This document shows, in pieces, positions 1 through 64,000 of a stretch of 64,000 nt of DNA. The position numbers and the translations under genes are program-made. Source of the DNA: Nocardioides jiangsuensis (GTDB taxonomy: Bacteria; Actinomycetota; Actinomycetes; Propionibacteriales; Nocardioidaceae); the NCBI RefSeq assembly GCF_019679455.1, contig NZ_JAIEZQ010000002.1, positions 930,001 through 994,000 of the forward strand, given 5' to 3'. The first letter of the stretch is position 1. Each line of letters starts with the position of its first letter. The notes below the pieces were generated by a model. That model was given only the letters and a program-made list of their open reading frames with translations. It did not search any database and was not told the DNA's origin.

Positions 1-433
1 CGGGCGGCCAGTGCTCGGCGGCCAGGCGTACCTCGACGTTCTGCGCGCGGCCGACCGTGGTCATCGTGATCGGGCCCGGCCCGCGCTGGACCTGCGCGTC
101 GGGGATGAACCAGCCGACCCCGTTGACCACCTGGCAGGTCGCGAACCGGTCGAACCCGGCGGGCTCCGGCACCCCGCAGGTGAGCACGATCGGCGCGTCC
201 GCGTCCCAGGCCGCGACGTACCCGTCCGCGGGGTCGACCTCCGCGCGGTCCTCGTCGTCGACCCGGTCGGGGAGTGCCCCGATCAGCCCGGTGCAGGCGC
301 GCGCGTCCGCACCGGAGAGCGTGGGGGAGTCCACCTCGACCGGCCCCGGGCTGCACCCGGCCACCAGGACGGCGCTCACGAGACACACGACAGCGCCCGC
401 GCTCCGGAAGGGAGGCGGGCGCCGTCGGGACAT
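1..433 (-). CDS. DUF3515 family lipoprotein (3' end beyond window)
   Basis: About 144 residues are visible from an ATG at 433; the reading frame runs off the left edge, so the C-terminus is missing. The N-terminus has arginines, a hydrophobic stretch and a lipobox-like LVAGC, so it is probably a secreted lipoprotein anchored to the outer face of the membrane. The mature part carries several cysteines (DARACTGL, VLTCGVPEPAGF, FATCQVVNGVGWF), the pattern of the actinobacterial DUF3515 family, whose function is unknown. It lies 25 bases downstream of the small Lrp-ligand protein on the same strand, probably in one operon. Family recognition is from motif memory, not a search. Confidence 0.75.
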   Translation of the reverse strand, partial: MSRRRPPPFRSAGAVVCLVSAVLVAGCSPGPVEVDSPTLSGADARACTGLIGALPDRVDDEDRAEVDPADGYVAAWDADAPIVLTCGVPEPAGFDRFATCQVVNGVGWFIPDAQVQRGPGPITMTTVGRAQNVEVRLAAEHWPP

Positions 434-458
434 GCGGGGGATCGGAGCGGGGCTCCGG

Positions 459-695
459 TCAGATGTGGACGACAGGGCAGGTCAGCGTCCGGGTGATGCC
501 GGCGATGTTCTGCACCCGCGCCACGACGAGCTTGCCCAGCTCGTCGACGTTGCGGGCCTCGGCGCGCACGATCACGTCATAGGGTCCGGTCACGTCCTCG
601 GCCAGCGTGACGCCCTGGACCTCGGCGATCGCGGAGGCGACCTCTGCGGCCTTGCCGACGTCGGTCTGGATCAAGATGTAGGCCTGAACCACCAT
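459..695 (-). CDS. Stand-alone Lrp/AsnC ligand-binding (RAM) domain protein
   Basis: A 78-residue protein consisting only of the alpha-beta ligand-binding/oligomerisation domain of Lrp/AsnC regulators (VVQAYILIQTDVGKAAEVA, then VTGPYDVIVRAEA and VQNIAGITRTLTCPVV). It has no helix-turn-helix. Such stand-alone domains form oligomers and may bind amino acids or modulate full-length Lrp proteins; the target here is unknown. The reading frame is open 24 codons further upstream, but the ATG at 695 is preceded by a good AGGAG ribosome site and starts exactly at the first beta-strand, so it is preferred. It is read away from thiL and precedes the DUF3515 lipoprotein gene. Confidence 0.85.
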   Translation of the reverse strand: MVVQAYILIQTDVGKAAEVASAIAEVQGVTLAEDVTGPYDVIVRAEARNVDELGKLVVARVQNIAGITRTLTCPVVHI

Positions 696-801
696 GCTGA
701 GCTCCTGCGGTCTCGAAGGGGCACCACGTGCGTCGGTGCGTGAATCCTGGCTCAACCTACCGTGCACCGAGCCCCCGCAGGAACATGGTCCCCGCCATTG
801 G

Positions 802-807
802 TTGAAT
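802..807 (+). promoter_or_regulatory. -10 box of thiL (leaderless)
   Basis: TTGAAT lies 7 bases before the ATG at 815, the spacing expected if transcription starts at the start codon. It favours the ATG at 815 over the in-frame ATG at 806. Confidence 0.4.
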
Positions 808-814
808 GGTCCCC

Positions 815-1774
815 ATGACTTCTCGGAGCCTCCCCACGAACGCGACCCTCGCCGACCTCGGTGAGTTCGGACTGGTCGACGCGCTCAAGGAGCGGTTCCC
901 CCAGGGGGACAACGTCCTGCTCGGTCCCGGCGACGACGCGGCAGTGGTGACGGTCCCCGACGGCCGGGTGGTCGTCTCCACCGACCTGCTCGTCGACACC
1001 CGCCACTTCCGGCGCGACTGGGCCTCCGCCCTCGACATCGGGCACAAGGCGGCCGCGCAGAACCTCTCCGACATCAACGCGATGGGCGGCCGCGCCACCG
1101 CGCTCACCGTCGGTCTCGCGGCCCCGCCGGACCTCCCGGCCACGTGGGCGCTCGAGCTCGCCGACGGCATCGTCGAGGAGGCCGGTCTCGTCGGCGCCTC
1201 GGTGGTCGGCGGGGACGTCACGCGCTCCGACCAGGTGATGATCGCGGTCACCGTCCTCGGCAGCGTGGAGGGCGAGCCCGTACGCCGGTCGGGGGCACGC
1301 CCCGGGGACGTGGTGGCGATCGCCGGGCGCCAGGGCTGGGCCGCGGCGGGGCTCGCCGTGCTCGCCCGCGGCTTCCGGTCGCCGCGCGCTCTCGTCGAGG
1401 CGCACCGCCGGCCCGAGCCGCCGTACGGCGCGGGACCCGTCGCCGCCGCGGCCGGCGCGACCGCGATGATCGACGTGTCCGACGGGCTGCTCGGCGACGT
1501 GGCGCACATCGCCGAGGCCAGCGGCGTCGCGATCGACATCTCGGCGGGATCGTTCGAGGTGGCCGAGCCGCTGCGCGCGGTCGGCGCCGCGCTCGGGGCG
1601 GACCCGATGCGGTTCATCCTCACCGGCGGGGACGACCACGCCCTCGTCGCGACGTACCCGGCCGGCACGGCGCTGCCCGACGGCTGGACCCGGATCGGGG
1701 AGGTCGCGGAGGGGAGCGGCGTCACGGTCGACGGCGCGGCGTACGAGGGCCCGGCCGGCCACACCCACTTCTGA
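815..1774 (+). CDS. thiL: Thiamine-monophosphate kinase
   Basis: ThiL phosphorylates thiamine monophosphate to thiamine diphosphate with ATP, the last step of cofactor synthesis, in the cytosol. About 319 residues, the normal family length. Visible AIRS/PurM-type motifs: the acidic GPGDDAAVV near the N-terminus, STDLLVDTRHF, the dimer and metal segment NLSDINAMGGRA, GGDVTRSD, MIDVSDGLLGDV, and the C-terminal LTGGDDHALV. The start is taken as the ATG at 815, which a TTGAAT -10 box precedes by 7 bases. It converges on rpmB, with a bidirectional terminator between them. No thiamine riboswitch is visible upstream. Confidence 0.95.
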   Translation: MTSRSLPTNATLADLGEFGLVDALKERFPQGDNVLLGPGDDAAVVTVPDGRVVVSTDLLVDTRHFRRDWASALDIGHKAAAQNLSDINAMGGRATALTVGLAAPPDLPATWALELADGIVEEAGLVGASVVGGDVTRSDQVMIAVTVLGSVEGEPVRRSGARPGDVVAIAGRQGWAAAGLAVLARGFRSPRALVEAHRRPEPPYGAGPVAAAAGATAMIDVSDGLLGDVAHIAEASGVAIDISAGSFEVAEPLRAVGAALGADPMRFILTGGDDHALVATYPAGTALPDGWTRIGEVAEGSGVTVDGAAYEGPAGHTHF

Positions 1775-1806
1775 CCAGCCCCGCCGTGCCGGCGGGGGAA
1801 ACGAGA

Positions 1807-1834
1807 AGAACCGCCCCCGTCGGGGAGCGGTTCT
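1807..1834. terminator. Bidirectional terminator between thiL and rpmB
   Basis: Arms AGAACCGC (1807-1814) and GCGGTTCT (1827-1834) pair perfectly. CCCC and GGGG inside extend the stem around a short loop with one bulged A. It sits between two convergent genes, so it can serve both; the flanking T-runs are weak. Confidence 0.7.
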
Positions 1835-1857
1835 CTACGTGGAAAGGGTGGTGCAGG

Positions 1858-2043
1858 TCAGCGGGTGACCTTGCCGGCCTTCAGGCAACCGGTGCAGACG
1901 TTGAGACGCTTGGGGGCGCCGTTGACCGTCGCACGGACGCGCTGGATGTTCGGGTCGAAGCGACGCTTCGTAATCTTGCGCGACCACGGCCGGTTGTGAC
2001 CGAAGCCCGGCTTCTTGGCGCAGATGTCACAGACGGCAGCCAC
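1858..2043 (-). CDS. rpmB: 50S ribosomal protein L28
   Basis: A 61-residue L28 protein (MAAVCDICAKKPGFGHN at the start, LNVCTGCLKAGKVTR at the end). It keeps two CxxC pairs, CDIC and CTGC, so it is the zinc-binding C+ form; actinobacteria often also carry a cysteine-free paralogue induced in zinc starvation. It is a structural part of the large subunit. It stands alone on the minus strand between thiL and the DAK2 gene, with its own promoter in the 2044-2160 gap. An AGGAG ribosome site lies just before the ATG. Confidence 0.96.
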   Translation of the reverse strand: MAAVCDICAKKPGFGHNRPWSRKITKRRFDPNIQRVRATVNGAPKRLNVCTGCLKAGKVTR

Positions 2044-2131
2044 CGTGAACTCCTGAAAAGACTAGATTGCTGTTGCTCCTGCTTGCGGGGAGAGCCCCTA
2101 CGCCTCGAACCCGTCGAGGCAACCGCACAAG

Positions 2132-2160
2132 AGTATCCGATGCCCCCGCTTCGACGCGAA
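2132..2160 (-). promoter_or_regulatory. Putative rpmB promoter
   Basis: On the minus strand a GATACT -10 (2132-2137) is preceded at about 17 bases by TTCGCG (2155-2160). This gives an rpmB leader of roughly 80 bases. Only the -10 is convincing. Confidence 0.35.
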
Positions 2161-2300
2161 TCGAGCCGGAAGCACTAACCTGACACCGCCCCGCGCGGGG
2201 ACGGCGCCTCCGGTACGACGGGAGGCGGACCCTCACGCGGACCAGGCAGGGCACCACGCGACACGAGCAGAGCACCGGCAGAAGGGGGCGAACCGCGCAG

Positions 2301-3944
2301 ATGAACGACGACGCCGTCGCCACCTTCGACCTCGAGACCGTACTCCGCTTCTCCGAGGTCGCGCTCGCCGCCCTGGGCGCGGCCCGCGAGGAGATCGACG
2401 CGCTCAACGTGTACCCGGTCCCCGACGGGGACACTGGCACGAACCTGTTCCTCACCTTCGAGTCGGCCCGCAACCTGATGCTGGAGCGGATCGAGGGCGA
2501 CCCCGACGGGGACCTCCGGGTCGCGCTCACCGGGTTCGCCCGCGGCGCCCTGCTCGGCGCGCGCGGGAACTCCGGCGTGATCCTCTCCCAGCTCGTGGGC
2601 GCCCTGCTGAAGCGGATCGGCGAGGCCGGCCCCCACGACCGGTCGGCCCTGGTGTTCGCCGAGGGACTGGCGCGGGCGACCGAGGCCAGCTACGCCGCGG
2701 TCGGCCAGCCCGTCGAGGGCACCATCCTGTCCGTCGCCAAGGCGGCCAGCGAGGCGGCGGCCCGGGCGGCGGCGGTCTCGCACAACCGGCTCGGTCATGT
2801 GATCCGGGCCGCCGCGAGCGCGGCCCGCGACGCGCTGGACCGCACCCCCGAGCAGCTCCAGGTCCTCAAGGACGCCGGCGTGGTCGACGCCGGCGGCCGC
2901 GGCCTGTGCGTGATCCTCGACGCCGCGGAGACCGCGGTCACCGGCAAGCGCCCGATCGGCAGCACCGCACCGCTCGGCGCGCGGGCGATCCCGGTCCCGC
3001 TGCCGACCGGCGACCTGACCCCGGAGGGCCCGGCCTACGAGGTGATGTACCTCCTCGACGCCGACGACGAGGCGATCCCGCGGCTGCGCAGGGCGCTGGC
3101 CCCGCTCGGCGACTCGCTCGTCGTGGTCGGCGGCGACGGCCTGTGGAACGTCCACGTCCACGTCGACGACGTCGGCGCCGCGGTGGAGGCCGGGATCGAG
3201 GCCGGTCGCCCGTACCGGATCCGGGTCACCCACTTCGCCGAGCAGGTCGAGCGCCGTGGCGGGCACCTGGCGCCGGCGCGCACCGGCCGCAAGGTGGTCG
3301 TGGTCGCCGCCGGCGCGGGGCTCGAGGAGCTGTTCGCGCAGGCCGGCGCGTCCGTCGTACCGGCCCGCCCCGGACGGCGCCCCTCGACCGGCCAGATCCT
3401 CGAGGCGATCCGCGACGCGGGCGCCGCGGAGATGATCGTGCTGCCCAACGACCCCGACTCGATCGCGGTGGCGGAGGCCGCGGCGCAGGCCGTGCGCGAC
3501 GAGGGCGGCACCCGGGTGGCGGTCATCCCGACCAGCGCCCAGGTGCAGGGGCTCGCCGCCCTCGCGGTGCACGAGCCCGGCCGCACCTTCGAGGAGGACG
3601 TCCTCCACATGACCTCCGCCGCCCGCCACGCCCGCTCCGGGGCGGTGACCGTCGCGGCCCGGCGCGCGATGACGACCGCCGGCCCCTGCGAGCCCGGGGA
3701 CGTGCTCGGCGTGATCGAAGGCGACTTCGTGGTGGTCGGCGACGACCTGTTCCACGTCGCCACCCGGGTCCTGGAGCGGCTGCTCGGAGGCGGTGGCGAG
3801 CTCGTCACGTTCGTCGCCGGCGCCGACGGTACGACGCTCGCCGAGCGTTGCGCGTCGTACCTGGCCGCCGAGCACCCGACGGTCGACGTCGTCGTCTACG
3901 ACGGCGGGCAGGAGCGTTACCCGCTGCTCGTCGGTGTGGAGTAG
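2301..3944 (+). CDS. DAK2-domain protein, FakA/YloV-like kinase
   Basis: 547 residues. The first ~200 form a DhaL/DAK2 domain with the Mg-nucleotide motif NVYPVPDGDTGTN and the glycine-rich LLGARGNSGVILSQ. The rest matches the FakA/YloV C-terminal region. In Firmicutes FakA phosphorylates fatty acids carried by FakB for phospholipid synthesis; whether the actinobacterial protein does the same is not shown by the sequence, and no fakB is near. It lies 9 bases before recG, a conserved actinobacterial pairing, so the two are probably co-transcribed. A promoter-like CTAACCT lies near 2175. Confidence 0.85.
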   Translation: MNDDAVATFDLETVLRFSEVALAALGAAREEIDALNVYPVPDGDTGTNLFLTFESARNLMLERIEGDPDGDLRVALTGFARGALLGARGNSGVILSQLVGALLKRIGEAGPHDRSALVFAEGLARATEASYAAVGQPVEGTILSVAKAASEAAARAAAVSHNRLGHVIRAAASAARDALDRTPEQLQVLKDAGVVDAGGRGLCVILDAAETAVTGKRPIGSTAPLGARAIPVPLPTGDLTPEGPAYEVMYLLDADDEAIPRLRRALAPLGDSLVVVGGDGLWNVHVHVDDVGAAVEAGIEAGRPYRIRVTHFAEQVERRGGHLAPARTGRKVVVVAAGAGLEELFAQAGASVVPARPGRRPSTGQILEAIRDAGAAEMIVLPNDPDSIAVAEAAAQAVRDEGGTRVAVIPTSAQVQGLAALAVHEPGRTFEEDVLHMTSAARHARSGAVTVAARRAMTTAGPCEPGDVLGVIEGDFVVVGDDLFHVATRVLERLLGGGGELVTFVAGADGTTLAERCASYLAAEHPTVDVVVYDGGQERYPLLVGVE

Positions 3945-3953
3945 GGGAGCGCC

Positions 3954-6164
3954 GTGCCCGCGATCACGATGGAGTCCAAGCTGTCCGCTGCCGTCGGCGG
4001 GAAGGCGGCCAAGGCGTTCGCGGACGCCTTCGGGTACGAGACCGTCGGCGACCTGCTGCGCCACTACCCCCGCTCGTGGATCGGCCGCGGCGAGACCAGC
4101 GACCTCTCCGAGCTCCAGCCGGGGGAGCACACCACGGTGATCGCGCGGATCGTGTCCTCGGGCCAGCACCCCTACCGCGACCGCCGTACCGGGCAGATGG
4201 CCTACCGGCTGGAGACCGTGGTCGAGGTCGGCGACGCCAAGCTCTCGCTGACCTTCTTCGACAAGAAGCGGCACACCGCCGACTGGCGGCACAACCTGCT
4301 CTCCCCGGGCACGGTCGGCATGTTCGAGGGTCGCGCGGACTGGGACCGCTACAAGAAGCGGTGGCAGCTCGTGCACCCGCAGACCGACATCCTCGAGCAG
4401 GCCGACGCGCTGACGGCCGGGGCGGTCGCCGAGGAGGAGCGCCGCAAGCTCAACGCCGTCCGGGCGATCTACCCGGCCACCAAGAAGCTGTCGTCGTGGA
4501 AGATCGAGGGCACGGTCAAGATCGCGCTGGAGAACCTCGACTCGGTCGAGGACCCGGTGCCCGACGACGTACGACGTTCCCGTGGACTGCTCGACGCGCA
4601 CGCCGCGCTGCGGGCCCTGCACCGTCCGGACTCGTGGCAGGACAAGACGGCCGCGCTGACGTCGCTGCGCTTCCAGGAGGCCTTCGTCGCGCAGACCATC
4701 CTGGCGCGGAACCGGGCCGCGCTCGCGGCGCTGCCGGCGCACCCGCGCACCGGCCGGGAGGGCGGGCTGCTCGACCGGTTCGACGCCCGGCTGCCCTTCG
4801 ACCTCACCGCCGGCCAGCGCGAGGTCGGCGAGCAGATCCTCGACGACCTGGCCGCCGGTCATCCGATGCACCGGCTGCTCCAGGGCGAGGTCGGCTCCGG
4901 CAAGACCGTCGTGGCGCTCCGCGCGATGCTGCGCGTCATCGACTCCGGGGGCCAGGCGGCGTTGCTCGCGCCCACCGAGGTGCTCGCCCAGCAGCACGCC
5001 CGGTCGCTGGCGGCGATGCTCGGCGACCTGGCCCAGGGCGGCATGCTCGGCGGCGCGGACGACGGCACCCGGGTCGCACTGCTCACCGGCTCGCTCGGCG
5101 CCGCCGCCCGCAAGGGCGCGATGCTCGACGCGGCCTCCGGCGCGGCCGGGATCGTCGTGGGCACGCACGCGCTGCTCGAGGAGCGGGTCCAGTTCGCCGA
5201 CCTCGGCCTGGTCGTGGTCGACGAGCAGCACCGGTTCGGCGTCGAGCAGCGGGCGGCGCTCACCGCGAAGGCGGGGGAGGTGCCGCCGCACGTGCTGGTG
5301 ATGACCGCGACCCCGATCCCGCGCACCGTGGCGATGACCGTCTTCGGTGACCTGGAGACCTCGACGCTGGCCGAGCTGCCGGCCGGGCGCGCGCCGATCC
5401 AGAGCAGCGTCGTGCCGCTGCGCTACCAGCCGCAGTGGCTCGACCGCGCCTGGGAGCGGGTCCGCGAGGAGGTCGGCAAGGGGCACCAGGTGTACGTCGT
5501 CTGCCCGCGGATCGGCGGGGACGAGAAGGAGCCCGCCGACGGCGAGGAGGTGCCGCTCGCCGGGGTCGAGGAGGTCGCGCCGCTGCTGTCCTCCGGCGCC
5601 CTGCACGGGCTGCGGGTCGAGATGCTGCACGGCCGGATGCCGGCCGACCACAAGGACCGCGTGATGCGCGACTTCGCCGCCGGCGAGATCGACGTCCTCG
5701 TCTCGACCACGGTGATCGAGGTCGGCGTCGACGTCGCCAACGCCACCGTGATGGTGATCCTCGACGCGGAGCGCTTCGGCGTCTCCCAGCTGCACCAGCT
5801 GCGCGGCCGGGTCGGCCGGGGCGGGCTGCCCGGGCTCTGCCTGCTCGTCACCCGCGCCGAGCAGGAGACCTCCGCGATGGAGCGGCTCAGCGCCGTGGCC
5901 GCGACCACCGACGGGTTCGAGCTGTCCCGGGTCGACCTCGAGCAGCGCCGCGAGGGCGACGTCCTGGGCTCCGCCCAGTCCGGGCGCAGGTCGGGGCTGC
6001 GGCTGCTCTCGGTGCTGCGCGACGAGGACGTGATCGTCGACGCCCGCGAGGCCGCGACGGAGGTCGTCGCCGCGGACCCCGACCTCGCCACCCACCCGGT
6101 GCTGGCCGCCGCGGTCCGCCGTCTCGACGAGTCCGAGCAGGCCGACTACCTGGAGAAGGCATGA
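3954..6164 (+). CDS. recG: ATP-dependent DNA helicase RecG
   Basis: RecG remodels stalled replication forks and branch-migrates Holliday junctions. 736 residues with an N-terminal wedge/OB domain, then a superfamily-2 helicase core. Walker A is GEVGSGKTVV, the DEAD-box variant is DEQHRFG (typical of RecG), motif III is TATPIPRT, and motif VI is QLRGRVGRGG. The start is the GTG at 3954, 9 bases after the DAK2 stop; an internal ATG six codons in is possible but less likely. The stop overlaps the rsmD start (ATGA), so translation is probably coupled. Confidence 0.96.
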   Translation: MPAITMESKLSAAVGGKAAKAFADAFGYETVGDLLRHYPRSWIGRGETSDLSELQPGEHTTVIARIVSSGQHPYRDRRTGQMAYRLETVVEVGDAKLSLTFFDKKRHTADWRHNLLSPGTVGMFEGRADWDRYKKRWQLVHPQTDILEQADALTAGAVAEEERRKLNAVRAIYPATKKLSSWKIEGTVKIALENLDSVEDPVPDDVRRSRGLLDAHAALRALHRPDSWQDKTAALTSLRFQEAFVAQTILARNRAALAALPAHPRTGREGGLLDRFDARLPFDLTAGQREVGEQILDDLAAGHPMHRLLQGEVGSGKTVVALRAMLRVIDSGGQAALLAPTEVLAQQHARSLAAMLGDLAQGGMLGGADDGTRVALLTGSLGAAARKGAMLDAASGAAGIVVGTHALLEERVQFADLGLVVVDEQHRFGVEQRAALTAKAGEVPPHVLVMTATPIPRTVAMTVFGDLETSTLAELPAGRAPIQSSVVPLRYQPQWLDRAWERVREEVGKGHQVYVVCPRIGGDEKEPADGEEVPLAGVEEVAPLLSSGALHGLRVEMLHGRMPADHKDRVMRDFAAGEIDVLVSTTVIEVGVDVANATVMVILDAERFGVSQLHQLRGRVGRGGLPGLCLLVTRAEQETSAMERLSAVAATTDGFELSRVDLEQRREGDVLGSAQSGRRSGLRLLSVLRDEDVIVDAREAATEVVAADPDLATHPVLAAAVRRLDESEQADYLEKA

Positions 6165-6739
6165 CCCGGATCATCGGCGGGTCGGCCGGCGGCCGCCGGC
6201 TCAAGACCCCCGGCGGGGAGAGCACCCGGCCCACCTCCGACCGGGTCCGCGAGGCGATGTTCTCGGCGATCGACTCCGCGCTCGGCTCTATCACCGGCCT
6301 CCGGTTCCTCGACCTGTACGCCGGCTCCGGCGCGGTCGGCCTCGAGGCGATGTCGCGCGGCGCCGGGGTGGTCATGCTCGTCGAGCACGACCGGCGCACG
6401 GCGGCGCTGATCCGCGACAACGTCCGCACGCTCCGGTTCACCCAGGTCGAGGTGGTCGCCGCCCCCGTGGCCCGGACGCTGGCGCAGCCGCCGCTGGCGC
6501 CGTACGACGTGGTCTTCCTCGACCCGCCGTACGCCGTGCCGACCGCCGACGTGGTGGAGAACCTGGAGGCGCTGCGCGAGCACGGGTGGCTCGCCGAGGC
6601 CGCGCTGGTGGTCGTCGAGCGGTCCACCCGCGACGGTGCGGTGCCCTGGCCCGAGGGTTTCGAGGAGGGTCGCTCGCGGAAGTATGGCGAGACGACGCTT
6701 TGGTACGGTCACGCAGCAAGTCCCCCCACCACGACCTGA
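6161..6739 (+). CDS. rsmD: 16S rRNA (guanine966-N2)-methyltransferase RsmD
   Basis: RsmD methylates N2 of G966 in 16S rRNA during 30S assembly. 192 residues with the Rossmann SAM-binding loop FLDLYAGSGAVGLEA and the catalytic motif DPPY (FLDPPYAVP). The N-terminal MTRIIGGSAGGRRL and PTSDRVREAMFS are typical. The ATG overlaps the recG stop by four bases, which fixes the start. coaD follows 26 bases later; rsmD-coaD is a widely conserved pair. Confidence 0.95.
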   Translation: MTRIIGGSAGGRRLKTPGGESTRPTSDRVREAMFSAIDSALGSITGLRFLDLYAGSGAVGLEAMSRGAGVVMLVEHDRRTAALIRDNVRTLRFTQVEVVAAPVARTLAQPPLAPYDVVFLDPPYAVPTADVVENLEALREHGWLAEAALVVVERSTRDGAVPWPEGFEEGRSRKYGETTLWYGHAASPPTTT

Positions 6740-6765
6740 CAGGTCGTCACCGCCGAGGAGCAGCA

Positions 6766-7260
6766 GTGCGCAGAGCCGTGTGCCCCGGGTCGTTCGACCC
6801 GGTCACCAACGGTCACATCGACATCGTCTCGCGGGCCTCGTCGCTCTTCGACGAGGTCACCGTCGCCGTGCTCGTGAACAAGTCGAAGCAGAGCCTGTTC
6901 ACCGTCGAGGAGCGGATCGACATGCTCACCGAGGTGTGTGCCGACTTCCCGAACGTGCGGATCGACTCCTTCCACGGCCTGCTCGTCGAGTTCTGCCGGG
7001 AGCGCGACATCCACGCCATCGTCAAGGGTCTGCGCGCCGTGAGCGACTTCGACTACGAGCTGCAGATGGCGCAGATGAACTCCAGCCTCGCCCCGGTCGA
7101 GACGGTGTTCGTGCCCACCAGTCCGGAATACTCGTTCCTGGCGTCGAGTTTGGTGAAGGAGGTCGCCACCTTCGGGGGCGACGTCTCCCCGCTCGTGCCG
7201 CCGATGGTGCTGGACCGGCTCACGGCTCGCCTCGAGGAGCGTCGAGCCGGGAACGTGTGA
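6766..7260 (+). CDS. coaD: Phosphopantetheine adenylyltransferase
   Basis: CoaD joins 4'-phosphopantetheine and ATP to give dephospho-CoA, the fourth of the five steps from pantothenate to CoA. 164 residues, the usual length. Visible: PGSFDPVTNGHIDI with the nucleotidyltransferase T/HxGH motif, GLRAVSDFDYELQMA, and the C-terminal SSLVKEVA that replaces ISSTxVR. The GTG start at 6766 follows GAGGAG and gives the canonical N-terminus (VRRAVCPGSFDP). It is downstream of rsmD in the same transcription unit. Confidence 0.96.
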   Translation: MRRAVCPGSFDPVTNGHIDIVSRASSLFDEVTVAVLVNKSKQSLFTVEERIDMLTEVCADFPNVRIDSFHGLLVEFCRERDIHAIVKGLRAVSDFDYELQMAQMNSSLAPVETVFVPTSPEYSFLASSLVKEVATFGGDVSPLVPPMVLDRLTARLEERRAGNV

Positions 7261-7358
7261 CGAAGACGGCACTCGTCGTATCGTCGTGACGGGGGTACAT
7301 CCGCGTCTGCTGGGCCAGGGACGCACCAAGCCCTTACTCGTTCGTAAGAAAGGTCAAT

Positions 7359-7868
7359 GTGGACGTGCACGCGAAGCTCGCCGAGATCCGGCGGGTGGTT
7401 GAGCAGGCTCGGTCGATGCCGATGTCTGCCTCTGCGGTGGTGAACCGCGCCGAGCTCCTCGAGCTGCTCGACGAGCTGAAGAACGAGATGGGGGGCGCCT
7501 TCAGCCAGGCCGACCGGGTCCTTCGGGAGCGTGACGACCTCGTCGACGAGGGCCGCCGCGAGGCGGAGCGGATCGTCGCGGACGCCCGCAACGAGCACGA
7601 CCGGCTGGTCTCCGACACCGAGCTGTTCCGCGGGGCGCAGCGCCGCGCGGACGAGGTGCTCGCCCAGGCGGAGGTCGAGGCGGACTCGCTGCGCAAGGAG
7701 ACCGACGAGTACGTCGACGGCAAGCTGGCCAACTTCGAGATCACCCTGGAGCGCACGCTCGAGGCCGTGCACCGCGGCCGGGAGCGGCTCGCGGGGCGCT
7801 CCGCCCTCGACTCGCTGACCGAGGACGAGGTCGACAAGATCAAGCTGCCCGAGCACCTCGAGGGCTGA
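7359..7868 (+). CDS. sepIVA: SepIVA-like DivIVA-family coiled-coil protein
   Basis: 169 residues, mostly helical and charged (LLELLDELKNEMGGAF, EAERIVADARNEHDR, QAEVEADSLRKETDEY), consistent with a long coiled coil. Position and character match mycobacterial SepIVA (between coaD/rnc-side genes and the YceD gene), a DivIVA-like septation factor; that role is inferred from position. It lacks enzymatic motifs. The start is the GTG at 7359, after AAGAAAGG; the out-of-frame ATG two bases earlier is not used. A TATCGT -10 near 7279 may drive it. Confidence 0.75.
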   Translation: MDVHAKLAEIRRVVEQARSMPMSASAVVNRAELLELLDELKNEMGGAFSQADRVLRERDDLVDEGRREAERIVADARNEHDRLVSDTELFRGAQRRADEVLAQAEVEADSLRKETDEYVDGKLANFEITLERTLEAVHRGRERLAGRSALDSLTEDEVDKIKLPEHLEG

Positions 7869-7880
7869 GCAGCACCGGCG

Positions 7881-7897
7881 GCGGCCGTTTTGGCCGC
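7881..7897 (+). terminator. Hairpin after sepIVA
   Basis: GCGGCC (7881-7886), loop with a T-run, GGCCGC (7892-7897). GGCGGC before it and GCCGCC after it lengthen the structure. No T-tract follows, so it may be a weak or factor-assisted terminator. Confidence 0.4.
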
Positions 7898-7913
7898 GAA
7901 GCCGCCCAGACGG

Positions 7914-7919
7914 TAGTCT
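7914..7919 (+). promoter_or_regulatory. -10 box upstream of the yceD-rpmF-rnc-mutM operon
   Basis: TAGTCT, a good actinobacterial -10, lies about 70 bases before the YceD start and just after the sepIVA hairpin. Confidence 0.4.
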
Positions 7920-7985
7920 TGGGGGCGGTTCGCCATGCTCGCCCCTGCACCAACCCGGGTCGACGTGAAAGGACCGTGATCTGCT

Positions 7986-8582
7986 GTGCCCGTTGACGGA
8001 AGTGAATCCACCGTGCGTCTCGACCCGAGAGCGCCGCTCGTGCTCGACACTCGCGAGCTCGGCCGCCGCCCGGGGTCTCAGCGCACGATGACATTCTCGG
8101 CACCGGCGCCGGCAGATCTTGGCATCGAGGTACTCAGCGTCCCCGAAGGGTCGCCCATCGAGTTCGACATCCGGCTCGAGGCGGTCATGGAGGGTGTGCT
8201 CGTCACCGGCACCGCGCAGGCGGGGCTCGAGGGTGAGTGCGCGCGTTGCCTGGAGGACATCAGCGACGAGATGGTCGCCGACTTCCAGGAGCTCTTCGTC
8301 TACGAGGAGAGCGACGCCGAGGAGGACGAAGCACTCCGCATGGAGGGCGACCTGCTCGACCTCGAGCCGGTGCTGCGGGATGCGGTGGTGCTCTCACTGC
8401 CGTTCCAGCCGCTGTGCCGGGACGACTGCCCGGGTCTGTGCGTCGAGTGTGGCGCGCGGCTCGCGGACGACCCGGACCACCAGCACGACGAGGCGATCGA
8501 CCCGCGATGGGCGGCGCTCCAGACGCTGGGCGAAGCAACTGACGAAGAAGGCGGCCGGACCCCCGGCCCTACAGAGGAGTGA
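7986..8582 (+). CDS. YceD family protein (DUF177)
   Basis: 198 residues. DUF177/YceD proteins are nearly always encoded next to rpmF; plant and E. coli members affect 23S rRNA processing, and the bacterial role is still loosely defined. Features: a beta-rich N-terminal half, ECARCLEDISDE, an acidic stretch (YEESDAEEDEALRMEGDLLDL) and a second Cys set CRDDCPGLCVECG, probably a metal site. It precedes rpmF by 5 bases, so the two are co-translated. The GTG at 7986 is the only good start; the long acidic C-terminus is typical. Confidence 0.9.
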   Translation: MPVDGSESTVRLDPRAPLVLDTRELGRRPGSQRTMTFSAPAPADLGIEVLSVPEGSPIEFDIRLEAVMEGVLVTGTAQAGLEGECARCLEDISDEMVADFQELFVYEESDAEEDEALRMEGDLLDLEPVLRDAVVLSLPFQPLCRDDCPGLCVECGARLADDPDHQHDEAIDPRWAALQTLGEATDEEGGRTPGPTEE

Positions 8583-8587
8583 GATAA

Positions 8588-8773
8588 GTGGCAGTCCCGA
8601 AGCGGAAGATGTCGCGCAGCAACACGCGTCACCGTCGCTCGCAGTGGAAGGCTGTTGCGCCCTCGCTGGTGACCTGCAGCAACCCCGCGTGCGGTGCGAA
8701 GCACCTGCCCCACCGCGCTTGCCCTGACTGCGGTCAGTACGGCGCCCGCGCCGACCGTCGCCAGGTTCTCTGA
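8588..8773 (+). CDS. rpmF: 50S ribosomal protein L32
   Basis: 61 residues, structural protein of the large subunit. N-terminus [19 protein letters not shown] is diagnostic. A zinc ribbon is present: CSNPACG then CPDCG, so this is the zinc-binding form. The GTG start overlaps the AGTGAGATAA region just after the YceD stop. rnc follows 11 bases downstream, making a yceD-rpmF-rnc-mutM operon. Confidence 0.96.
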
Positions 8774-8784
8774 CGGCTCCTGTC

Positions 8785-9537
8785 GTGAGCGAGCCGTCCT
8801 ACGACGACTTGCGTGCCGCGCTCGGCGGGCCTGTGCTGGACGCCGAGCTGCTGGACCGCGCCCTCACCCACCGTTCGTACGCCTACGAGAACGGTGGGCT
8901 CCCCACCAACGAGCGCCTGGAGTTCCTCGGGGACTCCGTGCTCGGGGTGGTCGTGACCGACACGCTGTACCGCACGCACCCGGACCTCTCCGAGGGCCGG
9001 CTGGCCAAGCTGCGGGCAGCGGTCGTGAACGCCCGCGCCCTCGCCGAGGTCGCCCGGACCATCGGTCTGGGTGAGCACATCAAGCTCGGCCGGGGCGAGG
9101 AGTCGACCGGAGGGCGCGACAAGTCCTCGATCCTCTCCGACACGGTCGAGGCCCTGATCGGTGCGGTCTACCTGAGCGGCGGCTTCGAGGCCGCCGACCA
9201 GATCGTCCACCTGCTGTTCGACCCGCTGATGGAGGCGGCCGCCGGGCTCGGCGCCGGCCTGGACTGGAAGACCAGCCTCCAGGAGCTCTCGGCCGAGCAC
9301 TCCCTGGGCGTCCCCGAGTACGTCATCGAGGACGACGGCCCCGACCACGAGAAGACCTTCACCGCGCAGGTCCAGGTGGGCGAGGAGCTCTACGGTCACG
9401 GCACCGGGCGCTCCAAGAAGGAGGCCGAGCAGCAGGCCGCCGAGACCGCCTACCGGGCGATCGTCGCGGTGCACGGCTCGGTCGCCGGGACGGCCGTCAC
9501 CCCCACGGCGACGGCGCCCCCGACGCCCGACGCCTGA
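8785..9537 (+). CDS. rnc: Ribonuclease III
   Basis: RNase III cuts double-stranded RNA, matures rRNA precursors and processes structured mRNAs. 250 residues: the endonuclease domain has the signature [12 protein letters not shown] and the metal-binding [17 protein letters not shown]-terminal dsRNA-binding domain follows ([29 protein letters not shown]), with a short Ala/Thr/Pro tail. The GTG at 8785 sits 11 bases after rpmF. The mutM start lies one base after the stop. The strong intergenic hairpins described elsewhere in this window are potential substrates, which is inference. Confidence 0.96.
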
Positions 9538-9538
9538 C

Positions 9539-10390
9539 GTGCCCGAGCTGCCCGAGGTCGAGGTCGTCCGCCTCGGCCTCGAGACCCACGTGGTCGGCCG
9601 CACCATCACCGCGGTCGACGTACTGCATCCCCGTCCGGTACGGCGCCACGCGGCCGGCCCCGACGACTTCGCGGCCCGGCTGACCGGCCGGCGCGTCGAG
9701 GAGGCCCGGCGCCGCGGCAAGTACCTGTGGCTGCCGCTCGACAACGGCGACGCCCTCCTGGCCCACCTCGGCATGAGCGGCCAGCTGCTCGTGCAGCCGG
9801 CGACCGCCCTCCCCGAACGACACCTGCGGGTCCGGCTGTCGCTCGACGGCCCCTACGAGCTCCGGTTCGTGGACCAGCGGATGTTCGGCGGTCTGGCGAT
9901 CTCCACCGGCGGGGCGGAGCTGCCGCCCGAGATCGCGCACATCGCCCGCGACCCGATGGACCCGGAGTTCGACGACGACGCGTTCGTCGCCCGGCTGCGC
10001 AAGCGCACCTCCGGGGTGAAACGGCTGCTGCTCGACCAGACCCTGGTCTCCGGCGTGGGGAACATCTACGCCGACGAGGCGCTGTGGCTCGCCCGGCTGC
10101 ACGGGGACCGTCCCGGCGACCGGCTGCGCCGCTCCGACGCCACCGCGCTGCTCGCGGCGGTGCGCACGGTGATGGCGGCGGCCCTCGCGCAGGGCGGCAC
10201 ATCCTTCGACGCGCTCTACGTGAACGTGAACGGCGAGAGCGGCTACTTCGACCGCTCGCTCGAGGTCTACGGCCAGCAGGGGGAGCCGTGCTCCCGGTGC
10301 GGCACCCCGGTGGAGCGGGTGTCCTTCATGAATCGGTCGTCGTACTTCTGTCCCCGGTGTCAGCCACGGCCGCGGCGGCGCTCGGCCTGA
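9539..10390 (+). CDS. mutM: Formamidopyrimidine-DNA glycosylase
   Basis: MutM (Fpg) removes 8-oxoguanine and ring-opened purines and nicks the AP site. 283 residues. After removal of Met the N-terminus is PELPEVE, with catalytic Pro and Glu. Other signs: [10 protein letters not shown] (beta-hairpin lysine), [11 protein letters not shown] (H2TH region) and a C-terminal zinc finger of type CSRCG...CPRC. The GTG at 9539 follows the rnc stop directly. Its last 31 bases overlap the 3' end of the convergent 66-residue zinc-ribbon gene. Confidence 0.96.
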
Positions 10391-10560
10391 ACCGCGGGCG
10401 GGATCACGCCGGTGTGGTCGATCGGGGTCCACGGCTCGGAGGCGGCCCACTCGCTGCCGCAGCCCGAGCAGGCGAAGAGCCGCTCTCCGTCGCGCAGCCG
10501 CCCGGTCGCGGCCCAGCTGCACAGCCGACGGCAGGCGGCGATCTCCAGCGGTGCGCTCAT
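10360..10560 (-). CDS. Small zinc-ribbon-like protein (66 aa), unknown function
   Basis: 66 residues starting [16 protein letters not shown], with [13 protein letters not shown] in the middle and a basic tail (ERRRGRG). The paired cysteines suggest a small metal-binding ribbon; I do not recognise a family. The ATG at 10560 is supported by a TAGCGT -10 box 7 bases upstream, so the mRNA is probably leaderless. Its 3' end overlaps mutM by 31 bases in convergent orientation. The good start signal and sensible composition argue that it is a real gene rather than a shadow. Confidence 0.7.
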
Positions 10561-10567
10561 GCCGTCC

Positions 10568-10573
10568 ACGCTA
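10568..10573 (-). promoter_or_regulatory. -10 box of the 66-aa zinc-ribbon gene (leaderless)
   Basis: On the minus strand TAGCGT stands 7 bases before the ATG at 10560. Confidence 0.5.
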
Positions 10574-10629
10574 CCCAGGGGCCACGCGGCGCGGCCGCAC
10601 GGGTTGCTTGCACTCGGCAAGCACCGGGA

Positions 10630-10658
10630 TTGACCGGCGACACGGACGGTGGGACTCT
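10630..10658 (+). promoter_or_regulatory. Promoter of the 67-aa coiled-coil gene
   Basis: TTGACC (10630-10635), a 17-base spacer, then GACTCT (10653-10658). This is a good sigma-A-type promoter giving a leader of about 75 bases. Confidence 0.55.
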
Positions 10659-10741
10659 GGACTGACAACCTCCCCACCCCTCCGGCACACCCCGCCGGTG
10701 CAGCGGTGCGGTCTGACCCTCTCTACCTCCGGAGGACATCT

Positions 10742-10945
10742 ATGGCCAAGGCGCTCCTCGGCTACATGAGCAGCAGCGACCCACGAGCCCTCGCGCAGCT
10801 CGCCGCGGAGAACCGTCGGCTTCGCCAGCACGTGGCCGACCTGGAGGACCACGTCCTGCGCCTCCAGGCGGAGAACGACACGCTCGCTGCCGCCGCGCAC
10901 GACGCTCCTCTGCTGACCCTCGACGAGAGCATGCAGCCCGTCTGA
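10742..10945 (+). CDS. Small leucine-zipper-like protein (67 aa), unknown function
   Basis: 67 residues beginning MAKALLGYMSSSDPRALAQL. The middle (LAAENRRLRQHVADLEDHVL, then RLQAENDTLAAAA) has leucines at seven-residue steps with charged flanks, a short two-stranded coiled coil. No signal peptide or catalytic motif. The ATG at 10742 follows a strong CCGGAGGACATCT ribosome site, and a promoter is visible upstream. Upstream in-frame codons are open but lie in the untranslated leader. It may be an adaptor or a partner of a larger coiled-coil protein; function unknown. Confidence 0.8.
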   Translation: MAKALLGYMSSSDPRALAQLAAENRRLRQHVADLEDHVLRLQAENDTLAAAAHDAPLLTLDESMQPV

Positions 10946-10986
10946 GCCGCCCCCGCCGGGACCGGCGGCGCCTTCGCGCCCCTGCG

Positions 10987-10992
10987 TAGTCT
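10987..10992 (+). promoter_or_regulatory. -10 box of the SDR gene (leaderless)
   Basis: TAGTCT stands 7 bases before the ATG at 11000. Confidence 0.45.
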
Positions 10993-10999
10993 CGGTGGC

Positions 11000-11962
11000 A
11001 TGCCTCTCACCGCCGGCCTCGACTGGCTCCTCGACCGAACCGTGGTTCCGGGCTACTCCCGGGTGGGCAGCGCGCTGCGCCGGCACTGGTGGCCCGACGA
11101 CCCGGCCCCCGGCGCGCTCGCGGGAACGACCGTCGCCGTCACCGGCGCCAACTCCGGCCTCGGCGCGGCCACCACGCTCGGTGCCGCCCGGCTCGGTGCC
11201 GAGGTGTGGATGCTCTGCCGCAGCGTCGAGCGTGGCGAGGCCGCCCGCGACGAGATCCTCGCCGAGCTCCCGGACGCCGCCGTGCGCGTGCACCGCTGCG
11301 ACGTCAGCGATCTCGCCGCCCTGCCGGACGTCGCGGCCGACCTGCGCCGCGAGGTGCCTCGGCTGCGCGCCCTGGTGCACAACGCCGGGGTGCTGCCGCC
11401 CGAGCGCACGGTGACCGACGACGGTCACGAGCTGACCCTGGCCACCCACGTCCTGGGGCCGCACGTGCTCACCGACGCCCTGCGCGGGCCGCTGGCCGCG
11501 GACGGGGCCGGGCGGGTGCTGTTCGTGGCCTCGGGCGGCATGTACGCCCAGCGGCTCTACGACGACGACCCGGAGTACACCCTCGGCGACTACTCCGGCA
11601 CCACCGCCTACGCCCGCACCAAGCGGATGCAGGTCCACCTCGCCGAGGAGTGGGCCCGGGTGCTCGAGCCCGAGGGGACCACGGTGCACAGCATGCATCC
11701 GGGCTGGGCGGCCACCCCCGGGGTCACCGACTCGCTGCCCGCCTTCGACAAGGTGATGGGGCCGCTGCTCCGCACGCCGGAGCAGGGGGCGGACACGGCC
11801 GTGTGGCTGCTCGCGGCGCGGGAGGCACGCGAGACGACCGGCCTGTTCTGGCACGACCGCCGGCCCCGCCCCACGTCGTACCTCTCCCGGACGCGGCCCT
11901 CCCCGGAGCACGTCCGCGCGCTGTGGAACTTCTGCGTGCGCACCACCGGCGTCCCGGCCTGA
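11000..11962 (+). CDS. SDR-family oxidoreductase (DHRS12-like)
   Basis: 320-residue short-chain dehydrogenase/reductase. The cofactor loop is TGANSGLG, followed by the R of LCRSVERGE (NADP-type), NAG in VHNAGVL, Ser in VASGGMY, and the catalytic pair YARTK. A short N-terminal extension (LTAGLDWLLDRTVVPGYSRVG) and the C-terminal FWHDRRPRPT resemble DHRS12-like proteins that act on lipid or retinoid-type substrates; the substrate here is unknown. It appears to be a single-gene, leaderless unit (TAGTCT -10 box 7 bases before ATG). Confidence 0.88.
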   Translation: MPLTAGLDWLLDRTVVPGYSRVGSALRRHWWPDDPAPGALAGTTVAVTGANSGLGAATTLGAARLGAEVWMLCRSVERGEAARDEILAELPDAAVRVHRCDVSDLAALPDVAADLRREVPRLRALVHNAGVLPPERTVTDDGHELTLATHVLGPHVLTDALRGPLAADGAGRVLFVASGGMYAQRLYDDDPEYTLGDYSGTTAYARTKRMQVHLAEEWARVLEPEGTTVHSMHPGWAATPGVTDSLPAFDKVMGPLLRTPEQGADTAVWLLAAREARETTGLFWHDRRPRPTSYLSRTRPSPEHVRALWNFCVRTTGVPA

Positions 11963-12067
11963 CCTGTCGCGTCGGTCGGTCCAGGGCCCGTGACCCGCGG
12001 CCGGGGTGCCTCGTTGTCCCGGTGACGCCGTTCACCCGGAGCGGCGCCTCCCGTGGAGGAGACCCGC

Positions 12068-13621
12068 ATGCTCCCGTCACCCGCCGGCACCGTCGGCAGC
12101 GTCCTCGCCCGGGCCGCGACCGCCCTCGCAGCCACGGCCGCGCTCGTCCTGGTCGCCCCCGGCGCCGCGTCCGCCCACGGCAACCACGACAAGGAGCGGG
12201 CCGCGGCGATGCGGTCCGAGTACTCCGCGGGCACCGACGTCCCACTGGTCGCGAGCCCCAACGTGAACCTGGTCGCCTCGCAGCCCGGGTCGACCGGCAT
12301 CTCCGGCTGCTTCATGAAGAGCGCCCCGGTGTTCGTGATGTCCAACCTGGACTCGATCCGGGTCTTCGACGTGAGCGACCCGCTGCACCCGGTCCTCACC
12401 GGCACCCTGCCGAACCTCGTCTTCGAGAACGAGGCGATCAACTGCGGCGAGCGGAAGACGGCCGACGGCACCGAGCGGTTCGCGCTGATCGGCGTGGACC
12501 TGTACGACGTGTCCGCGGACGTGCAGCACACCAGCGACGCGCTGCTCGGCGAGGAGATGGTCGTCGTCGACGTCACCGACCCGGCCGACCCGCACATCCG
12601 CTCGTCCGCACCGGCCACCACGAGCACGCACACGGTCGCGTGCATCCGCGAGACCGACTGCCGCTACGCCTACTCGGCCGGCAGTGGCAGCGCCGGCACG
12701 TTCTCGATCATGGACCTCACCGACCTCGACACGCCGGTCGAGGTCGACGCCGACCCCGCCCGGGAGGGCGTGCAGCCGTTCGCCTCGCCGGCGGCCGGGC
12801 ACAAGTGGAACTTCGACGAGGCCGGCTACGGCACCCACACCGGGTACGACGGGTCGGCGGTCTTCGACGTGACCGACCCGGTGGCGCCGCGCCTGGTCAC
12901 CACCACCGGCGCGGCCGGCCGCGGTGAGGACCCCGAGGCCGAGGGGTACAACGACTTCATCCACCACAACTCGTTCCGGCCGAACGCGGGCGCCTTCCGG
13001 CCCGACGCGGATCCGTCCTTCGCCAACGGCAACGTGCTGCTGGTGACCGAGGAGGACTACGAGCAGACCGACTGCACCAAGGCGGGCTCGTTCCAGACCT
13101 GGTGGGTCAGGCGGCTCGACGGGACCCCCGACGCGATCGTGCCGCTGGACAAGGTGGAGATCTCCGACCTGGGCACGTTCCCGCTGCCGCAGGGCGCGTT
13201 CTGCTCCGCGCACTGGTTCGACTACCACCCCTCCGGCGTGGTCGCGGTCGGCTTCTACGGCGGCGGCACCCAGCTGGTCGACGTACGCGACCCGGAGAAC
13301 CTCACCTCCTACGGCTACGCCACCTGGGGCGCCTCGGAGGTCTGGGACAGCTACTGGGTGCCGGTCTACAACAAGGCCGGCGTCGCGACCGGCAAGAAGA
13401 CCAACCTCGTCTACTCGGTCGACCTGGTCCGCGGGCTCGACGTCTACGCGGTCGACCTGCCCGGTGGTACGACGCGCACCGGCTCGCTCTCGCTGGGCTC
13501 GACCAGCCCGTTCGGGGTGTTCTCGTGGCCCGAGGACGCGCTGCCCATGTCGCTGGTCGGGACCGGGCTCGCCGGCGCGGTGCTCCTGCGGCGCCGCGCG
13601 GCCAAGGGCGGGCGCTCCTGA
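12068..13621 (+). CDS. Secreted LVIVD-repeat protein
   Basis: About 517 residues. The N-terminus is a signal peptide (hydrophobic AATAALVLVAPGAASA, then HGNHD), so the protein is exported. The body contains LVIVD-type repeats (SIRVFDVSDPLHPVLTG, MVVVDVTDPADPHI, SAVFDVTDPVAPRLV, GTQLVDVRDPENLTSYG), which fold as a beta-propeller. Four or more cysteines are spaced as in extracellular proteins. The end has a short hydrophobic run followed by RRRAAKGGR, a possible membrane anchor; no LPxTG sortase site is seen. The ATG at 12068 follows GGAGGAGACCCGC. Enzymatic or binding role unknown. Confidence 0.8.
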   Translation: MLPSPAGTVGSVLARAATALAATAALVLVAPGAASAHGNHDKERAAAMRSEYSAGTDVPLVASPNVNLVASQPGSTGISGCFMKSAPVFVMSNLDSIRVFDVSDPLHPVLTGTLPNLVFENEAINCGERKTADGTERFALIGVDLYDVSADVQHTSDALLGEEMVVVDVTDPADPHIRSSAPATTSTHTVACIRETDCRYAYSAGSGSAGTFSIMDLTDLDTPVEVDADPAREGVQPFASPAAGHKWNFDEAGYGTHTGYDGSAVFDVTDPVAPRLVTTTGAAGRGEDPEAEGYNDFIHHNSFRPNAGAFRPDADPSFANGNVLLVTEEDYEQTDCTKAGSFQTWWVRRLDGTPDAIVPLDKVEISDLGTFPLPQGAFCSAHWFDYHPSGVVAVGFYGGGTQLVDVRDPENLTSYGYATWGASEVWDSYWVPVYNKAGVATGKKTNLVYSVDLVRGLDVYAVDLPGGTTRTGSLSLGSTSPFGVFSWPEDALPMSLVGTGLAGAVLLRRRAAKGGRS

Positions 13622-13659
13622 CCCGACCCGACCCGTCGGCGGTTCTGGTCCGGGCGCGC

Positions 13660-13778
13660 GCGTGGGCGCCACCCCCGGGCGGCTCAACGTGTTCGGCAGC
13701 AACCACGTGGCCCGCGGCCTCTACGAGCGCCCCGGCTTCGAGACCACCTCGGTCCAGATGCGGAAGAACCTGGCCTGA
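13660..13778 (+). pseudogene. Remnant of a GNAT acetyltransferase (C-terminal end)
   Basis: A frame ending at a TGA at 13776-13778 encodes RLNVFGSNHVARGLYERPGF followed by ETTSVQMRK, the recognisable last helix and strand of a GNAT N-acetyltransferase (NVFG.N..A..LYE..GF). Only about 35 residues remain; upstream there is no acetyl-CoA loop and no start. The flanking RARAW/ATP residues appear in a neighbouring frame, suggesting a frameshift. It fills most of the 302-base gap between the LVIVD protein and smc. Confidence 0.7.
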
Positions 13779-13832
13779 CCGCACGGCGGCGAGGTCGCGC
13801 CCCGCCTGCGCCGTACCGGGGGTCGCGGAGGG

Positions 13833-13838
13833 TAAGGT
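13833..13838 (+). promoter_or_regulatory. -10 box upstream of smc
   Basis: TAAGGT lies about 85 bases before the TTG start of smc. Confidence 0.35.
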
Positions 13839-13924
13839 GCTGCCTGCTGACTTCCCCACGGCATGATCTTTCTTCGTCTGCGACAGCCCGGCCGCCAGCG
13901 CCGTCACGGGAGGAGCCCCACACC

Positions 13925-16900
13925 TTGTACCTCAAGAGCCTCACGCTCCGCGGGTTCAAGTCGTTCGCCTCGGCGACGACCCTGCAGCTCGAGCCGGGCA
14001 TCACCTGCATCGTCGGCCCCAACGGCTCCGGCAAGTCCAACGTCGTCGACGCGCTCGCCTGGGTGATGGGGGAGCAGGGCGCCAAGTCGCTGCGCGGCGG
14101 CAAGATGGAGGACGTCATCTTCGCCGGCACCTCCGGCCGCCCCCCGCTGGGCCGGGCCGAGGTCGCGCTGACCATCGACAACGCCGACGGCGCGCTGCCG
14201 ATCGAGTACGCCGAGGTCACCATCAGCCGGACCATGTTCCGCAACGGCGGCTCGGAGTACGCCATCAACGGGCAGTCCTGCCGGCTGCTCGACGTCCAGG
14301 AGCTGCTCTCCGACTCCGGCATCGGCCGCGAGATGCACGTGATCGTCGGGCAGGGCCAGCTCGACTCGATCCTGCACGCCACCCCCGAGGACCGCCGCGG
14401 CTTCATCGAGGAGGCCGCCGGCGTCCTCAAGCACCGCAAGCGCAAGGAGAAGGCGCTGCGGAAGCTGGACTCCACCGAGGGCAACCTGATCCGGCTCAAC
14501 GACCTGCTGACCGAGATCCGTCGCCAGCTCAAGCCGCTGGGCCGTCAGGCCGAGGTGGCCCGTCGCGCCGCGGTCGTGCAGGCCGACGTCCGCGACGCCC
14601 GGGCCCGGTTGCTGGCCGACGACCTGGTCACCGCGCGTACGGCGCTGGAGCAGGAGCTCGCCGACGAGTCGGTGCTGCTCGAGCGGCGCGCCGAGGTGGA
14701 GGCCGCCGTCGAACGGGCCCGCCGGGCCGAAGCCGCGCTCGAGGCCGCGCTGCGCGAGGACCTGCCCGCGCTGGCGCAGGCCCAGGAGACCTGGTTCGCG
14801 CTGTCCGGCCTGCGAGAGCGGCTCAAGGGCACCGCGAGCCTGGCCGCCGAGCGGGTCCGCAACGCGCAGGAGGGTGCCTCCGAGCCGTCGTCCGGGTCCG
14901 GCCGCGACCCCGATCAGCTCGTCGCGGAGGCGGAGCGCGTCCGCGCCCAGGAGACCGAGATCGGCAACGAGGTCACCCGCAACCGCACCGCCCTCGACGA
15001 CGCCCTCGCCGCCCGCCAGGAGGCCGAGACCGCGCACACCGAGGAGGATCGCCGCGTCGCCGGGCTGATCCGCGCCGCCGCCGACCGCCGGGAGGGCCTG
15101 GCCCGCCTGCACGGGCAGGTCAACGCGCTGAAGAGCCGCGCCACCGCCGCCGAGGACGAGCTCGGCCGGCTGACCGCCGCGCGCGAGGAGGCGGTGGCCC
15201 GTGCCGACCGCGCCCAGCGCGACTTCACCGCGCTCGAGACGCGCATCGCCGGCCTCGACGCCGGCGAGGAGGGCCTCGACGCGGAGCACGAGGGCGCCGC
15301 CTCCGAGCTCGACGACATCGAGGAGCGGCTGGCCAAGACCCGCGAGGAGGCCCAGACCGCCGACCGCGAGCGCGGCGCGCTGGCCGCCCGCAAGGAGGCC
15401 CTCGAGCTCGGCCTCAACCGCAAGGACGGTGCCGGGGCGCTGCTCGCCGCGAGCGAGCCGGTCTCCGGCCTGCTCGGCTCGGTCGCCGCGCTGCTCTCGG
15501 TCCGCGCCGGCTACGAGACCGCGATCGCCGGAGCCCTCGGCAGCGCCGCCGACGCGGTGGCCGTCGAGGACGTCGACGCCGCGCTCGGCGCGATCTCCAC
15601 GCTCAAGTCCGACGACCTCGGCCGGGCCGGCATCCTGCTCGGCGGCGCCCCGGTGGACGACGCCGCGTGGCCGGGCCTGAGCGACGGCGCGGTCTACGCC
15701 ACCGACGTCGTCGAGGGGCCCGAGGCGCTCCGCTCCGCGCTGGGCCGGCTGCTGTTCAAGGTCGCGGTGGTCGACGACCTCGACGCCGCCCGCGCCCTGG
15801 TCACCGACCTGCCCGACGTCACCGCGGTGACCCGCGACGGCGACGTCCTCGGCGCCCACTTCGCCGCGGGCGGCTCCACCGCGCAGCCCAGCCTGATCGA
15901 GGTGCAGGCGGCGGTCGACGAGGCGACCGCCGCGCTCGCCGAGGCCACCCGCTCCTGCGAGCGGCTCACCTTCGACCTGTCCCGCCTGGAGGAGGAGCGC
16001 GCCCAGGCCCGGCAGCGGGTCGACGTGGCGCTCGCCAAGCTGCACGAGTCCGACGCCACGCTCGCCGCGGTCGCCGAGGAGCTCGGCCAGTACGGCTCGC
16101 AGGCCCGCTCGGCCAAGGGCGAGGCGGAGCGGCTCGCGAAGGCCATCGAGGCCGCCGAGGCTGCCCGTGACAAGGACCTCGCCGGCCTCGCCGACCTCGA
16201 GCAGCGGCTGCTCGCCGCGGAGGAGGCACCGGAGGACGATCCCGACACCACCGAGCGGGAGCGGCTCGCCGAGGAGGCACGCGCCGCGCGCCAGAAGGAG
16301 ATGGACGCCCGCCTCGCGCTGCGCACCGCGGAGGAGCGGGCGCGTGCGCTGTCCGGCCGGGCCGACTCGCTGATGCGGGCCGCGCAGGCCGAGCGCGACG
16401 CCCGGGCGAAGGCCGCCGCCCGGCGGGAGCGGCTCGCCCGTGAGGGCCGGGTCGCCGAGGCCGTCGGCAGGGGCGTGACCGCCGTACTCCAGCGGCTGGA
16501 GGTCTCCGTGGCCGCCGCCGCGGAGGAGCGTACGGCGGTGGAGCAGGCGCGCCGCGGTCGCGAGGAGGAGCTCATGGCCGTGCGCACCACGCTGCGCGAC
16601 CTGGCCAAGGAGCACGACGAGCTGGTCAACACCGTGCACCGCGACGAGATGGCCCGCGCTCAGCAGCGGATGCGCATCGAGCAGCTCGAGGAGCGCGCGC
16701 TCGAGGAGCTCGGGCTCGCCCCGGAGGCGCTCGCCGCCGAGTACGGCCCGCAGAACCTCGTCCCGCCGTCACCGGCGGCGCCGGGGGAGGAGCGCAGGCC
16801 CGACGACCCGGAGCCCGAGCCGGTGCCGTTCGTCCGCGAGGAGCAGCAGAAGCGGCTGCGCGCCGCCGAGCGGGCCCTGTCCATGCTCGGCAAGGTGAAC

Positions 16901-17494
16901 CCGCTCGCGCTGGAGGAGTTCTCCGCGCTCGAGGAGCGGCACAAGTTCCTGACCGAGCAGCTCGAGGACCTCCGCAAGACCCGGAAGGACCTGCTCGACA
17001 TCGTCCGCGAGGTCGACGAGCGGGTGGAGCAGGTGTTCACCGAGGCGTGGAACGACGTGCAGACCGCCTTCGACCACGTCTTCAAGCGGCTCTTCCCCGG
17101 CGGCGAGGGCCGGCTGATCCTGACCAACCCCGCCGACATGCTCACCACCGGCGTCGAGGTGGAGGCGCGGCCGCCGGGCAAGAAGGTCAAGCGGCTCTCG
17201 CTGCTCTCCGGCGGCGAGCGCTCGCTGGTCGCGGTGGCGTTCCTGGTCTCGCTGTTCAAGGCACGGCCGTCGCCGTTCTACATCCTCGACGAGGTGGAGG
17301 CGGCGCTCGACGACACCAACCTCGGCCGGCTCCTCGAGATCTACGAGGAGCTGCGCGAGAACAGCCAGCTGCTCGTGATCACCCACCAGAAGCGGACGAT
17401 GGAGGTCGGCGACGCGCTGTACGGCGTGACCATGCGCGGCGACGGCGTCTCCGCGGTGATCAGCCAGCGCCTCCGCGAGACAGCGGCGTCCTAG
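13925..17494 (+). CDS. smc: Chromosome segregation protein SMC
   Basis: SMC is the ATPase of condensin, which with ScpA/ScpB compacts and segregates origins. 1189 residues, full length. Head halves: Walker A GPNGSGKSN near residue 35, the signature LLSGGERSL, and Walker B FYILDEVEAALDD near the C-terminus. Two long Glu/Arg/Ala-rich coiled coils flank a hinge at roughly residues 500-660 (GLLGSVAALLSVRAGYETAI). The start is TTG at 13925 after GGGAGGAG, which gives the usual YLKSLTLRGFKSFA. Four bases separate it from the thioesterase gene. scpA/scpB are not in the window. Confidence 0.97.
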   Translation: MYLKSLTLRGFKSFASATTLQLEPGITCIVGPNGSGKSNVVDALAWVMGEQGAKSLRGGKMEDVIFAGTSGRPPLGRAEVALTIDNADGALPIEYAEVTISRTMFRNGGSEYAINGQSCRLLDVQELLSDSGIGREMHVIVGQGQLDSILHATPEDRRGFIEEAAGVLKHRKRKEKALRKLDSTEGNLIRLNDLLTEIRRQLKPLGRQAEVARRAAVVQADVRDARARLLADDLVTARTALEQELADESVLLERRAEVEAAVERARRAEAALEAALREDLPALAQAQETWFALSGLRERLKGTASLAAERVRNAQEGASEPSSGSGRDPDQLVAEAERVRAQETEIGNEVTRNRTALDDALAARQEAETAHTEEDRRVAGLIRAAADRREGLARLHGQVNALKSRATAAEDELGRLTAAREEAVARADRAQRDFTALETRIAGLDAGEEGLDAEHEGAASELDDIEERLAKTREEAQTADRERGALAARKEALELGLNRKDGAGALLAASEPVSGLLGSVAALLSVRAGYETAIAGALGSAADAVAVEDVDAALGAISTLKSDDLGRAGILLGGAPVDDAAWPGLSDGAVYATDVVEGPEALRSALGRLLFKVAVVDDLDAARALVTDLPDVTAVTRDGDVLGAHFAAGGSTAQPSLIEVQAAVDEATAALAEATRSCERLTFDLSRLEEERAQARQRVDVALAKLHESDATLAAVAEELGQYGSQARSAKGEAERLAKAIEAAEAARDKDLAGLADLEQRLLAAEEAPEDDPDTTERERLAEEARAARQKEMDARLALRTAEERARALSGRADSLMRAAQAERDARAKAAARRERLAREGRVAEAVGRGVTAVLQRLEVSVAAAAEERTAVEQARRGREEELMAVRTTLRDLAKEHDELVNTVHRDEMARAQQRMRIEQLEERALEELGLAPEALAAEYGPQNLVPPSPAAPGEERRPDDPEPEPVPFVREEQQKRLRAAERALSMLGKVNPLALEEFSALEERHKFLTEQLEDLRKTRKDLLDIVREVDERVEQVFTEAWNDVQTAFDHVFKRLFPGGEGRLILTNPADMLTTGVEVEARPPGKKVKRLSLLSGGERSLVAVAFLVSLFKARPSPFYILDEVEAALDDTNLGRLLEIYEELRENSQLLVITHQKRTMEVGDALYGVTMRGDGVSAVISQRLRETAAS

Positions 17495-17497
17495 GCC

Positions 17498-17956
17498 ATG
17501 GCAGAGCGACCGGGCCCGCCGGGACGGGCCGACTTCGTCGCGTGGCGCCGGGCCACCACGCGGTGGGCCGACGACGACGCGTACGGGCACATGAACAACG
17601 CCCGCTACTACGAGCTGTTCGACACCGCGGTCAACGCGCACCTGTTCGAGGCCACCGGGGTGAACGTCCGGACCCTGCCGGCCATCGGCGTGGTCGCGGA
17701 GACCTCGTGCCGCTACTTCCGCGAGATCGGCTTCCCCGAGCCGATCGACATGGGCCTGGTCGCGGAGCGGGTGGGCACCTCCTCGGTGATCTACCGGATC
17801 GGCCTGTTCCAGGGGGAGTCGGACCTGGCGGCCGCCGAGGGTCGGTTCGTGCACGTGTACGTCGACAACGCAGGCGGCCCGGGGGACCGGCCGGTGCGCC
17901 CGATCCCGGACGTCATCCGGACGGTGGCCGAGGCGCTGGTGCTCCCCGGGCGGTAG
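17498..17956 (+). CDS. Hot-dog-fold acyl-CoA thioesterase
   Basis: 152 residues of the 4-hydroxybenzoyl-CoA thioesterase (4HBT) family. The active-site segment is WADDDAYGHMNNARYYELFD, with the catalytic Asp followed by GHMNN; the long helix and SCRYFREIGFPE follow as in the family. These enzymes hydrolyse acyl-CoA thioesters in the cytosol; the acyl group is not predictable. It follows smc by 4 bases, so it is likely co-transcribed, although no functional link is known. Confidence 0.88.
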   Translation: MAERPGPPGRADFVAWRRATTRWADDDAYGHMNNARYYELFDTAVNAHLFEATGVNVRTLPAIGVVAETSCRYFREIGFPEPIDMGLVAERVGTSSVIYRIGLFQGESDLAAAEGRFVHVYVDNAGGPGDRPVRPIPDVIRTVAEALVLPGR

Positions 17957-18144
17957 GGAGTCCGCGCCGTTTCGGGACCTTCCGCCCAGGTTTGGACCGG
18001 ACCGGATCGGCTACAGGGCAGGGGTCCACCCGTCCACGGTGTCCCTGACAGGTCGAGAGCATCCCGGAACCGTGACACGATGGGCGGACTAGCCGGGGCC
18101 CGCCGGACCCCGGTCCAGTCGAATCCTCGGGAAGTGGTTCTGCA

Positions 18145-18327
18145 GTGATCCCCATCGTCGTGGCCATGCTCGTGATCATCGTGCTGGCGGGCGTCGTGGT
18201 CCTCTACGTCGCCTTCCCGCACCGGGGTGAGGAAGTCCCCAACGCGCCCTGGGTGGGGGACGCCATGCGCAAGGGCGTCGACCGCCTGCCGACCCTCGAC
18301 AACCAGCGGGCCAAGCAGCACCAGTGA
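18145..18327 (+). CDS. Small single-pass membrane protein (60 aa)
   Basis: 60 residues: an N-terminal membrane helix (IPIVVAMLVIIVLAGVVVLY) and a short polar cytosolic tail (HRGEEVPNAPWVGDAMRKG). I do not recognise a named family. The GTG at 18145 is the only start that keeps the whole helix. It lies between the thioesterase gene and ftsY, whose N-terminus also has a membrane helix; a role near the SRP receptor would be a guess from position only. Confidence 0.72.
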   Translation: MIPIVVAMLVIIVLAGVVVLYVAFPHRGEEVPNAPWVGDAMRKGVDRLPTLDNQRAKQHQ

Positions 18328-18458
18328 CCCGCTCCTGAGCCGGGCCTGACCGCTCTCGCCGCGGCCTCGCCCGCGGTACGGCGGTGCTCCCCGCGGGGTG
18401 TGCCGGACCGGCCCTCCGGTCGTCCGGGGGCCCTTGCGTGCATGGTTGGATGGTGCGC

Positions 18459-19637
18459 GTGGACGACTATCTCTACCTGATCATCGGCATCGCCGTCGCA
18501 GCCGTCGCGCTGCTCGCCGGCCTCGTCACGACCCGCTCCCGCTCCGGCGGCAAGCGCGTCGAGCGCGGGGGCGGTACCGACGTCCTCGCCCCTCCGGAGC
18601 CGCACGTCGGGGAGGACGCGGAGACGCCGCGGGACACGCCGACCCGGACCGTCGAGGACGCGGACCTGCCGGTCCTCACCGAGCCGGCGGCGCCCACCCT
18701 CGAGCGTCCCGAGTCCGCCGCGAGCCGGCTCGTCCGGCTCCGCGAGCGCCTCTCCCGGTCCCAGGGCGGCCTCGGTCGTGGCCTGCTCGCCCTGCTCTCG
18801 CGCGACCGCCTCGACGAGGACACCTGGGAGGACATCGAGGACACCCTGCTCACCGCGGACATCGGTGTCGCGCCCACCCAGGAGCTCGTCGAGCGGCTGC
18901 GGACCCGGATGCGGGTGGAGGGTGCCGCGGCGTCACCCGTCAAGGACGTGCTCCGCGAGGAGCTGGTCGCCCTGGTCGACCCGACCATGGACCGCTCGCT
19001 GCACGTCGACCGGCACGACGGCAAGCCCGGCGTGGTCCTGGTCGTCGGGGTCAACGGCACCGGCAAGACCACCACCGTCGGCAAGCTGGCCCGGGTCCTC
19101 GTCGCCGAGGACAAGCAGGTCGTGCTGGGTGCCGCGGACACGTTCCGCGCCGCGGCCGCCGAGCAGCTGACCACCTGGGGCGAGCGCGTGGGCGTGCCCG
19201 CCGTACGCGGGCCCGAGGGTAGCGACCCGGCCAGCGTGGCCTACGAGGCGGTGAAGACCGGCGTGGAGCAGGAGGCCGACGTGGTCCTCGTCGACACCGC
19301 GGGCCGACTGCAGAACAAGGCCGGACTGATGGACGAGCTCGGCAAGGTCAAGCGGGTCGTGGAGAAGCAGGCCCCGGTCACCGAGGTGCTGCTCGTGCTC
19401 GACGCGACCACCGGTCAGAACGGCATGGTCCAGGCCCGCGTCTTCAGCGAGGTCGTCAAGGTCACCGGCATCGTGCTGACCAAGCTCGACGGGTCCGCGA
19501 AGGGCGGCATCGTGGTGGCCGTGCAGCGCGAGCTCGGGGTCCCGGTCAAGCTGGTGGGTCTCGGCGAGGGCGCCGACGACCTGGCGCCGTTCGACCCCGA
19601 CACCTTCGTCGAGGCGATCCTGGGCGACGGCGCCTGA
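18459..19637 (+). CDS. ftsY: Signal recognition particle receptor FtsY
   Basis: FtsY is the membrane-bound GTPase that docks SRP-ribosome complexes at SecYEG. About 392 residues: an N-terminal membrane helix (YLYLIIGIAVAAVALLAGLV), an acidic linker, then the NG domain with G1 GVNGTGKTTT, DTFRAAA, DTAGRLQNK, TKLDGSAKGG and GLGEGADDL. The N-terminal helix is typical of actinobacteria. Start: GTG at 18459 (VDDYLYL) is 7 bases after a TTGGAT box; the ATG at 18450 in the same frame is an alternative. A strong terminator follows. Its partner ffh is at 24.6 kb. Confidence 0.94.
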   Translation: MDDYLYLIIGIAVAAVALLAGLVTTRSRSGGKRVERGGGTDVLAPPEPHVGEDAETPRDTPTRTVEDADLPVLTEPAAPTLERPESAASRLVRLRERLSRSQGGLGRGLLALLSRDRLDEDTWEDIEDTLLTADIGVAPTQELVERLRTRMRVEGAAASPVKDVLREELVALVDPTMDRSLHVDRHDGKPGVVLVVGVNGTGKTTTVGKLARVLVAEDKQVVLGAADTFRAAAAEQLTTWGERVGVPAVRGPEGSDPASVAYEAVKTGVEQEADVVLVDTAGRLQNKAGLMDELGKVKRVVEKQAPVTEVLLVLDATTGQNGMVQARVFSEVVKVTGIVLTKLDGSAKGGIVVAVQRELGVPVKLVGLGEGADDLAPFDPDTFVEAILGDGA

Positions 19638-19658
19638 GCGACATCCTCCGAGCAGCCG

Positions 19659-19694
19659 AATGGCCGGCAGTCCCCGCGGGGCCTGCCGGCCGTT
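19659..19694. terminator. Terminator after ftsY
   Basis: GGCCGGCAG (19662-19670) pairs with CTGCCGGCC (19683-19691), extended by AA/TT at the base, around CCCCGCGGGG. It sits between the convergent ftsY and TetR genes and can serve both. Confidence 0.75.
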
Positions 19695-19699
19695 GCGTC

Positions 19700-22303
<2,604 letters not shown>

Positions 22304-22310
22304 CCTGGTC

Positions 22311-24560
22311 GTGACCTCCACCGAACGCCTGAGTCGCGCGGACGCTGCCGATGCCCTGTGCTCGGCAGCGTTCGCGCGTGCCCTCGGGGAACGCGACGAG
22401 ACCGGCCTGGCGCTGGTCGCCGTCGGCGGCTTCGGTCGTCGCGAGCTGGCCCCGCACAGCGACCTCGACGTGGTCCTCGTCCACACCGACGACATCGCCG
22501 ACGCCGACCTCGCGGAGGTCGCCGGCACGGTCTGGTACCCGCTGTGGGACGGCGGAGCCGCTCTCGACCACTCCGTGCGGGCGTTGTCCGAGGTGACCGC
22601 CGCCGCCAAGCAGGACATCCGGGTCGCCCTGGGGCTGCTGGACGCCCGGCACCTCGCCGGGGACCCCACGGTCACCCTGCAGCTGCGCTCCGCGGTCCTG
22701 GCCCAGTGGCGCCGCGACGCGCGTCAGCGGCTGCCCGAGCTGCGGGAGATGGCGCAGAGGCGCGGCGAGCGGCTCGGCGAGCTCGCCCACGCCTCGGTGC
22801 CCGACCTCAAGGAGTCCGGCGGCGGGCTCCGCGACGCCACGATCCTCACCGCGCTCGTGGCCACCTGGCTCGTCGACGTCCCGCACGCCGACCTCGAGCG
22901 CAGCCGTCAGCAGCTCCTCGACGTCCGCGACGCGGTGCACGAGGTCGCCGGCCGTCCCTCGGACCGGATCGCCCCCGACATGTGGGACGACCTGGCCGAC
23001 ACGCTCAAGGTCGCCGACGCCGACGAGGCGCAGCGGCAGGTCCGCGAGATCGGCCGCCGCATCACCCACATCTCCCGGCTCACCTGGCGGCGCGTCGAGG
23101 GCGTGCTCGCGCGCCCGGTGTCCGGCGCGCACCGCCGCCGCCCGGACCTGGAGCCGGTCGGCTCGTCGCTCGCGCTGTCCAACGGCGAGGTGGTCCTCGA
23201 CCGGGGTGCCCGGCCCGCCGACGACCCGACGCTGCTGCTCCGCGCCGCGGCGGAGGCCGCCGAGCGCGACCTGATCCTGGCCCCGCCCACCGCGGCGCGC
23301 CTGGCCCGTGAGTGCCCACCCATTCCGGAGCCGTGGCCCGAGGAGGCCCGGAACCTGCTGGCGCGCCTCCTCGCCGCCGGTCCCGGCCTGCTCGCGGTGT
23401 GGGAGACCCTCGACGAGACCGGCGCACTCCACACGCTGCTGCCCGAGTGGGAGCGGGTCCGGCTGCTCCCGCACGCCTCGGTCGTGCACCGGTTCACCGT
23501 CGACCGGCACCTGGTCGAGACCTGCATCGAGGCGTCCCGGCTGATCCGCCGGGTCTCCCGCCCCGACCTGCTGGTCGTGGCCGCGCTGCTCCACGACATC
23601 GGCAAGGGCGGCCTCGTGGAGCACAGCGCCGCCGGCGAGCCGATCGCCGCCGCGATCGCGGCCCGGATGGGGTACTCCGCCGAGGAGGTCGCCCTGCTCA
23701 GAGGTCTGGTCCGCTGGCACTTGCTGCTCGCGGATGTCGCCACCACCCGTGACCTCGAGGACCCCGCCACCGTGGCCCACGTGGTCGAGCGCGTGGAAGA
23801 CGCACGGACGCTCGAGCTGCTCGCGGTGCTCACCGAGGCCGACGCCCGGGCGACCGCGGCGAAGGCCTGGTCCCCGTGGCGGGCCGGCCTGGTCGAGGAG
23901 CTGGTCGCCCGGGTCGCGGCCGAGCTGTCCGAGACCACCCCGGACGGCCTCGACACCGTGCTGCTGGACATCCCGCCGGCCGTCGCGGAGGACAGCACCC
24001 GGGTCGACCTCCGGGTGGAGACCGGCGAGCACGGCAGCCAGGTCACCGTGGTGTCCGGCGACCGGGTCGGCCTGCTCGCCGCGGTCGCGGGCATGCTCGG
24101 CATGCAGCGGGTGTCGATCCGTTCGGCGCGGGCCTGGACCCAGGACGAGTACGCCGTGTCCCAGTGGCAGGTCGACGACACCCACCTCGACGCCGCAGTG
24201 CTGCGCCAGCGGCTCGAGGCGGTCCTCGCCGGCCGGCTCGACCCGGGGGAGCGGCTGCGGCGCACGGCGGGTCGGACCCTGGACCCGTCCGTGGCGGTGC
24301 GGCCCGAGGCCTCCCGTGAGGCCACCGTGCTGGAGGTCCGCGTCGACGACCGCCCCGGTGTGGTGCACCTGGTGTGCCAGGCGCTGGCCGACATCGACGT
24401 GTCGGTGCGCTCGGCGCACGTGACCACGCTGGGCCCGCAGGCGGTGGACGTGTTCTACGTGCAGGAGACCGCGGCGGGGGCGCTGGGCGACGAGCGGTCC
24501 GCGGAAGCGGCGCACGCCGTACGCCATGCGCTCACCGGCCCGGCTACCCTTGACGCCTGA
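22311..24560 (+). CDS. glnD: PII nucleotidylyltransferase GlnD
   Basis: GlnD modifies and demodifies PII in response to glutamine. 749 residues: N-terminal nucleotidyltransferase domain with AVGGFGRRELAPHSDLDVVLV, the PII-uridylyltransferase helical region, an HD hydrolase domain (VVAALLHDIGKGGLVEHS) near residue 430, and two C-terminal ACT domains (VTVVSGDRVGLLAAVAGML; VLEVRVDDRPGVVHLVCQAL). In actinobacteria it is an adenylyltransferase on Tyr51 of GlnK. The GTG at 22311 is 7 bases after glnK. Confidence 0.95.
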   Translation: MTSTERLSRADAADALCSAAFARALGERDETGLALVAVGGFGRRELAPHSDLDVVLVHTDDIADADLAEVAGTVWYPLWDGGAALDHSVRALSEVTAAAKQDIRVALGLLDARHLAGDPTVTLQLRSAVLAQWRRDARQRLPELREMAQRRGERLGELAHASVPDLKESGGGLRDATILTALVATWLVDVPHADLERSRQQLLDVRDAVHEVAGRPSDRIAPDMWDDLADTLKVADADEAQRQVREIGRRITHISRLTWRRVEGVLARPVSGAHRRRPDLEPVGSSLALSNGEVVLDRGARPADDPTLLLRAAAEAAERDLILAPPTAARLARECPPIPEPWPEEARNLLARLLAAGPGLLAVWETLDETGALHTLLPEWERVRLLPHASVVHRFTVDRHLVETCIEASRLIRRVSRPDLLVVAALLHDIGKGGLVEHSAAGEPIAAAIAARMGYSAEEVALLRGLVRWHLLLADVATTRDLEDPATVAHVVERVEDARTLELLAVLTEADARATAAKAWSPWRAGLVEELVARVAAELSETTPDGLDTVLLDIPPAVAEDSTRVDLRVETGEHGSQVTVVSGDRVGLLAAVAGMLGMQRVSIRSARAWTQDEYAVSQWQVDDTHLDAAVLRQRLEAVLAGRLDPGERLRRTAGRTLDPSVAVRPEASREATVLEVRVDDRPGVVHLVCQALADIDVSVRSAHVTTLGPQAVDVFYVQETAAGALGDERSAEAAHAVRHALTGPATLDA

Positions 24561-24571
24561 CCCTTCATCGA

Positions 24572-24588
24572 CCGGGCACACGGCCCGG
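24572..24588 (+). terminator. Short hairpin between glnD and ffh
   Basis: CCGGGC (24572-24577), loop ACACG, GCCCGG (24583-24588). It lies in the ffh leader after a possible TACCCT -10 near 24545, so it may be a leader hairpin instead of a terminator. Confidence 0.3.
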
Positions 24589-24633
24589 GCCGGGGTCACG
24601 CTTCTGCGCCGCCACCACGAGGAATGACGACCA

Positions 24634-26208
24634 TTGTTCGCAACTCTCTCTGACCGCCTTGCCGACACCTTCAAGAACCTCCGGGGCAAGGGCCGCCTGT
24701 CGGAAGCCGACATCGACGCGACCGCCCGCGAGATCCGGGTCGCGCTGCTCGAGGCCGACGTGGCCCTGCCGGTCGTCAAGGAGTTCGTCGGTGCCGTCAA
24801 GGAGCGCGCCCGCGGCGTGGAGGTCAGCCAGGCGCTGAACCCCGCGCAGCAGATCATCAAGATCGTCAACGACGAGCTGGTGACGATCCTCGGCGGGGAG
24901 ACCCGCCGGCTGCGGTTCGCGAAGAACCCGCCGACCGTGATCATGCTCGCCGGCCTCCAGGGCTCGGGCAAGACCACGCTGGCCGCAAAGCTGGCGCTGT
25001 GGCTCAAGGAGCAGGGCAGCAGCCCGCTCCTGGTCGCCGCGGACCTCCAGCGCCCCAACGCGGTCAACCAGCTCCAGGTCAACGGCGAGCGCGCCGGCGT
25101 CAAGGTCTACGCCCCCGAGCCGGGCAACGGCGTCGGCGACCCGGTCGCGGTCGCCCGCGGCGGCGTCGAGGAGGCCCGGCGGACCCTGCACGACGTGGTG
25201 ATCGTGGACACCGCCGGCCGTCTCGGCGTGGATGCCGAGATGATGCAGCAGGCTCGCGACATCCGCGACGCGGTCACCCCCGACGAGGTGCTCTTCGTCG
25301 TCGACGCCATGATCGGCCAGGACGCGGTGAACACCGCGCAGGCGTTCCTCGACGGGGTCGGGTACGACGGCGTCGTCCTCACCAAGCTCGACGGCGACGC
25401 CCGCGGTGGCGCCGCGCTCTCGGTCGCCTCGATCACCGGCAAGCCGGTGATGTTCGCCTCGGCGGGCGAGAAGCTCACCGACTTCGACCTCTTCCACCCC
25501 GACCGGATGGCCGGCCGGATCCTCGACATGGGCGACATGCTCACCCTGATCGAGCAGGCGGAGAAGACCTTCGACCAGGAGCAGGCCGCGAAGGCGGCGG
25601 CCAAGCTCACCGGCCAGGGTGGCGACTTCACGCTGACCGACTTCATGGAGCAGATGCAGCAGATCCGCAAGATGGGGTCGCTGAGCAAGATCATGGGGAT
25701 GCTGCCCGGGATGGGGCAGTTCCGCGACCAGCTCGACAACTTCGACGAGCGGGAGATCGACCGGATCCAGGCGATCATCCAGTCGATGACCCCGGCGGAG
25801 CGGGAGAACCCGAAGATCATCGACGGCTCGCGCCGGCAGCGGATCTCCAAGGGGTCCGGCACCCAGGTCTCCGACGTGAACACCCTCGTCGACCGGTTCT
25901 TCGAGGCCCGCAAGATGATGATGTCGATGGCCAAGGGCGGCGGCATTCCCGGGATGCCGGGCATGCCCGGCATGGGCGGCGTCGGCGGCGGCAAGCGGGG
26001 CAAGGGCAAGCAGGCGCCGAAGAAGGGCAAGGCCAAGCGCGGCTCGGGCAACCCCGCCAAGCGCGCGCAGGAGCAGAAGGCCGCGGCGGCCAAGCCGCAG
26101 GGCGGCAACGGGGCGAACCCGTTCGGCCTGCCGCAGGGCGAGGACCAGCCCAGCGCCGAGGACTTCCAGCTTCCCGCCGAGTTCTCGAAGTACCTGCCCA
26201 AGCAGTAA
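24634..26208 (+). CDS. ffh: Signal recognition particle protein Ffh
   Basis: Ffh binds 4.5S RNA and the signal peptides of membrane proteins, and delivers ribosomes to FtsY. 524 residues: N domain (ATLSDRLADTFKNLRGKG), G domain with G1 GLQGSGKTTLA, DLQRPNAVNQL, DTAGRLGVD and TKLDGDARGG, then the M domain (LTDFMEQMQQIRKMGS, MTPAERENPKIIDGSRRQRI). It ends in a Gly/Lys/Pro-rich tail with repeated GMPGMPG. The start is TTG at 24634 after AGGAATGACG. The 4.5S RNA gene is not in the window. Confidence 0.96.
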   Translation: MFATLSDRLADTFKNLRGKGRLSEADIDATAREIRVALLEADVALPVVKEFVGAVKERARGVEVSQALNPAQQIIKIVNDELVTILGGETRRLRFAKNPPTVIMLAGLQGSGKTTLAAKLALWLKEQGSSPLLVAADLQRPNAVNQLQVNGERAGVKVYAPEPGNGVGDPVAVARGGVEEARRTLHDVVIVDTAGRLGVDAEMMQQARDIRDAVTPDEVLFVVDAMIGQDAVNTAQAFLDGVGYDGVVLTKLDGDARGGAALSVASITGKPVMFASAGEKLTDFDLFHPDRMAGRILDMGDMLTLIEQAEKTFDQEQAAKAAAKLTGQGGDFTLTDFMEQMQQIRKMGSLSKIMGMLPGMGQFRDQLDNFDEREIDRIQAIIQSMTPAERENPKIIDGSRRQRISKGSGTQVSDVNTLVDRFFEARKMMMSMAKGGGIPGMPGMPGMGGVGGGKRGKGKQAPKKGKAKRGSGNPAKRAQEQKAAAAKPQGGNGANPFGLPQGEDQPSAEDFQLPAEFSKYLPKQ

Positions 26209-26212
26209 CCGG

Positions 26213-26218
26213 TAGCGT
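26213..26218 (+). promoter_or_regulatory. -10 box of the amidohydrolase gene (leaderless)
   Basis: TAGCGT lies 8 bases before the ATG at 26227, immediately after the ffh stop. Confidence 0.45.
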
Positions 26219-26226
26219 TCGGGGGC

Positions 26227-27300
26227 ATGACTGCCTTCAAGCTGCGTGGAGTGGTCCTGCCCGAGGGCGAGGCGCGGGACCTGTACGTCGTCGACGGCCG
26301 GGTGACCTACGAGCCGGTCGCCTCGGCGGAGCTGGTCGCGGAGGGCTGGATCGTCCCCGGCCTGGTGGACGCGCACTGCCACATCGGCCTCGACGAGAAC
26401 GGCGCGGTCCCCGAGGACGTCCAGGAGAAGCAGGCGCTCGCCGACCGCGACGCGGGCACCCTGCTGATCCGCGACTGCGGCTCGGCGGCCGACACGTCGT
26501 GGATCCACGACCGCGACGACCTGCCGCGGCTCATCCGGGCAGGGCGGCACCTCGCCCGGCCCCGGCGCTACATCCGCAACTACGCCCACGAGATCGAGCC
26601 CGAGGACCTCCCCGCGTACGTCGCCCAGGAGGCCGACCGCGGCGACGGCTGGGTCAAGCTCGTCGGCGACTGGATCGAGCGGGAGGCCGGCGACCTCACC
26701 CCGTCGTGGACCCGGGAGTCCCTGGAGCAGGCCATGCGTGTCGCCCACGAGCGCGGCGCCCGGGTCACCGCCCACGTGTTCGGCGAGCAGGCCCTGCCCG
26801 ACCTGATCGGCGCGGGCATCGACTGCATCGAGCACGGCACCGGGCTCGACACCGGCCTGATCGACACGATGGTGGCCAACGGCGTCGCCCTGGTCCCGAC
26901 CGTCAAGCAGCTCGAGAACTTCCCGGGCTACGCCGCGGCGGGGGAGGAGAAGTTCCCGGCCTACGCCGAGCACATGCGGGCGCTGTACGCCCGGCGGCGC
27001 GACACGATCGGCGCCGCCTACGAGGCGGGAGTGGCGATCTACGCCGGCACCGACGCCGGGGGCGTGCTGCCGCACGGCCTGATCGGTGACGAGGTGATCG
27101 AGCTGGCGACGTACGGCCTCACCGCCGAGGACGCGCTCGGCGCCGCGTCGTGGCGTGCCCGGGAGTGGCTCGGGATGCCCGGAGGCCTGGCGGAGGGCGC
27201 ACCGGCCGACCTGGTGGTCTTCGACAGCAACCCGCTCGAGGACCTGCGCGTGCTCAAGGACCCCAAGCGGATCGTCCTGCGCGGCCGGGTGGTGTCCTGA
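26227..27300 (+). CDS. Amidohydrolase-superfamily enzyme (imidazolonepropionase-like)
   Basis: 357 residues. A metal-dependent hydrolase of the amidohydrolase superfamily: HxH in [12 protein letters not shown], a candidate carboxylated Lys in GWVKLVGDW, the third metal His in [17 protein letters not shown], and the catalytic Asp in [13 protein letters not shown]. The C-terminal strand ([17 protein letters not shown]) closes the composite beta-sandwich. The closest subfamilies act on prolidase-like or imidazolonepropionase-like substrates; the true substrate is unknown. It appears to have its own leaderless promoter between ffh and rpsP. Confidence 0.82.
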
Positions 27301-27307
27301 AGGGCGA

Positions 27308-27338
27308 TTGGAGTCCGGGCCCGGCTCTCTGGCACAAT
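27308..27338 (+). promoter_or_regulatory. Putative promoter of the rpsP-khpA operon
   Basis: TTGGAG (27308-27313) and CACAAT (27333-27338), with a somewhat long 19-base spacer. The transcript would carry a leader of about 120 bases before rpsP. Confidence 0.4.
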
Positions 27339-27467
27339 GTGCGGCTGAGTCCTGCGTGCCCGGACCCTCTCTCCCGGTCACGCAGCGTCCGCCGAGTGCA
27401 TCGGCCCGGTCCCCACCTGGTTCGAGGCGCTCAACCACGCCAATACTTTCAAGGAGACACCACACCC

Positions 27468-27974
27468 GTGGCAGTCAAGATCCGTCTGAAGCGCATGGGC
27501 AAGATCCGTGCGCCGCACTACCGCGTCGTCGTCGTCGACTCCCGCAAGAAGCGCGACGGCAAGGTCATCGAGGAGATCGGCAAGTACCACCCGAAGGAGG
27601 AGCCCTCGTTCATCGAGGTGCAGTCCGACCGGGCGCAGTACTGGCTGGGCGTCGGCGCGCAGCCGAGCGAGTCCGTCGCCGCGATCCTCAAGGTCACCGG
27701 CGACTGGCAGAAGTTCAAGGGCGAGCCGGGTGCCGAGGGCACGCTGAAGGTCAAGGAGCCCAAGCGCGACAAGGCCGAGATCTTCAACGAGGCTCTCAAG
27801 GAGTCGGCGAACGAGCCCAAGGCCGAGGCCGTCACCAAGAAGTCCAAGAAGGCCGAGGCTCCCGCCGAGGAGGCTCCGGCTGCCGAGGCGACCCCGGCCG
27901 ACGAGACCCCTGAGGGTGCCGCCGCGACCGACGACGCCGACAAGAAGCCGGCCGACGAGTCGACCGAGGGCTGA
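27468..27974 (+). CDS. rpsP: 30S ribosomal protein S16 with long C-terminal tail
   Basis: 168 residues. The first ~85 are the conserved S16 fold ([32 protein letters not shown]). The rest is an Ala/Glu/Lys-rich, disordered extension ending [13 protein letters not shown]; such tails are common in actinobacteria but long here. S16 is needed for 30S assembly. The GTG start at 27468 follows AAGGAGACACCACACCC; the open frame further upstream is leader. khpA begins 5 bases after the stop. Confidence 0.96.
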
Positions 27975-27979
27975 TCCCC

Positions 27980-28222
27980 GTGCTGACTGACGCTCTCGAG
28001 CACCTGGTCCGTGGCATCGTCGACCACCCCGACGACGTGACCGTCCGCGACAAGCAGCTGCGGCGCGGCTCGATCCTCGAGGTGCGCGTACACCCCGAGG
28101 ACCTCGGCAAGGTGATCGGTCGGGGCGGCCGCACGGCGACCGCGATCCGCACCGTGATCGGAGCGCTCGCCGGCAAGAACGGTGCCCGGGTCGACTTCGT
28201 CGACGTGGACCGTCGCCGGTAG
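27980..28222 (+). CDS. khpA: KH-domain RNA-binding protein KhpA
   Basis: 80 residues, a single KH domain with the RNA-binding GxxG loop in LGKVIGRGGRTATAIRTV. KhpA homologues bind structured RNA, often as a pair with KhpB, and affect cell division and translation. The position between rpsP and rimM is conserved across actinobacteria and Firmicutes. The GTG at 27980 starts 5 bases after rpsP. It is followed by a strong hairpin. Confidence 0.93.
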   Translation: MLTDALEHLVRGIVDHPDDVTVRDKQLRRGSILEVRVHPEDLGKVIGRGGRTATAIRTVIGALAGKNGARVDFVDVDRRR

Positions 28223-28240
28223 GCACGAACAAGCACCATG

Positions 28241-28274
28241 CGAATGGGGAGACCAGCGATGGTCTCCCCATTCG
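28241..28274 (+). terminator. Perfect 15-bp hairpin between khpA and rimM
   Basis: CGAATGGGGAGACCA (28241-28255), loop GCGA (a GNRA tetraloop), TGGTCTCCCCATTCG (28260-28274). No T-run follows, so it may be an attenuator, an RNase III site or a stabiliser of the rpsP-khpA mRNA; rimM begins 31 bases later. Confidence 0.65.
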
Positions 28275-28304
28275 TGCGGTTCCATCGAGAGCAGGTGAGG
28301 TGGC

Positions 28305-28877
28305 ATGGCGAGCACCGAGGTCGTCGTCGGCCGGGTCGGGAAGGCCCACGGCATCAAGGGTGAGGTCTCCGTCGAGCTGCGGACCGACGAGCCGGAGCGT
28401 CGCTTCGCCGACGGCGTCGTGCTCGTCACCCGGGCCCCGGACGGCGGGGAGCCGCACGGCCCGTCCCGGCCCAGGTCGCTCTCCGTGCGCAGCACCCGCT
28501 GGCACCAGTCCCGCCTGCTCGTGACGTTCGCGGAGATCCGCGACCGCACCGCGGCCGAGGCCGCGCGCGGCCTGCTGCTCGCGGTCACCGTCGACGACGC
28601 CGAGACGCCCGAGGACCCCGAGGAGTTCTACGACCACCAGCTGGTCGGGCTCCGGGTGGAGACCGTCGACGGCCGCCCGGTGGGTGTGCTGGAGGAGGTC
28701 GTGCACGGCTCCGCGCAGGACCTGCTGTCGGTCCGGGCGGAGGACGGCCGGGAGGTCCTGGTCCCGTTCGTCGTGCAGCTCGTGCCCACCGTCGACGTAC
28801 CGGGCGGCCGGATCGTGGTCGAGGACCTGCCCGGCCTGCTCACCCCCGTCGAGGAAGAGGACGAGGGGAGCGCCTGA
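28305..28877 (+). CDS. rimM: Ribosome maturation factor RimM
   Basis: RimM binds S19 and helps assemble the 30S head. 190 residues: N-terminal RimM domain ([20 protein letters not shown]) and C-terminal PRC-barrel ([33 protein letters not shown]). The ATG at 28305 follows GCAGGTGAGG. One base separates the stop from the trmD start, so the two are co-translated. Confidence 0.95.
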
Positions 28878-28878
28878 G

Positions 28879-30057
28879 GTGCGGCTCGACGTCGTCTCGA
28901 TCTTCCCCGGCTACCTCGCCCCGCTCGACCTCTCCCTGGTCGGCAAGGCGCGGGCGTCGGGGCTGCTCGACGTCCGCGTGCACGACCTGCGCCGGTGGAC
29001 CCACGACCGGCACCACACCGTCGACGACACCCCGTACGGCGGCGGCGCCGGGATGGTGATGAAGCCCGAGCCGTGGGGCGAGGCGCTCGACGAGATCACC
29101 GCCTCCGGCGAGCCGGACACGGCGCCCGTGCTCGTCGTACCCACCCCCTCGGGGGAGCCGCTGACCCAGCGGGTCGCCGCGGAGCTGAGCGCCGAGCCGT
29201 GGCTGCTCTTCGCGTGCGGGCGGTACGAGGGCATAGACCAGCGGGTGATGGACCACGCCCGCACCCGGATGCGGGTCCGCGAGGTCTCCATCGGCGACTA
29301 CGTGCTGAACGGGGGAGAGGTCGCCGCGCTCGTGGTGACCGAGGCCGTGGTCCGGCTGCTGCCCGGCTTCATGGGCAACCCCGCGTCGCTCACCGAGGAG
29401 TCGCACGGCGACGAGGGGCTGCTGGAGTACCCCGTCTACACCAAGCCGCCGTCGTGGCGCGGCCTCGACGTGCCCGAGGTGCTGTTCAGCGGCAACCATG
29501 CCAGGATCGCCGCCTGGCGGCGGGCCCGAGCGCTCGAGCGCACCGTCGAGCGCCGTCCCGACCTGCTGCACCGCAGCCGTCGGCTCACCCTCGACACGCT
29601 CGGCGAGGTCGCCGAGGTCCGGGCGGCGACCCTCGCCGACGCCGCCGAGATCCTCACCCTCCAGCGTGCCTGCTGGCTCCAGGAGGCGCAGGCCAACGGC
29701 ACCCTCGACATCCCGCCGCTGAGGGAGTCGCTGGCCGACGTGGAGGCCGGGCTGCGGGAGTGGACCACGTTCGTGGTGCGCGTCGGCGGGCGCCTGGTCG
29801 GGTCGGTGCGCGGACGGCTCGACGGCCCCACCTGGAACGTCGGCCGGATCATGGTCGCCCCCGACCTCCAGGGCCGCGGCCTGGGGCGCTGGCTGCTGGA
29901 GTACGCCGAGCGGGCCGCCCCGGACACGGCCACCGGGTTCACCCTCTTCACCGGGGCGGGCAGCGCCGCGAACCTGCGGATGTACCGCAAGGCCGGGTAC
30001 CGCCCGGTGGCGAGCGACGAGCCCGGCGTCGTACACCTGGCCAAGCGGCGCCGCTGA
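28879..30057 (+). CDS. trmD: tRNA (guanine37-N1)-methyltransferase TrmD fused to a GNAT acetyltransferase
   Basis: 392 residues, whereas ordinary TrmD is about 230-250. Residues 1 to about 238 are a complete Trm[36 protein letters not shown], and the SAM-binding deep-knot [12 protein letters not shown] and [12 protein letters not shown]. It methylates N1 of G37 and prevents frameshifting. From about residue 246 a GNAT domain follows in the same frame ([51 protein letters not shown]) with the acetyl-CoA Q/RxxGxG loop. No stop or start separates them. The acetyltransferase target is unknown. The GTG at 28879 directly follows rimM. Confidence 0.93.
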
Positions 30058-30094
30058 CCGTCCGCTCGATTTCGTGGCCCGGGCGGGCCTGTGG

Positions 30095-30100
30095 CAGACT
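30095..30100 (+). promoter_or_regulatory. Putative -10 box upstream of rplS
   Basis: CAGACT in TGGCAGACTTGACC, about 160 bases before rplS. No good -35 is seen. Confidence 0.3.
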
Positions 30101-30258
30101 TGACCCTCGGTTCTGCGCATCGCGGCCACGCCCCGACCTCGTCGGAGCGGGCCGGCGGCCCACCTGCCACAGGGGGCGCGCCGCACGGTGCACAGCCAGG
30201 ACCACTCCGACTGAACAACAGTTCCGTGGGTGACCTGTGGCGCTCACGAGGAGACATC

Positions 30259-30621
30259 ATGACCAACGTCATCGACACGCTCGCGGCTGCCACCAAGCGC
30301 GACGACATCCCCGCCTTCCGCGCCGGCGACACCCTCAAGGTGCACGTCAAGGTCGTCGAGGGCAACCGCTCCCGCGTCCAGGTCTTCCAGGGTGTCTGCA
30401 TCCGCCTGCAGGGCTCCGGCATCGGCCGCACCTTCACCGTCCGCAAGGTCTCCTTCGGTGTCGGCGTCGAGCGCACCTTCCCGCTGCACTCCCCGATCTT
30501 CGACAAGATCGAGGTCGTGACCCGCGGTGACGTCCGTCGCGCGAAGCTGTACTACCTGCGCAACCTGCGCGGCAAGGCTGCCAAGATCAAGGAGAAGCGC
30601 GAGGCGACCCCCGCGAGCTGA
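30259..30621 (+). CDS. rplS: 50S ribosomal protein L19
   Basis: 120 residues, at the 30S/50S interface. Signature segments: [76 protein letters not shown]. The ATG at 30259 follows GAGGAGACATC. The 201-base leader (30058-30258) contains possible stems (such as CCTGCCACAGG) and could be a regulatory leader, but I recognise no known motif. Transcription probably ends in the hairpin at 30670-30723, inside the lepB reading frame. Confidence 0.96.
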
Positions 30622-30632
30622 CCGCCACTGGC

Positions 30633-30638
30633 TAGGCT
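30633..30638 (+). promoter_or_regulatory. -10 box of lepB (leaderless)
   Basis: TAGGCT lies 6 bases before the GTG at 30645, supporting that start. Confidence 0.5.
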
Positions 30639-30644
30639 CTCCGG

Positions 30645-31412
30645 GTGACCGACGCGCCTGAGAACGTACACCGCGACCCCGCCGACCCGGCTCCCTCCCA
30701 GGAGCCGTCGGCGGGGTCGCGGTCTTCCTCGTCCGGGCGCTCCCGCGAGGACAAGAAGCAGCTGCCGATCTGGCAGGAGATGTTCCTGCTGCTCGGCATC
30801 GCGCTCGTCCTCGCCGTCGTGATCAAGGCCTTCTTCATGCAGGCCTTCTACATCCCCTCGGGGTCGATGAACGACACCCTGGTCCTCAACGACCGGATCC
30901 TGGTGCAGAAGGTCTCCTACTGGGGCGGTGAGCCACAGCGCGGGGACATCGTGGTCTTCTCCGACCCGGGCGGCTGGCTGAGCTCCGGCGAGGTCACCAC
31001 CGCCGACAACCCGATGACCCAGGCCCTCGAGCTGTTCGGGCTCTACCCGACCGGCGGCCACCTCGTGAAGCGCGTCATCGGCGTCGGGGGAGACCGGGTC
31101 AGGTGCTGCGACGACCAGGGGCGGGTCAGCGTGAACGGCGTCCCGCTCAACGAGAAGTCCTACCTCGCCGAGGGCGAGAAGCCCTCCCTGATCGACTTCG
31201 ACGTGGAGGTCCAGGAGGGCTACATCTGGGTCCAGGGCGACAACCGCTCCAACTCCGCCGACTCCCGGGTCCACCTCGGCGACCCGGGCGGGGGGCAGAT
31301 CCCGGTGGACGACGTGGTCGGCAAGGTGTTCATGGTCGTGTGGCCGTGGGACCACAGCAAGATGCTCGAGCGCCCGGCGACCTTCGACTCGGTCGCCGCA
31401 GCCGGGCAGTGA
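30645..31412 (+). CDS. lepB: Signal peptidase I
   Basis: LepB cleaves signal peptides of exported proteins on the outer face of the membrane. 255 residues: a Ser/Pro-rich cytosolic N-terminus, one membrane helix (MFLLLGIALVLAVVIKAFFM), the catalytic Ser74 in YIPSGSMNDTL, and the general base Lys142 in GHLVKRVIGVGGDRV. GYIWVQGDNRSNSADSR and VVGKVFMVVWPW are the further conserved boxes. The GTG at 30645 is supported by a TAGGCT box 6 bases upstream. Codons 9-26 are also the two arms of a strong hairpin. Confidence 0.94.
   Translation: MTDAPENVHRDPADPAPSQEPSAGSRSSSSGRSREDKKQLPIWQEMFLLLGIALVLAVVIKAFFMQAFYIPSGSMNDTLVLNDRILVQKVSYWGGEPQRGDIVVFSDPGGWLSSGEVTTADNPMTQALELFGLYPTGGHLVKRVIGVGGDRVRCCDDQGRVSVNGVPLNEKSYLAEGEKPSLIDFDVEVQEGYIWVQGDNRSNSADSRVHLGDPGGGQIPVDDVVGKVFMVVWPWDHSKMLERPATFDSVAAAGQ
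30670..30723 (+). terminator. Terminator-like hairpin inside the lepB 5' coding end
   Basis: ACCGCGACCCCGCCGAC (30670-30686) pairs perfectly over 17 bases with GTCGGCGGGGTCGCGGT (30707-30723). GGCTCC/GGAGCC continues the stem after a two-base bulge. CTTCCTC follows. It looks like the rplS terminator, yet it lies within lepB. Confidence 0.6.
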
Positions 31413-31457
31413 CGCGCGCGGTCACGGGGGTCTTTTCCGGCCGGCGGTGTCCGGCGT

Positions 31458-31463
31458 GACAAT
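31458..31463 (+). promoter_or_regulatory. -10 box of rnhB
   Basis: GACAAT lies 9 bases before the ATG at 31473. Confidence 0.35.
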
Positions 31464-31472
31464 GGGGGCGTC

Positions 31473-32237
31473 ATGAGTGTGCTTCCTCGGGGTCTCACCG
31501 TCCGTCGCGACGCCGGCCTGTACGGCTACGAGCGGGCCCTGCGCCGCGCCGGTCTCGCGCCGATCGCGGGTGTGGACGAGGCGGGACGGGGCGCCTGCGC
31601 GGGACCGCTCGTCGCGGCCGCGGTGATCCTCCCCGACGGGCAGCGCGGCCAGGTGCCCGGGCTGGCCGACTCCAAGCTGCTGACCGCGAAGGCGCGGGAG
31701 CGCTGCTACGACCAGGTGGTCCGCCGTGCGCTGGCGTGGTCCGTGGTCGTGGTCGGGCCCGGGGAGTGCGACCGGCTCGGCATGCACGTGGCGAACGTGG
31801 AGGCCCTCCGGCGGGCGCTCGCGCGGCTCGAGGTGCGCCCGTCGTACGTGCTGACCGACGGCTTCCCCGTGGACGGCCTGGAGGTGCCCGGGCTCGCCGT
31901 GTGGAAGGGGGACCGGGTCGCGGCCTGCATCGCGGCCGCCTCGGTGATCGCGAAGGTCACCCGGGACCGGATCATGGCCGACCTGCACGAGCAGTACCCC
32001 GAGTACGACTTCGCGACGCACAAGGGCTACATCACCCCCACGCACACCGCGGCCCTGGAGAGCCACGGGCCCTGCCTGGTGCACCGGCGGCGGTTCGTGA
32101 ACGTCCGCCGGGTCGAGGAACCCGGACGCTGGGGCTGCGAGGGTGCGCCGGTCCACACCGGGGCCGGGGTCCTCGTGAACAATGACCCTCACGGCCCGCG
32201 CGCCGTGCAACCGCTGCCGACGGAGGACGCCCGATGA
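31473..32237 (+). CDS. rnhB: Ribonuclease HII
   Basis: RNase HII removes ribonucleotides from DNA and RNA primers. 254 residues. Catalytic motifs: GVDEAGRGACAGPLVAAAV with the D-E pair, GLADSKLLTAK, SYVLTDGFPVDG with the third acid, and AAASVIAKVTRDRIM. The C-terminal ~40 residues (GAPVHTGAGVLVNNDP) extend past the core and look disordered. The stop overlaps the DUF2469 start (ATGA). Confidence 0.95.
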   Translation: MSVLPRGLTVRRDAGLYGYERALRRAGLAPIAGVDEAGRGACAGPLVAAAVILPDGQRGQVPGLADSKLLTAKARERCYDQVVRRALAWSVVVVGPGECDRLGMHVANVEALRRALARLEVRPSYVLTDGFPVDGLEVPGLAVWKGDRVAACIAAASVIAKVTRDRIMADLHEQYPEYDFATHKGYITPTHTAALESHGPCLVHRRRFVNVRRVEEPGRWGCEGAPVHTGAGVLVNNDPHGPRAVQPLPTEDAR

Positions 32238-32542
32238 GTGCCGAGGATCTCGAGAAGTACGAGACCGAGATGGAGCTGCACCTCTACCGCGAGTACCGCG
32301 ACGTGGTGGGCATCTTCAAGTACGTCGTGGAGACCGACCGGCGCTTCTACCTGTGCAACCAGGTCGACGTGAAGGCGCGCACCGAGGCCGGCGACGTGTT
32401 CTTCGAGGTGTCGATGACCGACGCCTGGGTGTGGGACATGTACCGGCCGGCCCGGTTCGCCAAGAACGTGAAGGTCCTGACGTTCAAGGACGTCAACGTC
32501 GAGGAGCTCAGCCCGGCCGACATCGAGCTCCCGAAGCCCTGA
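32234..32542 (+). CDS. DUF2469 family protein
   Basis: 102 residues: MSAEDLEKYETEMELHLYRE, then VVGIFKYVVETDRRFYLCN and VWDMYRPARFAKNVKVLTFK. It belongs to the actinobacteria-wide DUF2469 family, always small, acidic and next to rnhB; function unknown. The start overlaps the rnhB stop by four bases, so it is translationally coupled. No signal peptide, membrane segment or catalytic motif is visible. Confidence 0.92.
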   Translation: MSAEDLEKYETEMELHLYREYRDVVGIFKYVVETDRRFYLCNQVDVKARTEAGDVFFEVSMTDAWVWDMYRPARFAKNVKVLTFKDVNVEELSPADIELPKP

Positions 32543-32662
32543 CCTCCGGCGCGGGGCCAGGTCTGGTCCCCAGGCCGCTCGCGGCCGCCGCCGTCCACAC
32601 CGGCTCCACCGGGACCCGCTCCCGGGGCCCCGCTGCGTGAGGCTGCGTGCAGGAGGTTCTCG

Positions 32663-33031
32663 ATGGACACGACTGCACAACGACGCTCGGCCCTCGGTGC
32701 GTACGGCGAGACGCTGGCGGCCCGCCACCTCGTCGACGCGGGCATGGTGCTGCTCGACCGCAACTGGCGCTGCGAGCTGGGCGAGCTCGACCTCGTCCTG
32801 CGCGACGGCCGGGTCCTGGTGGTCTGCGAGGTGAAGACCCGCTCCTCGACCGCGTTCGGCACCCCGCTCGAGGCGGTCACCGAGGTCAAGGCGGCCCGGC
32901 TCCGCCGGCTCGCGGCCCGCTGGCTCGCCGACCACACTGTCCGCCCCGCCGAGGTGCGCATCGACCTGGTCGGGGTGCTGGTGCCGCGGTCGGGCCCGAC
33001 CGAGCTCGACCACGTGCGGGGTGTGGCCTGA
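32663..33031 (+). CDS. YraN family putative endonuclease (UPF0102)
   Basis: 122 residues. Core LGAYGETLAARHLVDAGM, WRCELGELDLVLRDG, VVCEVKTRSS forms a Holliday-resolvase-like PD-(D/E)xK nuclease fold, with the acidic residues and E-x-K visible. Activity is not firmly established for the family. The ATG at 32663 follows AGGAGGTT. Its stop overlaps the comM start by one base (TGATG). YraN-ComM-DprA is a conserved DNA-handling cluster. Confidence 0.92.
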   Translation: MDTTAQRRSALGAYGETLAARHLVDAGMVLLDRNWRCELGELDLVLRDGRVLVVCEVKTRSSTAFGTPLEAVTEVKAARLRRLAARWLADHTVRPAEVRIDLVGVLVPRSGPTELDHVRGVA

Positions 33032-34623
33032 TGGCCGTCGCCACCGCCCGGACGATCTCGCTGCAGGGGGCGACCGGCCACCTGATCGACGTCCAGGTCG
33101 ACCTGTCCCAGGGCGTGGTCAAGACCGCGATGGTGGGGCGTCCCGACGCCTCGATCAGCGAGGCCCGCGACCGGTGCCGGGCCGCGGTCACCAACAGCGG
33201 GTTCGAGTGGCCGGCCACCCGGCGGGTGACGATCCTGCTCTCGCCGGCCGACCTGCCCAAGCGCGGCCCGCACTTCGACCTCGCGATCGCGGTGGCCACG
33301 CTGGCCGCCTCGGGCACGATCCCGGTCGCCGCGCTGGCCGGGGTCGTCTTCGTCGGCGAGTTGACCCTCGACGGGCGGCTGCGCTCGGTGCCCGGGGTGC
33401 TGCCGATGGCGATGGCCGCCTCCGCCCGCGGCGTGCGCTGCGTGATGGTGCCCGAGACCCAGGTGGACGAGGCGGCGATGGTCCCCGGGATGACGGTGAT
33501 CGCGGTCCGCTCGCTCGCGCAGGTGGTCGCCGTCCTCCGCGACGACGAGGTCCCCGACGCGCCCGCCGTGGACCCGCTCGCGAGCGGGCCGCTGCTCAGC
33601 TGGCGCGGGGAGGAGCGGATCAGCGAGGTGGACCTCGCCGACGTCCTCGGCATGGCCGACGCCCGCTACGCGCTCGAGGTCGCCGCGGCCGGAGGACACC
33701 ACCTGATGCTGAGCGGACCGAAGGGGGCGGGCAAGACCACGCTGGCCGAGCGGATCCCCGGGCTGCTTCCCGACCTCACCGTGGAGCAGTCGCTCGAGCT
33801 CAGCGCGATCTACTCGCTGGCGGGGTGCCTGCCCGCGGGCCAGACCATGGTCACCCGGCCGCCGTTCCGCGCCCCGCACCACTCGGCGTCCCGGGCCAGC
33901 CTGCTCGGCGGAGGCAGCGGCCGGGTCAGACCGGGGGAGGTGAGCCGTGCGCACACCGGCGCCCTGTTCCTCGACGAGTTCCCGCTGTTCAACGCCGACA
34001 TCATCGACGCGCTGCGCGAGCCGCTGGAGAGCGGGGAGATCACGATCGCCCGCGGGGAGGAGACCGCGACCTTCCCGGCCCGGGCGATGTTCGTGATCGC
34101 CTGCAACCCGTGCCCGTGCGGCGACTACCACCCGACCAACCGCGACAACCGGTGCACGTGCACGGAGGTGCGCCGCCGGGAGTACCGCAAGAAGATCAGC
34201 GGGCCGGTCGCGGACCGGGTGGACATCACCCGCCACGTGGAGCCGGTCCGCGCCTACGAGGTAAACGACCCGCTGGCCCGTCCCGAGACCTCCGCCGAGG
34301 TGCGGGTCCGGGTCACGGCCGCCCGCGAGCGTCAGGCGGTCCGCTACGACTGCACCGGGTGGCGGCTCAACGCCGACGTTCCCGGCCCGGTGCTGCGGGA
34401 GCGCTGGCCGCTGACCGACGAGGCCGACCGACTGCTGACCGAGCGGGTCTACGCCGGCGAGCTGACCCGGCGCGGCGCCACCCGGGTGCACCGGCTGGCG
34501 TGGACGGTGACCGACCTGCGCGGCGGCGACCGGCCGGGCCTCGACGAGGTCGACGTGGGGCTGCGGCTCCGCACCGGCCAGCCGTTGATGCTCGACACGC
34601 TTGTCGGCTCGAGGCCGGCATGA
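33031..34623 (+). CDS. comM: ComM/YifB family AAA+ ATPase (Mg-chelatase-like)
   Basis: 530 residues. ComM is a hexameric helicase that aids branch migration during recombination of incoming DNA. Domains: an N-terminal Lon/S5-like domain (VDVQVDLSQGVVKTAMVG-type segment, LLSPADLPKRGPHFDL), AAA+ domain with Walker A GPKGAGKTTLAE and Walker B ALFLDEF, the cysteine cluster CNPCPCGDYH with further Cys, and a C-terminal Mg-chelatase lid. The ATG at 33031 overlaps the yraN stop, and the stop overlaps dprA (ATGA). Confidence 0.93.
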   Translation: MAVATARTISLQGATGHLIDVQVDLSQGVVKTAMVGRPDASISEARDRCRAAVTNSGFEWPATRRVTILLSPADLPKRGPHFDLAIAVATLAASGTIPVAALAGVVFVGELTLDGRLRSVPGVLPMAMAASARGVRCVMVPETQVDEAAMVPGMTVIAVRSLAQVVAVLRDDEVPDAPAVDPLASGPLLSWRGEERISEVDLADVLGMADARYALEVAAAGGHHLMLSGPKGAGKTTLAERIPGLLPDLTVEQSLELSAIYSLAGCLPAGQTMVTRPPFRAPHHSASRASLLGGGSGRVRPGEVSRAHTGALFLDEFPLFNADIIDALREPLESGEITIARGEETATFPARAMFVIACNPCPCGDYHPTNRDNRCTCTEVRRREYRKKISGPVADRVDITRHVEPVRAYEVNDPLARPETSAEVRVRVTAARERQAVRYDCTGWRLNADVPGPVLRERWPLTDEADRLLTERVYAGELTRRGATRVHRLAWTVTDLRGGDRPGLDEVDVGLRLRTGQPLMLDTLVGSRPA

Positions 34624-35735
34624 GCGAGCGCGTCGCCCGAGCCGCCCTGACTCGGCTGAGCGAGCCGGGGGACCTGCGGCTGGCCACCCTGGTCGCGCGG
34701 CTGGGCGCCAACGAGGTCTACGCCCTGCTCCGCGACGAGCAGGACGTCGCCGGGGTCTACACCGACGTGGCCGCCCGGCTCCGCGGGCTCGACCCCGAGC
34801 GCGAGCTCGACGACGCCGCCCGCAAGGGCATCCGCTTCGTCTGCCCCGAGGACGACGAGTGGCCTGCGGCCCTCGACGACCTCGACCGGTGCGAGACGCT
34901 GCAGAGCCGGGGCGGTGCGCCGCTGGGTCTCTGGGTGCGGGGTGGCGCCCGGCTGGACCAGATGAGCCGCTCCGCCGCCGCCGTGGTCGGTTCCCGTTCC
35001 GCCACCACGTACGGCGCCGGGGTCGCCGGCGACGTCGCCGCCCATCTCGCGGGCCACGGGGTGACCGTCGTCTCCGGCGCGGCGTACGGCATCGACGTGG
35101 CGGCCCACCGGGGGGCTCTGGCGGCCCGTGGCCCCACGCTCGCGGTGCTCGCCTGCGGCGTGGACCGTGCCTACCCGGCGGCGCACACCACCCTGCTCGA
35201 CTACATCGCCGAGCGCGGGCTGGTCGTGTCCGAGCTGCCGCCGGGGTGCTCGCCCACCCGCCTCCGCTTCCTCTCCCGCAACCGGGTGATCGCCGCCCTC
35301 GCCCAGGGCACCGTCGTCGTGGAGGCAGCCGTCCGCAGCGGCGCGCTGAACACCGCCAACTGGGCGGCCCGGCTCAACCGGGTGGTGATGGGCGTGCCCG
35401 GGCCGGTGACCAGCGCGCCCTCCGAGGGCGTGCACCAGCTGATCCGCACCCGCGACGCGGCACTGGTCACCAGCGGTGCGGACGTGCTCGAGCTGCTGGC
35501 CCCGGCCGGGTCCTTCCTCGCTCCCGAGGCACGTGGTCCGGAGACGGTGCGCGACCGCCTGCCCGAGCGGGACCGGCAGGTGCTGGAGGCGGTCCCGGTC
35601 AGCCAGGGGGCGAGCGCCGACTCGATCGCCCGGACCGCCGGTATCGCCACCCGCGAAGTCGCCCCGGCGCTGGACCGGTTGCGGGGCGTCGGGCTGGTCG
35701 AGCGGTCCGGGGAGGTGTGGCGGCTTCTGCGCTGA
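34620..35735 (+). CDS. dprA: DNA-processing protein DprA
   Basis: DprA loads RecA on single-stranded DNA entering by transformation; in non-competent actinobacteria its role is less clear. 371 residues with the Rossmann core: [64 protein letters not shown]-terminal winged helix follows ([19 protein letters not shown]). The ATG overlaps the comM stop by four bases. Confidence 0.94.
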
Positions 35736-35819
35736 CACCGCGACGGGGCACTCCGACGAGCAGGGAACGAGGCGTGACGCCACACCCGCGACCAGCCGAG
35801 AACCGCCACGTCCGGCGCG

Positions 35820-35825
35820 TAGGCT
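35820..35825 (+). promoter_or_regulatory. -10 box of xerC (leaderless)
   Basis: TAGGCT lies 7 bases before the GTG at 35833. Confidence 0.45.
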
Positions 35826-35832
35826 CGCGCTC

Positions 35833-36819
35833 GTGGTGGCGAAGGATCCCGAGGCAGCCGACGCGGAGGCGTCCGCCGCGGAGCCGACCCCTCCCGCGGA
35901 GGCGGCGCTTCCCGAGCCGATGGCGGCCGTGCTCGCCGACTACGAGCGGCACCTGACCTCCGAGCGCGACCTGACCCCGCACACCGTCCGGGCCTACCTG
36001 GGCGACATCGCCGGGATGCTGGAGCACGCAGCCCTGCTCGGTCACGGCGACGTCCGCGGGCTCGACGTGGCGACGCTGCGAAGCTGGCTGGCGAAGCAGC
36101 AGACGTTGGGAAAGGCGCGGACCACGATGTCGCGCCGTGCCACCGCGGTGCGGGTCTTCACCGCCTGGGCGCAGCGCACCGGCCGCGCCGAGACCGACCC
36201 GGGCGCCCTGCTCGGCTCGCCGAAGGCGCACCGCACGCTGCCGCCGGCCCTGCGGGTGGACGAGGCCCGGAAGCTGCTGGCCGCCGCGGCCACCCGCGCC
36301 GACGACGGCAGCCCGGTCGGCCTGCGGGACGTGGCGATCCTCGAGCTGCTCTACGCCACCGGGATCCGGGTCGGTGAGCTGTGCGGCCTCGACGTCGACG
36401 ACGTCGACCGGGAGCGGCGGGTGGTGCGGGTGCTCGGCAAGGGCCGCAAGGAGCGCACCGTCCCCTACGGCCAGCCCGCAGACCGCGCTCTCGCGGTCTG
36501 GCTGGGCGGCCCCCGGACAGCGCTCGCCGTGCACGGCTCGGGCGCCGCGCTGTTCCTGGGAGTGCGCGGCGGCCGGATCGACCAGCGGGCGGTGCGCTCG
36601 ATGGTGCACGCCCGCCTCGCCGACGTCCCCGGCGCGCCCGACCTCGGTCCGCACGGCCTTCGGCACACCGCGGCCACGCACCTGCTCGAGGGCGGGGCGG
36701 ACCTGCGCACGGTCCAGGAGCTGCTCGGGCACGCTTCGCTGGCGACCACCCAGATCTACACCCACGTCACCACCGATCGCCTGAGGGCCGCCTACCGGCA
36801 GGCACACCCCCGAGCCTGA
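35833..36819 (+). CDS. xerC: Tyrosine recombinase XerC
   Basis: XerC resolves chromosome dimers at dif. 328 residues: a Pro/Ala-rich N-terminus, a SAM-like core-binding domain ([25 protein letters not shown]), and the catalytic domain with R in [14 protein letters not shown] in [13 protein letters not shown]-x-x-R in [17 protein letters not shown] in ELLGHASL, and Tyr in TTQIYTHV. All active-site residues are present. The start GTG at 35833 (or the adjacent GTG at 35836) is supported by a TAGGCT box 7 bases upstream. It converges on the M23 peptidase gene. Confidence 0.94.
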
Positions 36820-36831
36820 GGGGCCGCATAC

Positions 36832-37482
36832 TCAACGCCCCGATCCGGCCAGGAGCGGCGGACGCGGGGACGACGGGGTGAGCCCGCCGGTCTGCCGGCC
36901 GGCCGGTCCTGGGATGCCCAGGGGCGTCGGAGCGGTCGGCAGGCCCGAGAACAGCGGCAGCAGCCGCACCGGTCCGGCGCCCACCAGCGTGAGCGGGTCG
37001 AGGTAGGTGTCGCCCTCGACCAGGCCCCAGTGCAGGCAGGACCGCGGCCAGCAGTGGGAGCCGAAGAGCTCCAGGGAGCCGATCCGCTGCCCGGATGCCA
37101 CCAGGTCCCCGACGCCCACCGACGCGGTGACCGGTTCGTAGGTGGTGCGGGTGGGGCCGTGGGCGACCACGACCACGCCGCGGCCGGCGAGACGGCCGGC
37201 GAAGGTGACCGTGCCGGCGAGGGCGGCGCGGACCGGCTGGCCCGTGGACCCGAGCAGGTCGACGCCTCGGTGGCCCGCGGCGTAGCGCGTCTCCGGCGGG
37301 TCGAAGCCGGCGACGACCTCGGGGGTGGGGGAGAGCGGCCAGGTGCCGGCGCCCCGGGCAGGAGCCGCGCCCTCGGCGGGTGTGGGGACCGGGGCGGGTG
37401 CGTCCGGGGCGGGCGCAGCCGGGGCGGGACCGCCGAGCCCGAGCACGATGAGGGCGAGCAGGTGGGCGAGTGCGACGTTCAT
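36832..37482 (-). CDS. Secreted M23-family peptidase (peptidoglycan LytM type)
   Basis: 216 residues. Signal peptide NVALAHLLALIVLGLGGPAPA, a Pro/Ala-rich linker, then an M23 (LytM) domain: FDPPETRYAAGHRGVDLLGS gives the zinc H-x(3)-D, and SCLHWGLVEGDTYLDP contains the C-terminal HxG region. In this version the second HxH is reduced to LHWG, so it is uncertain whether both zinc ligands are present. It probably acts on cell-wall cross-links or as a non-catalytic regulator. The ATG at 37482 is preferred over 70 open upstream codons because it starts the signal peptide. Confidence 0.85.
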   Translation of the reverse strand: MNVALAHLLALIVLGLGGPAPAAPAPDAPAPVPTPAEGAAPARGAGTWPLSPTPEVVAGFDPPETRYAAGHRGVDLLGSTGQPVRAALAGTVTFAGRLAGRGVVVVAHGPTRTTYEPVTASVGVGDLVASGQRIGSLELFGSHCWPRSCLHWGLVEGDTYLDPLTLVGAGPVRLLPLFSGLPTAPTPLGIPGPAGRQTGGLTPSSPRPPLLAGSGR

Positions 37483-37899
37483 GGGGCGAGGATGACGGTG
37501 GCGGGCCGCCGTACGCCTCCACTCCGCTCCGGCGGTGGACGACTGGTCGTGGCGGCCGGTTGTGCACCGGATCGGGCCGGTTCGGAGGATTAGGGGCGCG
37601 GGCCGGTTCTCGTCTAGAATCGCGCGTGGCAACCCGTGTACTCGGGTTGTACTTCGCACGCTCGCTCTCCGCGACCGAGTCGTCACCCTCACCGGCGGCG
37701 GCTCATCCGTGGGCGTCGTCCCTTTCGGTCTCCCTCACGGGAGTCGGGACGCGCGCGGGCGTCAGGGCAGGGCGGCACCCGTCTCCCTGCGGCAAACTGA
37801 GCCGACCCGCTCACGCGAGTCGACGCACGTGCCGGACCTCGGTCTTGCGCACGTGCGCGTCCGTGTGTGCAGGTCACACGACCAGGAGGAACGATCGGC
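37483..37899 (+). other. 417-base gap upstream of rpsB: promoter and structured leader
   Basis: No gene is seen. A clear -10 TAGAAT lies at 37615-37620, so the rpsB leader is about 275 bases. The leader contains CAACCCG/CGGGTTG (37630-37636, 37643-37649), a pair of GCACGTGC palindromes (37825-37832, 37849-37856), and GTGTG/CACAC just before the ribosome site. It could be the S2 autoregulatory leader; no known motif is recognised. The first ~130 bases overlap the upstream region of the divergent M23 gene. Confidence 0.5.
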
Positions 37900-38883
37900 A
37901 TGGCCGTCGTCACCATGCGCCAGCTCCTTGAGAGCGGCGTCCACTTCGGGCACCAGACCCGCCGTTGGAACCCGAAGATGAAGCGCTTCATCATGACCGA
38001 GCGCAACGGCATCTACATCATCGACCTGCAGCAGTCGCTGGCCTACATCGACCGCGGCTACGCCTTCATCAAGGACACCGTCGCCAAGGGCGGCACCGTG
38101 ATGTTCGTGGGCACCAAGAAGCAGGCCCAGGAGGCGATCGCCGAGCAGGCGACCCGCGTCGGGATGCCCTACGTCAACCAGCGTTGGCTCGGCGGCATGC
38201 TCACGAACTTCCAGACGGTGCACCAGCGCATCAACCGTCTGAAGGAGCTCGACGAGATCGACTTCGACAACGTCGCGGGCAGCGGGCGCACCAAGAAGGA
38301 GCTCCTGCAGATGAAGCGGGAGCGCGACAAGCTCGAGAAGACCCTCGGTGGTATCCGCGAGATGACCCGCACCCCCTCCGCGGTGTGGATCGTCGACACG
38401 AAGAAGGAGCACCTCGCCGTCGAGGAGGCCCGCAAGCTCCGGATCCCGATCATCGGCATCCTGGACACCAACTGCGACCCCGACGAGGTCGACTTCCCGA
38501 TCCCGGGCAACGACGACGCGATCCGCGCCGTCGGCCTGCTCACCCGCGTCGTCGCCGACGCCGTCGCCGACGGCCTGATGGCTCGCTCCGGCGCCAAGAC
38601 CGGCGACGCCGCCACCGGCGCCGAGCTGGGCTCCGAGGAGCCGCTGGCCGAGTGGGAGCGCGAGCTCCTCGCCGGTGACGCGGACAAGGCGGCCGTCGAG
38701 GCGACCGGTGGGGACGCGGAGAAGACCGACACCCCCGCCGCCGAGGCCACCGGCGCGTCCTCCGAGGGCGCCGAGTCCACCGAGGCTGCTGAGTCCACCG
38801 AGGCTGCTGAGTCCACCGAGGCTGTCGAGGCTGCCGAGTCCGCCGCCCCCGCGGCCGACGCCGACGCCGAGAAGCAGGCCTGA
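37900..38883 (+). CDS. rpsB: 30S ribosomal protein S2 with repetitive acidic tail
   Basis: 327 residues, longer than the usual ~240-280. Conserved S2 fold: [82 protein letters not shown]. From about residue 285 an acidic tail contains a repeated ESTEAA unit encoded by an 18-bp tandem repeat. S2 is needed for S1 binding and initiation. The ATG at 37900 follows CAGGAGGAACGATCGGC. Confidence 0.97.
38773..38826 (+). repeat. 18-bp tandem repeat, three copies, in the rpsB tail
   Basis: GAGTCCACCGAGGCTGCT at 38773-38790 and 38791-38808 are identical; the third copy 38809-38826 ends GTC. It encodes [12 protein letters not shown] and ESTEAV in the disordered S2 tail, and such arrays may vary in number between strains. 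Confidence 0.85.
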
Positions 38884-38898
38884 CCCACTTCGCAGGTA

Positions 38899-38939
38899 CG
38901 GGTGGGTACGGCGGCCGCCACGGCCGGCGTACCCACCCG
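38899..38939 (+). terminator. Hairpin between rpsB and tsf
   Basis: CGGGTGGGTAC (38899-38909) and GTACCCACCCG (38929-38939) pair perfectly over 11 bases, with partial pairing inside. It is placed like the attenuating terminators that lower tsf relative to rpsB in other bacteria. Confidence 0.6.
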
Positions 38940-39003
38940 CCACCCGCGCGGTGACCGCACCACCACCGACCCCACTTCACGAACCACGAGGGAATCGAGA
39001 CTC

Positions 39004-39819
39004 ATGGCGAACATTTCCGCCGCAGACGTCAAGCGGCTCCGCGACCTCACCAGCGCGGGCATGATGGACAGCAAGAAGGCGCTCGAGGAGGCCGACGGCG
39101 ACTTCGACAAGGCCGTCGAGATCCTGCGCGTCAAGGGTTCGGCCAAGGCCGCGAAGCGGGGCGCCGAGCGCTCCGCCACCGCCGGTCTGGTCGCGACCTC
39201 GGGCACCGCCCTGGTCGAGCTGAACTCCGAGACCGACTTCGTCGCCAAGAGCGACGAGTTCGTCGCGGTCGCCCAGCAGATCGCCGACGTGGCCGACGCG
39301 GCCAAGCCGGCCGACGCCGAGGCGCTCAAGGCCGTCCAGCTCGGTGACTCCACCGTCGGCGAGACCGTCGAGGCGCTCGCGGTCAAGATCGGCGAGAAGA
39401 TCGAGCTCGGCCGGGTGGCCGTGTTCCAGGGCAGCACCGTCTCCTACATGCACCGTCGCGCGTCGGACCTGCCGCCGACGGTGGGCGTGCTCGTCGAGTA
39501 CGAGGGTGCCAACGAGGACGCCGCCCGCGCCGCCGCGATGCAGGTCGCCGCGATGCGCCCGCAGTTCGTCTCCCGTGACGAGGTCCCCCAGGACGTCGTC
39601 GCCAAGGAGCGCGAGATCGCCGAGGCTACCGCCCGCGAGGAGGGCAAGCCCGAGCAGGCGCTGCCCAAGATCGTCGAGGGTCGCGTCAACGGGTTCTTCA
39701 AGGACGTCGCCCTGCTCGACCAGCCGTCGGTGCAGGACAGCAAGAAGAACGTGAAGGCCGTCCTGGACGAGGCGGGCGTGACCGTCAAGCGGTTCGCCCG
39801 CTTCGAGGTCGGAGCCTGA
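39004..39819 (+). CDS. tsf: Elongation factor Ts
   Basis: EF-Ts recycles EF-Tu by exchanging GDP. 271 residues. Signature segments: [19 protein letters not shown] (first signature [16 protein letters not shown]), [16 protein letters not shown] (TDFVAKNxxF contact), and two core subdomains. The ATG at 39004 follows CGAGACTC; ribosome-site strength is modest (GAGGGAATCG). It follows rpsB with a strong hairpin between, and precedes another large hairpin before pyrH. Confidence 0.96.
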
Positions 39820-39824
39820 TCAAC

Positions 39825-39830
39825 TAGGGT
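39825..39830 (+). promoter_or_regulatory. -10 box upstream of pyrH
   Basis: TAGGGT lies about 115 bases before pyrH and just before the large hairpin, so a pyrH transcript would begin with that hairpin. Confidence 0.4.
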
Positions 39831-39843
39831 TCAACCCGAAGGC

Positions 39844-39911
39844 GACAGACGTGAGGAGGCCGGTCCGTGGAGCGCAGCACAGCATCCGCCGGACCGGCCT
39901 TCTCGTCTGTC
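39844..39911 (+). terminator. Large hairpin between tsf and pyrH
   Basis: GACAGACG (39844-39851) pairs with CGTCTGTC (39904-39911), and AGGCCGGTCCG (39857-39867) with CGGACCGGCCT (39890-39900), separated by a small internal loop. It may end the rpsB-tsf mRNA or attenuate pyrH. Confidence 0.65.
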
Positions 39912-39944
39912 CCGGCTCATGACACCACGGCGCGAAGGAACACA

Positions 39945-40661
39945 GTGACGGCGTACAAGCGGGTTCTGCTCAAGCTCTCCGGCGAGGTATTCGGTGGGGG
40001 GAAGGTCGGTCTCGACCTCGACGTCATCAACTCGATCGCGCGCGAGGTCGCCGAGGTGGTCCGCGGTGGCGTCCAGGTCGCGATCGTGGTCGGCGGCGGC
40101 AACTTCTTCCGCGGCGCCGAGCTCCAGCAGCGCGGCATGGAGCGGGCCCGCGCCGACTACATGGGCATGCTCGGCACGGTGATGAACTGCCTCGCGCTGC
40201 AGGACTTCCTCGAGAAGCAAGGCGTCGAGACCCGCGTGCAGACCGCGATCACCATGGGCCAGGTCGCCGAGCCCTACATCCCGCGCCGCGCGATCCGTCA
40301 CCTCGAGAAGGGCCGGGTCGTGATCTTCGGCGCCGGCGCCGGGATGCCGTACTTCTCCACCGACACCGTCGCCGCCCAGCGCGCCCTCGAGATCGGCGCC
40401 GAGGTGATCCTCATGGGCAAGCAGGGCACCGACGGCGTGTACGACGCCGACCCGAACGTCCACGCCGACGCGGTGAAGTTCGACGCCCTCAGCTACGACG
40501 AGTTCCTTGCCCGCGGCCTCAAGGTCGCCGACGCCACGTCGGTCAGCCTCAGCCGCGACAACGACCTCAGCATGATCGTGTTCAACCTCTCCGAGGAGGG
40601 CAACATCGCCCGAGTCGTCCAGGGTGAGAAGATCGGTACGACGGTCTCGCGCACCGTCTGA
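39945..40661 (+). CDS. pyrH: UMP kinase
   Basis: PyrH phosphorylates UMP to UDP, a hexameric enzyme controlled by GTP and UTP. 238 residues: [71 protein letters not shown]. The start is the GTG at 39945 ([14 protein letters not shown]) after GAAGGAACACA; in-frame codons further up form part of the hairpin and are not coding. frr follows in the same operon. Confidence 0.96.
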
Positions 40662-40742
40662 CATCTCCACCAGCAGCACCCCCCCGCACACCGCGGCCCA
40701 GGCCGCACCCGCCCGAGCCCGACCATCGACCAAGGAGCAGCC

Positions 40743-41300
40743 GTGATCAACGAGACCCTCAACGAGGCCAGCCAGAAGATGGACAAGGCCGTCGAGGTCA
40801 CCCGTGAGGACTTCGCGGCCATTCGCACCGGGCGGGCGCACCCCTCGATGTTCCAGAAGATCACCGCCGACTACTACGGCACGCCCACCCCGCTGCAGCA
40901 GCTCGCGTCCTTCACCGTGCCCGAGGCGCGGGTCGTCATCGTGGCGCCGTACGACATGGGCGCGATGGCCGCGATCGAGAAGGCCATCCGTGACTCCGAC
41001 CTCGGCGTGAACCCCACCAACGACGGCAAGACCCTTCGGGTCGTGCTCCCCGAGCTCACCGAGGAGCGCCGCAAGGAGTACATCAAGATGGCCAAGGGGA
41101 AGGCCGAGGACGGCAAGATCTCGATCCGCAACATCCGCCGCCACGCCAAGCAGGCCCTCGACAAGCTCGAGAAGGACGGCGAGGTCGGCAAGGACGACGT
41201 GACCGGCGCCGAGAAGCGCCTCGACGGGCTCACCAAGAAGCACACCGACGCCATCGACGAGCTGCTCAAGCACAAGGAGTCCGAGCTGCTCGAGGTCTGA
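40743..41300 (+). CDS. frr: Ribosome recycling factor
   Basis: With EF-G, RRF splits the post-termination ribosome. 185 residues, the usual length. MINETLNEASQKMDKAVEV, REDFAAIRTGRAHPSMFQKI, VNPTNDGKTLRVVLPELTEE and the C-terminal DAIDELLKHKESELLEV are diagnostic. The GTG start at 40743 follows CAAGGAGCAGCC. cdsA starts 16 bases after the stop. Confidence 0.97.
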   Translation: MINETLNEASQKMDKAVEVTREDFAAIRTGRAHPSMFQKITADYYGTPTPLQQLASFTVPEARVVIVAPYDMGAMAAIEKAIRDSDLGVNPTNDGKTLRVVLPELTEERRKEYIKMAKGKAEDGKISIRNIRRHAKQALDKLEKDGEVGKDDVTGAEKRLDGLTKKHTDAIDELLKHKESELLEV

Positions 41301-41316
41301 GCGGCCCGGAACTTCG

Positions 41317-42180
41317 ATGACGTCAGAGGAGAACCCGCCGGGCGCGCCTGCCCCGGTGGTGAAGGCGGTCGGCCGCGCCGGCCGGAACCTGCCGGCGGCG
41401 ATCGCGTCGGGGGTGGTGCTGCTGGCCCTGATCGCCGGCTCGCTGTACTTCTGGAAGCCGGCGTTCGTCGCCCTGGTCACCGCGGCGATCCTGCTCGGTG
41501 TCTGGGAGCTCAAGGACGCCTTCCGCGCCAGGGGCATCCTGCTGCCCTACGAGCCGCTGCTCGCCGGGGCGGTGGTGATGCTGGTCGGCGCCTACGTCAG
41601 CGGCACGCCCGCGCTGGTCACGGCGCTGGCGGTGACCTCGCTGGTGATGATGCTGTGGCGGCTGCGCGGCGGGGTCGACGGCTTCGTCCGCGACGCCACC
41701 GCGGGTGTGTTCACCGCGGTGTACGTGCCGTTCCTGGCCGGCTTCGTGATGCTGCTGCTCAAGCCCGACGACGGCGCGCTGCGGGTGGTCACCTTCATCC
41801 TGGTCACCATCGCCTCCGACATCGGCGGCTACGCCGTGGGCGTCATCGCCGGGAAGCACCCGATGGCCCCGGTGATCTCGCCCAAGAAGTCCTGGGAGGG
41901 GTTCGCCGGCTCCACCGTCTTCTGCGTCGGCGCCGGCTGGGCCACGGTGGTCTACTTTCTCGACGGGCCCTGGTGGGTCGGCGTGCTGCTCGGGCTGGTC
42001 GTGGTGGTGATGGCCACCCTGGGCGACCTGTGCGAGTCGGTGATCAAGCGCGACATGGGGATCAAGGACATGTCCGCGATCATCCCCGGGCACGGAGGGC
42101 TGATGGACCGGCTGGACTCGCTGTTGGCCACGGTCGCGCCGACCTGGCTGCTGCTGTACTACCTGGTCCCGGTCTCCTGA
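41317..42180 (+). CDS. cdsA: Phosphatidate cytidylyltransferase
   Basis: CdsA makes CDP-diacylglycerol from phosphatidic acid and CTP, the branch point for phospholipids. 287 residues with about eight membrane helices after a short Pro-rich N-terminus. The family signature is intact: SPKKSWEGFAGS and GDLCESVIKRDMGIKDMSAI followed by PGHGGLMDRLDS. It is in the pyrH-frr-cdsA operon; the histidine phosphatase gene follows 24 bases later. Confidence 0.96.
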   Translation: MTSEENPPGAPAPVVKAVGRAGRNLPAAIASGVVLLALIAGSLYFWKPAFVALVTAAILLGVWELKDAFRARGILLPYEPLLAGAVVMLVGAYVSGTPALVTALAVTSLVMMLWRLRGGVDGFVRDATAGVFTAVYVPFLAGFVMLLLKPDDGALRVVTFILVTIASDIGGYAVGVIAGKHPMAPVISPKKSWEGFAGSTVFCVGAGWATVVYFLDGPWWVGVLLGLVVVVMATLGDLCESVIKRDMGIKDMSAIIPGHGGLMDRLDSLLATVAPTWLLLYYLVPVS

Positions 42181-42204
42181 CGTGAGAGGTCGCGCCGCCC
42201 GCGG

Positions 42205-42741
42205 GTGCCCGGCCCCGTGACGCTGTACCTGGTGCGGCACGGCCGGTCCACGATGGACCGCGGCACCGCTCCGCACACGTGGGGCCTCGATCCGGCCGGC
42301 TACCCCGCGATCGACGAGCTGCGCACCTCGGGACGCCTGCCCGCGGAGGCGTTCTGGTTCACCTCGCCCGAGCCGAAGACCCGGGCCACCGCCCGCCGGC
42401 TGACCGGCCGCGACGTCGAGGTGGTGCACGACCTCCGTGAGCACGAGCGGCACTCGACCGTGTGGCTCGACGACTTCCCCGCTGTGGTCCGCCGGGCCTT
42501 CGACCACCCGGCGCAGCCGGCCCACCCGGGCTGGGAACCGCTGGCCCGCACGCGGGAGCGGGTGGCGGGCGCCGTACGGCGGCTGCTGGAGGAGCACCCG
42601 GGCCGGGACCTGGTCCTGGTCGGCCACGGCACCGCGTGGACGGTGCTCCGGTCCGAGCTGACGGGCGAGCCGCCGGACCTGGACGCCTGGGCGCGGCTGC
42701 GGATGCCCGACGTGTGGGTGCTGGAGCCGCGGGCGGTCTGA
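42205..42741 (+). CDS. Histidine phosphatase superfamily protein
   Basis: 178 residues of the phosphoglycerate-mutase-like fold. Catalytic LVRHGRST at the N-terminus (phospho-His), the second Arg and Glu in SPEPKTRATARRL, and the second His in VLVGHGTAWTVLRSEL. Substrate unknown (small phosphate ester or phosphoprotein). The GTG at 42205 gives VPGPVTLYLVRHG. It is probably a downstream member of the cdsA operon. Confidence 0.88.
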   Translation: MPGPVTLYLVRHGRSTMDRGTAPHTWGLDPAGYPAIDELRTSGRLPAEAFWFTSPEPKTRATARRLTGRDVEVVHDLREHERHSTVWLDDFPAVVRRAFDHPAQPAHPGWEPLARTRERVAGAVRRLLEEHPGRDLVLVGHGTAWTVLRSELTGEPPDLDAWARLRMPDVWVLEPRAV

Positions 42742-42783
42742 TCGGCCGGCCGCCACGATTCGGTGTCCCGTCGCGGGGGATGG

Positions 42784-42789
42784 GACACT
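42784..42789 (+). promoter_or_regulatory. -10 box of rlmN
   Basis: GACACT lies 9 bases before the ATG at 42799. Confidence 0.35.
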
Positions 42790-42798
42790 GGTGGGGTT

Positions 42799-43929
42799 AT
42801 GCCCGATGAACCCATCAAGACCCTTCCCCTCGTCTTCGACGAACCGCGCGGCCGCAAGAAGCCGCCGCGGCACCTCGCCGACCTCAGCGCGGCCGAGCGC
42901 AAGGAGCTCGTCTCCTCCCTCGGCCTGCCCGGCTTCCGCGCCAAGCAGCTCTCCACGCACTACTTCTCGCGCCTGGTCGACGACCCCGAGCAGATGACCG
43001 ACCTGCCGGCGGCCGACCGCGCCACCATGGTCGAGTCGCTGCTGCCGCACCTGATGACCCCGCTGCGGACGATGGAGGCCGACAAGGGCACCACCCGCAA
43101 GACGCTGTGGAAGCTCTTCGACGGGGCACTGGTCGAGTCGGTGCTGATGCGCTATCCCGACCGCGCCACGATGTGCGTCTCCTCGCAGGCCGGCTGCGGC
43201 ATGGCCTGCCCGTTCTGCGCCACCGGCCAGGGCGGCCTCCAGCGCAACATGTCCACCGGCGAGATCGTCGAGCAGGTCGTCGCGGGCGCCCGGTCCCTCG
43301 CGCGCGGCGAGGTCCCCGGCGGCCCGGGCCGGGTGTCCAACGTGGTGTTCATGGGCATGGGCGAGCCGATGGCCAACTACAAGGCCGTGATGGGCGCCGT
43401 ACGACGGATGACCGACCCGGCACCCGACGGCCTCGGCATGTCCGCCCGCGGGATCACCGTGTCCACGGTCGGGCTGGTGCCGCGCATCAACCAGCTCGCC
43501 GGTGAGGGGATCCCGGTCACACTGGCCCTCTCGCTGCACGCCCCGGACGACGAGCTGCGCAACGAGCTGGTCCCGATCAACACCCGCTGGAGCGTCCACG
43601 AGGCCGTCGAGGCCGCCTGGAACTACGCCAAGGTCACCAAGCGCCGGGTCTCCATCGAGTACGCCATGATGCGCGACATCAACGACCAGGCCTGGCGGGC
43701 GGACCTGCTCGGGGACGTGCTCACGTCGTACGGCGACTGGGGCTGGGTGCACGTGAACCTGATCCCGCTGAACCCGACCCCGGGGTCGAAGTGGACCGCG
43801 TCGCGGCGGGAGGACGAGCGGGAGTTCGTGCGTCGGCTCGAGGCCAAGGGCGTCCCGACCACGGTCCGCGACACCCGCGGCTCGGAGATCGACGGCGCCT
43901 GCGGCCAGCTCGCCGCGGTCGACGCCTGA
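42799..43929 (+). CDS. rlmN: Dual-specificity 23S rRNA/tRNA (adenine C2)-methyltransferase RlmN
   Basis: A radical-SAM enzyme that methylates C2 of A2503 in 23S rRNA and A37 of some tRNAs. 376 residues. The 4Fe-4S motif is Cys133-x3-Cys137-x2-Cys140 ([14 protein letters not shown]), and the methyl-carrier cysteine is in the C-terminal [23 protein letters not shown] and [15 protein letters not shown] are typical. The ATG at 42799 is preferred over one 12 codons upstream because it is close behind a GACACT box and gives the usual N-terminus. Confidence 0.96.
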
Positions 43930-43988
43930 GCCCCGGACCACCGGAGTCCTGACGCCCTGCGGACCGGCGCACGGCGCAGGCCGGCCGG

Positions 43989-45080
43989 TCACCTGCTGAG
44001 CAGCGCGGGCACCTCGTCGAGGTCGTCGACGAGGTGGACCACCTTCTCCATGGCGCGTCCGTCCGCGAGGCTGCGCAGCAGCGGCCACGCGGGGACCTCC
44101 TCGGTCCAGTAGTCGCGGCCCACGAGCACCATCGGCGCCAGGCTCGACGCGTCGGCGTAGTAGTTCTCGCAGGCGTCCTGGAAGATCTCCTGCACCGTGC
44201 CGCCGGCGCCTGGCAGGAACACGATGCCCCCGGTGCACAGGTGCAGCAGGATGTCCTCGCGGATCGCGTTCTTGAAGTACTTCGCGACGTCGGTCGCGAA
44301 CGGGTTCGGCGGCTCGTGGCCGTAGTGCCAGGTCGGGATCCCCAGCGAGGTCCCGCCGTCGGGCCACCGGTCGAGCACGGTGAACGCCGCGCGAGCCCAC
44401 TCGGTGACCGACGGGCGGAACCCCGGCGCCGTAGCCAGGACCTCCAGCGCCTCCGCCAGGCAGGCCCGTCCGTACGGCGCCAGGTAGGCGCCGAGGTTCG
44501 CCGCCTCCATCGCACCCGGGCCGCCGCCGGTGGTCACCAGCAGGCCCGTCCCGGCCAGCGCGGACCCGAGCCGGGCCGCGTCGGCGTACCCCGCCGACCC
44601 GCGGGGCAGGGCGTGCCCGCCCATCACCCCGACCAGGTCGCGGCCCGCCACCAGGTCGCGCAGGGCGTTGTCGATCGCGTGGTCGTGCAACGCCTGGGCC
44701 AGCGTCACGTCGAGGGTGGGCTGCTGCTGCGACCAGGCGTAGACCCGGGCGTCCCGGGTGGCGTCGTACGACGTCGCGAGCCCGTCGTACAGCTCCCGTG
44801 GCCCGTAGAGCGAGGCCCGGTACGCGTCGAACGGGACGTCCGGGACCCGCGGGAAGACCAGCGCGCCGCGGGCCCGCAGGCTCTGCTCGTCACCCTCGGT
44901 GAACGTGCAGCCGAGGAACAGCGCCCCGGCCGCGGGCAGGGCGCGCAGCGCCTCGCCGCGGTCGCGGAGGTCGAGCGACTGGAGGTGCCAGCCCTCCATC
45001 GAGGTGGCACCCGCCGCCACCCGTCGGTCGAACTCCTCCAGCGTCTCCACCTCGACGACCCGCCCGCGCTCGCTTCTCAC
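43989..45080 (-). CDS. LOG-family Rossmann-fold nucleotide-binding protein
   Basis: 363 residues. The C-terminal half is a LOG (LONELY GUY)-like lysine-decarboxylase fold: GLLVTTGGGPGAMEAANLGA and FLPGAGGTVQEIFQD (variant of PGGxGTxxE), the phosphoribohydrolase signature of cytokinin-activating and nucleotide-hydrolysing enzymes. An N-terminal ~100-residue extension precedes it. Substrate unknown. The GTG at 45080 has a TAGGTT box 6 bases upstream (45087-45092), so it is probably leaderless. It lies downstream of the RIO-type kinase on the same strand, 27 bases apart. Confidence 0.85.
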   Translation of the reverse strand: MRSERGRVVEVETLEEFDRRVAAGATSMEGWHLQSLDLRDRGEALRALPAAGALFLGCTFTEGDEQSLRARGALVFPRVPDVPFDAYRASLYGPRELYDGLATSYDATRDARVYAWSQQQPTLDVTLAQALHDHAIDNALRDLVAGRDLVGVMGGHALPRGSAGYADAARLGSALAGTGLLVTTGGGPGAMEAANLGAYLAPYGRACLAEALEVLATAPGFRPSVTEWARAAFTVLDRWPDGGTSLGIPTWHYGHEPPNPFATDVAKYFKNAIREDILLHLCTGGIVFLPGAGGTVQEIFQDACENYYADASSLAPMVLVGRDYWTEEVPAWPLLRSLADGRAMEKVVHLVDDLDEVPALLSR

Positions 45081-45086
45081 GGGCCC

Positions 45087-45092
45087 AACCTA
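45087..45092 (-). promoter_or_regulatory. -10 box of the LOG-family gene (leaderless)
   Basis: On the minus strand TAGGTT is 6 bases before the GTG at 45080. Confidence 0.4.
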
Positions 45093-45107
45093 GCCGGGTG
45101 GCCGGAC

Positions 45108-46010
45108 TCAGAAGGCGAGGGCCAGCAGCTCCCCGAACAGCGCGTGCTCGTCGACGTCGAGCCCGCGCGCCTGGAACCAGCGGCACACGTTGTGGCAGTC
45201 CCGCATGAGGAAGTCCATGCCGGTCGGGTTGCCGACCACGTCGACCGCCTGCGGGAGGTCGATGACCACCAGCCGGTCGCCGGCGGCCAGGATGTTGTAC
45301 GGCGACAGGTCCCCGTGCGCGATCCCGTGCCGGGCGAGCTCGCCCATCGCGTCGCGGAGCTGGTCGAAGTACGACACGAGCAGGTCGCCCTTCGGCCGGG
45401 TCTGCGCCAGCCGTGGGGCGGCGGCACCGTCGACGCTGACGAACTCCATCAGGATCTCGGTGCCGTCGATCTGCACCGGGTAGGGGACCGGGACGCCGAC
45501 GGACCAGAAGTGCTTGAGCGACTCCCACTCCGCCCAGGCCCACTGCCCGGAGGCGACGGCCCGGCCGTGGCCGGTCTTCTTCGCCATCGCCCGCGCGTCG
45601 CGGGTGTTACGGGTGCGCCGGCCCTCGGTGTAGGCGGTGCTGCGGTGGAAGGAGCGGTGCTCCTCGCCGCGGTAGCGCTTGGCCGCCATCACCGCCGACG
45701 CGCCAGGCGCGGCCGGGTCGGCCCCGTCGACCGCCCGCTCGACCAGGTAGACGTCGGCCTCCTTGCCGGTCTTGAGGACGCCGAGCTCGGTGTCGATCGC
45801 GGCGCGGTCGGTCACCACCCAGTCGGGTACGGGTTCGGGGCCGCGGCACAGCCGCTCCACGTCCCAGTAGTTGCTCCAGCGCTGACCGTCCTCGCCGGGG
45901 CCGTCGACGGCCCGGAACTCGAAGACGAACGAGGGGTCCTGGTCGGGTGACAGGCGAGGCGTGGTGGCCTCAGCGGAGGGGTGCTCCGGAAAGAAGACGT
46001 CGTGTGACAT
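45108..46010 (-). CDS. RIO-type serine protein kinase
   Basis: 300 residues with a RIO kinase fold: glycine loop LKTGKEADVYLVE, the ATP-binding Lys in VMAAKRYRGEEHRSF, the catalytic loop ARHGIAHGDLSPYNIL and the metal DLP in LVVIDLPQAVDVV. In archaea and eukaryotes RIO kinases mature the small ribosomal subunit; the bacterial targets are unknown. The ATG at 46010 (MSHDVFFPEH) is preferred, with AGGGAG upstream; 24 further codons are open. A short open frame with a much stronger ribosome site overlaps the start. Confidence 0.88.
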   Translation of the reverse strand: MSHDVFFPEHPSAEATTPRLSPDQDPSFVFEFRAVDGPGEDGQRWSNYWDVERLCRGPEPVPDWVVTDRAAIDTELGVLKTGKEADVYLVERAVDGADPAAPGASAVMAAKRYRGEEHRSFHRSTAYTEGRRTRNTRDARAMAKKTGHGRAVASGQWAWAEWESLKHFWSVGVPVPYPVQIDGTEILMEFVSVDGAAAPRLAQTRPKGDLLVSYFDQLRDAMGELARHGIAHGDLSPYNILAAGDRLVVIDLPQAVDVVGNPTGMDFLMRDCHNVCRWFQARGLDVDEHALFGELLALAF

Positions 46011-46077
46011 CGGTGGGGGTACTCCCTGAGTGAGGGGAACGGGGGGCGAAGGACACGCCGAAGACATCGATGCGCAT
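45970..46077 (-). CDS. Possible 35-aa leader ORF overlapping the RIO kinase start
   Basis: ATG at 46077 is preceded at 6 bases by AGAGGAG, the best ribosome site of this locus. It encodes MRIDVFGVSFAPRSPHSGST and ends RRLLSGAPLR at 45970, 41 bases inside the RIO kinase gene in another frame. No family is recognised. It could be a regulatory leader peptide or chance. Confidence 0.35.
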   Translation of the reverse strand: MRIDVFGVSFAPRSPHSGSTPTDVTRRLLSGAPLR

Positions 46078-46159
46078 GTCACGCTCCTCTCTGCTCAGGT
46101 CACCGACCGGTGCGGTGCACGTCCGGCAAGCGTGACGGAGGTACGGCGGGCCGCGCAAC

Positions 46160-46210
46160 GGGTTTTCCGGCGCTGCCCTGCTCCGCCGGCCGCTCGTCGC
46201 CGGAAAACCC
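46160..46210. repeat. 13-bp perfect inverted repeat upstream of prpE
   Basis: GGGTTTTCCGGCG (46160-46172) and CGCCGGAAAACCC (46198-46210), 25 bases apart, lie in the divergent gap between the RIO kinase/leader ORF and prpE. It may be a regulator site or an RNA hairpin in either leader. Confidence 0.6.
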
Positions 46211-46275
46211 CCGCCTGGCTGACACGATGCGGGCAGGAGGTGGCCTGTGCCGGGCGTCTTCACCAAGATGGGCCC

Positions 46276-48174
46276 ATGGCGAACACAGGTGGCTACCGCG
46301 AGGCGTACGACCGCAGCATCACCGACCCCGAGGGGTTCTGGGCAGACCAGGCGAGCCTGGTCACCTGGATCAAGAAGCCGCAGAAGGTGCTCGACGACAG
46401 CACCAAGCCGTTCTACCGCTGGTTCCCCGACGCCACCCTGAACACCTGCTACAACGCGCTCGACCGGCACGTGGTGGCCGGGCACGCCGAGCGGACGGCA
46501 CTGGTCTACGACAGCCCGGTCACCGGCACCCAGCAGCGGTTCAGCTACGCCGAGCTCCTGGAGAGGGTGGCGTCCTTCGCGGGCGCGCTCCGCGCCTTCG
46601 GGGTGGAGAAGGGCGACCGGGTGGTCATCTACATGCCGATGATCCCGGAGGCGGTCGTCGCCATGTTGGCCTGCGCCCGGATCGGGGCGGTGCACTCGGT
46701 GGTGTTCGGCGGCTTCGCCGCGCACGAGCTCGCGGTCCGCATCGACGACGCGCAGCCCAAGGTCGTGGTCTCCGCGTCCTGCGGCATCGAGCCGTCGCGG
46801 GTGGTGGAGTACAAGCCGATGCTCGACAAGGCGCTGGCCATGGCGAGCCACCGGCCGGACGTGTGCGTGGTCAAGCAGCGCCCGCAGGTCGAGGCGGCGA
46901 TGACCGAGGGCCGCGACGTCGACTGGGACGTCGCGATCCGGGCCGGCGCCACCGAGCCGGCGCCGTGCGTCGAGGTCGCCGCGACCGACCCGCTCTACGT
47001 GCTCTACACCTCGGGGACGACCGGCAAGCCGAAGGGCATCGTCCGCGACAACGGCGGTCATGCGGTCGCGATGGCCTGGTCGCTGCCGAACATCTACGAC
47101 GTCCACGCCGGACAGGTCTGGTGGACCGCCTCCGACGTGGGCTGGGTGGTCGGCCACTCCTACATCGTGTACGCGCCGCTGATCAACGGCTCGACCACCG
47201 TGCTCTACGAGGGGAAGCCGGTCGGCACTCCCGACGCCGGGGCGTTCTGGCGGGTGGTCGCCGAGCACGGCGTCGAGGCGCTGTTCACCGCGCCCACGGC
47301 GCTACGCGCGATCAAGAAGGAGGACCCCGACGGAGCGCTGCTGACCGATCACGACATCTCGTCGCTGCGCACGCTGTTCCTGGCGGGGGAGCGGCTCGAC
47401 CCCGACACCTACGCCTGGGCCAGCAAGACCCTCGGGGTGCCGGTGATCGACCACTGGTGGCAGACCGAGACCGGCTGGCCGATCGCCTCCAACCTGCGCG
47501 GCCTGGAGCCGATGCCGGTCAAGCCGGGCTCGCCGACCGTCCCGGTGCCGGGGTACGACGTCGTGGTCCTGGACGAGAAGGGGGAGCCGGTCCCGGCCGG
47601 CACCGAGGGGGCGATCTGCCTGCGGCTGCCCCTGCCGCCGGGCACCCTGCCGACGCTGTGGGGCGACGACGACCGCTTCGTCTCGTCGTACCTGTCCGCC
47701 TTCGACGGCTACTACCTCTCCGGGGACGGCGGGTACGTCGACGAGGACGGCTACCTCTACGTGATGGGCCGCACCGACGACGTCATCAACGTCGCTGGCC
47801 ACCGGCTCTCCACCGGGTCGATGGAGGCGGTCATCGCGCAGCACCCGGCGGTCGCGGAGTGCGCCGTGATCGGTGCCGCCGACCCCATGAAGGGCCAGCT
47901 GCCGCGCGGGTTCGTGGTGCTGAAGGCCGGGGTGACCGCGGACCCCGAGGACATCCGGCGCGAGCTGGTGTCGCTGGTGCGCGAGGAGATCGGTGCGGTG
48001 GCGGCGTTCAGGGACGTGACCGTGGTGGGCGGCTTGCCCAAGACCCGGTCGGGGAAGATCCTGCGCAAGACGATGCGCGAGATCGCCGACGGCAAGGACG
48101 CGGTGGTCCCCTCGACGATCGAGGACGAGGGCGTGCTCGACTCGCTCCGCCCCGCCCTGCGCAAGGAGCAGTAG
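46276..48174 (+). CDS. prpE: Propionate-CoA ligase (acetyl-CoA synthetase family)
   Basis: 632 residues of the AMP-forming acyl-CoA synthetases. It activates propionate (or acetate) to the CoA thioester. Motifs: YTSGTTGKPKGIVRDNGGH (P-loop), WWQTETGWPIASN, GRTDDVINVAGHRLSTGSME and the C-terminal KTRSGKILRKTMR whose Lys is the usual acetylation switch. HRLSTG and WWQTETGWPI favour PrpE over AcsA. The ATG at 46276 follows GGCCC; the ribosome site is weak. A terminator separates it from the convergent ybdD-cstA. Confidence 0.88.
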   Translation: MANTGGYREAYDRSITDPEGFWADQASLVTWIKKPQKVLDDSTKPFYRWFPDATLNTCYNALDRHVVAGHAERTALVYDSPVTGTQQRFSYAELLERVASFAGALRAFGVEKGDRVVIYMPMIPEAVVAMLACARIGAVHSVVFGGFAAHELAVRIDDAQPKVVVSASCGIEPSRVVEYKPMLDKALAMASHRPDVCVVKQRPQVEAAMTEGRDVDWDVAIRAGATEPAPCVEVAATDPLYVLYTSGTTGKPKGIVRDNGGHAVAMAWSLPNIYDVHAGQVWWTASDVGWVVGHSYIVYAPLINGSTTVLYEGKPVGTPDAGAFWRVVAEHGVEALFTAPTALRAIKKEDPDGALLTDHDISSLRTLFLAGERLDPDTYAWASKTLGVPVIDHWWQTETGWPIASNLRGLEPMPVKPGSPTVPVPGYDVVVLDEKGEPVPAGTEGAICLRLPLPPGTLPTLWGDDDRFVSSYLSAFDGYYLSGDGGYVDEDGYLYVMGRTDDVINVAGHRLSTGSMEAVIAQHPAVAECAVIGAADPMKGQLPRGFVVLKAGVTADPEDIRRELVSLVREEIGAVAAFRDVTVVGGLPKTRSGKILRKTMREIADGKDAVVPSTIEDEGVLDSLRPALRKEQ

Positions 48175-48183
48175 TGACGACGA

Positions 48184-48212
48184 CACCCGGACGGCGGGAT
48201 GCCGTCCGGGTG
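48184..48212. terminator. Bidirectional terminator between prpE and ybdD
   Basis: CACCCGGACGGC (48184-48195), loop GGGAT, GCCGTCCGGGTG (48201-48212): 12 perfect pairs between convergent genes. Confidence 0.8.
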
Positions 48213-48234
48213 CCGGTCGAGTGCGTCGAGAGCG

Positions 48235-48423
48235 TCAGCAGCAGCGCGACTGCGGGTTGCTCTCCTTGTGGTCGGTGCGGTGCCGCTCGAAGTCCCGCCG
48301 GCACATCGGCTCGACACCGTCACGGCGGCAGCGGGCGACGTACTCGTCCCACTTCGCCTCGCCGGTCGCCTGCCGGAGGTACCAGCGCAGGCCGCGCCCC
48401 GCCTGGAGCAGGCCGGACCTCAT
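48235..48423 (-). CDS. ybdD: YbdD/YjiX family small protein
   Basis: 62 residues: LLQAGRGLRWYLRQATGEAKWDEYVARC followed by GVEPMCRRDFERHRTD. This DUF466 protein is encoded next to CstA-type pyruvate/peptide transporters and is required for their activity in enterobacteria. The ATG at 48423 overlaps the cstA stop by four bases (ATGA), fixing the start. The C-terminal RCC and other cysteines are unexplained. Confidence 0.9.
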   Translation of the reverse strand: MRSGLLQAGRGLRWYLRQATGEAKWDEYVARCRRDGVEPMCRRDFERHRTDHKESNPQSRCC

Positions 48424-50609
48424 CGTCGGCCTCCCACCAGACGCTCGCGCTCGGCGGCCTCCCACTCGCGCACGGCCTCCTTCTCCTGCTTGGTGGCGAA
48501 GAAGTCGGACGGCGCGACCAGGTGCGAGGGCTGCTTGGGCACCTCGGTCGTGGGCAGCCCGCCGGCCCGGATCGCCTTCGCCCAGATGATGAGCGCGTTC
48601 ACGACGATGACGATCACCAGCGAGGCGAAGAGCGCCTGCAGGGTCCCGTTCACCGTGGAGTTGGTGACGATCTGCTGCATCTGGCCCATGTCCGTCGCGG
48701 GCGCGAGCAGCTCACCCTGGTCGATGGCGTCCTGGTAGGCCGCGCGCTGGGTGAAGTAGCCGATCTTCGGGTCGTCGGAGAAGACCTTCTGGTAGCTCGC
48801 GGTCAACGTGACGATGAGGTCCCAGACCAGGCCGATGCCGGGCACCCAGGCCCACTTCAGCTTGCCGTGCTTGATCAGCAGCGTGACGCACAGGGTCAGG
48901 GCGATCGCGGCGAGCAGCTGGTTGGAGATGCCGAACAGCGGGAAGAGCTGGTTGATGCCGCCGAGGGGGTCGGTCACCCCGACGTAGAGCATGTAGCCCC
49001 ACATCGCGACCACGATCGCGCTCGCGGACCAGGAGGCCGGCTTCCAGGAGATCTCGGCGTACTTGGGCCAGATGTTGCCGATCGTGTCCTGGAGCATGAA
49101 GCGGCCGACGCGGGTGCCGGCGTCCACGGCGGTGAGGATGAAGAGGGCCTCGAACATGATCGCGAAGTGGTACCAGAACGCCGCGAGCCCGCCGCCGAAG
49201 GCCTCGCTGAAGATCAGCGAGATGCCGAAGGCCAGCGTCGGCGCGCCACCGGTCCGGGAGATCAGCGTCTCCTCCTCGATCGACTGCGCGGCGGCGGTCA
49301 GGTCGGCCGGGCTGATCGTGAACCCGATCGAGCGGACGAACTCCGCGGCCGCTCCGGCGGTGCCGCCGGTGGCGCCGGCCGGGCTGTTGATCGCGAAGTA
49401 CAGGCCCTGGTCGATCACCGAGGCCGCGATGAGGGCGCTGATCGCCACGAACGACTCCATCAGCATGCCGCCGTACCCGATCATCCGGACCTGGCTCTCC
49501 TTGGCGACCATCTTCGGCGTGGTGCCCGAGGAGATCAGTGCGTGGAAGCCGGACAGGGCGCCGCAGGCGATCGTGATGAACACGAACGGGAACAGCTTGC
49601 CGGCGAAGACCGGCCCGGTGCCCTCGATGGCGAAGTCGGTGACCGCCTGGTTCTGCAGCACCGGCGCGGCGATGACCAGGCCCACCGCGAGGAGGACGAT
49701 GACGCCGATCTTCATGAACGTGGAGAGGTAGTCACGCGGGGTGAGCAGCATCCACACCGGCAGGATCGAGGCGACGAAGCCGTAGACGACCAGCGCGATG
49801 GTCAGCTTCTCCGGGCTCAGGGTGAGCGTCTCCGCGAGGCCCATCTGGTCGACGTAGCCGCCGCCGATGATCGCGAGCAGCAGCAGGCCGACGCCGATCG
49901 CGGTGACCTCCATGACCCGGCCCGGACGCAGGGTGCGCAGGTAGAAGCCCATGAACAGGGCGATCGGGATGGTCAGGCCGATCGAGAAGACGCCCCAGGG
50001 GGACTCGGCGAGGGCGTTGACCACGACCAGCGCGAGGACCGCGAGGATGATGATCATGATCGCGAAGACGGCGATCAGCGCGGCGATGCCGCCGACCACG
50101 CCGATCTCCTCGCGCACCATCTGGCCCAGGCTCTTGCCGTCGCGGCGCATGGAGAAGAACATCACGACCATGTCCTGGACCGCGCCGGCGAAGATGACGC
50201 CGACGATGATCCAGATCGTGCCGGGCAGGTAGCCCATCTGGGCCGCGAGAACGGGCCCGACGAGCGGCCCGGCGCCGGCGATCGCGGCGAAGTGGTGGCC
50301 GAACAGCACGCGCCGGTCGGTGACGTCGTAGTCGATGCCGTTCTCGAGCCGCTCGGCCGGGGTCGCGCGGGTGTCGTCGACCTGCAGCACGCGGTAGGCG
50401 ATGAAGCGCGCGTAGAACCGGTAGGCGATGGCGTACGACGAGAGCGCGGCGAACAGGATCCACAGCGCCGAGACATCCTCGCCGCGGGAGAGCGCGAGCG
50501 CGGACCAGCAGACCGCGCCGACCAGGGCGACGGCGCCCCACACCACCATCGACTTCGGGGTCATCTTCCGCCGTTGGCCTGGAGTTGGTTGTTCGGTGGT
50601 CACGGTCAT
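48420..50609 (-). CDS. cstA: CstA-family carbon-starvation transporter
   Basis: 729 residues with about 16-18 membrane helices. CstA-type proteins import peptides or pyruvate on carbon starvation. Family segments: VLFGHHFAAIAGAGPLVGPV, GYLPGTIWIIVGVIFAGAVQD, IACGALSGFHALISSGTTPKM, FAGKLFPFVFITIACGALSG. The cytosolic C-terminus is charged (FFATKQEKEAVREWEAAERE). The ATG at 50609 is preceded by GAGGAGCCCCGC. ybdD overlaps the stop. No control site was found in the 130-base upstream gap. Confidence 0.94.
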   Translation of the reverse strand: MTVTTEQPTPGQRRKMTPKSMVVWGAVALVGAVCWSALALSRGEDVSALWILFAALSSYAIAYRFYARFIAYRVLQVDDTRATPAERLENGIDYDVTDRRVLFGHHFAAIAGAGPLVGPVLAAQMGYLPGTIWIIVGVIFAGAVQDMVVMFFSMRRDGKSLGQMVREEIGVVGGIAALIAVFAIMIIILAVLALVVVNALAESPWGVFSIGLTIPIALFMGFYLRTLRPGRVMEVTAIGVGLLLLAIIGGGYVDQMGLAETLTLSPEKLTIALVVYGFVASILPVWMLLTPRDYLSTFMKIGVIVLLAVGLVIAAPVLQNQAVTDFAIEGTGPVFAGKLFPFVFITIACGALSGFHALISSGTTPKMVAKESQVRMIGYGGMLMESFVAISALIAASVIDQGLYFAINSPAGATGGTAGAAAEFVRSIGFTISPADLTAAAQSIEEETLISRTGGAPTLAFGISLIFSEAFGGGLAAFWYHFAIMFEALFILTAVDAGTRVGRFMLQDTIGNIWPKYAEISWKPASWSASAIVVAMWGYMLYVGVTDPLGGINQLFPLFGISNQLLAAIALTLCVTLLIKHGKLKWAWVPGIGLVWDLIVTLTASYQKVFSDDPKIGYFTQRAAYQDAIDQGELLAPATDMGQMQQIVTNSTVNGTLQALFASLVIVIVVNALIIWAKAIRAGGLPTTEVPKQPSHLVAPSDFFATKQEKEAVREWEAAERERLVGGRR

Positions 50610-50739
50610 GCGGGGCTCCTCAGACGCGTCAGGGCAGGGCCGAGCGGCCCACTCGTCAGGTCTACCTCTTGGAGCGCACCGAATGCCACTGTCACGGCCG
50701 ACGGGCTGCGACGAGCGGACGTTTACGCGCGACCAGCGG

Positions 50740-52149
50740 TCAGGGTCCCCCGACGAGCGGTGCGATCGCCCGCGCGACCCGGCTCGGGCGCCGGGTCAGC
50801 CGTTCCTCGCGGTCGGCGAGGTCCATCGCCCGGAGACCGGCGTTCACGCCGAGCCAGCGCAGCGGCTCGGGCTCCCAGCGCCGGGAGCGGTGGTCGGCCC
50901 AGGGGAGCCGGGTGAGGCCGGTGTCGTGGCCGAGGACCAGGTCGCGCAGGGTCCGGCCGGCCAGGTTCGTGGTGCTCACGCCGTCCCCGACGTAGCCGCC
51001 GGCCCAGCCGAGCCCGGTGCCGCGGTCGAGCCCCACGGAGGCGCACCAGTCGCGGGGGATGCCCAGCGGCCCGCCCCAGGCGTGGGTCACCCGCGTGCCG
51101 TCGAGGACGGGGAACATCGCGGTCAGCGTGGACCAGAGCGCGGCGAACACGCGTGGGTCGCGGTCGAAGCCGGGCCGGACCCGGGAGCCGAAGTGGTACG
51201 GGGCCCCGCGGCCGCCGAACACCATCCGCCCGTCGTCGGTGCGCTGCCCGTAGATGATCAGGTGGCGGTGGTCGGTGAACGTCTCGCGGTCCCGGAGCCC
51301 GATCTCGTCCCAGACCCGGTCGGCCAGCGGCTCGGTGGCGATCACCAGCGAGTAGACCGGCGCGACCGTGCGTCGGTGGCCGGGCAGCCGGGGCGTGTAG
51401 CCCTCCGTGGCGCGGACCACCACGTCGGCGCGGACCGTGCCGTGGGTGGTGCGCACCCGGTGCGGCTCGATCGCGGTGACCCGGGTCCGCTCGTAGACGT
51501 GGCCGCCCCGGGTCTCCTCCACGGCCCGGGCGAGTCCCCTCACGAGGCGCGCCGGGTGGATCGCGGCGCAGTCGGGGGTGAAGGTGCCGCCGAGGGTCCG
51601 GGTCGCGGCCAGCCGGCGTACGGCGCCCTCCCGGTCGAGCAGGGCGACCTCGTCGTCCCCGCGTCCCCACGCGCGTGCGTCGGCGACCTCGACGCGGGCC
51701 GAGCGGAGCTGGGCACGAGAGCGGGCCAGCGACACCGTCCCGCCCTTGTGGAAGTGGGCGTCGATGCCCTCGGCGGCGCAGACTCGGCCGACCTCGTCGA
51801 CGCTGTCGCGCATCGCCGCGTGCTGGGCGAGCGCGCGGTCGCGGTCCGAACCGGGCAGGCCGGCGAGCTTGTCGAGGGAGGCGGGGAAGAGCGCCGAGCA
51901 CCAGCCGCCGTTGCGCCCCGACGCGCCGAAGCCCGCCGTCTCCTGCTCGAGCACCACCACCCGCAGCGTGGGGTCGGCCCGGAGCAGGTAGTAGGCGGTC
52001 CAGAGCCCGGTGAAGCCGGCGCCGACCACGGCGACGTCTGCGTTGAGGTCCCCGGGGAGCGGGTCGCGGGGGACCCAGTCGTCCGGAGCGGTGTCGTGCC
52101 ACAGGGACAGGGACCGGTACCCGGCCCCCGCGTCACCCGGACCGCTCAG
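50740..52149 (-). CDS. DadA/GlcD-type FAD-dependent amine oxidoreductase; probable CTG start
   Basis: About 469 residues if read from the CTG at 52149. It contains the full FAD loop NADVAVVGAGFTGLWTAYYL, the ExG of VVLEQETAGFGASGRNGG, the C-terminal TRVTHAWGGPLGI and LGWAGGYVGDGVSTTNLAG. The family (glycine oxidase/PuuB-like) oxidises C-N bonds of amines or amino acids. The only standard start is GTG at 52029, which would remove the first FAD-binding strand and the conserved YRSLSLWHD. The CTG overlaps the TGA of asnC (CTGA). Together with asnC it forms a divergent unit to the pot operon. Confidence 0.78.
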   Translation of the reverse strand: MSGPGDAGAGYRSLSLWHDTAPDDWVPRDPLPGDLNADVAVVGAGFTGLWTAYYLLRADPTLRVVVLEQETAGFGASGRNGGWCSALFPASLDKLAGLPGSDRDRALAQHAAMRDSVDEVGRVCAAEGIDAHFHKGGTVSLARSRAQLRSARVEVADARAWGRGDDEVALLDREGAVRRLAATRTLGGTFTPDCAAIHPARLVRGLARAVEETRGGHVYERTRVTAIEPHRVRTTHGTVRADVVVRATEGYTPRLPGHRRTVAPVYSLVIATEPLADRVWDEIGLRDRETFTDHRHLIIYGQRTDDGRMVFGGRGAPYHFGSRVRPGFDRDPRVFAALWSTLTAMFPVLDGTRVTHAWGGPLGIPRDWCASVGLDRGTGLGWAGGYVGDGVSTTNLAGRTLRDLVLGHDTGLTRLPWADHRSRRWEPEPLRWLGVNAGLRAMDLADREERLTRRPSRVARAIAPLVGGP

Positions 52150-52625
52150 CGCACACCCCAGGAGTAGGTCTGCTTGCGCAGCTTGAGGTACATGAACGTC
52201 TCGGTGGCGACCACGTTCTCGATGGTGCGGATCTGCTTGGAGAGCACCTCGAGCAGGTGCTCGTCGCTCTCGCAGACCACCTCGGCGAGCAGGTCGAAGG
52301 AGCCGGCGGCGATCACGACGTAGTCGACCTCCTCCATCGCGGCGAGCTTGTCCGCGATGGGCTCGAGCTCGCCGGTGGCCTTGATCCCGATCATCGCCTG
52401 GCGAGCGAAGCCGAGCTCGAGGGGGTCGGTGACCGCGACGACCTGCATCACCCCGCTGTCGATCAGGCGCTGCACGCGCTGACGGACGGCCGCCTCGGAG
52501 AGGCCGACCACCTTGCCGATGGCGGCGTACGACTTCCGGCCGTCCTGCTGGAGCTCCTCGACGATCGCCTTGGAGACGTCGTCGAGCTGGATGCCGTTGC
52601 GCTCAGACCTCGATTGCTTGCCCAC
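52146..52625 (-). CDS. AsnC/Lrp-family transcriptional regulator
   Basis: 159 residues: helix-turn-helix DVSKAIVEELQQDGRKSYAA, GLSEAAVRQRVQRLIDSGV, then the ligand domain (VVAVTDPLELGFARQAMIG, AAGSFDLLAEVVCESDEH). Lrp proteins form octamers, wrap DNA and respond to amino acids or amines. It is divergent from the pot operon; its gene order with polyamine catabolic genes suggests it is their local regulator. Candidate binding motifs in this region are listed separately. The ATG at 52625 has GCAGGGAGG upstream on its own strand weakly visible. Confidence 0.9.
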   Translation of the reverse strand: MGKQSRSERNGIQLDDVSKAIVEELQQDGRKSYAAIGKVVGLSEAAVRQRVQRLIDSGVMQVVAVTDPLELGFARQAMIGIKATGELEPIADKLAAMEEVDYVVIAAGSFDLLAEVVCESDEHLLEVLSKQIRTIENVVATETFMYLKLRKQTYSWGVR

Positions 52626-52658
52626 GGGGGAATCTTGTCAGCAGGGAGGTAAAGAGCG

Positions 52659-52674
52659 CAAAGGAATCCGGCAA
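52659..52674 (-). promoter_or_regulatory. Candidate AsnC site 1 (degenerate)
   Basis: Minus strand TTGCCGGATTCCTTTG, 10 of 16 positions equal to CCTACCGATTCCGTTG. Confidence 0.35.
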
Positions 52675-52678
52675 AACA

Positions 52679-52694
52679 CCCAAGGATTTCGTTG
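52679..52694 (+). promoter_or_regulatory. Candidate AsnC site 2
   Basis: CCCAAGGATTTCGTTG, 12 of 16 positions equal to CCTACCGATTCCGTTG. Confidence 0.4.
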
Positions 52695-52709
52695 CGATCA
52701 TGTTTCATA

Positions 52710-52725
52710 CCTACTGAATCCCTTG
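52710..52725 (+). promoter_or_regulatory. Candidate AsnC site 3 (pot operon)
   Basis: CCTACTGAATCCCTTG lies between asnC and the pot operon; close to the copies at 59924 and 63085. Confidence 0.5.
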
Positions 52726-52741
52726 TTTAGTCGGGGCTCCT

Positions 52742-52768
52742 TTGACAAGATCCTCACGGATTCCCGCA
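52742..52768 (+). promoter_or_regulatory. TTGACA box and candidate AsnC site 4
   Basis: TTGACA (52742-52747) is a possible -35 of the pot operon. CTCACGGATTCCCGCA (52753-52768) is a degenerate motif copy. TGACAAGAT here is the inverted copy of ATCTTGTCA at 52632-52640. Confidence 0.35.
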
Positions 52769-52804
52769 CATCGCCAGGTACGGCCGGCCCGCAGGAGGAA
52801 ACAC

Positions 52805-54040
52805 GTGTCCCAGCACCGATCCGGGCTCGACGCCCTGATGGCCACCGTGCAGACCCGAGGGGTGAGCCGGCGTGGCTTCCTGCGCGGCGCCTCCCTCTCC
52901 GCCCTGGCCCTGGGCTCGCCGGGCCTCCTCGCCGCGTGCGGCACCGAGGGCGCCAAGCAGACCGCCGAGTCGTGCGTGAGCAAGGACCTCTCGGCGACGG
53001 AGAAGATGCTGAACTTCTCCAACTGGCCGGAGTACATCGACGTCGCCACCAAGAAGGTCAACGGGCAGAAGGTCACCACGCTGCCGACCCTCGAGGACTT
53101 CGAGAAGATGACCGGGATCGACGTCGAGTACAACACCGACGTCAACGACAACGCCGAGTTCTTCGCCAAGGTCCGCAACCAGCTCGGTGCCTGCGAGCCG
53201 ACGGGCCGCGACATCTTCGTGCTCACCGACTGGATGGCTGCGCGGATGGTCTCGCTGGGCTGGATCCAGGAGCTCGACCACGCGAACCTGCCGAACGTCG
53301 ACGCGAACCTGGTGGAGAACCTCAAGTCCCCCGCGTGGGACCCCAACCGCGACCACAGCGTCCCCTGGCAGAGCGGCCTGACCGGGATCGCCTACAACGC
53401 CAAGTACACCGGCGAGGTCGGCAGCATGGAGGAGCTCCTCACCCGGGCCGACCTCAAGGGCAAGGTGAGCCTGCTCAGCGAGATGAACGACACCATGCTG
53501 TTCATGCTCCGGATCACCGGCGCCGACCCCGAGAAGTTCACCGACGAGGAGTTCGGCGTCGCCCTCGACAAGCTCCAGGAGTACGTCGACTCCGGCCAGA
53601 TCCGCCGCTTCACCGGCAACGACTACGTCCGCGACCTGAACGCCGGCAACATCGCCGCCTGCGAGGCGTGGTCCGGCGACGTGATCGCGATGCAGTACGA
53701 CAACCCCGACATCAAGTTCGTCATCCCCGAGGAGGGGCTCGGACTCTGGTCGGACAACATGCTGGTGCCGAACAAGGCCGACCACAAGGCCAACGCCGAG
53801 AAGCTGATGGACTACTACTACGACCCGGTGGTCGCGGCGCGGCTCGCGGCCTGGGTCAACTACATCTGCCCGGTGAACGGCGCGCAGGCGGCGATGGAGA
53901 AGATCGACGCGAGCCTCGTCGAGAACCCGCTGATCTTCCCCGACGCCGAGTTCCTGTCCAACGCGATGGCGTTCATGGACCTCGACGAGAAGACCCGGCA
54001 GCAGTACGAGCAGGACTTCTCCAGGGTCATCGGGTCGTGA
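52805..54040 (+). CDS. potD: Polyamine ABC transporter substrate-binding lipoprotein (PotD/PotF-like)
   Basis: 411 residues. The N-terminus is a twin-arginine signal (SRRGFLRGASLSALALGSPG) with lipobox LAAC, so it is a Tat-exported lipoprotein. The body is of the PotD/PotF type (MLNFSNWPEYIDV, TGIDVEYNTDVNDNAEFFAK, DIFVLTDWMAARM, CEAWSGDVIAMQYDNPDIKF). It captures putrescine, spermidine or similar. The GTG at 52805 follows CAGGAGGAAACAC; it is the first gene of potD-A-B-C. Confidence 0.93.
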   Translation: MSQHRSGLDALMATVQTRGVSRRGFLRGASLSALALGSPGLLAACGTEGAKQTAESCVSKDLSATEKMLNFSNWPEYIDVATKKVNGQKVTTLPTLEDFEKMTGIDVEYNTDVNDNAEFFAKVRNQLGACEPTGRDIFVLTDWMAARMVSLGWIQELDHANLPNVDANLVENLKSPAWDPNRDHSVPWQSGLTGIAYNAKYTGEVGSMEELLTRADLKGKVSLLSEMNDTMLFMLRITGADPEKFTDEEFGVALDKLQEYVDSGQIRRFTGNDYVRDLNAGNIAACEAWSGDVIAMQYDNPDIKFVIPEEGLGLWSDNMLVPNKADHKANAEKLMDYYYDPVVAARLAAWVNYICPVNGAQAAMEKIDASLVENPLIFPDAEFLSNAMAFMDLDEKTRQQYEQDFSRVIGS

Positions 54041-54049
54041 CAGCGGACC

Positions 54050-55174
54050 ATGGCCGGATCTGATCTCGTCCTCACCGGCGTCACGAAGCGCTTCGGCGCC
54101 TTCACCGCCGTCGACGACCTCGACCTCACCGTCCCCCAGGGCTCGTTCTTCGCCCTCCTCGGCCCCTCGGGCTGCGGCAAGACCACGACGCTGCGGATGG
54201 TGGCCGGGCTGGAGGAGCCCACCGCCGGCTCCATCCGGCTCGGCGCGGACGACATCACCACGCTGCGCCCGTACAGGCGGCCGGTGAACACCGTCTTCCA
54301 GAGCTACGCGCTCTTCCCGCACCTGACCATCTTCGAGAACGTGGCGTTCGGGCTGCGGCGCACGGGTGCGAAGAAGGTCAAGCCGCAGGTGGAGGAGATG
54401 CTCGAGCTGGTCGAGCTCGGCCAGTACGGCGGCAGGAAGCCGACCCAGCTCTCGGGCGGGCAGCAGCAGCGCGTCGCGCTGGCCCGCGCGCTGATCAACC
54501 GCCCGCAGGTGCTGCTGCTCGACGAGCCGCTCGGCGCGCTCGACCTCAAGCTGCGCCGCCAGATGCAGATCGAGCTCAAGCGCATCCAGACCGACGTCGG
54601 CATCACGTTCGTCCACGTCACCCACGACCAGGAGGAGGCCATGACCATGGCCGACACCATCGCGGTGATGAACAGCGGCGTGATCGAGCAGATGGGCAGC
54701 CCCGCCGAGCTCTACGAGCACCCGTCGACGACGTTCGTCTCGAACTTCCTCGGCCAGTCCAACCTCGTCGCGGCCACCGTGGTCGAGAAGGACGAGGACC
54801 ACCTGCTGCTCGACGTCGAGGGCAGCCGGCTGGTCGCGCCCTTGGCGCGGGCGGCCGCACTCACCGGGCGGGTCTGGGTCGGGGTCCGCCCCGAGAAGGT
54901 ATTCCTCGCCCACACCGGGTCCGAGACCGACGACGGCTCCAACGTGCTCCGGGGCGCGGTGGTCACCGACGTGAGCTTCGTCGGCGTGAGCACCCAGTAC
55001 CTCGCCCGGTTGCCGTGGGGACAGGAGCTGATGGTGTTCGAGCAGAACACCGGTGCCCGGCTGTCGTTCCGGACCGGTGACCAGGTCGACCTGCACTGGA
55101 TGCCGGCGCACACCTTCCTGCTCGACGCGGCCCAGGACGCGACCGCGGGGGTGGAGAGGGAGGTCGCGGAGTGA
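54050..55174 (+). CDS. potA: Polyamine ABC transporter ATP-binding protein
   Basis: 374 residues. ABC domain with Walker A GPSGCGKTTT, Q-loop FQSYALFPHLTI, signature LSGGQQQRVALARAL, Walker B VLLLDEPLGALD and switch His VHVTHDQEEAM. A C-terminal TOBE domain follows. It powers import with PotB and PotC. The ATG at 54050 is 9 bases after potD, and the stop overlaps the potB start (GTGA). Confidence 0.95.
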   Translation: MAGSDLVLTGVTKRFGAFTAVDDLDLTVPQGSFFALLGPSGCGKTTTLRMVAGLEEPTAGSIRLGADDITTLRPYRRPVNTVFQSYALFPHLTIFENVAFGLRRTGAKKVKPQVEEMLELVELGQYGGRKPTQLSGGQQQRVALARALINRPQVLLLDEPLGALDLKLRRQMQIELKRIQTDVGITFVHVTHDQEEAMTMADTIAVMNSGVIEQMGSPAELYEHPSTTFVSNFLGQSNLVAATVVEKDEDHLLLDVEGSRLVAPLARAAALTGRVWVGVRPEKVFLAHTGSETDDGSNVLRGAVVTDVSFVGVSTQYLARLPWGQELMVFEQNTGARLSFRTGDQVDLHWMPAHTFLLDAAQDATAGVEREVAE

Positions 55175-56079
55175 GCGTCTCGGCGGCACACCTCGGCGGG
55201 GGTGAGCAGCAGCAGGCCGCGGCCGTCGAGCCACCCCAGAAGCGCGGCGTCACCGGTTACATCCTGCTGCTGCCGGGTGCGCTGTGGCTCACGATCTTCT
55301 TCCTCGTGCCCACCATCACCCTGGTCAGCACCAGCCTCTACGACCCGGCCGGGTCCGTGGAGACCGGTTACTCGATGACCTGGCACTGGCAGAACTACGT
55401 CGACGGCATCCGTGACTACGGTGTCCAGTTCGGCCGGTCGCTGGTCTACGCGCTGCTCGCCACCGTGGCCTGCATCCTGCTCGGCTACCCGCTCGCCTAC
55501 GCGATCGCGTTCAAGTCGGGCAGGTGGAAGAACCTGATGCTGGTGCTGGTGATCGCGCCGTTCTTCACCAGCTTCCTGGTCCGCACCCTGTCGTGGCAGC
55601 TGCTGCTCGGCGACAACGGCTTCCTGGTCGAGACCCTGAAGACCCTGCAGCTGCTCGGGCCCGACGGGCACCTGCTGGCGACGCCGTTCGCGGTGGTGAC
55701 CGGGCTGACCTACAACTTCCTGCCGTTCATGGTGCTGCCGCTCTACGCGAGCCTGGAGAAGATCGACCCCCGGCTGGTCGAGGCCGGGCACGACCTGTAC
55801 GCCTCGCCGTTCACCGCTTTCCGCAAGATCACCCTGCCGCTGTCCATGCCGGGCCTGGTCGCGGGCACCCTGCTCACCTTCATCCCGGCCGCGGGCGACT
55901 ACATCAACGCCGAGCTGCTCGGGACGCCCACCACGCGGATGATCGGCAACGAGATCCAAGACCTGTTCGGCGCCGGCGCCTACCCGGTCGCCGCCGCGTT
56001 GTCGGTGACGCTGATGGCGGTGATCGTGGCGATGGTCTTCCTCTACGTGCGACGAGCCGGCACCGAGGAGCTCGTATGA
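55171..56079 (+). CDS. potB: Polyamine ABC transporter permease PotB
   Basis: 302 residues with six membrane helices. N-terminus LLLPGALWLTIFFLVPTITLVS is typical of PotB. The ABC-contact EAA loop is LVEAGHDLYASPFTAFRKITLPLS. With PotC it forms the membrane channel. The GTG at 55171 overlaps potA, and its stop overlaps potC (ATGA). Confidence 0.94.
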   Translation: MSVSAAHLGGGEQQQAAAVEPPQKRGVTGYILLLPGALWLTIFFLVPTITLVSTSLYDPAGSVETGYSMTWHWQNYVDGIRDYGVQFGRSLVYALLATVACILLGYPLAYAIAFKSGRWKNLMLVLVIAPFFTSFLVRTLSWQLLLGDNGFLVETLKTLQLLGPDGHLLATPFAVVTGLTYNFLPFMVLPLYASLEKIDPRLVEAGHDLYASPFTAFRKITLPLSMPGLVAGTLLTFIPAAGDYINAELLGTPTTRMIGNEIQDLFGAGAYPVAAALSVTLMAVIVAMVFLYVRRAGTEELV

Positions 56080-56894
56080 GCACCCTGGCCTATCGCGGGC
56101 GCCGCTGGTTCAGCGACCACGTCGTGCTGATCTACGCCATCCTGGTGCTGCTCTACATGTTCACCCCGGTGTTCGTGGTCATCCTGATGTCGTTCAACGA
56201 GCCCGCGGCCCGGCAGACCTACCAGTTCGACGCGTTCACGTGGAACAACTGGACCAACATCTGCGCACCTTTCCAGCTGTGCGACTCGGTGGCCGTCAGC
56301 CTCAAGGTCGGCCTGCTCGCCACCCTGGTCGCGACCCTGCTCGGCACGCTGATGGCGTTCGCGATGGTGCGGCACCGGTTCCGGGGCAGGTCGGCGGCGA
56401 ACGTCTTCGTCTTCCTGCCGATGGCCTCGCCCGAGATCGTGCTCGGCTCCTCGCTCCTCGCGCTCTTCGTGAACGCGGGGTTCGCGGGTGTCCTCGGCTT
56501 CTGGACGATCTTCCTGGCGCACGTGATGTTCTGCCTCTCCTTCGTGGTGGTGACCGTCAAGGCGCGGCTGAGCGGGCTCGACCCGCGGCTGGAGCAGGCG
56601 GCGATGGACCTCTACGCCAACGAGTGGCAGACGTTCTGGCGGGTCACCTTCCCGCTGGTGTTCCCCGGCATCCTGTCCGCGGCGCTGCTGAGCTTCTCGC
56701 TGTCCTTCGACGACTTCATCATCACCAACCTGAACTCCGGTCAGACGGTGACGTTCCCGATGTTCGTGTGGGGAGCCGCCCAGCGCGGGATCCCGCCGCA
56801 GATCAACGTGATCGGCACGATCATGTTCCTGGTCGCCCTCGCGCTGGTGCTGGGCGGCGAGCTCGGTCGGCGCCGCCGTCAGATCGTCCGGTGA
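56076..56894 (+). CDS. potC: Polyamine ABC transporter permease PotC
   Basis: 272 residues, six membrane helices (IYAILVLLYMFTPVFVVILM first). EAA loop: LEQAAMDLYANEWQTFWRVTFPLV. LSFSLSFDDFIITNLNSGQT is characteristic of PotC. The ATG overlaps the potB stop, and the stop overlaps the FAD oxidoreductase start (GTGA), so the five genes are one translationally coupled operon. Confidence 0.94.
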   Translation: MSTLAYRGRRWFSDHVVLIYAILVLLYMFTPVFVVILMSFNEPAARQTYQFDAFTWNNWTNICAPFQLCDSVAVSLKVGLLATLVATLLGTLMAFAMVRHRFRGRSAANVFVFLPMASPEIVLGSSLLALFVNAGFAGVLGFWTIFLAHVMFCLSFVVVTVKARLSGLDPRLEQAAMDLYANEWQTFWRVTFPLVFPGILSAALLSFSLSFDDFIITNLNSGQTVTFPMFVWGAAQRGIPPQINVIGTIMFLVALALVLGGELGRRRRQIVR

Positions 56895-58324
56895 CGCAAC
56901 GCCCCGTAGCCCCTCCCGCGGACGCCGCCGGCGCCGCGGGGCGGGCGCTCGCCGACGCGCGGCCGGCGGTGTTCTGGCTCGACGACCCGGACCGGCCCGT
57001 GACGGTTCCGCCGCTGGCCGGTGCCACCACCGCGGACCTGACCGTGGTCGGCGGCGGTTACACCGGGCTGTGGACCGCACTGCGCGCCAAGGAGCGGGAC
57101 CCCGGCCGGGACGTGCTGCTGCTCGAGGCGGGCGCCTGCGGCGACCAGGCCAGCGGGCGCAACGGCGGGTTCGCCTCGGCCAGCCTCACCCACGGCTTCG
57201 GCAACGGGCGGGCCCGGTGGCCCGAGGAGCTCGCCGAGGCCGACCGGCTCGGCGCGGAGAACCTCCGCGAGATCGGCGAGACGGTGCGCCGCTACGACAT
57301 CGACTGCCACTGGGAGCGGACCGGCGAGCTGATGGTGGCGACCGCTCCCCACCAGGTCGAGGAGCTCGCCGGGCTGGCCCGCGAGATGGGGGACGCGAGC
57401 CACCGGGTGGAGCTGCTCGACGCCCCGGCCGTGCGCGAGCTGGTCGCCTCCCCGTCGTACCTCGGCGGACTCCTGGACCCGGAGGGCACCGCGATGGTCG
57501 AGCCGGCCCGGCTGGCCTGGGGGCTGCGCGAGGCCTGCCTTGGCCTGGGCGTGCGGATCCACGAGCACACCGCGGTCACCGGGCTGGCCAGCGGCCCCGC
57601 CGGCGTCCAGGTGCGCACCCGTGCCGGCACCGTGCGGACGGCGTCGGTGGCGCTGGCGACCAACGCGTTCCCCGCGCTGCTGCGCCGGCTGCGGCTGATG
57701 ACCGTGCCGGTCTACGACTACGTGTTGGTGACCGAGCCGCTGTCACCCGCGCAGCTCGCCTCCGTCGGGTGGCGGGGGAGGCAGGGCGTCGGCGACTCGG
57801 GCAACCTCTTCCACTACTACCGGCTCACCCGCGACAACCGGATCCTGTGGGGTGGCTACGACGCGGTCTACCACTACGGCAGCCAGGTCCACCGCGGCCT
57901 GGAGCAGCGCGCCGCGACCCACCGCGTGCTCGCCGAGCACTTCTTCGAGACCTTCCCGCAGCTGGACGGGCTGCGTTTCACGCACCGCTGGGGCGGCGTC
58001 ATCGACACCTCGACCCGGTTCGCCGCGTTCTTCGGCACCGCGCACCGGGGCCGGGTCGGCTACGCGCTCGGCTACACCGGGCTGGGCGTGGCCGCGTCCC
58101 GGTTCGGCGCCGAGGTGATGCTGGACCTGCTGGCGGGGGAGGACACCGAGCGGACCCGGCTGCGGATGGTGCGCGAGCGGCCGCTCCCGTTCCCGCCCGA
58201 GCCGTTGCGCTACGCCGGCGTGCAGCTCACCCGCCGGTCGCTGGCACGCGCCGACGCGCGCGAGGGCCGGCGTGACCTGTGGCTGCGGACGCTGGACCGG
58301 ATGGGCCTCGGCTTCGACTCCTAG
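56891..58324 (+). CDS. FAD-dependent amine oxidoreductase (PuuB/DadA-like), paralogue of the 50.7-kb gene
   Basis: 477 residues. FAD loop ADLTVVGGGYTGLWTALRA, LLLEAGACGDQASGRNGG, a His/Trp-rich tail (FTHRWGGVIDTSTR, GYALGYTGLGVAASRFGAE). The FAxxSxxxGGF region and the C-terminal DTSTRFAAFFG match gamma-glutamylputrescine oxidase-like enzymes, oxidising an amine to an aldehyde. It is co-translated with potC by a GTGA overlap, which ties its substrate to what the transporter imports. It is similar in plan to the gene at 50740, but the sequences are clearly different. Confidence 0.85.
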   Translation: MTQRPVAPPADAAGAAGRALADARPAVFWLDDPDRPVTVPPLAGATTADLTVVGGGYTGLWTALRAKERDPGRDVLLLEAGACGDQASGRNGGFASASLTHGFGNGRARWPEELAEADRLGAENLREIGETVRRYDIDCHWERTGELMVATAPHQVEELAGLAREMGDASHRVELLDAPAVRELVASPSYLGGLLDPEGTAMVEPARLAWGLREACLGLGVRIHEHTAVTGLASGPAGVQVRTRAGTVRTASVALATNAFPALLRRLRLMTVPVYDYVLVTEPLSPAQLASVGWRGRQGVGDSGNLFHYYRLTRDNRILWGGYDAVYHYGSQVHRGLEQRAATHRVLAEHFFETFPQLDGLRFTHRWGGVIDTSTRFAAFFGTAHRGRVGYALGYTGLGVAASRFGAEVMLDLLAGEDTERTRLRMVRERPLPFPPEPLRYAGVQLTRRSLARADAREGRRDLWLRTLDRMGLGFDS

Positions 58325-58372
58325 CCGGATCACCGGCCCGCACGGCTCGGGCGTTCGCGGGAGCGCCGCTTG

Positions 58373-59785
58373 CTACAGCAGCGACCACGCCTCGGTGAGG
58401 ACGGCGCGCAGCAGCTGCTCGATCTCGTCGAAGTGCTCCTGGTCGCAGATCAGCGGGGGCGCCACCTGGACGACCGGGTCGCCGCGGTCGTCGGCGCGGC
58501 AGTACAGCCCGGAGGCGTAGAGCGCCTTGGACAGGAAGCCACGCAGCAGCTTCTCCGCCTCCGCGTCGTCGAACGTCTCCTTGGTCGCCTTGTCCTTCAC
58601 GAGCTCGATCCCGTAGAAGAACCCGTCCCCCCGGACGTCGCCGACGATGGGCAGGTCGTTGAGCTTCTCCAGCGTCGCCCGGAACGCGCCTTCGTTGGCG
58701 CGCACGTGCTTGTTGATGCCCTCGTTCTCGAACGCGTCGAGGTTGGCCAGCGCGACCGCCGTCGAGACCGGGTGGCCGCCGAAGGTGTAGCCATGCAGGA
58801 ACGTGTTGGTGCCGTGCAGGAACGGCTCCATCAACCGGTCCGTGGCCATCATGCCGCCGAGCGGCGAGTAGCCCGAGGTGACGCCCTTCGCGAAGGTGAT
58901 CATGTCCGGCTGGAAGTCGTAGCGCTCGGCGGCGAACATGTGGCCGAGCCGGCCGAAGGCGCAGATGACCTCGTCGCTGACCAGCAGCACGTCGTACTGG
59001 TCACAGATCTCACGCACCCGCTGGAAGTAGCCGGGCGGCGGCGGGAAGCAGCCACCGGCGTTCTGCACCGGCTCGAGGAACACCGCGGCGACCGTCTCGG
59101 GGCCCTCGTTCTCGATCGCGACGGCGATCTCGTCAGCGGCCCATCGACCGAAGGCCTCGAGATCGTCACCGTGCTGGGGTGCGCGGTAGAAGTTGGTGTT
59201 CGGGACCCGGAACGTCGACGGCACCAGCGGCTCGAAGACCGCCTTGAGGCCGGGCAGCCCGGTGATCGAGAGGGCGCCCTGGGTGGTGCCGTGGTAGGCG
59301 ATCGCGCGGCTGATCACCTTGTGCTTCATCGGCTTGCCGGTGAGCTTGAAGTAGTTCTTGGCCAGCTTCCAGGCGGTCTCGACGGCCTCGCCGCCACCGG
59401 TGGTGAAGAAGACCCGGTTGAGGTCGCCGGGGGCGTAGCCGGCCAGCCGCTCCGCGAGCTCGATCGCGGTGGGGTGGGCGTAGGACCACAGCGGGAAGAA
59501 CGCCAGCTCCGAGGCCTGCTTGGCCGCGGCCTCCACGAGGTCGGTGCGCCCGTGCCCGAGCTGGTTCACGAACAGGCCGGCGAGGGCGTCGAGGTAGCGG
59601 TTGCCCTTGGCGTCGTAGACGTAGGGCCCCTCGCCGCGGACGATGATCGGCACGTCCGCCTGGTCGTAGCTCGACATCCGGGTGAAGTGCATCCACAGGT
59701 GGTCGCGGGCGGACTTCTGGAGGGTGGCGTAGGCCTCGCCGTCCATCGCGGTGACGTGCGACGGTTGTGTGGTCTCCGATGACAT
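58373..59785 (-). CDS. Class-III aminotransferase (putrescine/omega-amino acid type)
   Basis: 470 residues, PLP-dependent fold type I. The PLP Lys is in MITFAKGVTSGYSPLGG; LLVSDEVICAFGRLG carries the Asp to the ring nitrogen; FFTTGGGEAVETAWKLA and HGYTFGGHPVSTAVAL are family motifs. Closest types are SpuC-like polyamine:pyruvate and beta-alanine:pyruvate aminotransferases. It transfers amino groups of an omega-amine to pyruvate. The ATG at 59785 has GGGGAAGTC upstream on its strand. It converges on the pot operon end and is divergent from the amidohydrolase. Confidence 0.88.
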   Translation of the reverse strand: MSSETTQPSHVTAMDGEAYATLQKSARDHLWMHFTRMSSYDQADVPIIVRGEGPYVYDAKGNRYLDALAGLFVNQLGHGRTDLVEAAAKQASELAFFPLWSYAHPTAIELAERLAGYAPGDLNRVFFTTGGGEAVETAWKLAKNYFKLTGKPMKHKVISRAIAYHGTTQGALSITGLPGLKAVFEPLVPSTFRVPNTNFYRAPQHGDDLEAFGRWAADEIAVAIENEGPETVAAVFLEPVQNAGGCFPPPPGYFQRVREICDQYDVLLVSDEVICAFGRLGHMFAAERYDFQPDMITFAKGVTSGYSPLGGMMATDRLMEPFLHGTNTFLHGYTFGGHPVSTAVALANLDAFENEGINKHVRANEGAFRATLEKLNDLPIVGDVRGDGFFYGIELVKDKATKETFDDAEAEKLLRGFLSKALYASGLYCRADDRGDPVVQVAPPLICDQEHFDEIEQLLRAVLTEAWSLL

Positions 59786-59861
59786 GACTTCCCCTTGTGC
59801 TCGTGGTCGACGGGTGCTCGTGGTCGTCCGCTGCCATCCTCTCCTGCCGGTCCGCAGTTCG

Positions 59862-59877
59862 CAAGTGAATCAGTCGT
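59862..59877 (-). promoter_or_regulatory. Candidate AsnC site 5 (aminotransferase side)
   Basis: Minus strand ACGACTGATTCACTTG shares ACTGATTC and the flanks with the copy at 59924, in opposite orientation. Confidence 0.4.
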
Positions 59878-59923
59878 CCACAAGGCGTTAGATTGGTCAT
59901 GTCGTGGAGCAATGCGCAGGAGA

Positions 59924-59939
59924 CCTACTGATTCCGTAG
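59924..59939 (+). promoter_or_regulatory. Candidate AsnC site 6 (amidohydrolase side)
   Basis: CCTACTGATTCCGTAG, with a CTAC/GTAG dyad at its ends, 15 bases before the GTG of the amidohydrolase. Confidence 0.5.
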
Positions 59940-59954
59940 ATAGAGGGAGGCGGC

Positions 59955-61592
59955 GTGGCCGGACGGGCGACAGTGCTGCGTGGGGGCGGCGTGTACGACG
60001 GGCAGCGGCACCTCCCCGGGCACGGCGCGGTCGTGGCCGACGGGCTGGTCGTCGCGGTCGCGCCGGACGCGGACCTCGACGTGCCGGCCGGCGCGGAGCA
60101 GGTCGACCTCGCCGGCGGGCTGCTCCTGCCCGGCTTCCAGGACGCCCACGTGCACCCGGTGCAGGGCGGCCTCGAGCGGATCCGCTGCGACCTGTCGGGG
60201 CTGTCCACGCGCGAGGAGTACCTCGCCGCCGTCGCGCGCTACGCGACCGAGCACCCCGAGCGGGAGTGGGTCCTCGGCGGCGGCTGGTCCATGACCGCCT
60301 TCGGCCCGGCCGGCCCGACCGCCGCGGACCTCGACGCCGTGGTGCCCGACCGGCCCGTGTTCCTGCCCAACCGCGACCACCACGGGGCCTGGGTGAGCTC
60401 GCGCGCGCTCGAGCTCGCGGGCGTGGACCGGCGCACGCCCGACCCGGCGGACGGGCGCCTCGACCGCGGACCCGACGGGACGCCGACCGGCTCGCTGCAC
60501 GAGGGGGCGATGTCGCTGGTCGAGCGGCTGCTCCCGGTGACGGGCGACGAGGAGCTCCTCGAGGCGCTGCTCGTCGCGCAGGCGCACCTGCACTCGTTCG
60601 GGATCACCGCCTGGCAGGACGCGATCCTCGGCGACTACGCCGGGCTGCGGGACGTGACGCCGACGTACCTCCGGGCGGCGGCGTCCGGGGAGCTGACCGC
60701 CCGGGTCCGCGGCGCGCTGTGGTGGGACCGCGAGCGCGGGCTCGAGCAGGTCGAGGAGCTCGTGGAGCGGCGCCGGTCGACGAGCGCGCACCCCCGGTTC
60801 GTGCCGGGGACGGTCAAGGTGATGCAGGACGGGGTCGCCGAGAACGGCACCGCCGCGATGAGCGCGCCGTACCTCGACCGCTGCGGCGTGCGGACGCACA
60901 ACCACGGCCTGTCCTTCGTGGACCCGCTGGTGCTCCGGGAGGCCGTCGTGCGCCTCGACGCCGCCGGCTTCCAGGTGCACGTGCACGCGATCGGCGACCG
61001 GGCGGTGGGCGAGGCGCTGGACGCCTTCGCGCAGGCGCGGACCGTCAACGGCGCCGCCGACCTGCGCCACCACATCGCGCACGTCCAGGTGATCCATCCC
61101 GACGACCGGCCGCGCTTCGCCGACCTCGCCGTGGCCGCGAACATGCAGCCGCTGTGGGCGGCGTTCGACGAGCAGATGACCGAGCTGACCCTGCCGTTCC
61201 TCGGCCCGGAGCGCAGCCGCTGGCAGTACCCGTTCGCCGACCTGGCCCGCGCCGGCGCGCGACTCGTCGCCGGCAGCGACTGGCCGGTGAGCAGCCCCGA
61301 CCCGCTGCAGGGCATCCACGTCGCGGTGAACCGCTGGGTGCACGGCGCCTCCGGGGTCGAGGGCTCCGAGGCGTTCCTGCCCGAGCAGGCGCTGAGCACC
61401 GCGGAGGCGTTCGCGGCGTACACCAGCGGCTCGGCGCACGTGAACCACCTCGACCGCACCGGGCACGTCGCACCGGGCATGCTCGCCGACCTCGCCGTGC
61501 TCGACCGCGACCCGTTCCGCGGGCCGCCGGAGGAGATCGGAGCCGCCCGGGTCGTCGCGACGTACGTCGACGGCGAGCGCGTCTTCGGCTGA
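59955..61592 (+). CDS. YtcJ-like metal-dependent amidohydrolase
   Basis: 545 residues. Amidohydrolase-superfamily (YtcJ/NfdA type): GFQDAHVHPVQGGLERI gives HxH, the second His pair is in FQVHVHAIGDRAVGEAL, IAHVQVIHPDD, and the Asp is in VAGSDWPVSSPDPL. Such enzymes hydrolyse N-acyl or cyclic amide bonds; in this cluster an N-acyl-amine is possible, which is inference. The GTG at 59955 follows GAGGGAGGCGGC. It is divergent from the aminotransferase across a 169-base gap with two motif copies. Confidence 0.88.
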   Translation: MAGRATVLRGGGVYDGQRHLPGHGAVVADGLVVAVAPDADLDVPAGAEQVDLAGGLLLPGFQDAHVHPVQGGLERIRCDLSGLSTREEYLAAVARYATEHPEREWVLGGGWSMTAFGPAGPTAADLDAVVPDRPVFLPNRDHHGAWVSSRALELAGVDRRTPDPADGRLDRGPDGTPTGSLHEGAMSLVERLLPVTGDEELLEALLVAQAHLHSFGITAWQDAILGDYAGLRDVTPTYLRAAASGELTARVRGALWWDRERGLEQVEELVERRRSTSAHPRFVPGTVKVMQDGVAENGTAAMSAPYLDRCGVRTHNHGLSFVDPLVLREAVVRLDAAGFQVHVHAIGDRAVGEALDAFAQARTVNGAADLRHHIAHVQVIHPDDRPRFADLAVAANMQPLWAAFDEQMTELTLPFLGPERSRWQYPFADLARAGARLVAGSDWPVSSPDPLQGIHVAVNRWVHGASGVEGSEAFLPEQALSTAEAFAAYTSGSAHVNHLDRTGHVAPGMLADLAVLDRDPFRGPPEEIGAARVVATYVDGERVFG

Positions 61593-61657
61593 CTGCAGGG
61601 TCCGGCCCGCGGCCGGCCCCGGCTCCTCTCCGGTCGCCGGGCGGCCGGCCGGGCGCG

Positions 61658-61711
61658 GTTCGTGAGCAGATGGCTGCCTCGGGGACCTGGGGCGGCCATC
61701 TGCTCACGAAC
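61658..61711. repeat. Large palindromic hairpin element
   Basis: GTTCGTGAGCAGATGGC (61658-61674) and GCCATCTGCTCACGAAC (61695-61711) are perfect inverted copies of 17 bases. Six further pairs (some G-T) reduce the loop to about 8 bases. It lies between the amidohydrolase and patatin genes with no T-run, so it may be a dispersed palindromic repeat, a regulator site or a terminator for the upstream gene. Confidence 0.75.
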
Positions 61712-61763
61712 TACCGCAAGCCACCTCCGGCGGGGGTCGGTCAGCGGTGTCGGTTCGTCGCGT

Positions 61764-61769
61764 TAGGGT
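61764..61769 (+). promoter_or_regulatory. -10 box of the patatin gene (leaderless)
   Basis: TAGGGT lies 7 bases before the ATG at 61777. Confidence 0.45.
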
Positions 61770-61776
61770 CGCCGCC

Positions 61777-62877
61777 ATGGACGTCTCGGGCTCGTACGAC
61801 GCACCCTCCGGACCGGCGGACGAAACCGGTCGGCCGGCCGGCCGGACGCTCCACGACACGGACGCGACCGGCCCGGCCGCCGAGCACCTCCGCGCGGACC
61901 TCGTCCTCGAGGGCGGGGGCGTCAAGGGCATCGCCCTGGTCGGCGCGACCCTGCCGCTCGTCGAGGCGGGCTACCGGTTCCCGCGCGTGGCGGGCAGCTC
62001 GGCCGGTGCGATCGTCGGCGCGGTGCTCGCCGCCCTGCAGCGCCGCGGCGAGCCGATCGGCCGGCTGGAGGACGTCAGTCGCAGCCTGGACTACCGGCGC
62101 TTCCGCGACCGCGGCTTCCCCGGCAGGTACCTCGGCCCGCTCGGGTTCCTCACCGACGGGCTCTCGGTCCTGCTGGAGGACGGCGTCTACGAGGGCGACT
62201 ACCTGCACGACTGGCTCGACGGGGTCCTGCGGGACCTCGGTGTGGAGACCTTCGGCGACCTGCGCACCGACGACCCGGGCGACGACGGCACCATGCATCA
62301 CCGCTACGGCCTCGTGGTCACCGCCAGCGACCTCTCCCGGAGGCGGCTGCTGCAGCTGCCCTGGGACTACCCGGAGTACGGCCTCGACCCCGACGAGCAG
62401 CGGGTCGCCGACGCGGTCCGCGCCTCCGCCTCGATCCCGTACTTCTTCGAGCCGGTCACCCTCCGCGGCACGGCGGGCACCTCGACGCTGGTCGACGGCG
62501 GGCTGCTGTCGAACTACCCGATCGGGGTCTTCGACCGGCTCGACGAGCGGGTCCCGCGCTGGCCGACGCTGGGCGTGCGCCTCGACGCGCTACGCCTCGG
62601 CGGTCCGGGCAACGGCGGAGCGGTGTCCCCGGTGCGGGGTCCGGTCGCGCTCGGTGTGGCGCTGGTGCAGACCGCGATCGAGGCGAACCAGGCCGAGCAC
62701 GTCCTCGACCCGTGCAACGTGGCCCGCTCGGTGTACGTCGACACCGGCGGCGTCAGCGCGGTCGACTTCGGGCTCGACGAGGGCGAGCAGGACCAGCTGC
62801 TCGCGGCCGGCCAGGAGGCCGCGCGGGCGTTCCTCGAGACCTGGGACTTCGAGCGCTGGCTGGCCGACTGTCGCTGA
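61777..62877 (+). CDS. Patatin-like phospholipase
   Basis: 366 residues. The patatin Ser-Asp dyad is clear: oxyanion loop LEGGGVKGIALVGA, nucleophile GSSAGAIVGA, and catalytic DGG in TLVDGGLLSNYPIGVFD. Such proteins hydrolyse phospholipid or acyl-ester bonds. No signal peptide, so it is probably cytosolic or membrane-associated. The ATG at 61777 is preferred over a GTG ten codons upstream because of the TAGGGT box 7 bases before it. It separates the amidohydrolase from the aldehyde dehydrogenase. Confidence 0.88.
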   Translation: MDVSGSYDAPSGPADETGRPAGRTLHDTDATGPAAEHLRADLVLEGGGVKGIALVGATLPLVEAGYRFPRVAGSSAGAIVGAVLAALQRRGEPIGRLEDVSRSLDYRRFRDRGFPGRYLGPLGFLTDGLSVLLEDGVYEGDYLHDWLDGVLRDLGVETFGDLRTDDPGDDGTMHHRYGLVVTASDLSRRRLLQLPWDYPEYGLDPDEQRVADAVRASASIPYFFEPVTLRGTAGTSTLVDGGLLSNYPIGVFDRLDERVPRWPTLGVRLDALRLGGPGNGGAVSPVRGPVALGVALVQTAIEANQAEHVLDPCNVARSVYVDTGGVSAVDFGLDEGEQDQLLAAGQEAARAFLETWDFERWLADCR

Positions 62878-63055
62878 CGCGGCATGAGGTCAGGAGGTCG
62901 CGGGCGCGAGCGCCGGCAGGTCGTACAACGCCTGCACGAGCGGGGCGACCTCCGGCTCTGCGCCGCCTCGCCCCGGGTGCGCCGGCTCGCCGGCGCCAGC
63001 GGCCGCCTGACTCGCGGCCGACTGGCGAGGTCGCCCGCCGGCGTCACAGGATCGT

Positions 63056-63068
63056 GAAGAATCCGTAG
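63056..63068 (-). promoter_or_regulatory. Candidate AsnC site 7 (degenerate)
   Basis: Minus strand CTACGGATTCTTC shares CTAC.GATTC with the others, inverted to the copy at 63085. Confidence 0.35.
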
Positions 63069-63084
63069 CCCGCTTGCGCGATGC

Positions 63085-63100
63085 CCTACCGATTCCGTTG
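63085..63100 (+). promoter_or_regulatory. Candidate AsnC site 8 (aldehyde dehydrogenase)
   Basis: CCTACCGATTCCGTTG, 58 bases before the ATG of the dehydrogenase; differs from the copy at 59924 at two positions. Confidence 0.5.
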
Positions 63101-63158
63101 TCGCGTGGTTAGGCTCGGCTCACCGGTCCCGTGTGTGACATGAAGGGCGACACCAGCA

Positions 63159-64000
63159 ATGAGCCAGCAGTTCCGGAACATCATCGGTGGCAGGGCCGTC
63201 GAGGCCGCCTCCGGCGAGACCTACGACATCGTGAACCCCGCGACCGGCGAGGTGTACGCCGCGGCGCCGGCCTCGGGCGCGGAGGACGTGGACCGCGCCA
63301 TGCGGGCGGCCGCGGAGGCGTTCGAGACCTGGGGGGAGACCACCCCCGCCGAGCGGCAGAAGGCCCTGCTCAAGATCGCCGACGCGCTCGAGCAGCGGTC
63401 CGCGGAGTTCGTCAAGGTCGAGTCGGAGAACACCGGCAAGCCGCTCGGGATGACCGAGTCCGAGGAGCTGCCGCCCTGCGTGGACCAGCTGCGGTTCTTC
63501 GCCGGCGCGGCGCGGGTCCTCGAGGGCCGCGCGGCCGGCGAGTACATGAAGGACCACACCTCCTTCGTACGCCGCGAGCCGATCGGCGTGGTCGGCCAGG
63601 TGACGCCGTGGAACTACCCGTTGATGATGGCGATCTGGAAGATCGCGCCGGCGCTCGCCGCGGGCAACGCGGTGGTGCTCAAGCCGTCCGACACCACGCC
63701 GGCGTCCACGACGCTGCTCGCCGAGCTGGCCCAGGAGTTCCTGCCGCCGGGCGTCTTCAACGTGGTGTGCGGCGACCGCACCACCGGCCGGGCCGTGGTC
63801 GAGCACCCGACGCCGCAGCTGGTCTCGATCACCGGCTCGGTGCGGGCCGGCATGGAGGTCGCCGGCTCGGCGGCCGCGCAGCTCAAGCGGGCGCACCTCG
63901 AGCTCGGCGGCAAGGCGCCGGTCATCGTCTTCGACGACGCCGACGTCGAGGCAGCGGCGGAGGGCATCGCGATGGCGGGCTACTTCAACGCCGGCCAGGA
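63159..64000 (+). CDS. Aminobutyraldehyde/betaine-aldehyde-type dehydrogenase (cut by window end)
   Basis: The first 280 codons of an NAD(P)-dependent aldehyde dehydrogenase; the rest lies beyond 64000. QVTPWNYPLMMAIWKIAPAL is the cofactor entry, NAVVLKPSDTTPAST the Lys of the NAD pocket, SITGSVRAG the Rossmann turn and HLELGGKAPVIVFDDAD the catalytic Glu region. The catalytic Cys is not in the window. The closest class oxidises gamma-aminobutyraldehyde to GABA, the expected step after the amine oxidase or aminotransferase. The ATG at 63159 follows AAGGGCGACACCAGCA. Confidence 0.9.
   Translation, partial: MSQQFRNIIGGRAVEAASGETYDIVNPATGEVYAAAPASGAEDVDRAMRAAAEAFETWGETTPAERQKALLKIADALEQRSAEFVKVESENTGKPLGMTESEELPPCVDQLRFFAGAARVLEGRAAGEYMKDHTSFVRREPIGVVGQVTPWNYPLMMAIWKIAPALAAGNAVVLKPSDTTPASTTLLAELAQEFLPPGVFNVVCGDRTTGRAVVEHPTPQLVSITGSVRAGMEVAGSAAAQLKRAHLELGGKAPVIVFDDADVEAAAEGIAMAGYFNAGQ

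Follow-up and report, generated by a model that had tools for sequence, protein, structure and literature searches.

What does an acetyltransferase do at the end of an essential tRNA methyltransferase? TrmD, the tRNA m1G37 methyltransferase, is a homodimer; it is essential and is a drug target. In the window, by which we mean the whole 64,000-nucleotide stretch of Nocardioides jiangsuensis DNA analyzed here, an original prediction made from the letters placed at 28879-30057 a single frame joining TrmD to a complete C-terminal GNAT domain with a QGRGLG motif. It went on to suggest that the GNAT acetylates TrmD, a tRNA base, or a ribosomal neighbor. The coordinates and the single frame were exact. 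We consider below whether the join is real, whether one protein is made from it, where the GNAT came from, and what it may acetylate.

The locus and its product

The features of the locus are as follows.

28305..28877, + strand: presumably rimM, an open reading frame named from sequence, position, and synteny, with homologues at relatives' loci
28879..30057, + strand: trmD-GNAT fusion gene, a single frame of 392 codons plus TGA with a GTG start
28879..29571, + strand: TrmD (tRNA m1G37 methyltransferase) domain, residues 1-231, with PF01746 and NF000648 above cut-off
29572..29604, + strand: linker, residues 232-242, boundaries approximate and taken from the AF2 model, without in-frame ATG, GTG, or TTG
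29605..30054, + strand: GNAT N-acetyltransferase domain, residues 243-392 (about), from PF00583, PF13508, AF2, and PDB matches
29869..29886, + strand: acetyl-CoA motif QGRGLG, residues 331-336, from sequence
29971..29985, + strand: NxxxY motif, N365 and Y369, from sequence
30259..30621, + strand: downstream neighbor that we take to be rplS (ribosomal protein L19), from sequence and open reading frame, with homologues at relatives' loci

The gene starts with a GTG at 28879, leaving a single base between it and rimM, and its stop at 30055-30057 closes a product of 392 amino acids. Residues 1-231 amount to a full TrmD in its usual place between rimM and rplS. PF01746 matched residues 22-227 with 212.9 bits (cut-off 27.3), the curated NCBIfam TrmD model matched residues 1-230 with 304.7 bits (cut-off 220), and a second curated TrmD model gave 236.8 bits (cut-off 195). 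Comparison of 43 unfused TrmD proteins of the same class gave 91 near-invariant columns, and the window TrmD keeps 91 of 91. The full family match and these conserved residues suggest an ordinary TrmD that would methylate tRNA G37. What sets it apart from the tailed unfused TrmD proteins of actinobacteria is that their C-terminal tail (~20 residues or more) is replaced by a 150-residue GNAT, with the linker occupying the site of the tail.

The C-terminal part matched PF00583 over residues 290-374 (48.7 bits, cut-off 20.7) and also PF13508 (47.2 bits, cut-off 27). AF2 was used to model both the whole chain and the GNAT alone. Residues 240-392, modeled alone, had a mean pLDDT of 94.9, and a PDB fold search with the GNAT model gave Z of at least 8 in 981 of the 999 top-ranked chains aligned; the 50 entries at the head of the list are nearly all acetyltransferases by title. 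The whole-chain model had a mean pLDDT of 86.6 and a pTM of 0.57. Its GNAT blocks, beginning at residue 251, reached pLDDT 90-97, and it was less certain near residues 221-250 and for some loops of TrmD. A pTM of 0.57 combined with high GNAT pLDDT is the pattern expected of a flexible tether.

In GNAT enzymes, the acetyl-CoA motif has the form Q/RxxGxG/A, the Tyr of NxxxY is the usual general acid, and the first helix usually helps shape the acceptor site. In the motif, signature, and charge counts given here and below, identical rows were counted once, and L116 was included and L151 (broken frame) left out. The first motif glycine is present in 135 of 135 rows and the second in 133 of 135 (105 of 105 and 104 of 105 among the rows of the main TrmD-fused group described below). 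Of the main-group fused rows, 102 of 105 keep the NxxxY Tyr, as do 30 of 30 other rows. Altogether, the GNAT motif residues are kept in 101 to 105 of the 105 main-group rows, and the window copy keeps them all. Fold and motifs thus point to a working acetyl-CoA-dependent acetyltransferase, and Pfam, NCBIfam, the sequence itself, and the GNAT model all bear out the predicted architecture. Three GNAT tails behind TrmD (L130, L173, and L174) are without the NxxxY Tyr and are apparently decaying copies. PADLOC models returned 0 families for the fusion protein at E 0.01, and a role in anti-phage defense was therefore rejected.

Recurrence and distribution of the fusion

With the GNAT part as query, a scan of named genomes yielded 311 confirmed loci, of which we analyzed the best 80. 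In 78 of these 80 the GNAT is fused to TrmD in frame and stop-free, while the other two, in Rhodococcus ruber (L090) and Amycolatopsis suaedae (L094), are without TrmD in the locus. Both Pfam domains are found in all 58 members of the fused alignment, and the named fused loci include Nocardioides, Marmoricola, Pimelobacter, Phycicoccus, Leekyejoonella, Flexivirga, and Luteipulveratus. In the family of the window (group f1), the fusion lies in one frame in at least 156 of the 245 genomes, counting that of the window: 150 among the matches listed plus six more, two of which match only to residues 349 and 351. The family genomes and the named loci overlap in organisms. The search for the same architecture in related genomes therefore gave a positive answer, and recurrence in frame among the best 80 loci, in many different records, settles the doubt that a frameshift or missed stop had created the join. 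A sequencing or assembly artefact is ruled out by that recurrence, and the probability that such an error joined two genes here is negligible.

Beyond the family, the order sample had the fusion in 38 of 38 genomes of group f3, in at least 7 of 49 of group f2 among the matches listed, and in 0 of 8 of group f4, again among the matches listed. In the class sample, at least 6 of 7 genomes of group f36 are fused; in the other 348 class genomes outside f1, f2, and f36, the matches listed contain no fusion. In the phylum sample (296 genomes), only G000, G385, and G416 are fused among the matches listed. Group sizes in the order and class samples were counted by eye, and a TrmD whose fused GNAT was unrelated or highly diverged would count as unfused in all genome samples.

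Some loci carry the fusion in pieces. In G047 (L213 and L219) and in G282 of group f2 (L151 and L214), which would be an eighth f2 case, the pieces share one contig but not one frame, through either sequencing error or real breakage. In G100 the TrmD and GNAT pieces are on two contigs, making it, like G047, a less clear case within the family.

The linker and the single chain

The linker is the place where one protein could become two, and the original prediction had asked for an internal start near codons 238-246 to be looked for. The window gene contains no in-frame ATG, GTG, or TTG between codons 201 and 288. A start at codons 238-246 is unavailable for this reason (codons 202-287 hold no such triplet) and is ruled out for these three codons in the window genome; CTG at codons 229 and 230 are the only remaining internal start candidates.

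The same scan was carried through 92 of the 96 fused loci, the four others being dropped because their first GNAT helix was missed by the pattern. An in-frame ATG, GTG, or TTG occurs in or near the linker in 60 of the 92, accompanied in 17 of the 92 by a Shine-Dalgarno-like stretch, and 32 have none in the scanned stretch; an internal start is therefore not conserved. Between the RPDL motif and the first GNAT helix these loci have 16 to 31 residues, with 12 different lengths represented, so the frame has been kept through many length changes. Pooled omega was 0.31 for the TrmD part, 0.64 for the linker, and 0.39 for the GNAT part in 37 disjoint fused pairs, and this dN/dS evidence is weak because many of the pairs are distant.

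The idea that an internal start or linker cleavage yields TrmD and the GNAT as two proteins draws some support from the loci that do have a linker start codon, 17 of them with a Shine-Dalgarno-like stretch, and from the linker being the least constrained part. Against this stand the start-free linker region of the window gene, the 32 loci without a start codon, and the frame kept across 12 lengths, and we consider separate proteins very unlikely.

Probable gain, loss, and exchange at the trmD 3' end

Although widespread, the fusion is not stable along the TrmD phylogeny. A phylogeny of 82 TrmD cores shows 17 changes of the fused label, at least 13 of which are forced by well-supported branches. 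The window TrmD groups with two unfused congeners (99/96), both ending in the usual actinobacterial tail; a third congener is also unfused. The window RimM is nearest to the same two unfused congeners as TrmD. The window L19, a very conserved protein, is nearest to that of the fused relative L116 (94%, versus 93% for L115), and the window GNAT is nearest to fused relatives from other genera (64-68% identity). Because the TrmD/RimM side goes with unfused congeners and the L19 and GNAT with fused relatives, the trmD 3' end has probably been exchanged: either the GNAT was gained in the window lineage, or the congeners regained their tail by recombination.

Unfused TrmD proteins come in two forms, sorted with a custom pattern in which row L168 was corrected by hand: a tailed form of the LDxRDREVLA type (L115, L117, L118, and L119) and a short form ending after RPDLL (L121, L127, L128, L136, and L143). 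The short form, having neither tail nor GNAT, may be a scar of GNAT loss. We rejected a neighboring stand-alone GNAT gene as an intermediate, since the flanks examined contained a match to the window GNAT (E 1e-3) at 0 of 43 unfused trmD loci. Retention of the GNAT elsewhere in the genome was also rejected as a rule for unfused genomes, since a free match at E 1e-10 was strong in only 4 of 40 and weak in another 4. The appendage appears to have been lost or exchanged often.

At L016, a second, diverged GNAT frame lies just downstream of the fusion gene (on the reverse strand of the locus), with a possible GTG two bases past the trmD-GNAT stop. It has 37.5% identity to the window GNAT, is shortened near the S..N motif, and is probably a tandem duplicate.

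The GNAT family outside TrmD and the number of joinings

At E 1e-25, members of this GNAT family are present in 125 of 388 class genomes, fused ones included. Besides the two free-standing members L090 and L094, whose flanking frames on reading gave no lead on function, we examined 20 further non-TrmD loci, and in 8 of these the GNAT forms the C-terminal domain of an NADPH-dependent FMN reductase (L185, L186, L187, L188, L189, L198, L202, and L203; PF03358 in 8 of 8).

In the GNAT tree, which is without a root, the TrmD-fused copies of f3 and f2/g27 group with 9 free-standing Y-type members (100/98), and the remaining TrmD-fused copies group with FMN-fused and free W-type members. Forcing a single origin of all TrmD-fused GNATs cost 46 log units (AU p 0.0275), and without the odd row L123 the same constraint cost 44 log units (AU p 0.0381). 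The main TrmD-fused group alone is compatible with one origin (p 0.365), as are f3 and g27 together (p 0.069); these two subgroups were named after the first tree had been seen. The larger GNAT trees leave out the long or broken rows L130, L151, and L174, and the second of them leaves out L123 as well. These tests give moderate support to the view that this GNAT was joined to TrmD at least two times.

The first GNAT helix separates the same branches. On one branch, 102 of 105 main TrmD fusions carry a CW signature, together with 8 of 8 FMN fusions and 5 of 5 free members. The f3 and g27 TrmD fusions (4 of 4 each) and the other free members (9 of 9) have Y or F in that position. Free members had been sorted into the W and Y branches, from tree and sequence, ahead of this count. 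At the level of sequence, then, the helix signature follows the GNAT lineage rather than the partner. The main TrmD fusions have a mean net charge of -0.37, the FMN fusions of -0.12, and the free W-type members (5 rows) of -2.6; on the other branch the mean is -2.75 in f3, +2 in g27, and -1 in free Y-type members (9 rows). Charge decides little, because fused forms are partly less negative than their free kin but not according to partner.

What the GNAT may do

Our best reading, which we hold at about even chances, is of two enzymes in one chain, both predicted to be active, with the GNAT keeping a partner-independent substrate that is neither TrmD nor tRNA. One polypeptide would combine an ordinary TrmD with an acetyl-CoA-dependent GNAT on what is presumably a flexible tether. 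The GNAT would derive from an actinobacterial family that has free-standing members too, and others that serve as FMN reductase tails, and it would most likely acetylate the same substrate here as in those kin, with an amine metabolite, a xenobiotic, or a protein terminus as candidates. Its gain might be steady, cotranslated expression from the ribosomal rimM-trmD-rplS cluster and a forced pairing through the TrmD homodimer. The appendage would have been gained more than once (with the moderate support noted above) and often lost or exchanged. We arrive at an autonomous GNAT riding on TrmD because the helix signature follows lineage, the motifs are kept, and the domain is not RimI. The last point rests on RimI model TIGR01575, which gave the window GNAT 23.8 bits against a cut-off of 86.4, whereas another gene in the same genome passes that cut-off with 91.0 bits; identity with RimI was rejected on these scores.

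The originally suggested acetylation of TrmD, a tRNA base, or a ribosomal neighbor is not supported by these results, given free-standing and FMN-fused kin, a signature that goes by lineage, and the RimI scores. In its wider form, the idea is that the tether brings the GNAT close to a translation-linked substrate, which might be TrmD or its tRNA, an aminoacyl-tRNA, or one of the cluster's ribosomal proteins. It would fit the probable occurrence of at least two independent joinings of the same family to the TrmD C terminus, the retention in all f3 and at least 156 f1 genomes, and the presence of RimI and N-terminal acetyltransferases among the structural neighbors (Z about 17-18). It would also fit the less negative charge of the main fused GNATs and of g27 compared with their 5 and 9 free kin. 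However, the helix signature is common to kin without TrmD, and the charge shift is not TrmD-linked, since FMN fusions resemble the main TrmD fusions and f3 lies below its free kin. Generic GNATs with near-tied Z head the structural matches, which indicate no substrate. With so few unfused genomes holding a free GNAT (4 strong and 4 weak of 40), a general translation step would not be GNAT-dependent. On balance we regard a translation-linked substrate as unlikely, if still a serious alternative.

Rather improbable, in our estimation, is that the GNAT no longer matters as an enzyme, being either a neutral passenger or an acetyl-CoA-binding domain that adjusts TrmD activity. The frequent changes of the fused state on well-supported branches and the three tails that have lost the NxxxY Tyr would suit this explanation, but motif residues kept in nearly all main-group rows, an omega of 0.39, and a window copy with every motif residue intact argue against it.

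The reading of an autonomous GNAT has its own difficulties. Repeated joining to the same TrmD end and full retention in f3 hint at a functional tie, the tests for multiple origins are moderate and come from an unrooted tree, some fused lineages carry an apparently decayed GNAT, and the helix-signature argument for partner independence is one drawn from sequence. Taken to its far end, the functional tie leads to a bolder and, we think, improbable idea: the TrmD C terminus would be a preferred landing place where this GNAT family was installed independently at least twice because, riding on TrmD, it acetylates some part of the translation machinery, for example a TrmD-held tRNA or aminoacyl-tRNA, so tying acetyl-CoA supply to m1G37-dependent control of the reading frame.

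Comparison with known systems

The literature search, which covered the titles and abstract openings of open-licence papers, had no TrmD-GNAT protein among the matches listed, and neither "acetyltransferase" nor "GNAT" occurs in the main text of three papers on SPOUT proteins (PMC1829167, PMC9508554, and PMC5372735). The architecture is probably visible in domain databases.

RimI has the GNAT fold in common with the window domain (2cnm aligns with Z 18.2 and 1.8 A over 136 residues), but the window GNAT scores well under the RimI cut-off that another gene of the genome exceeds. The free-standing proteins of Rhodococcus ruber and Amycolatopsis suaedae have 60 and 61% identity to the window GNAT and share its helix signature and motifs; they differ in that TrmD is absent from their 8.4-kb loci. 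The FMN reductase fusions (PF03358 plus PF00583) carry the same GNAT family as a C-terminal tail, just as the window protein does, but behind an NADPH-dependent FMN reductase instead of TrmD. One GNAT family tailing two unrelated enzymes offers a small, testable case of a mobile domain.

Fusions of TrmD itself are known already, and the GNAT is a new partner. PDB entry 8b1n is, we assume, the structure of the TrmD-Tm1570 protein of Calditerrivibrio nitroreducens. The 8 Pfam families that matched the window protein at E values up to 10 do not include PF09936. The fusion of TrmD and the GNAT is a widespread and reversible natural addition, which implies that the TrmD C terminus tolerates a whole second-enzyme domain, and the occurrence of fused, tailed, and bare TrmD within single genera provides a natural test of what the addition does. 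According to PMC11187310, TrmD-Tm1570 fusions (PF01746-PF09936) number 66 proteins, and that of C. nitroreducens resembles the window protein in having a second enzyme at the TrmD C terminus in one chain; its second domain is another SPOUT RNA methyltransferase, whereas that of the window protein is a GNAT.
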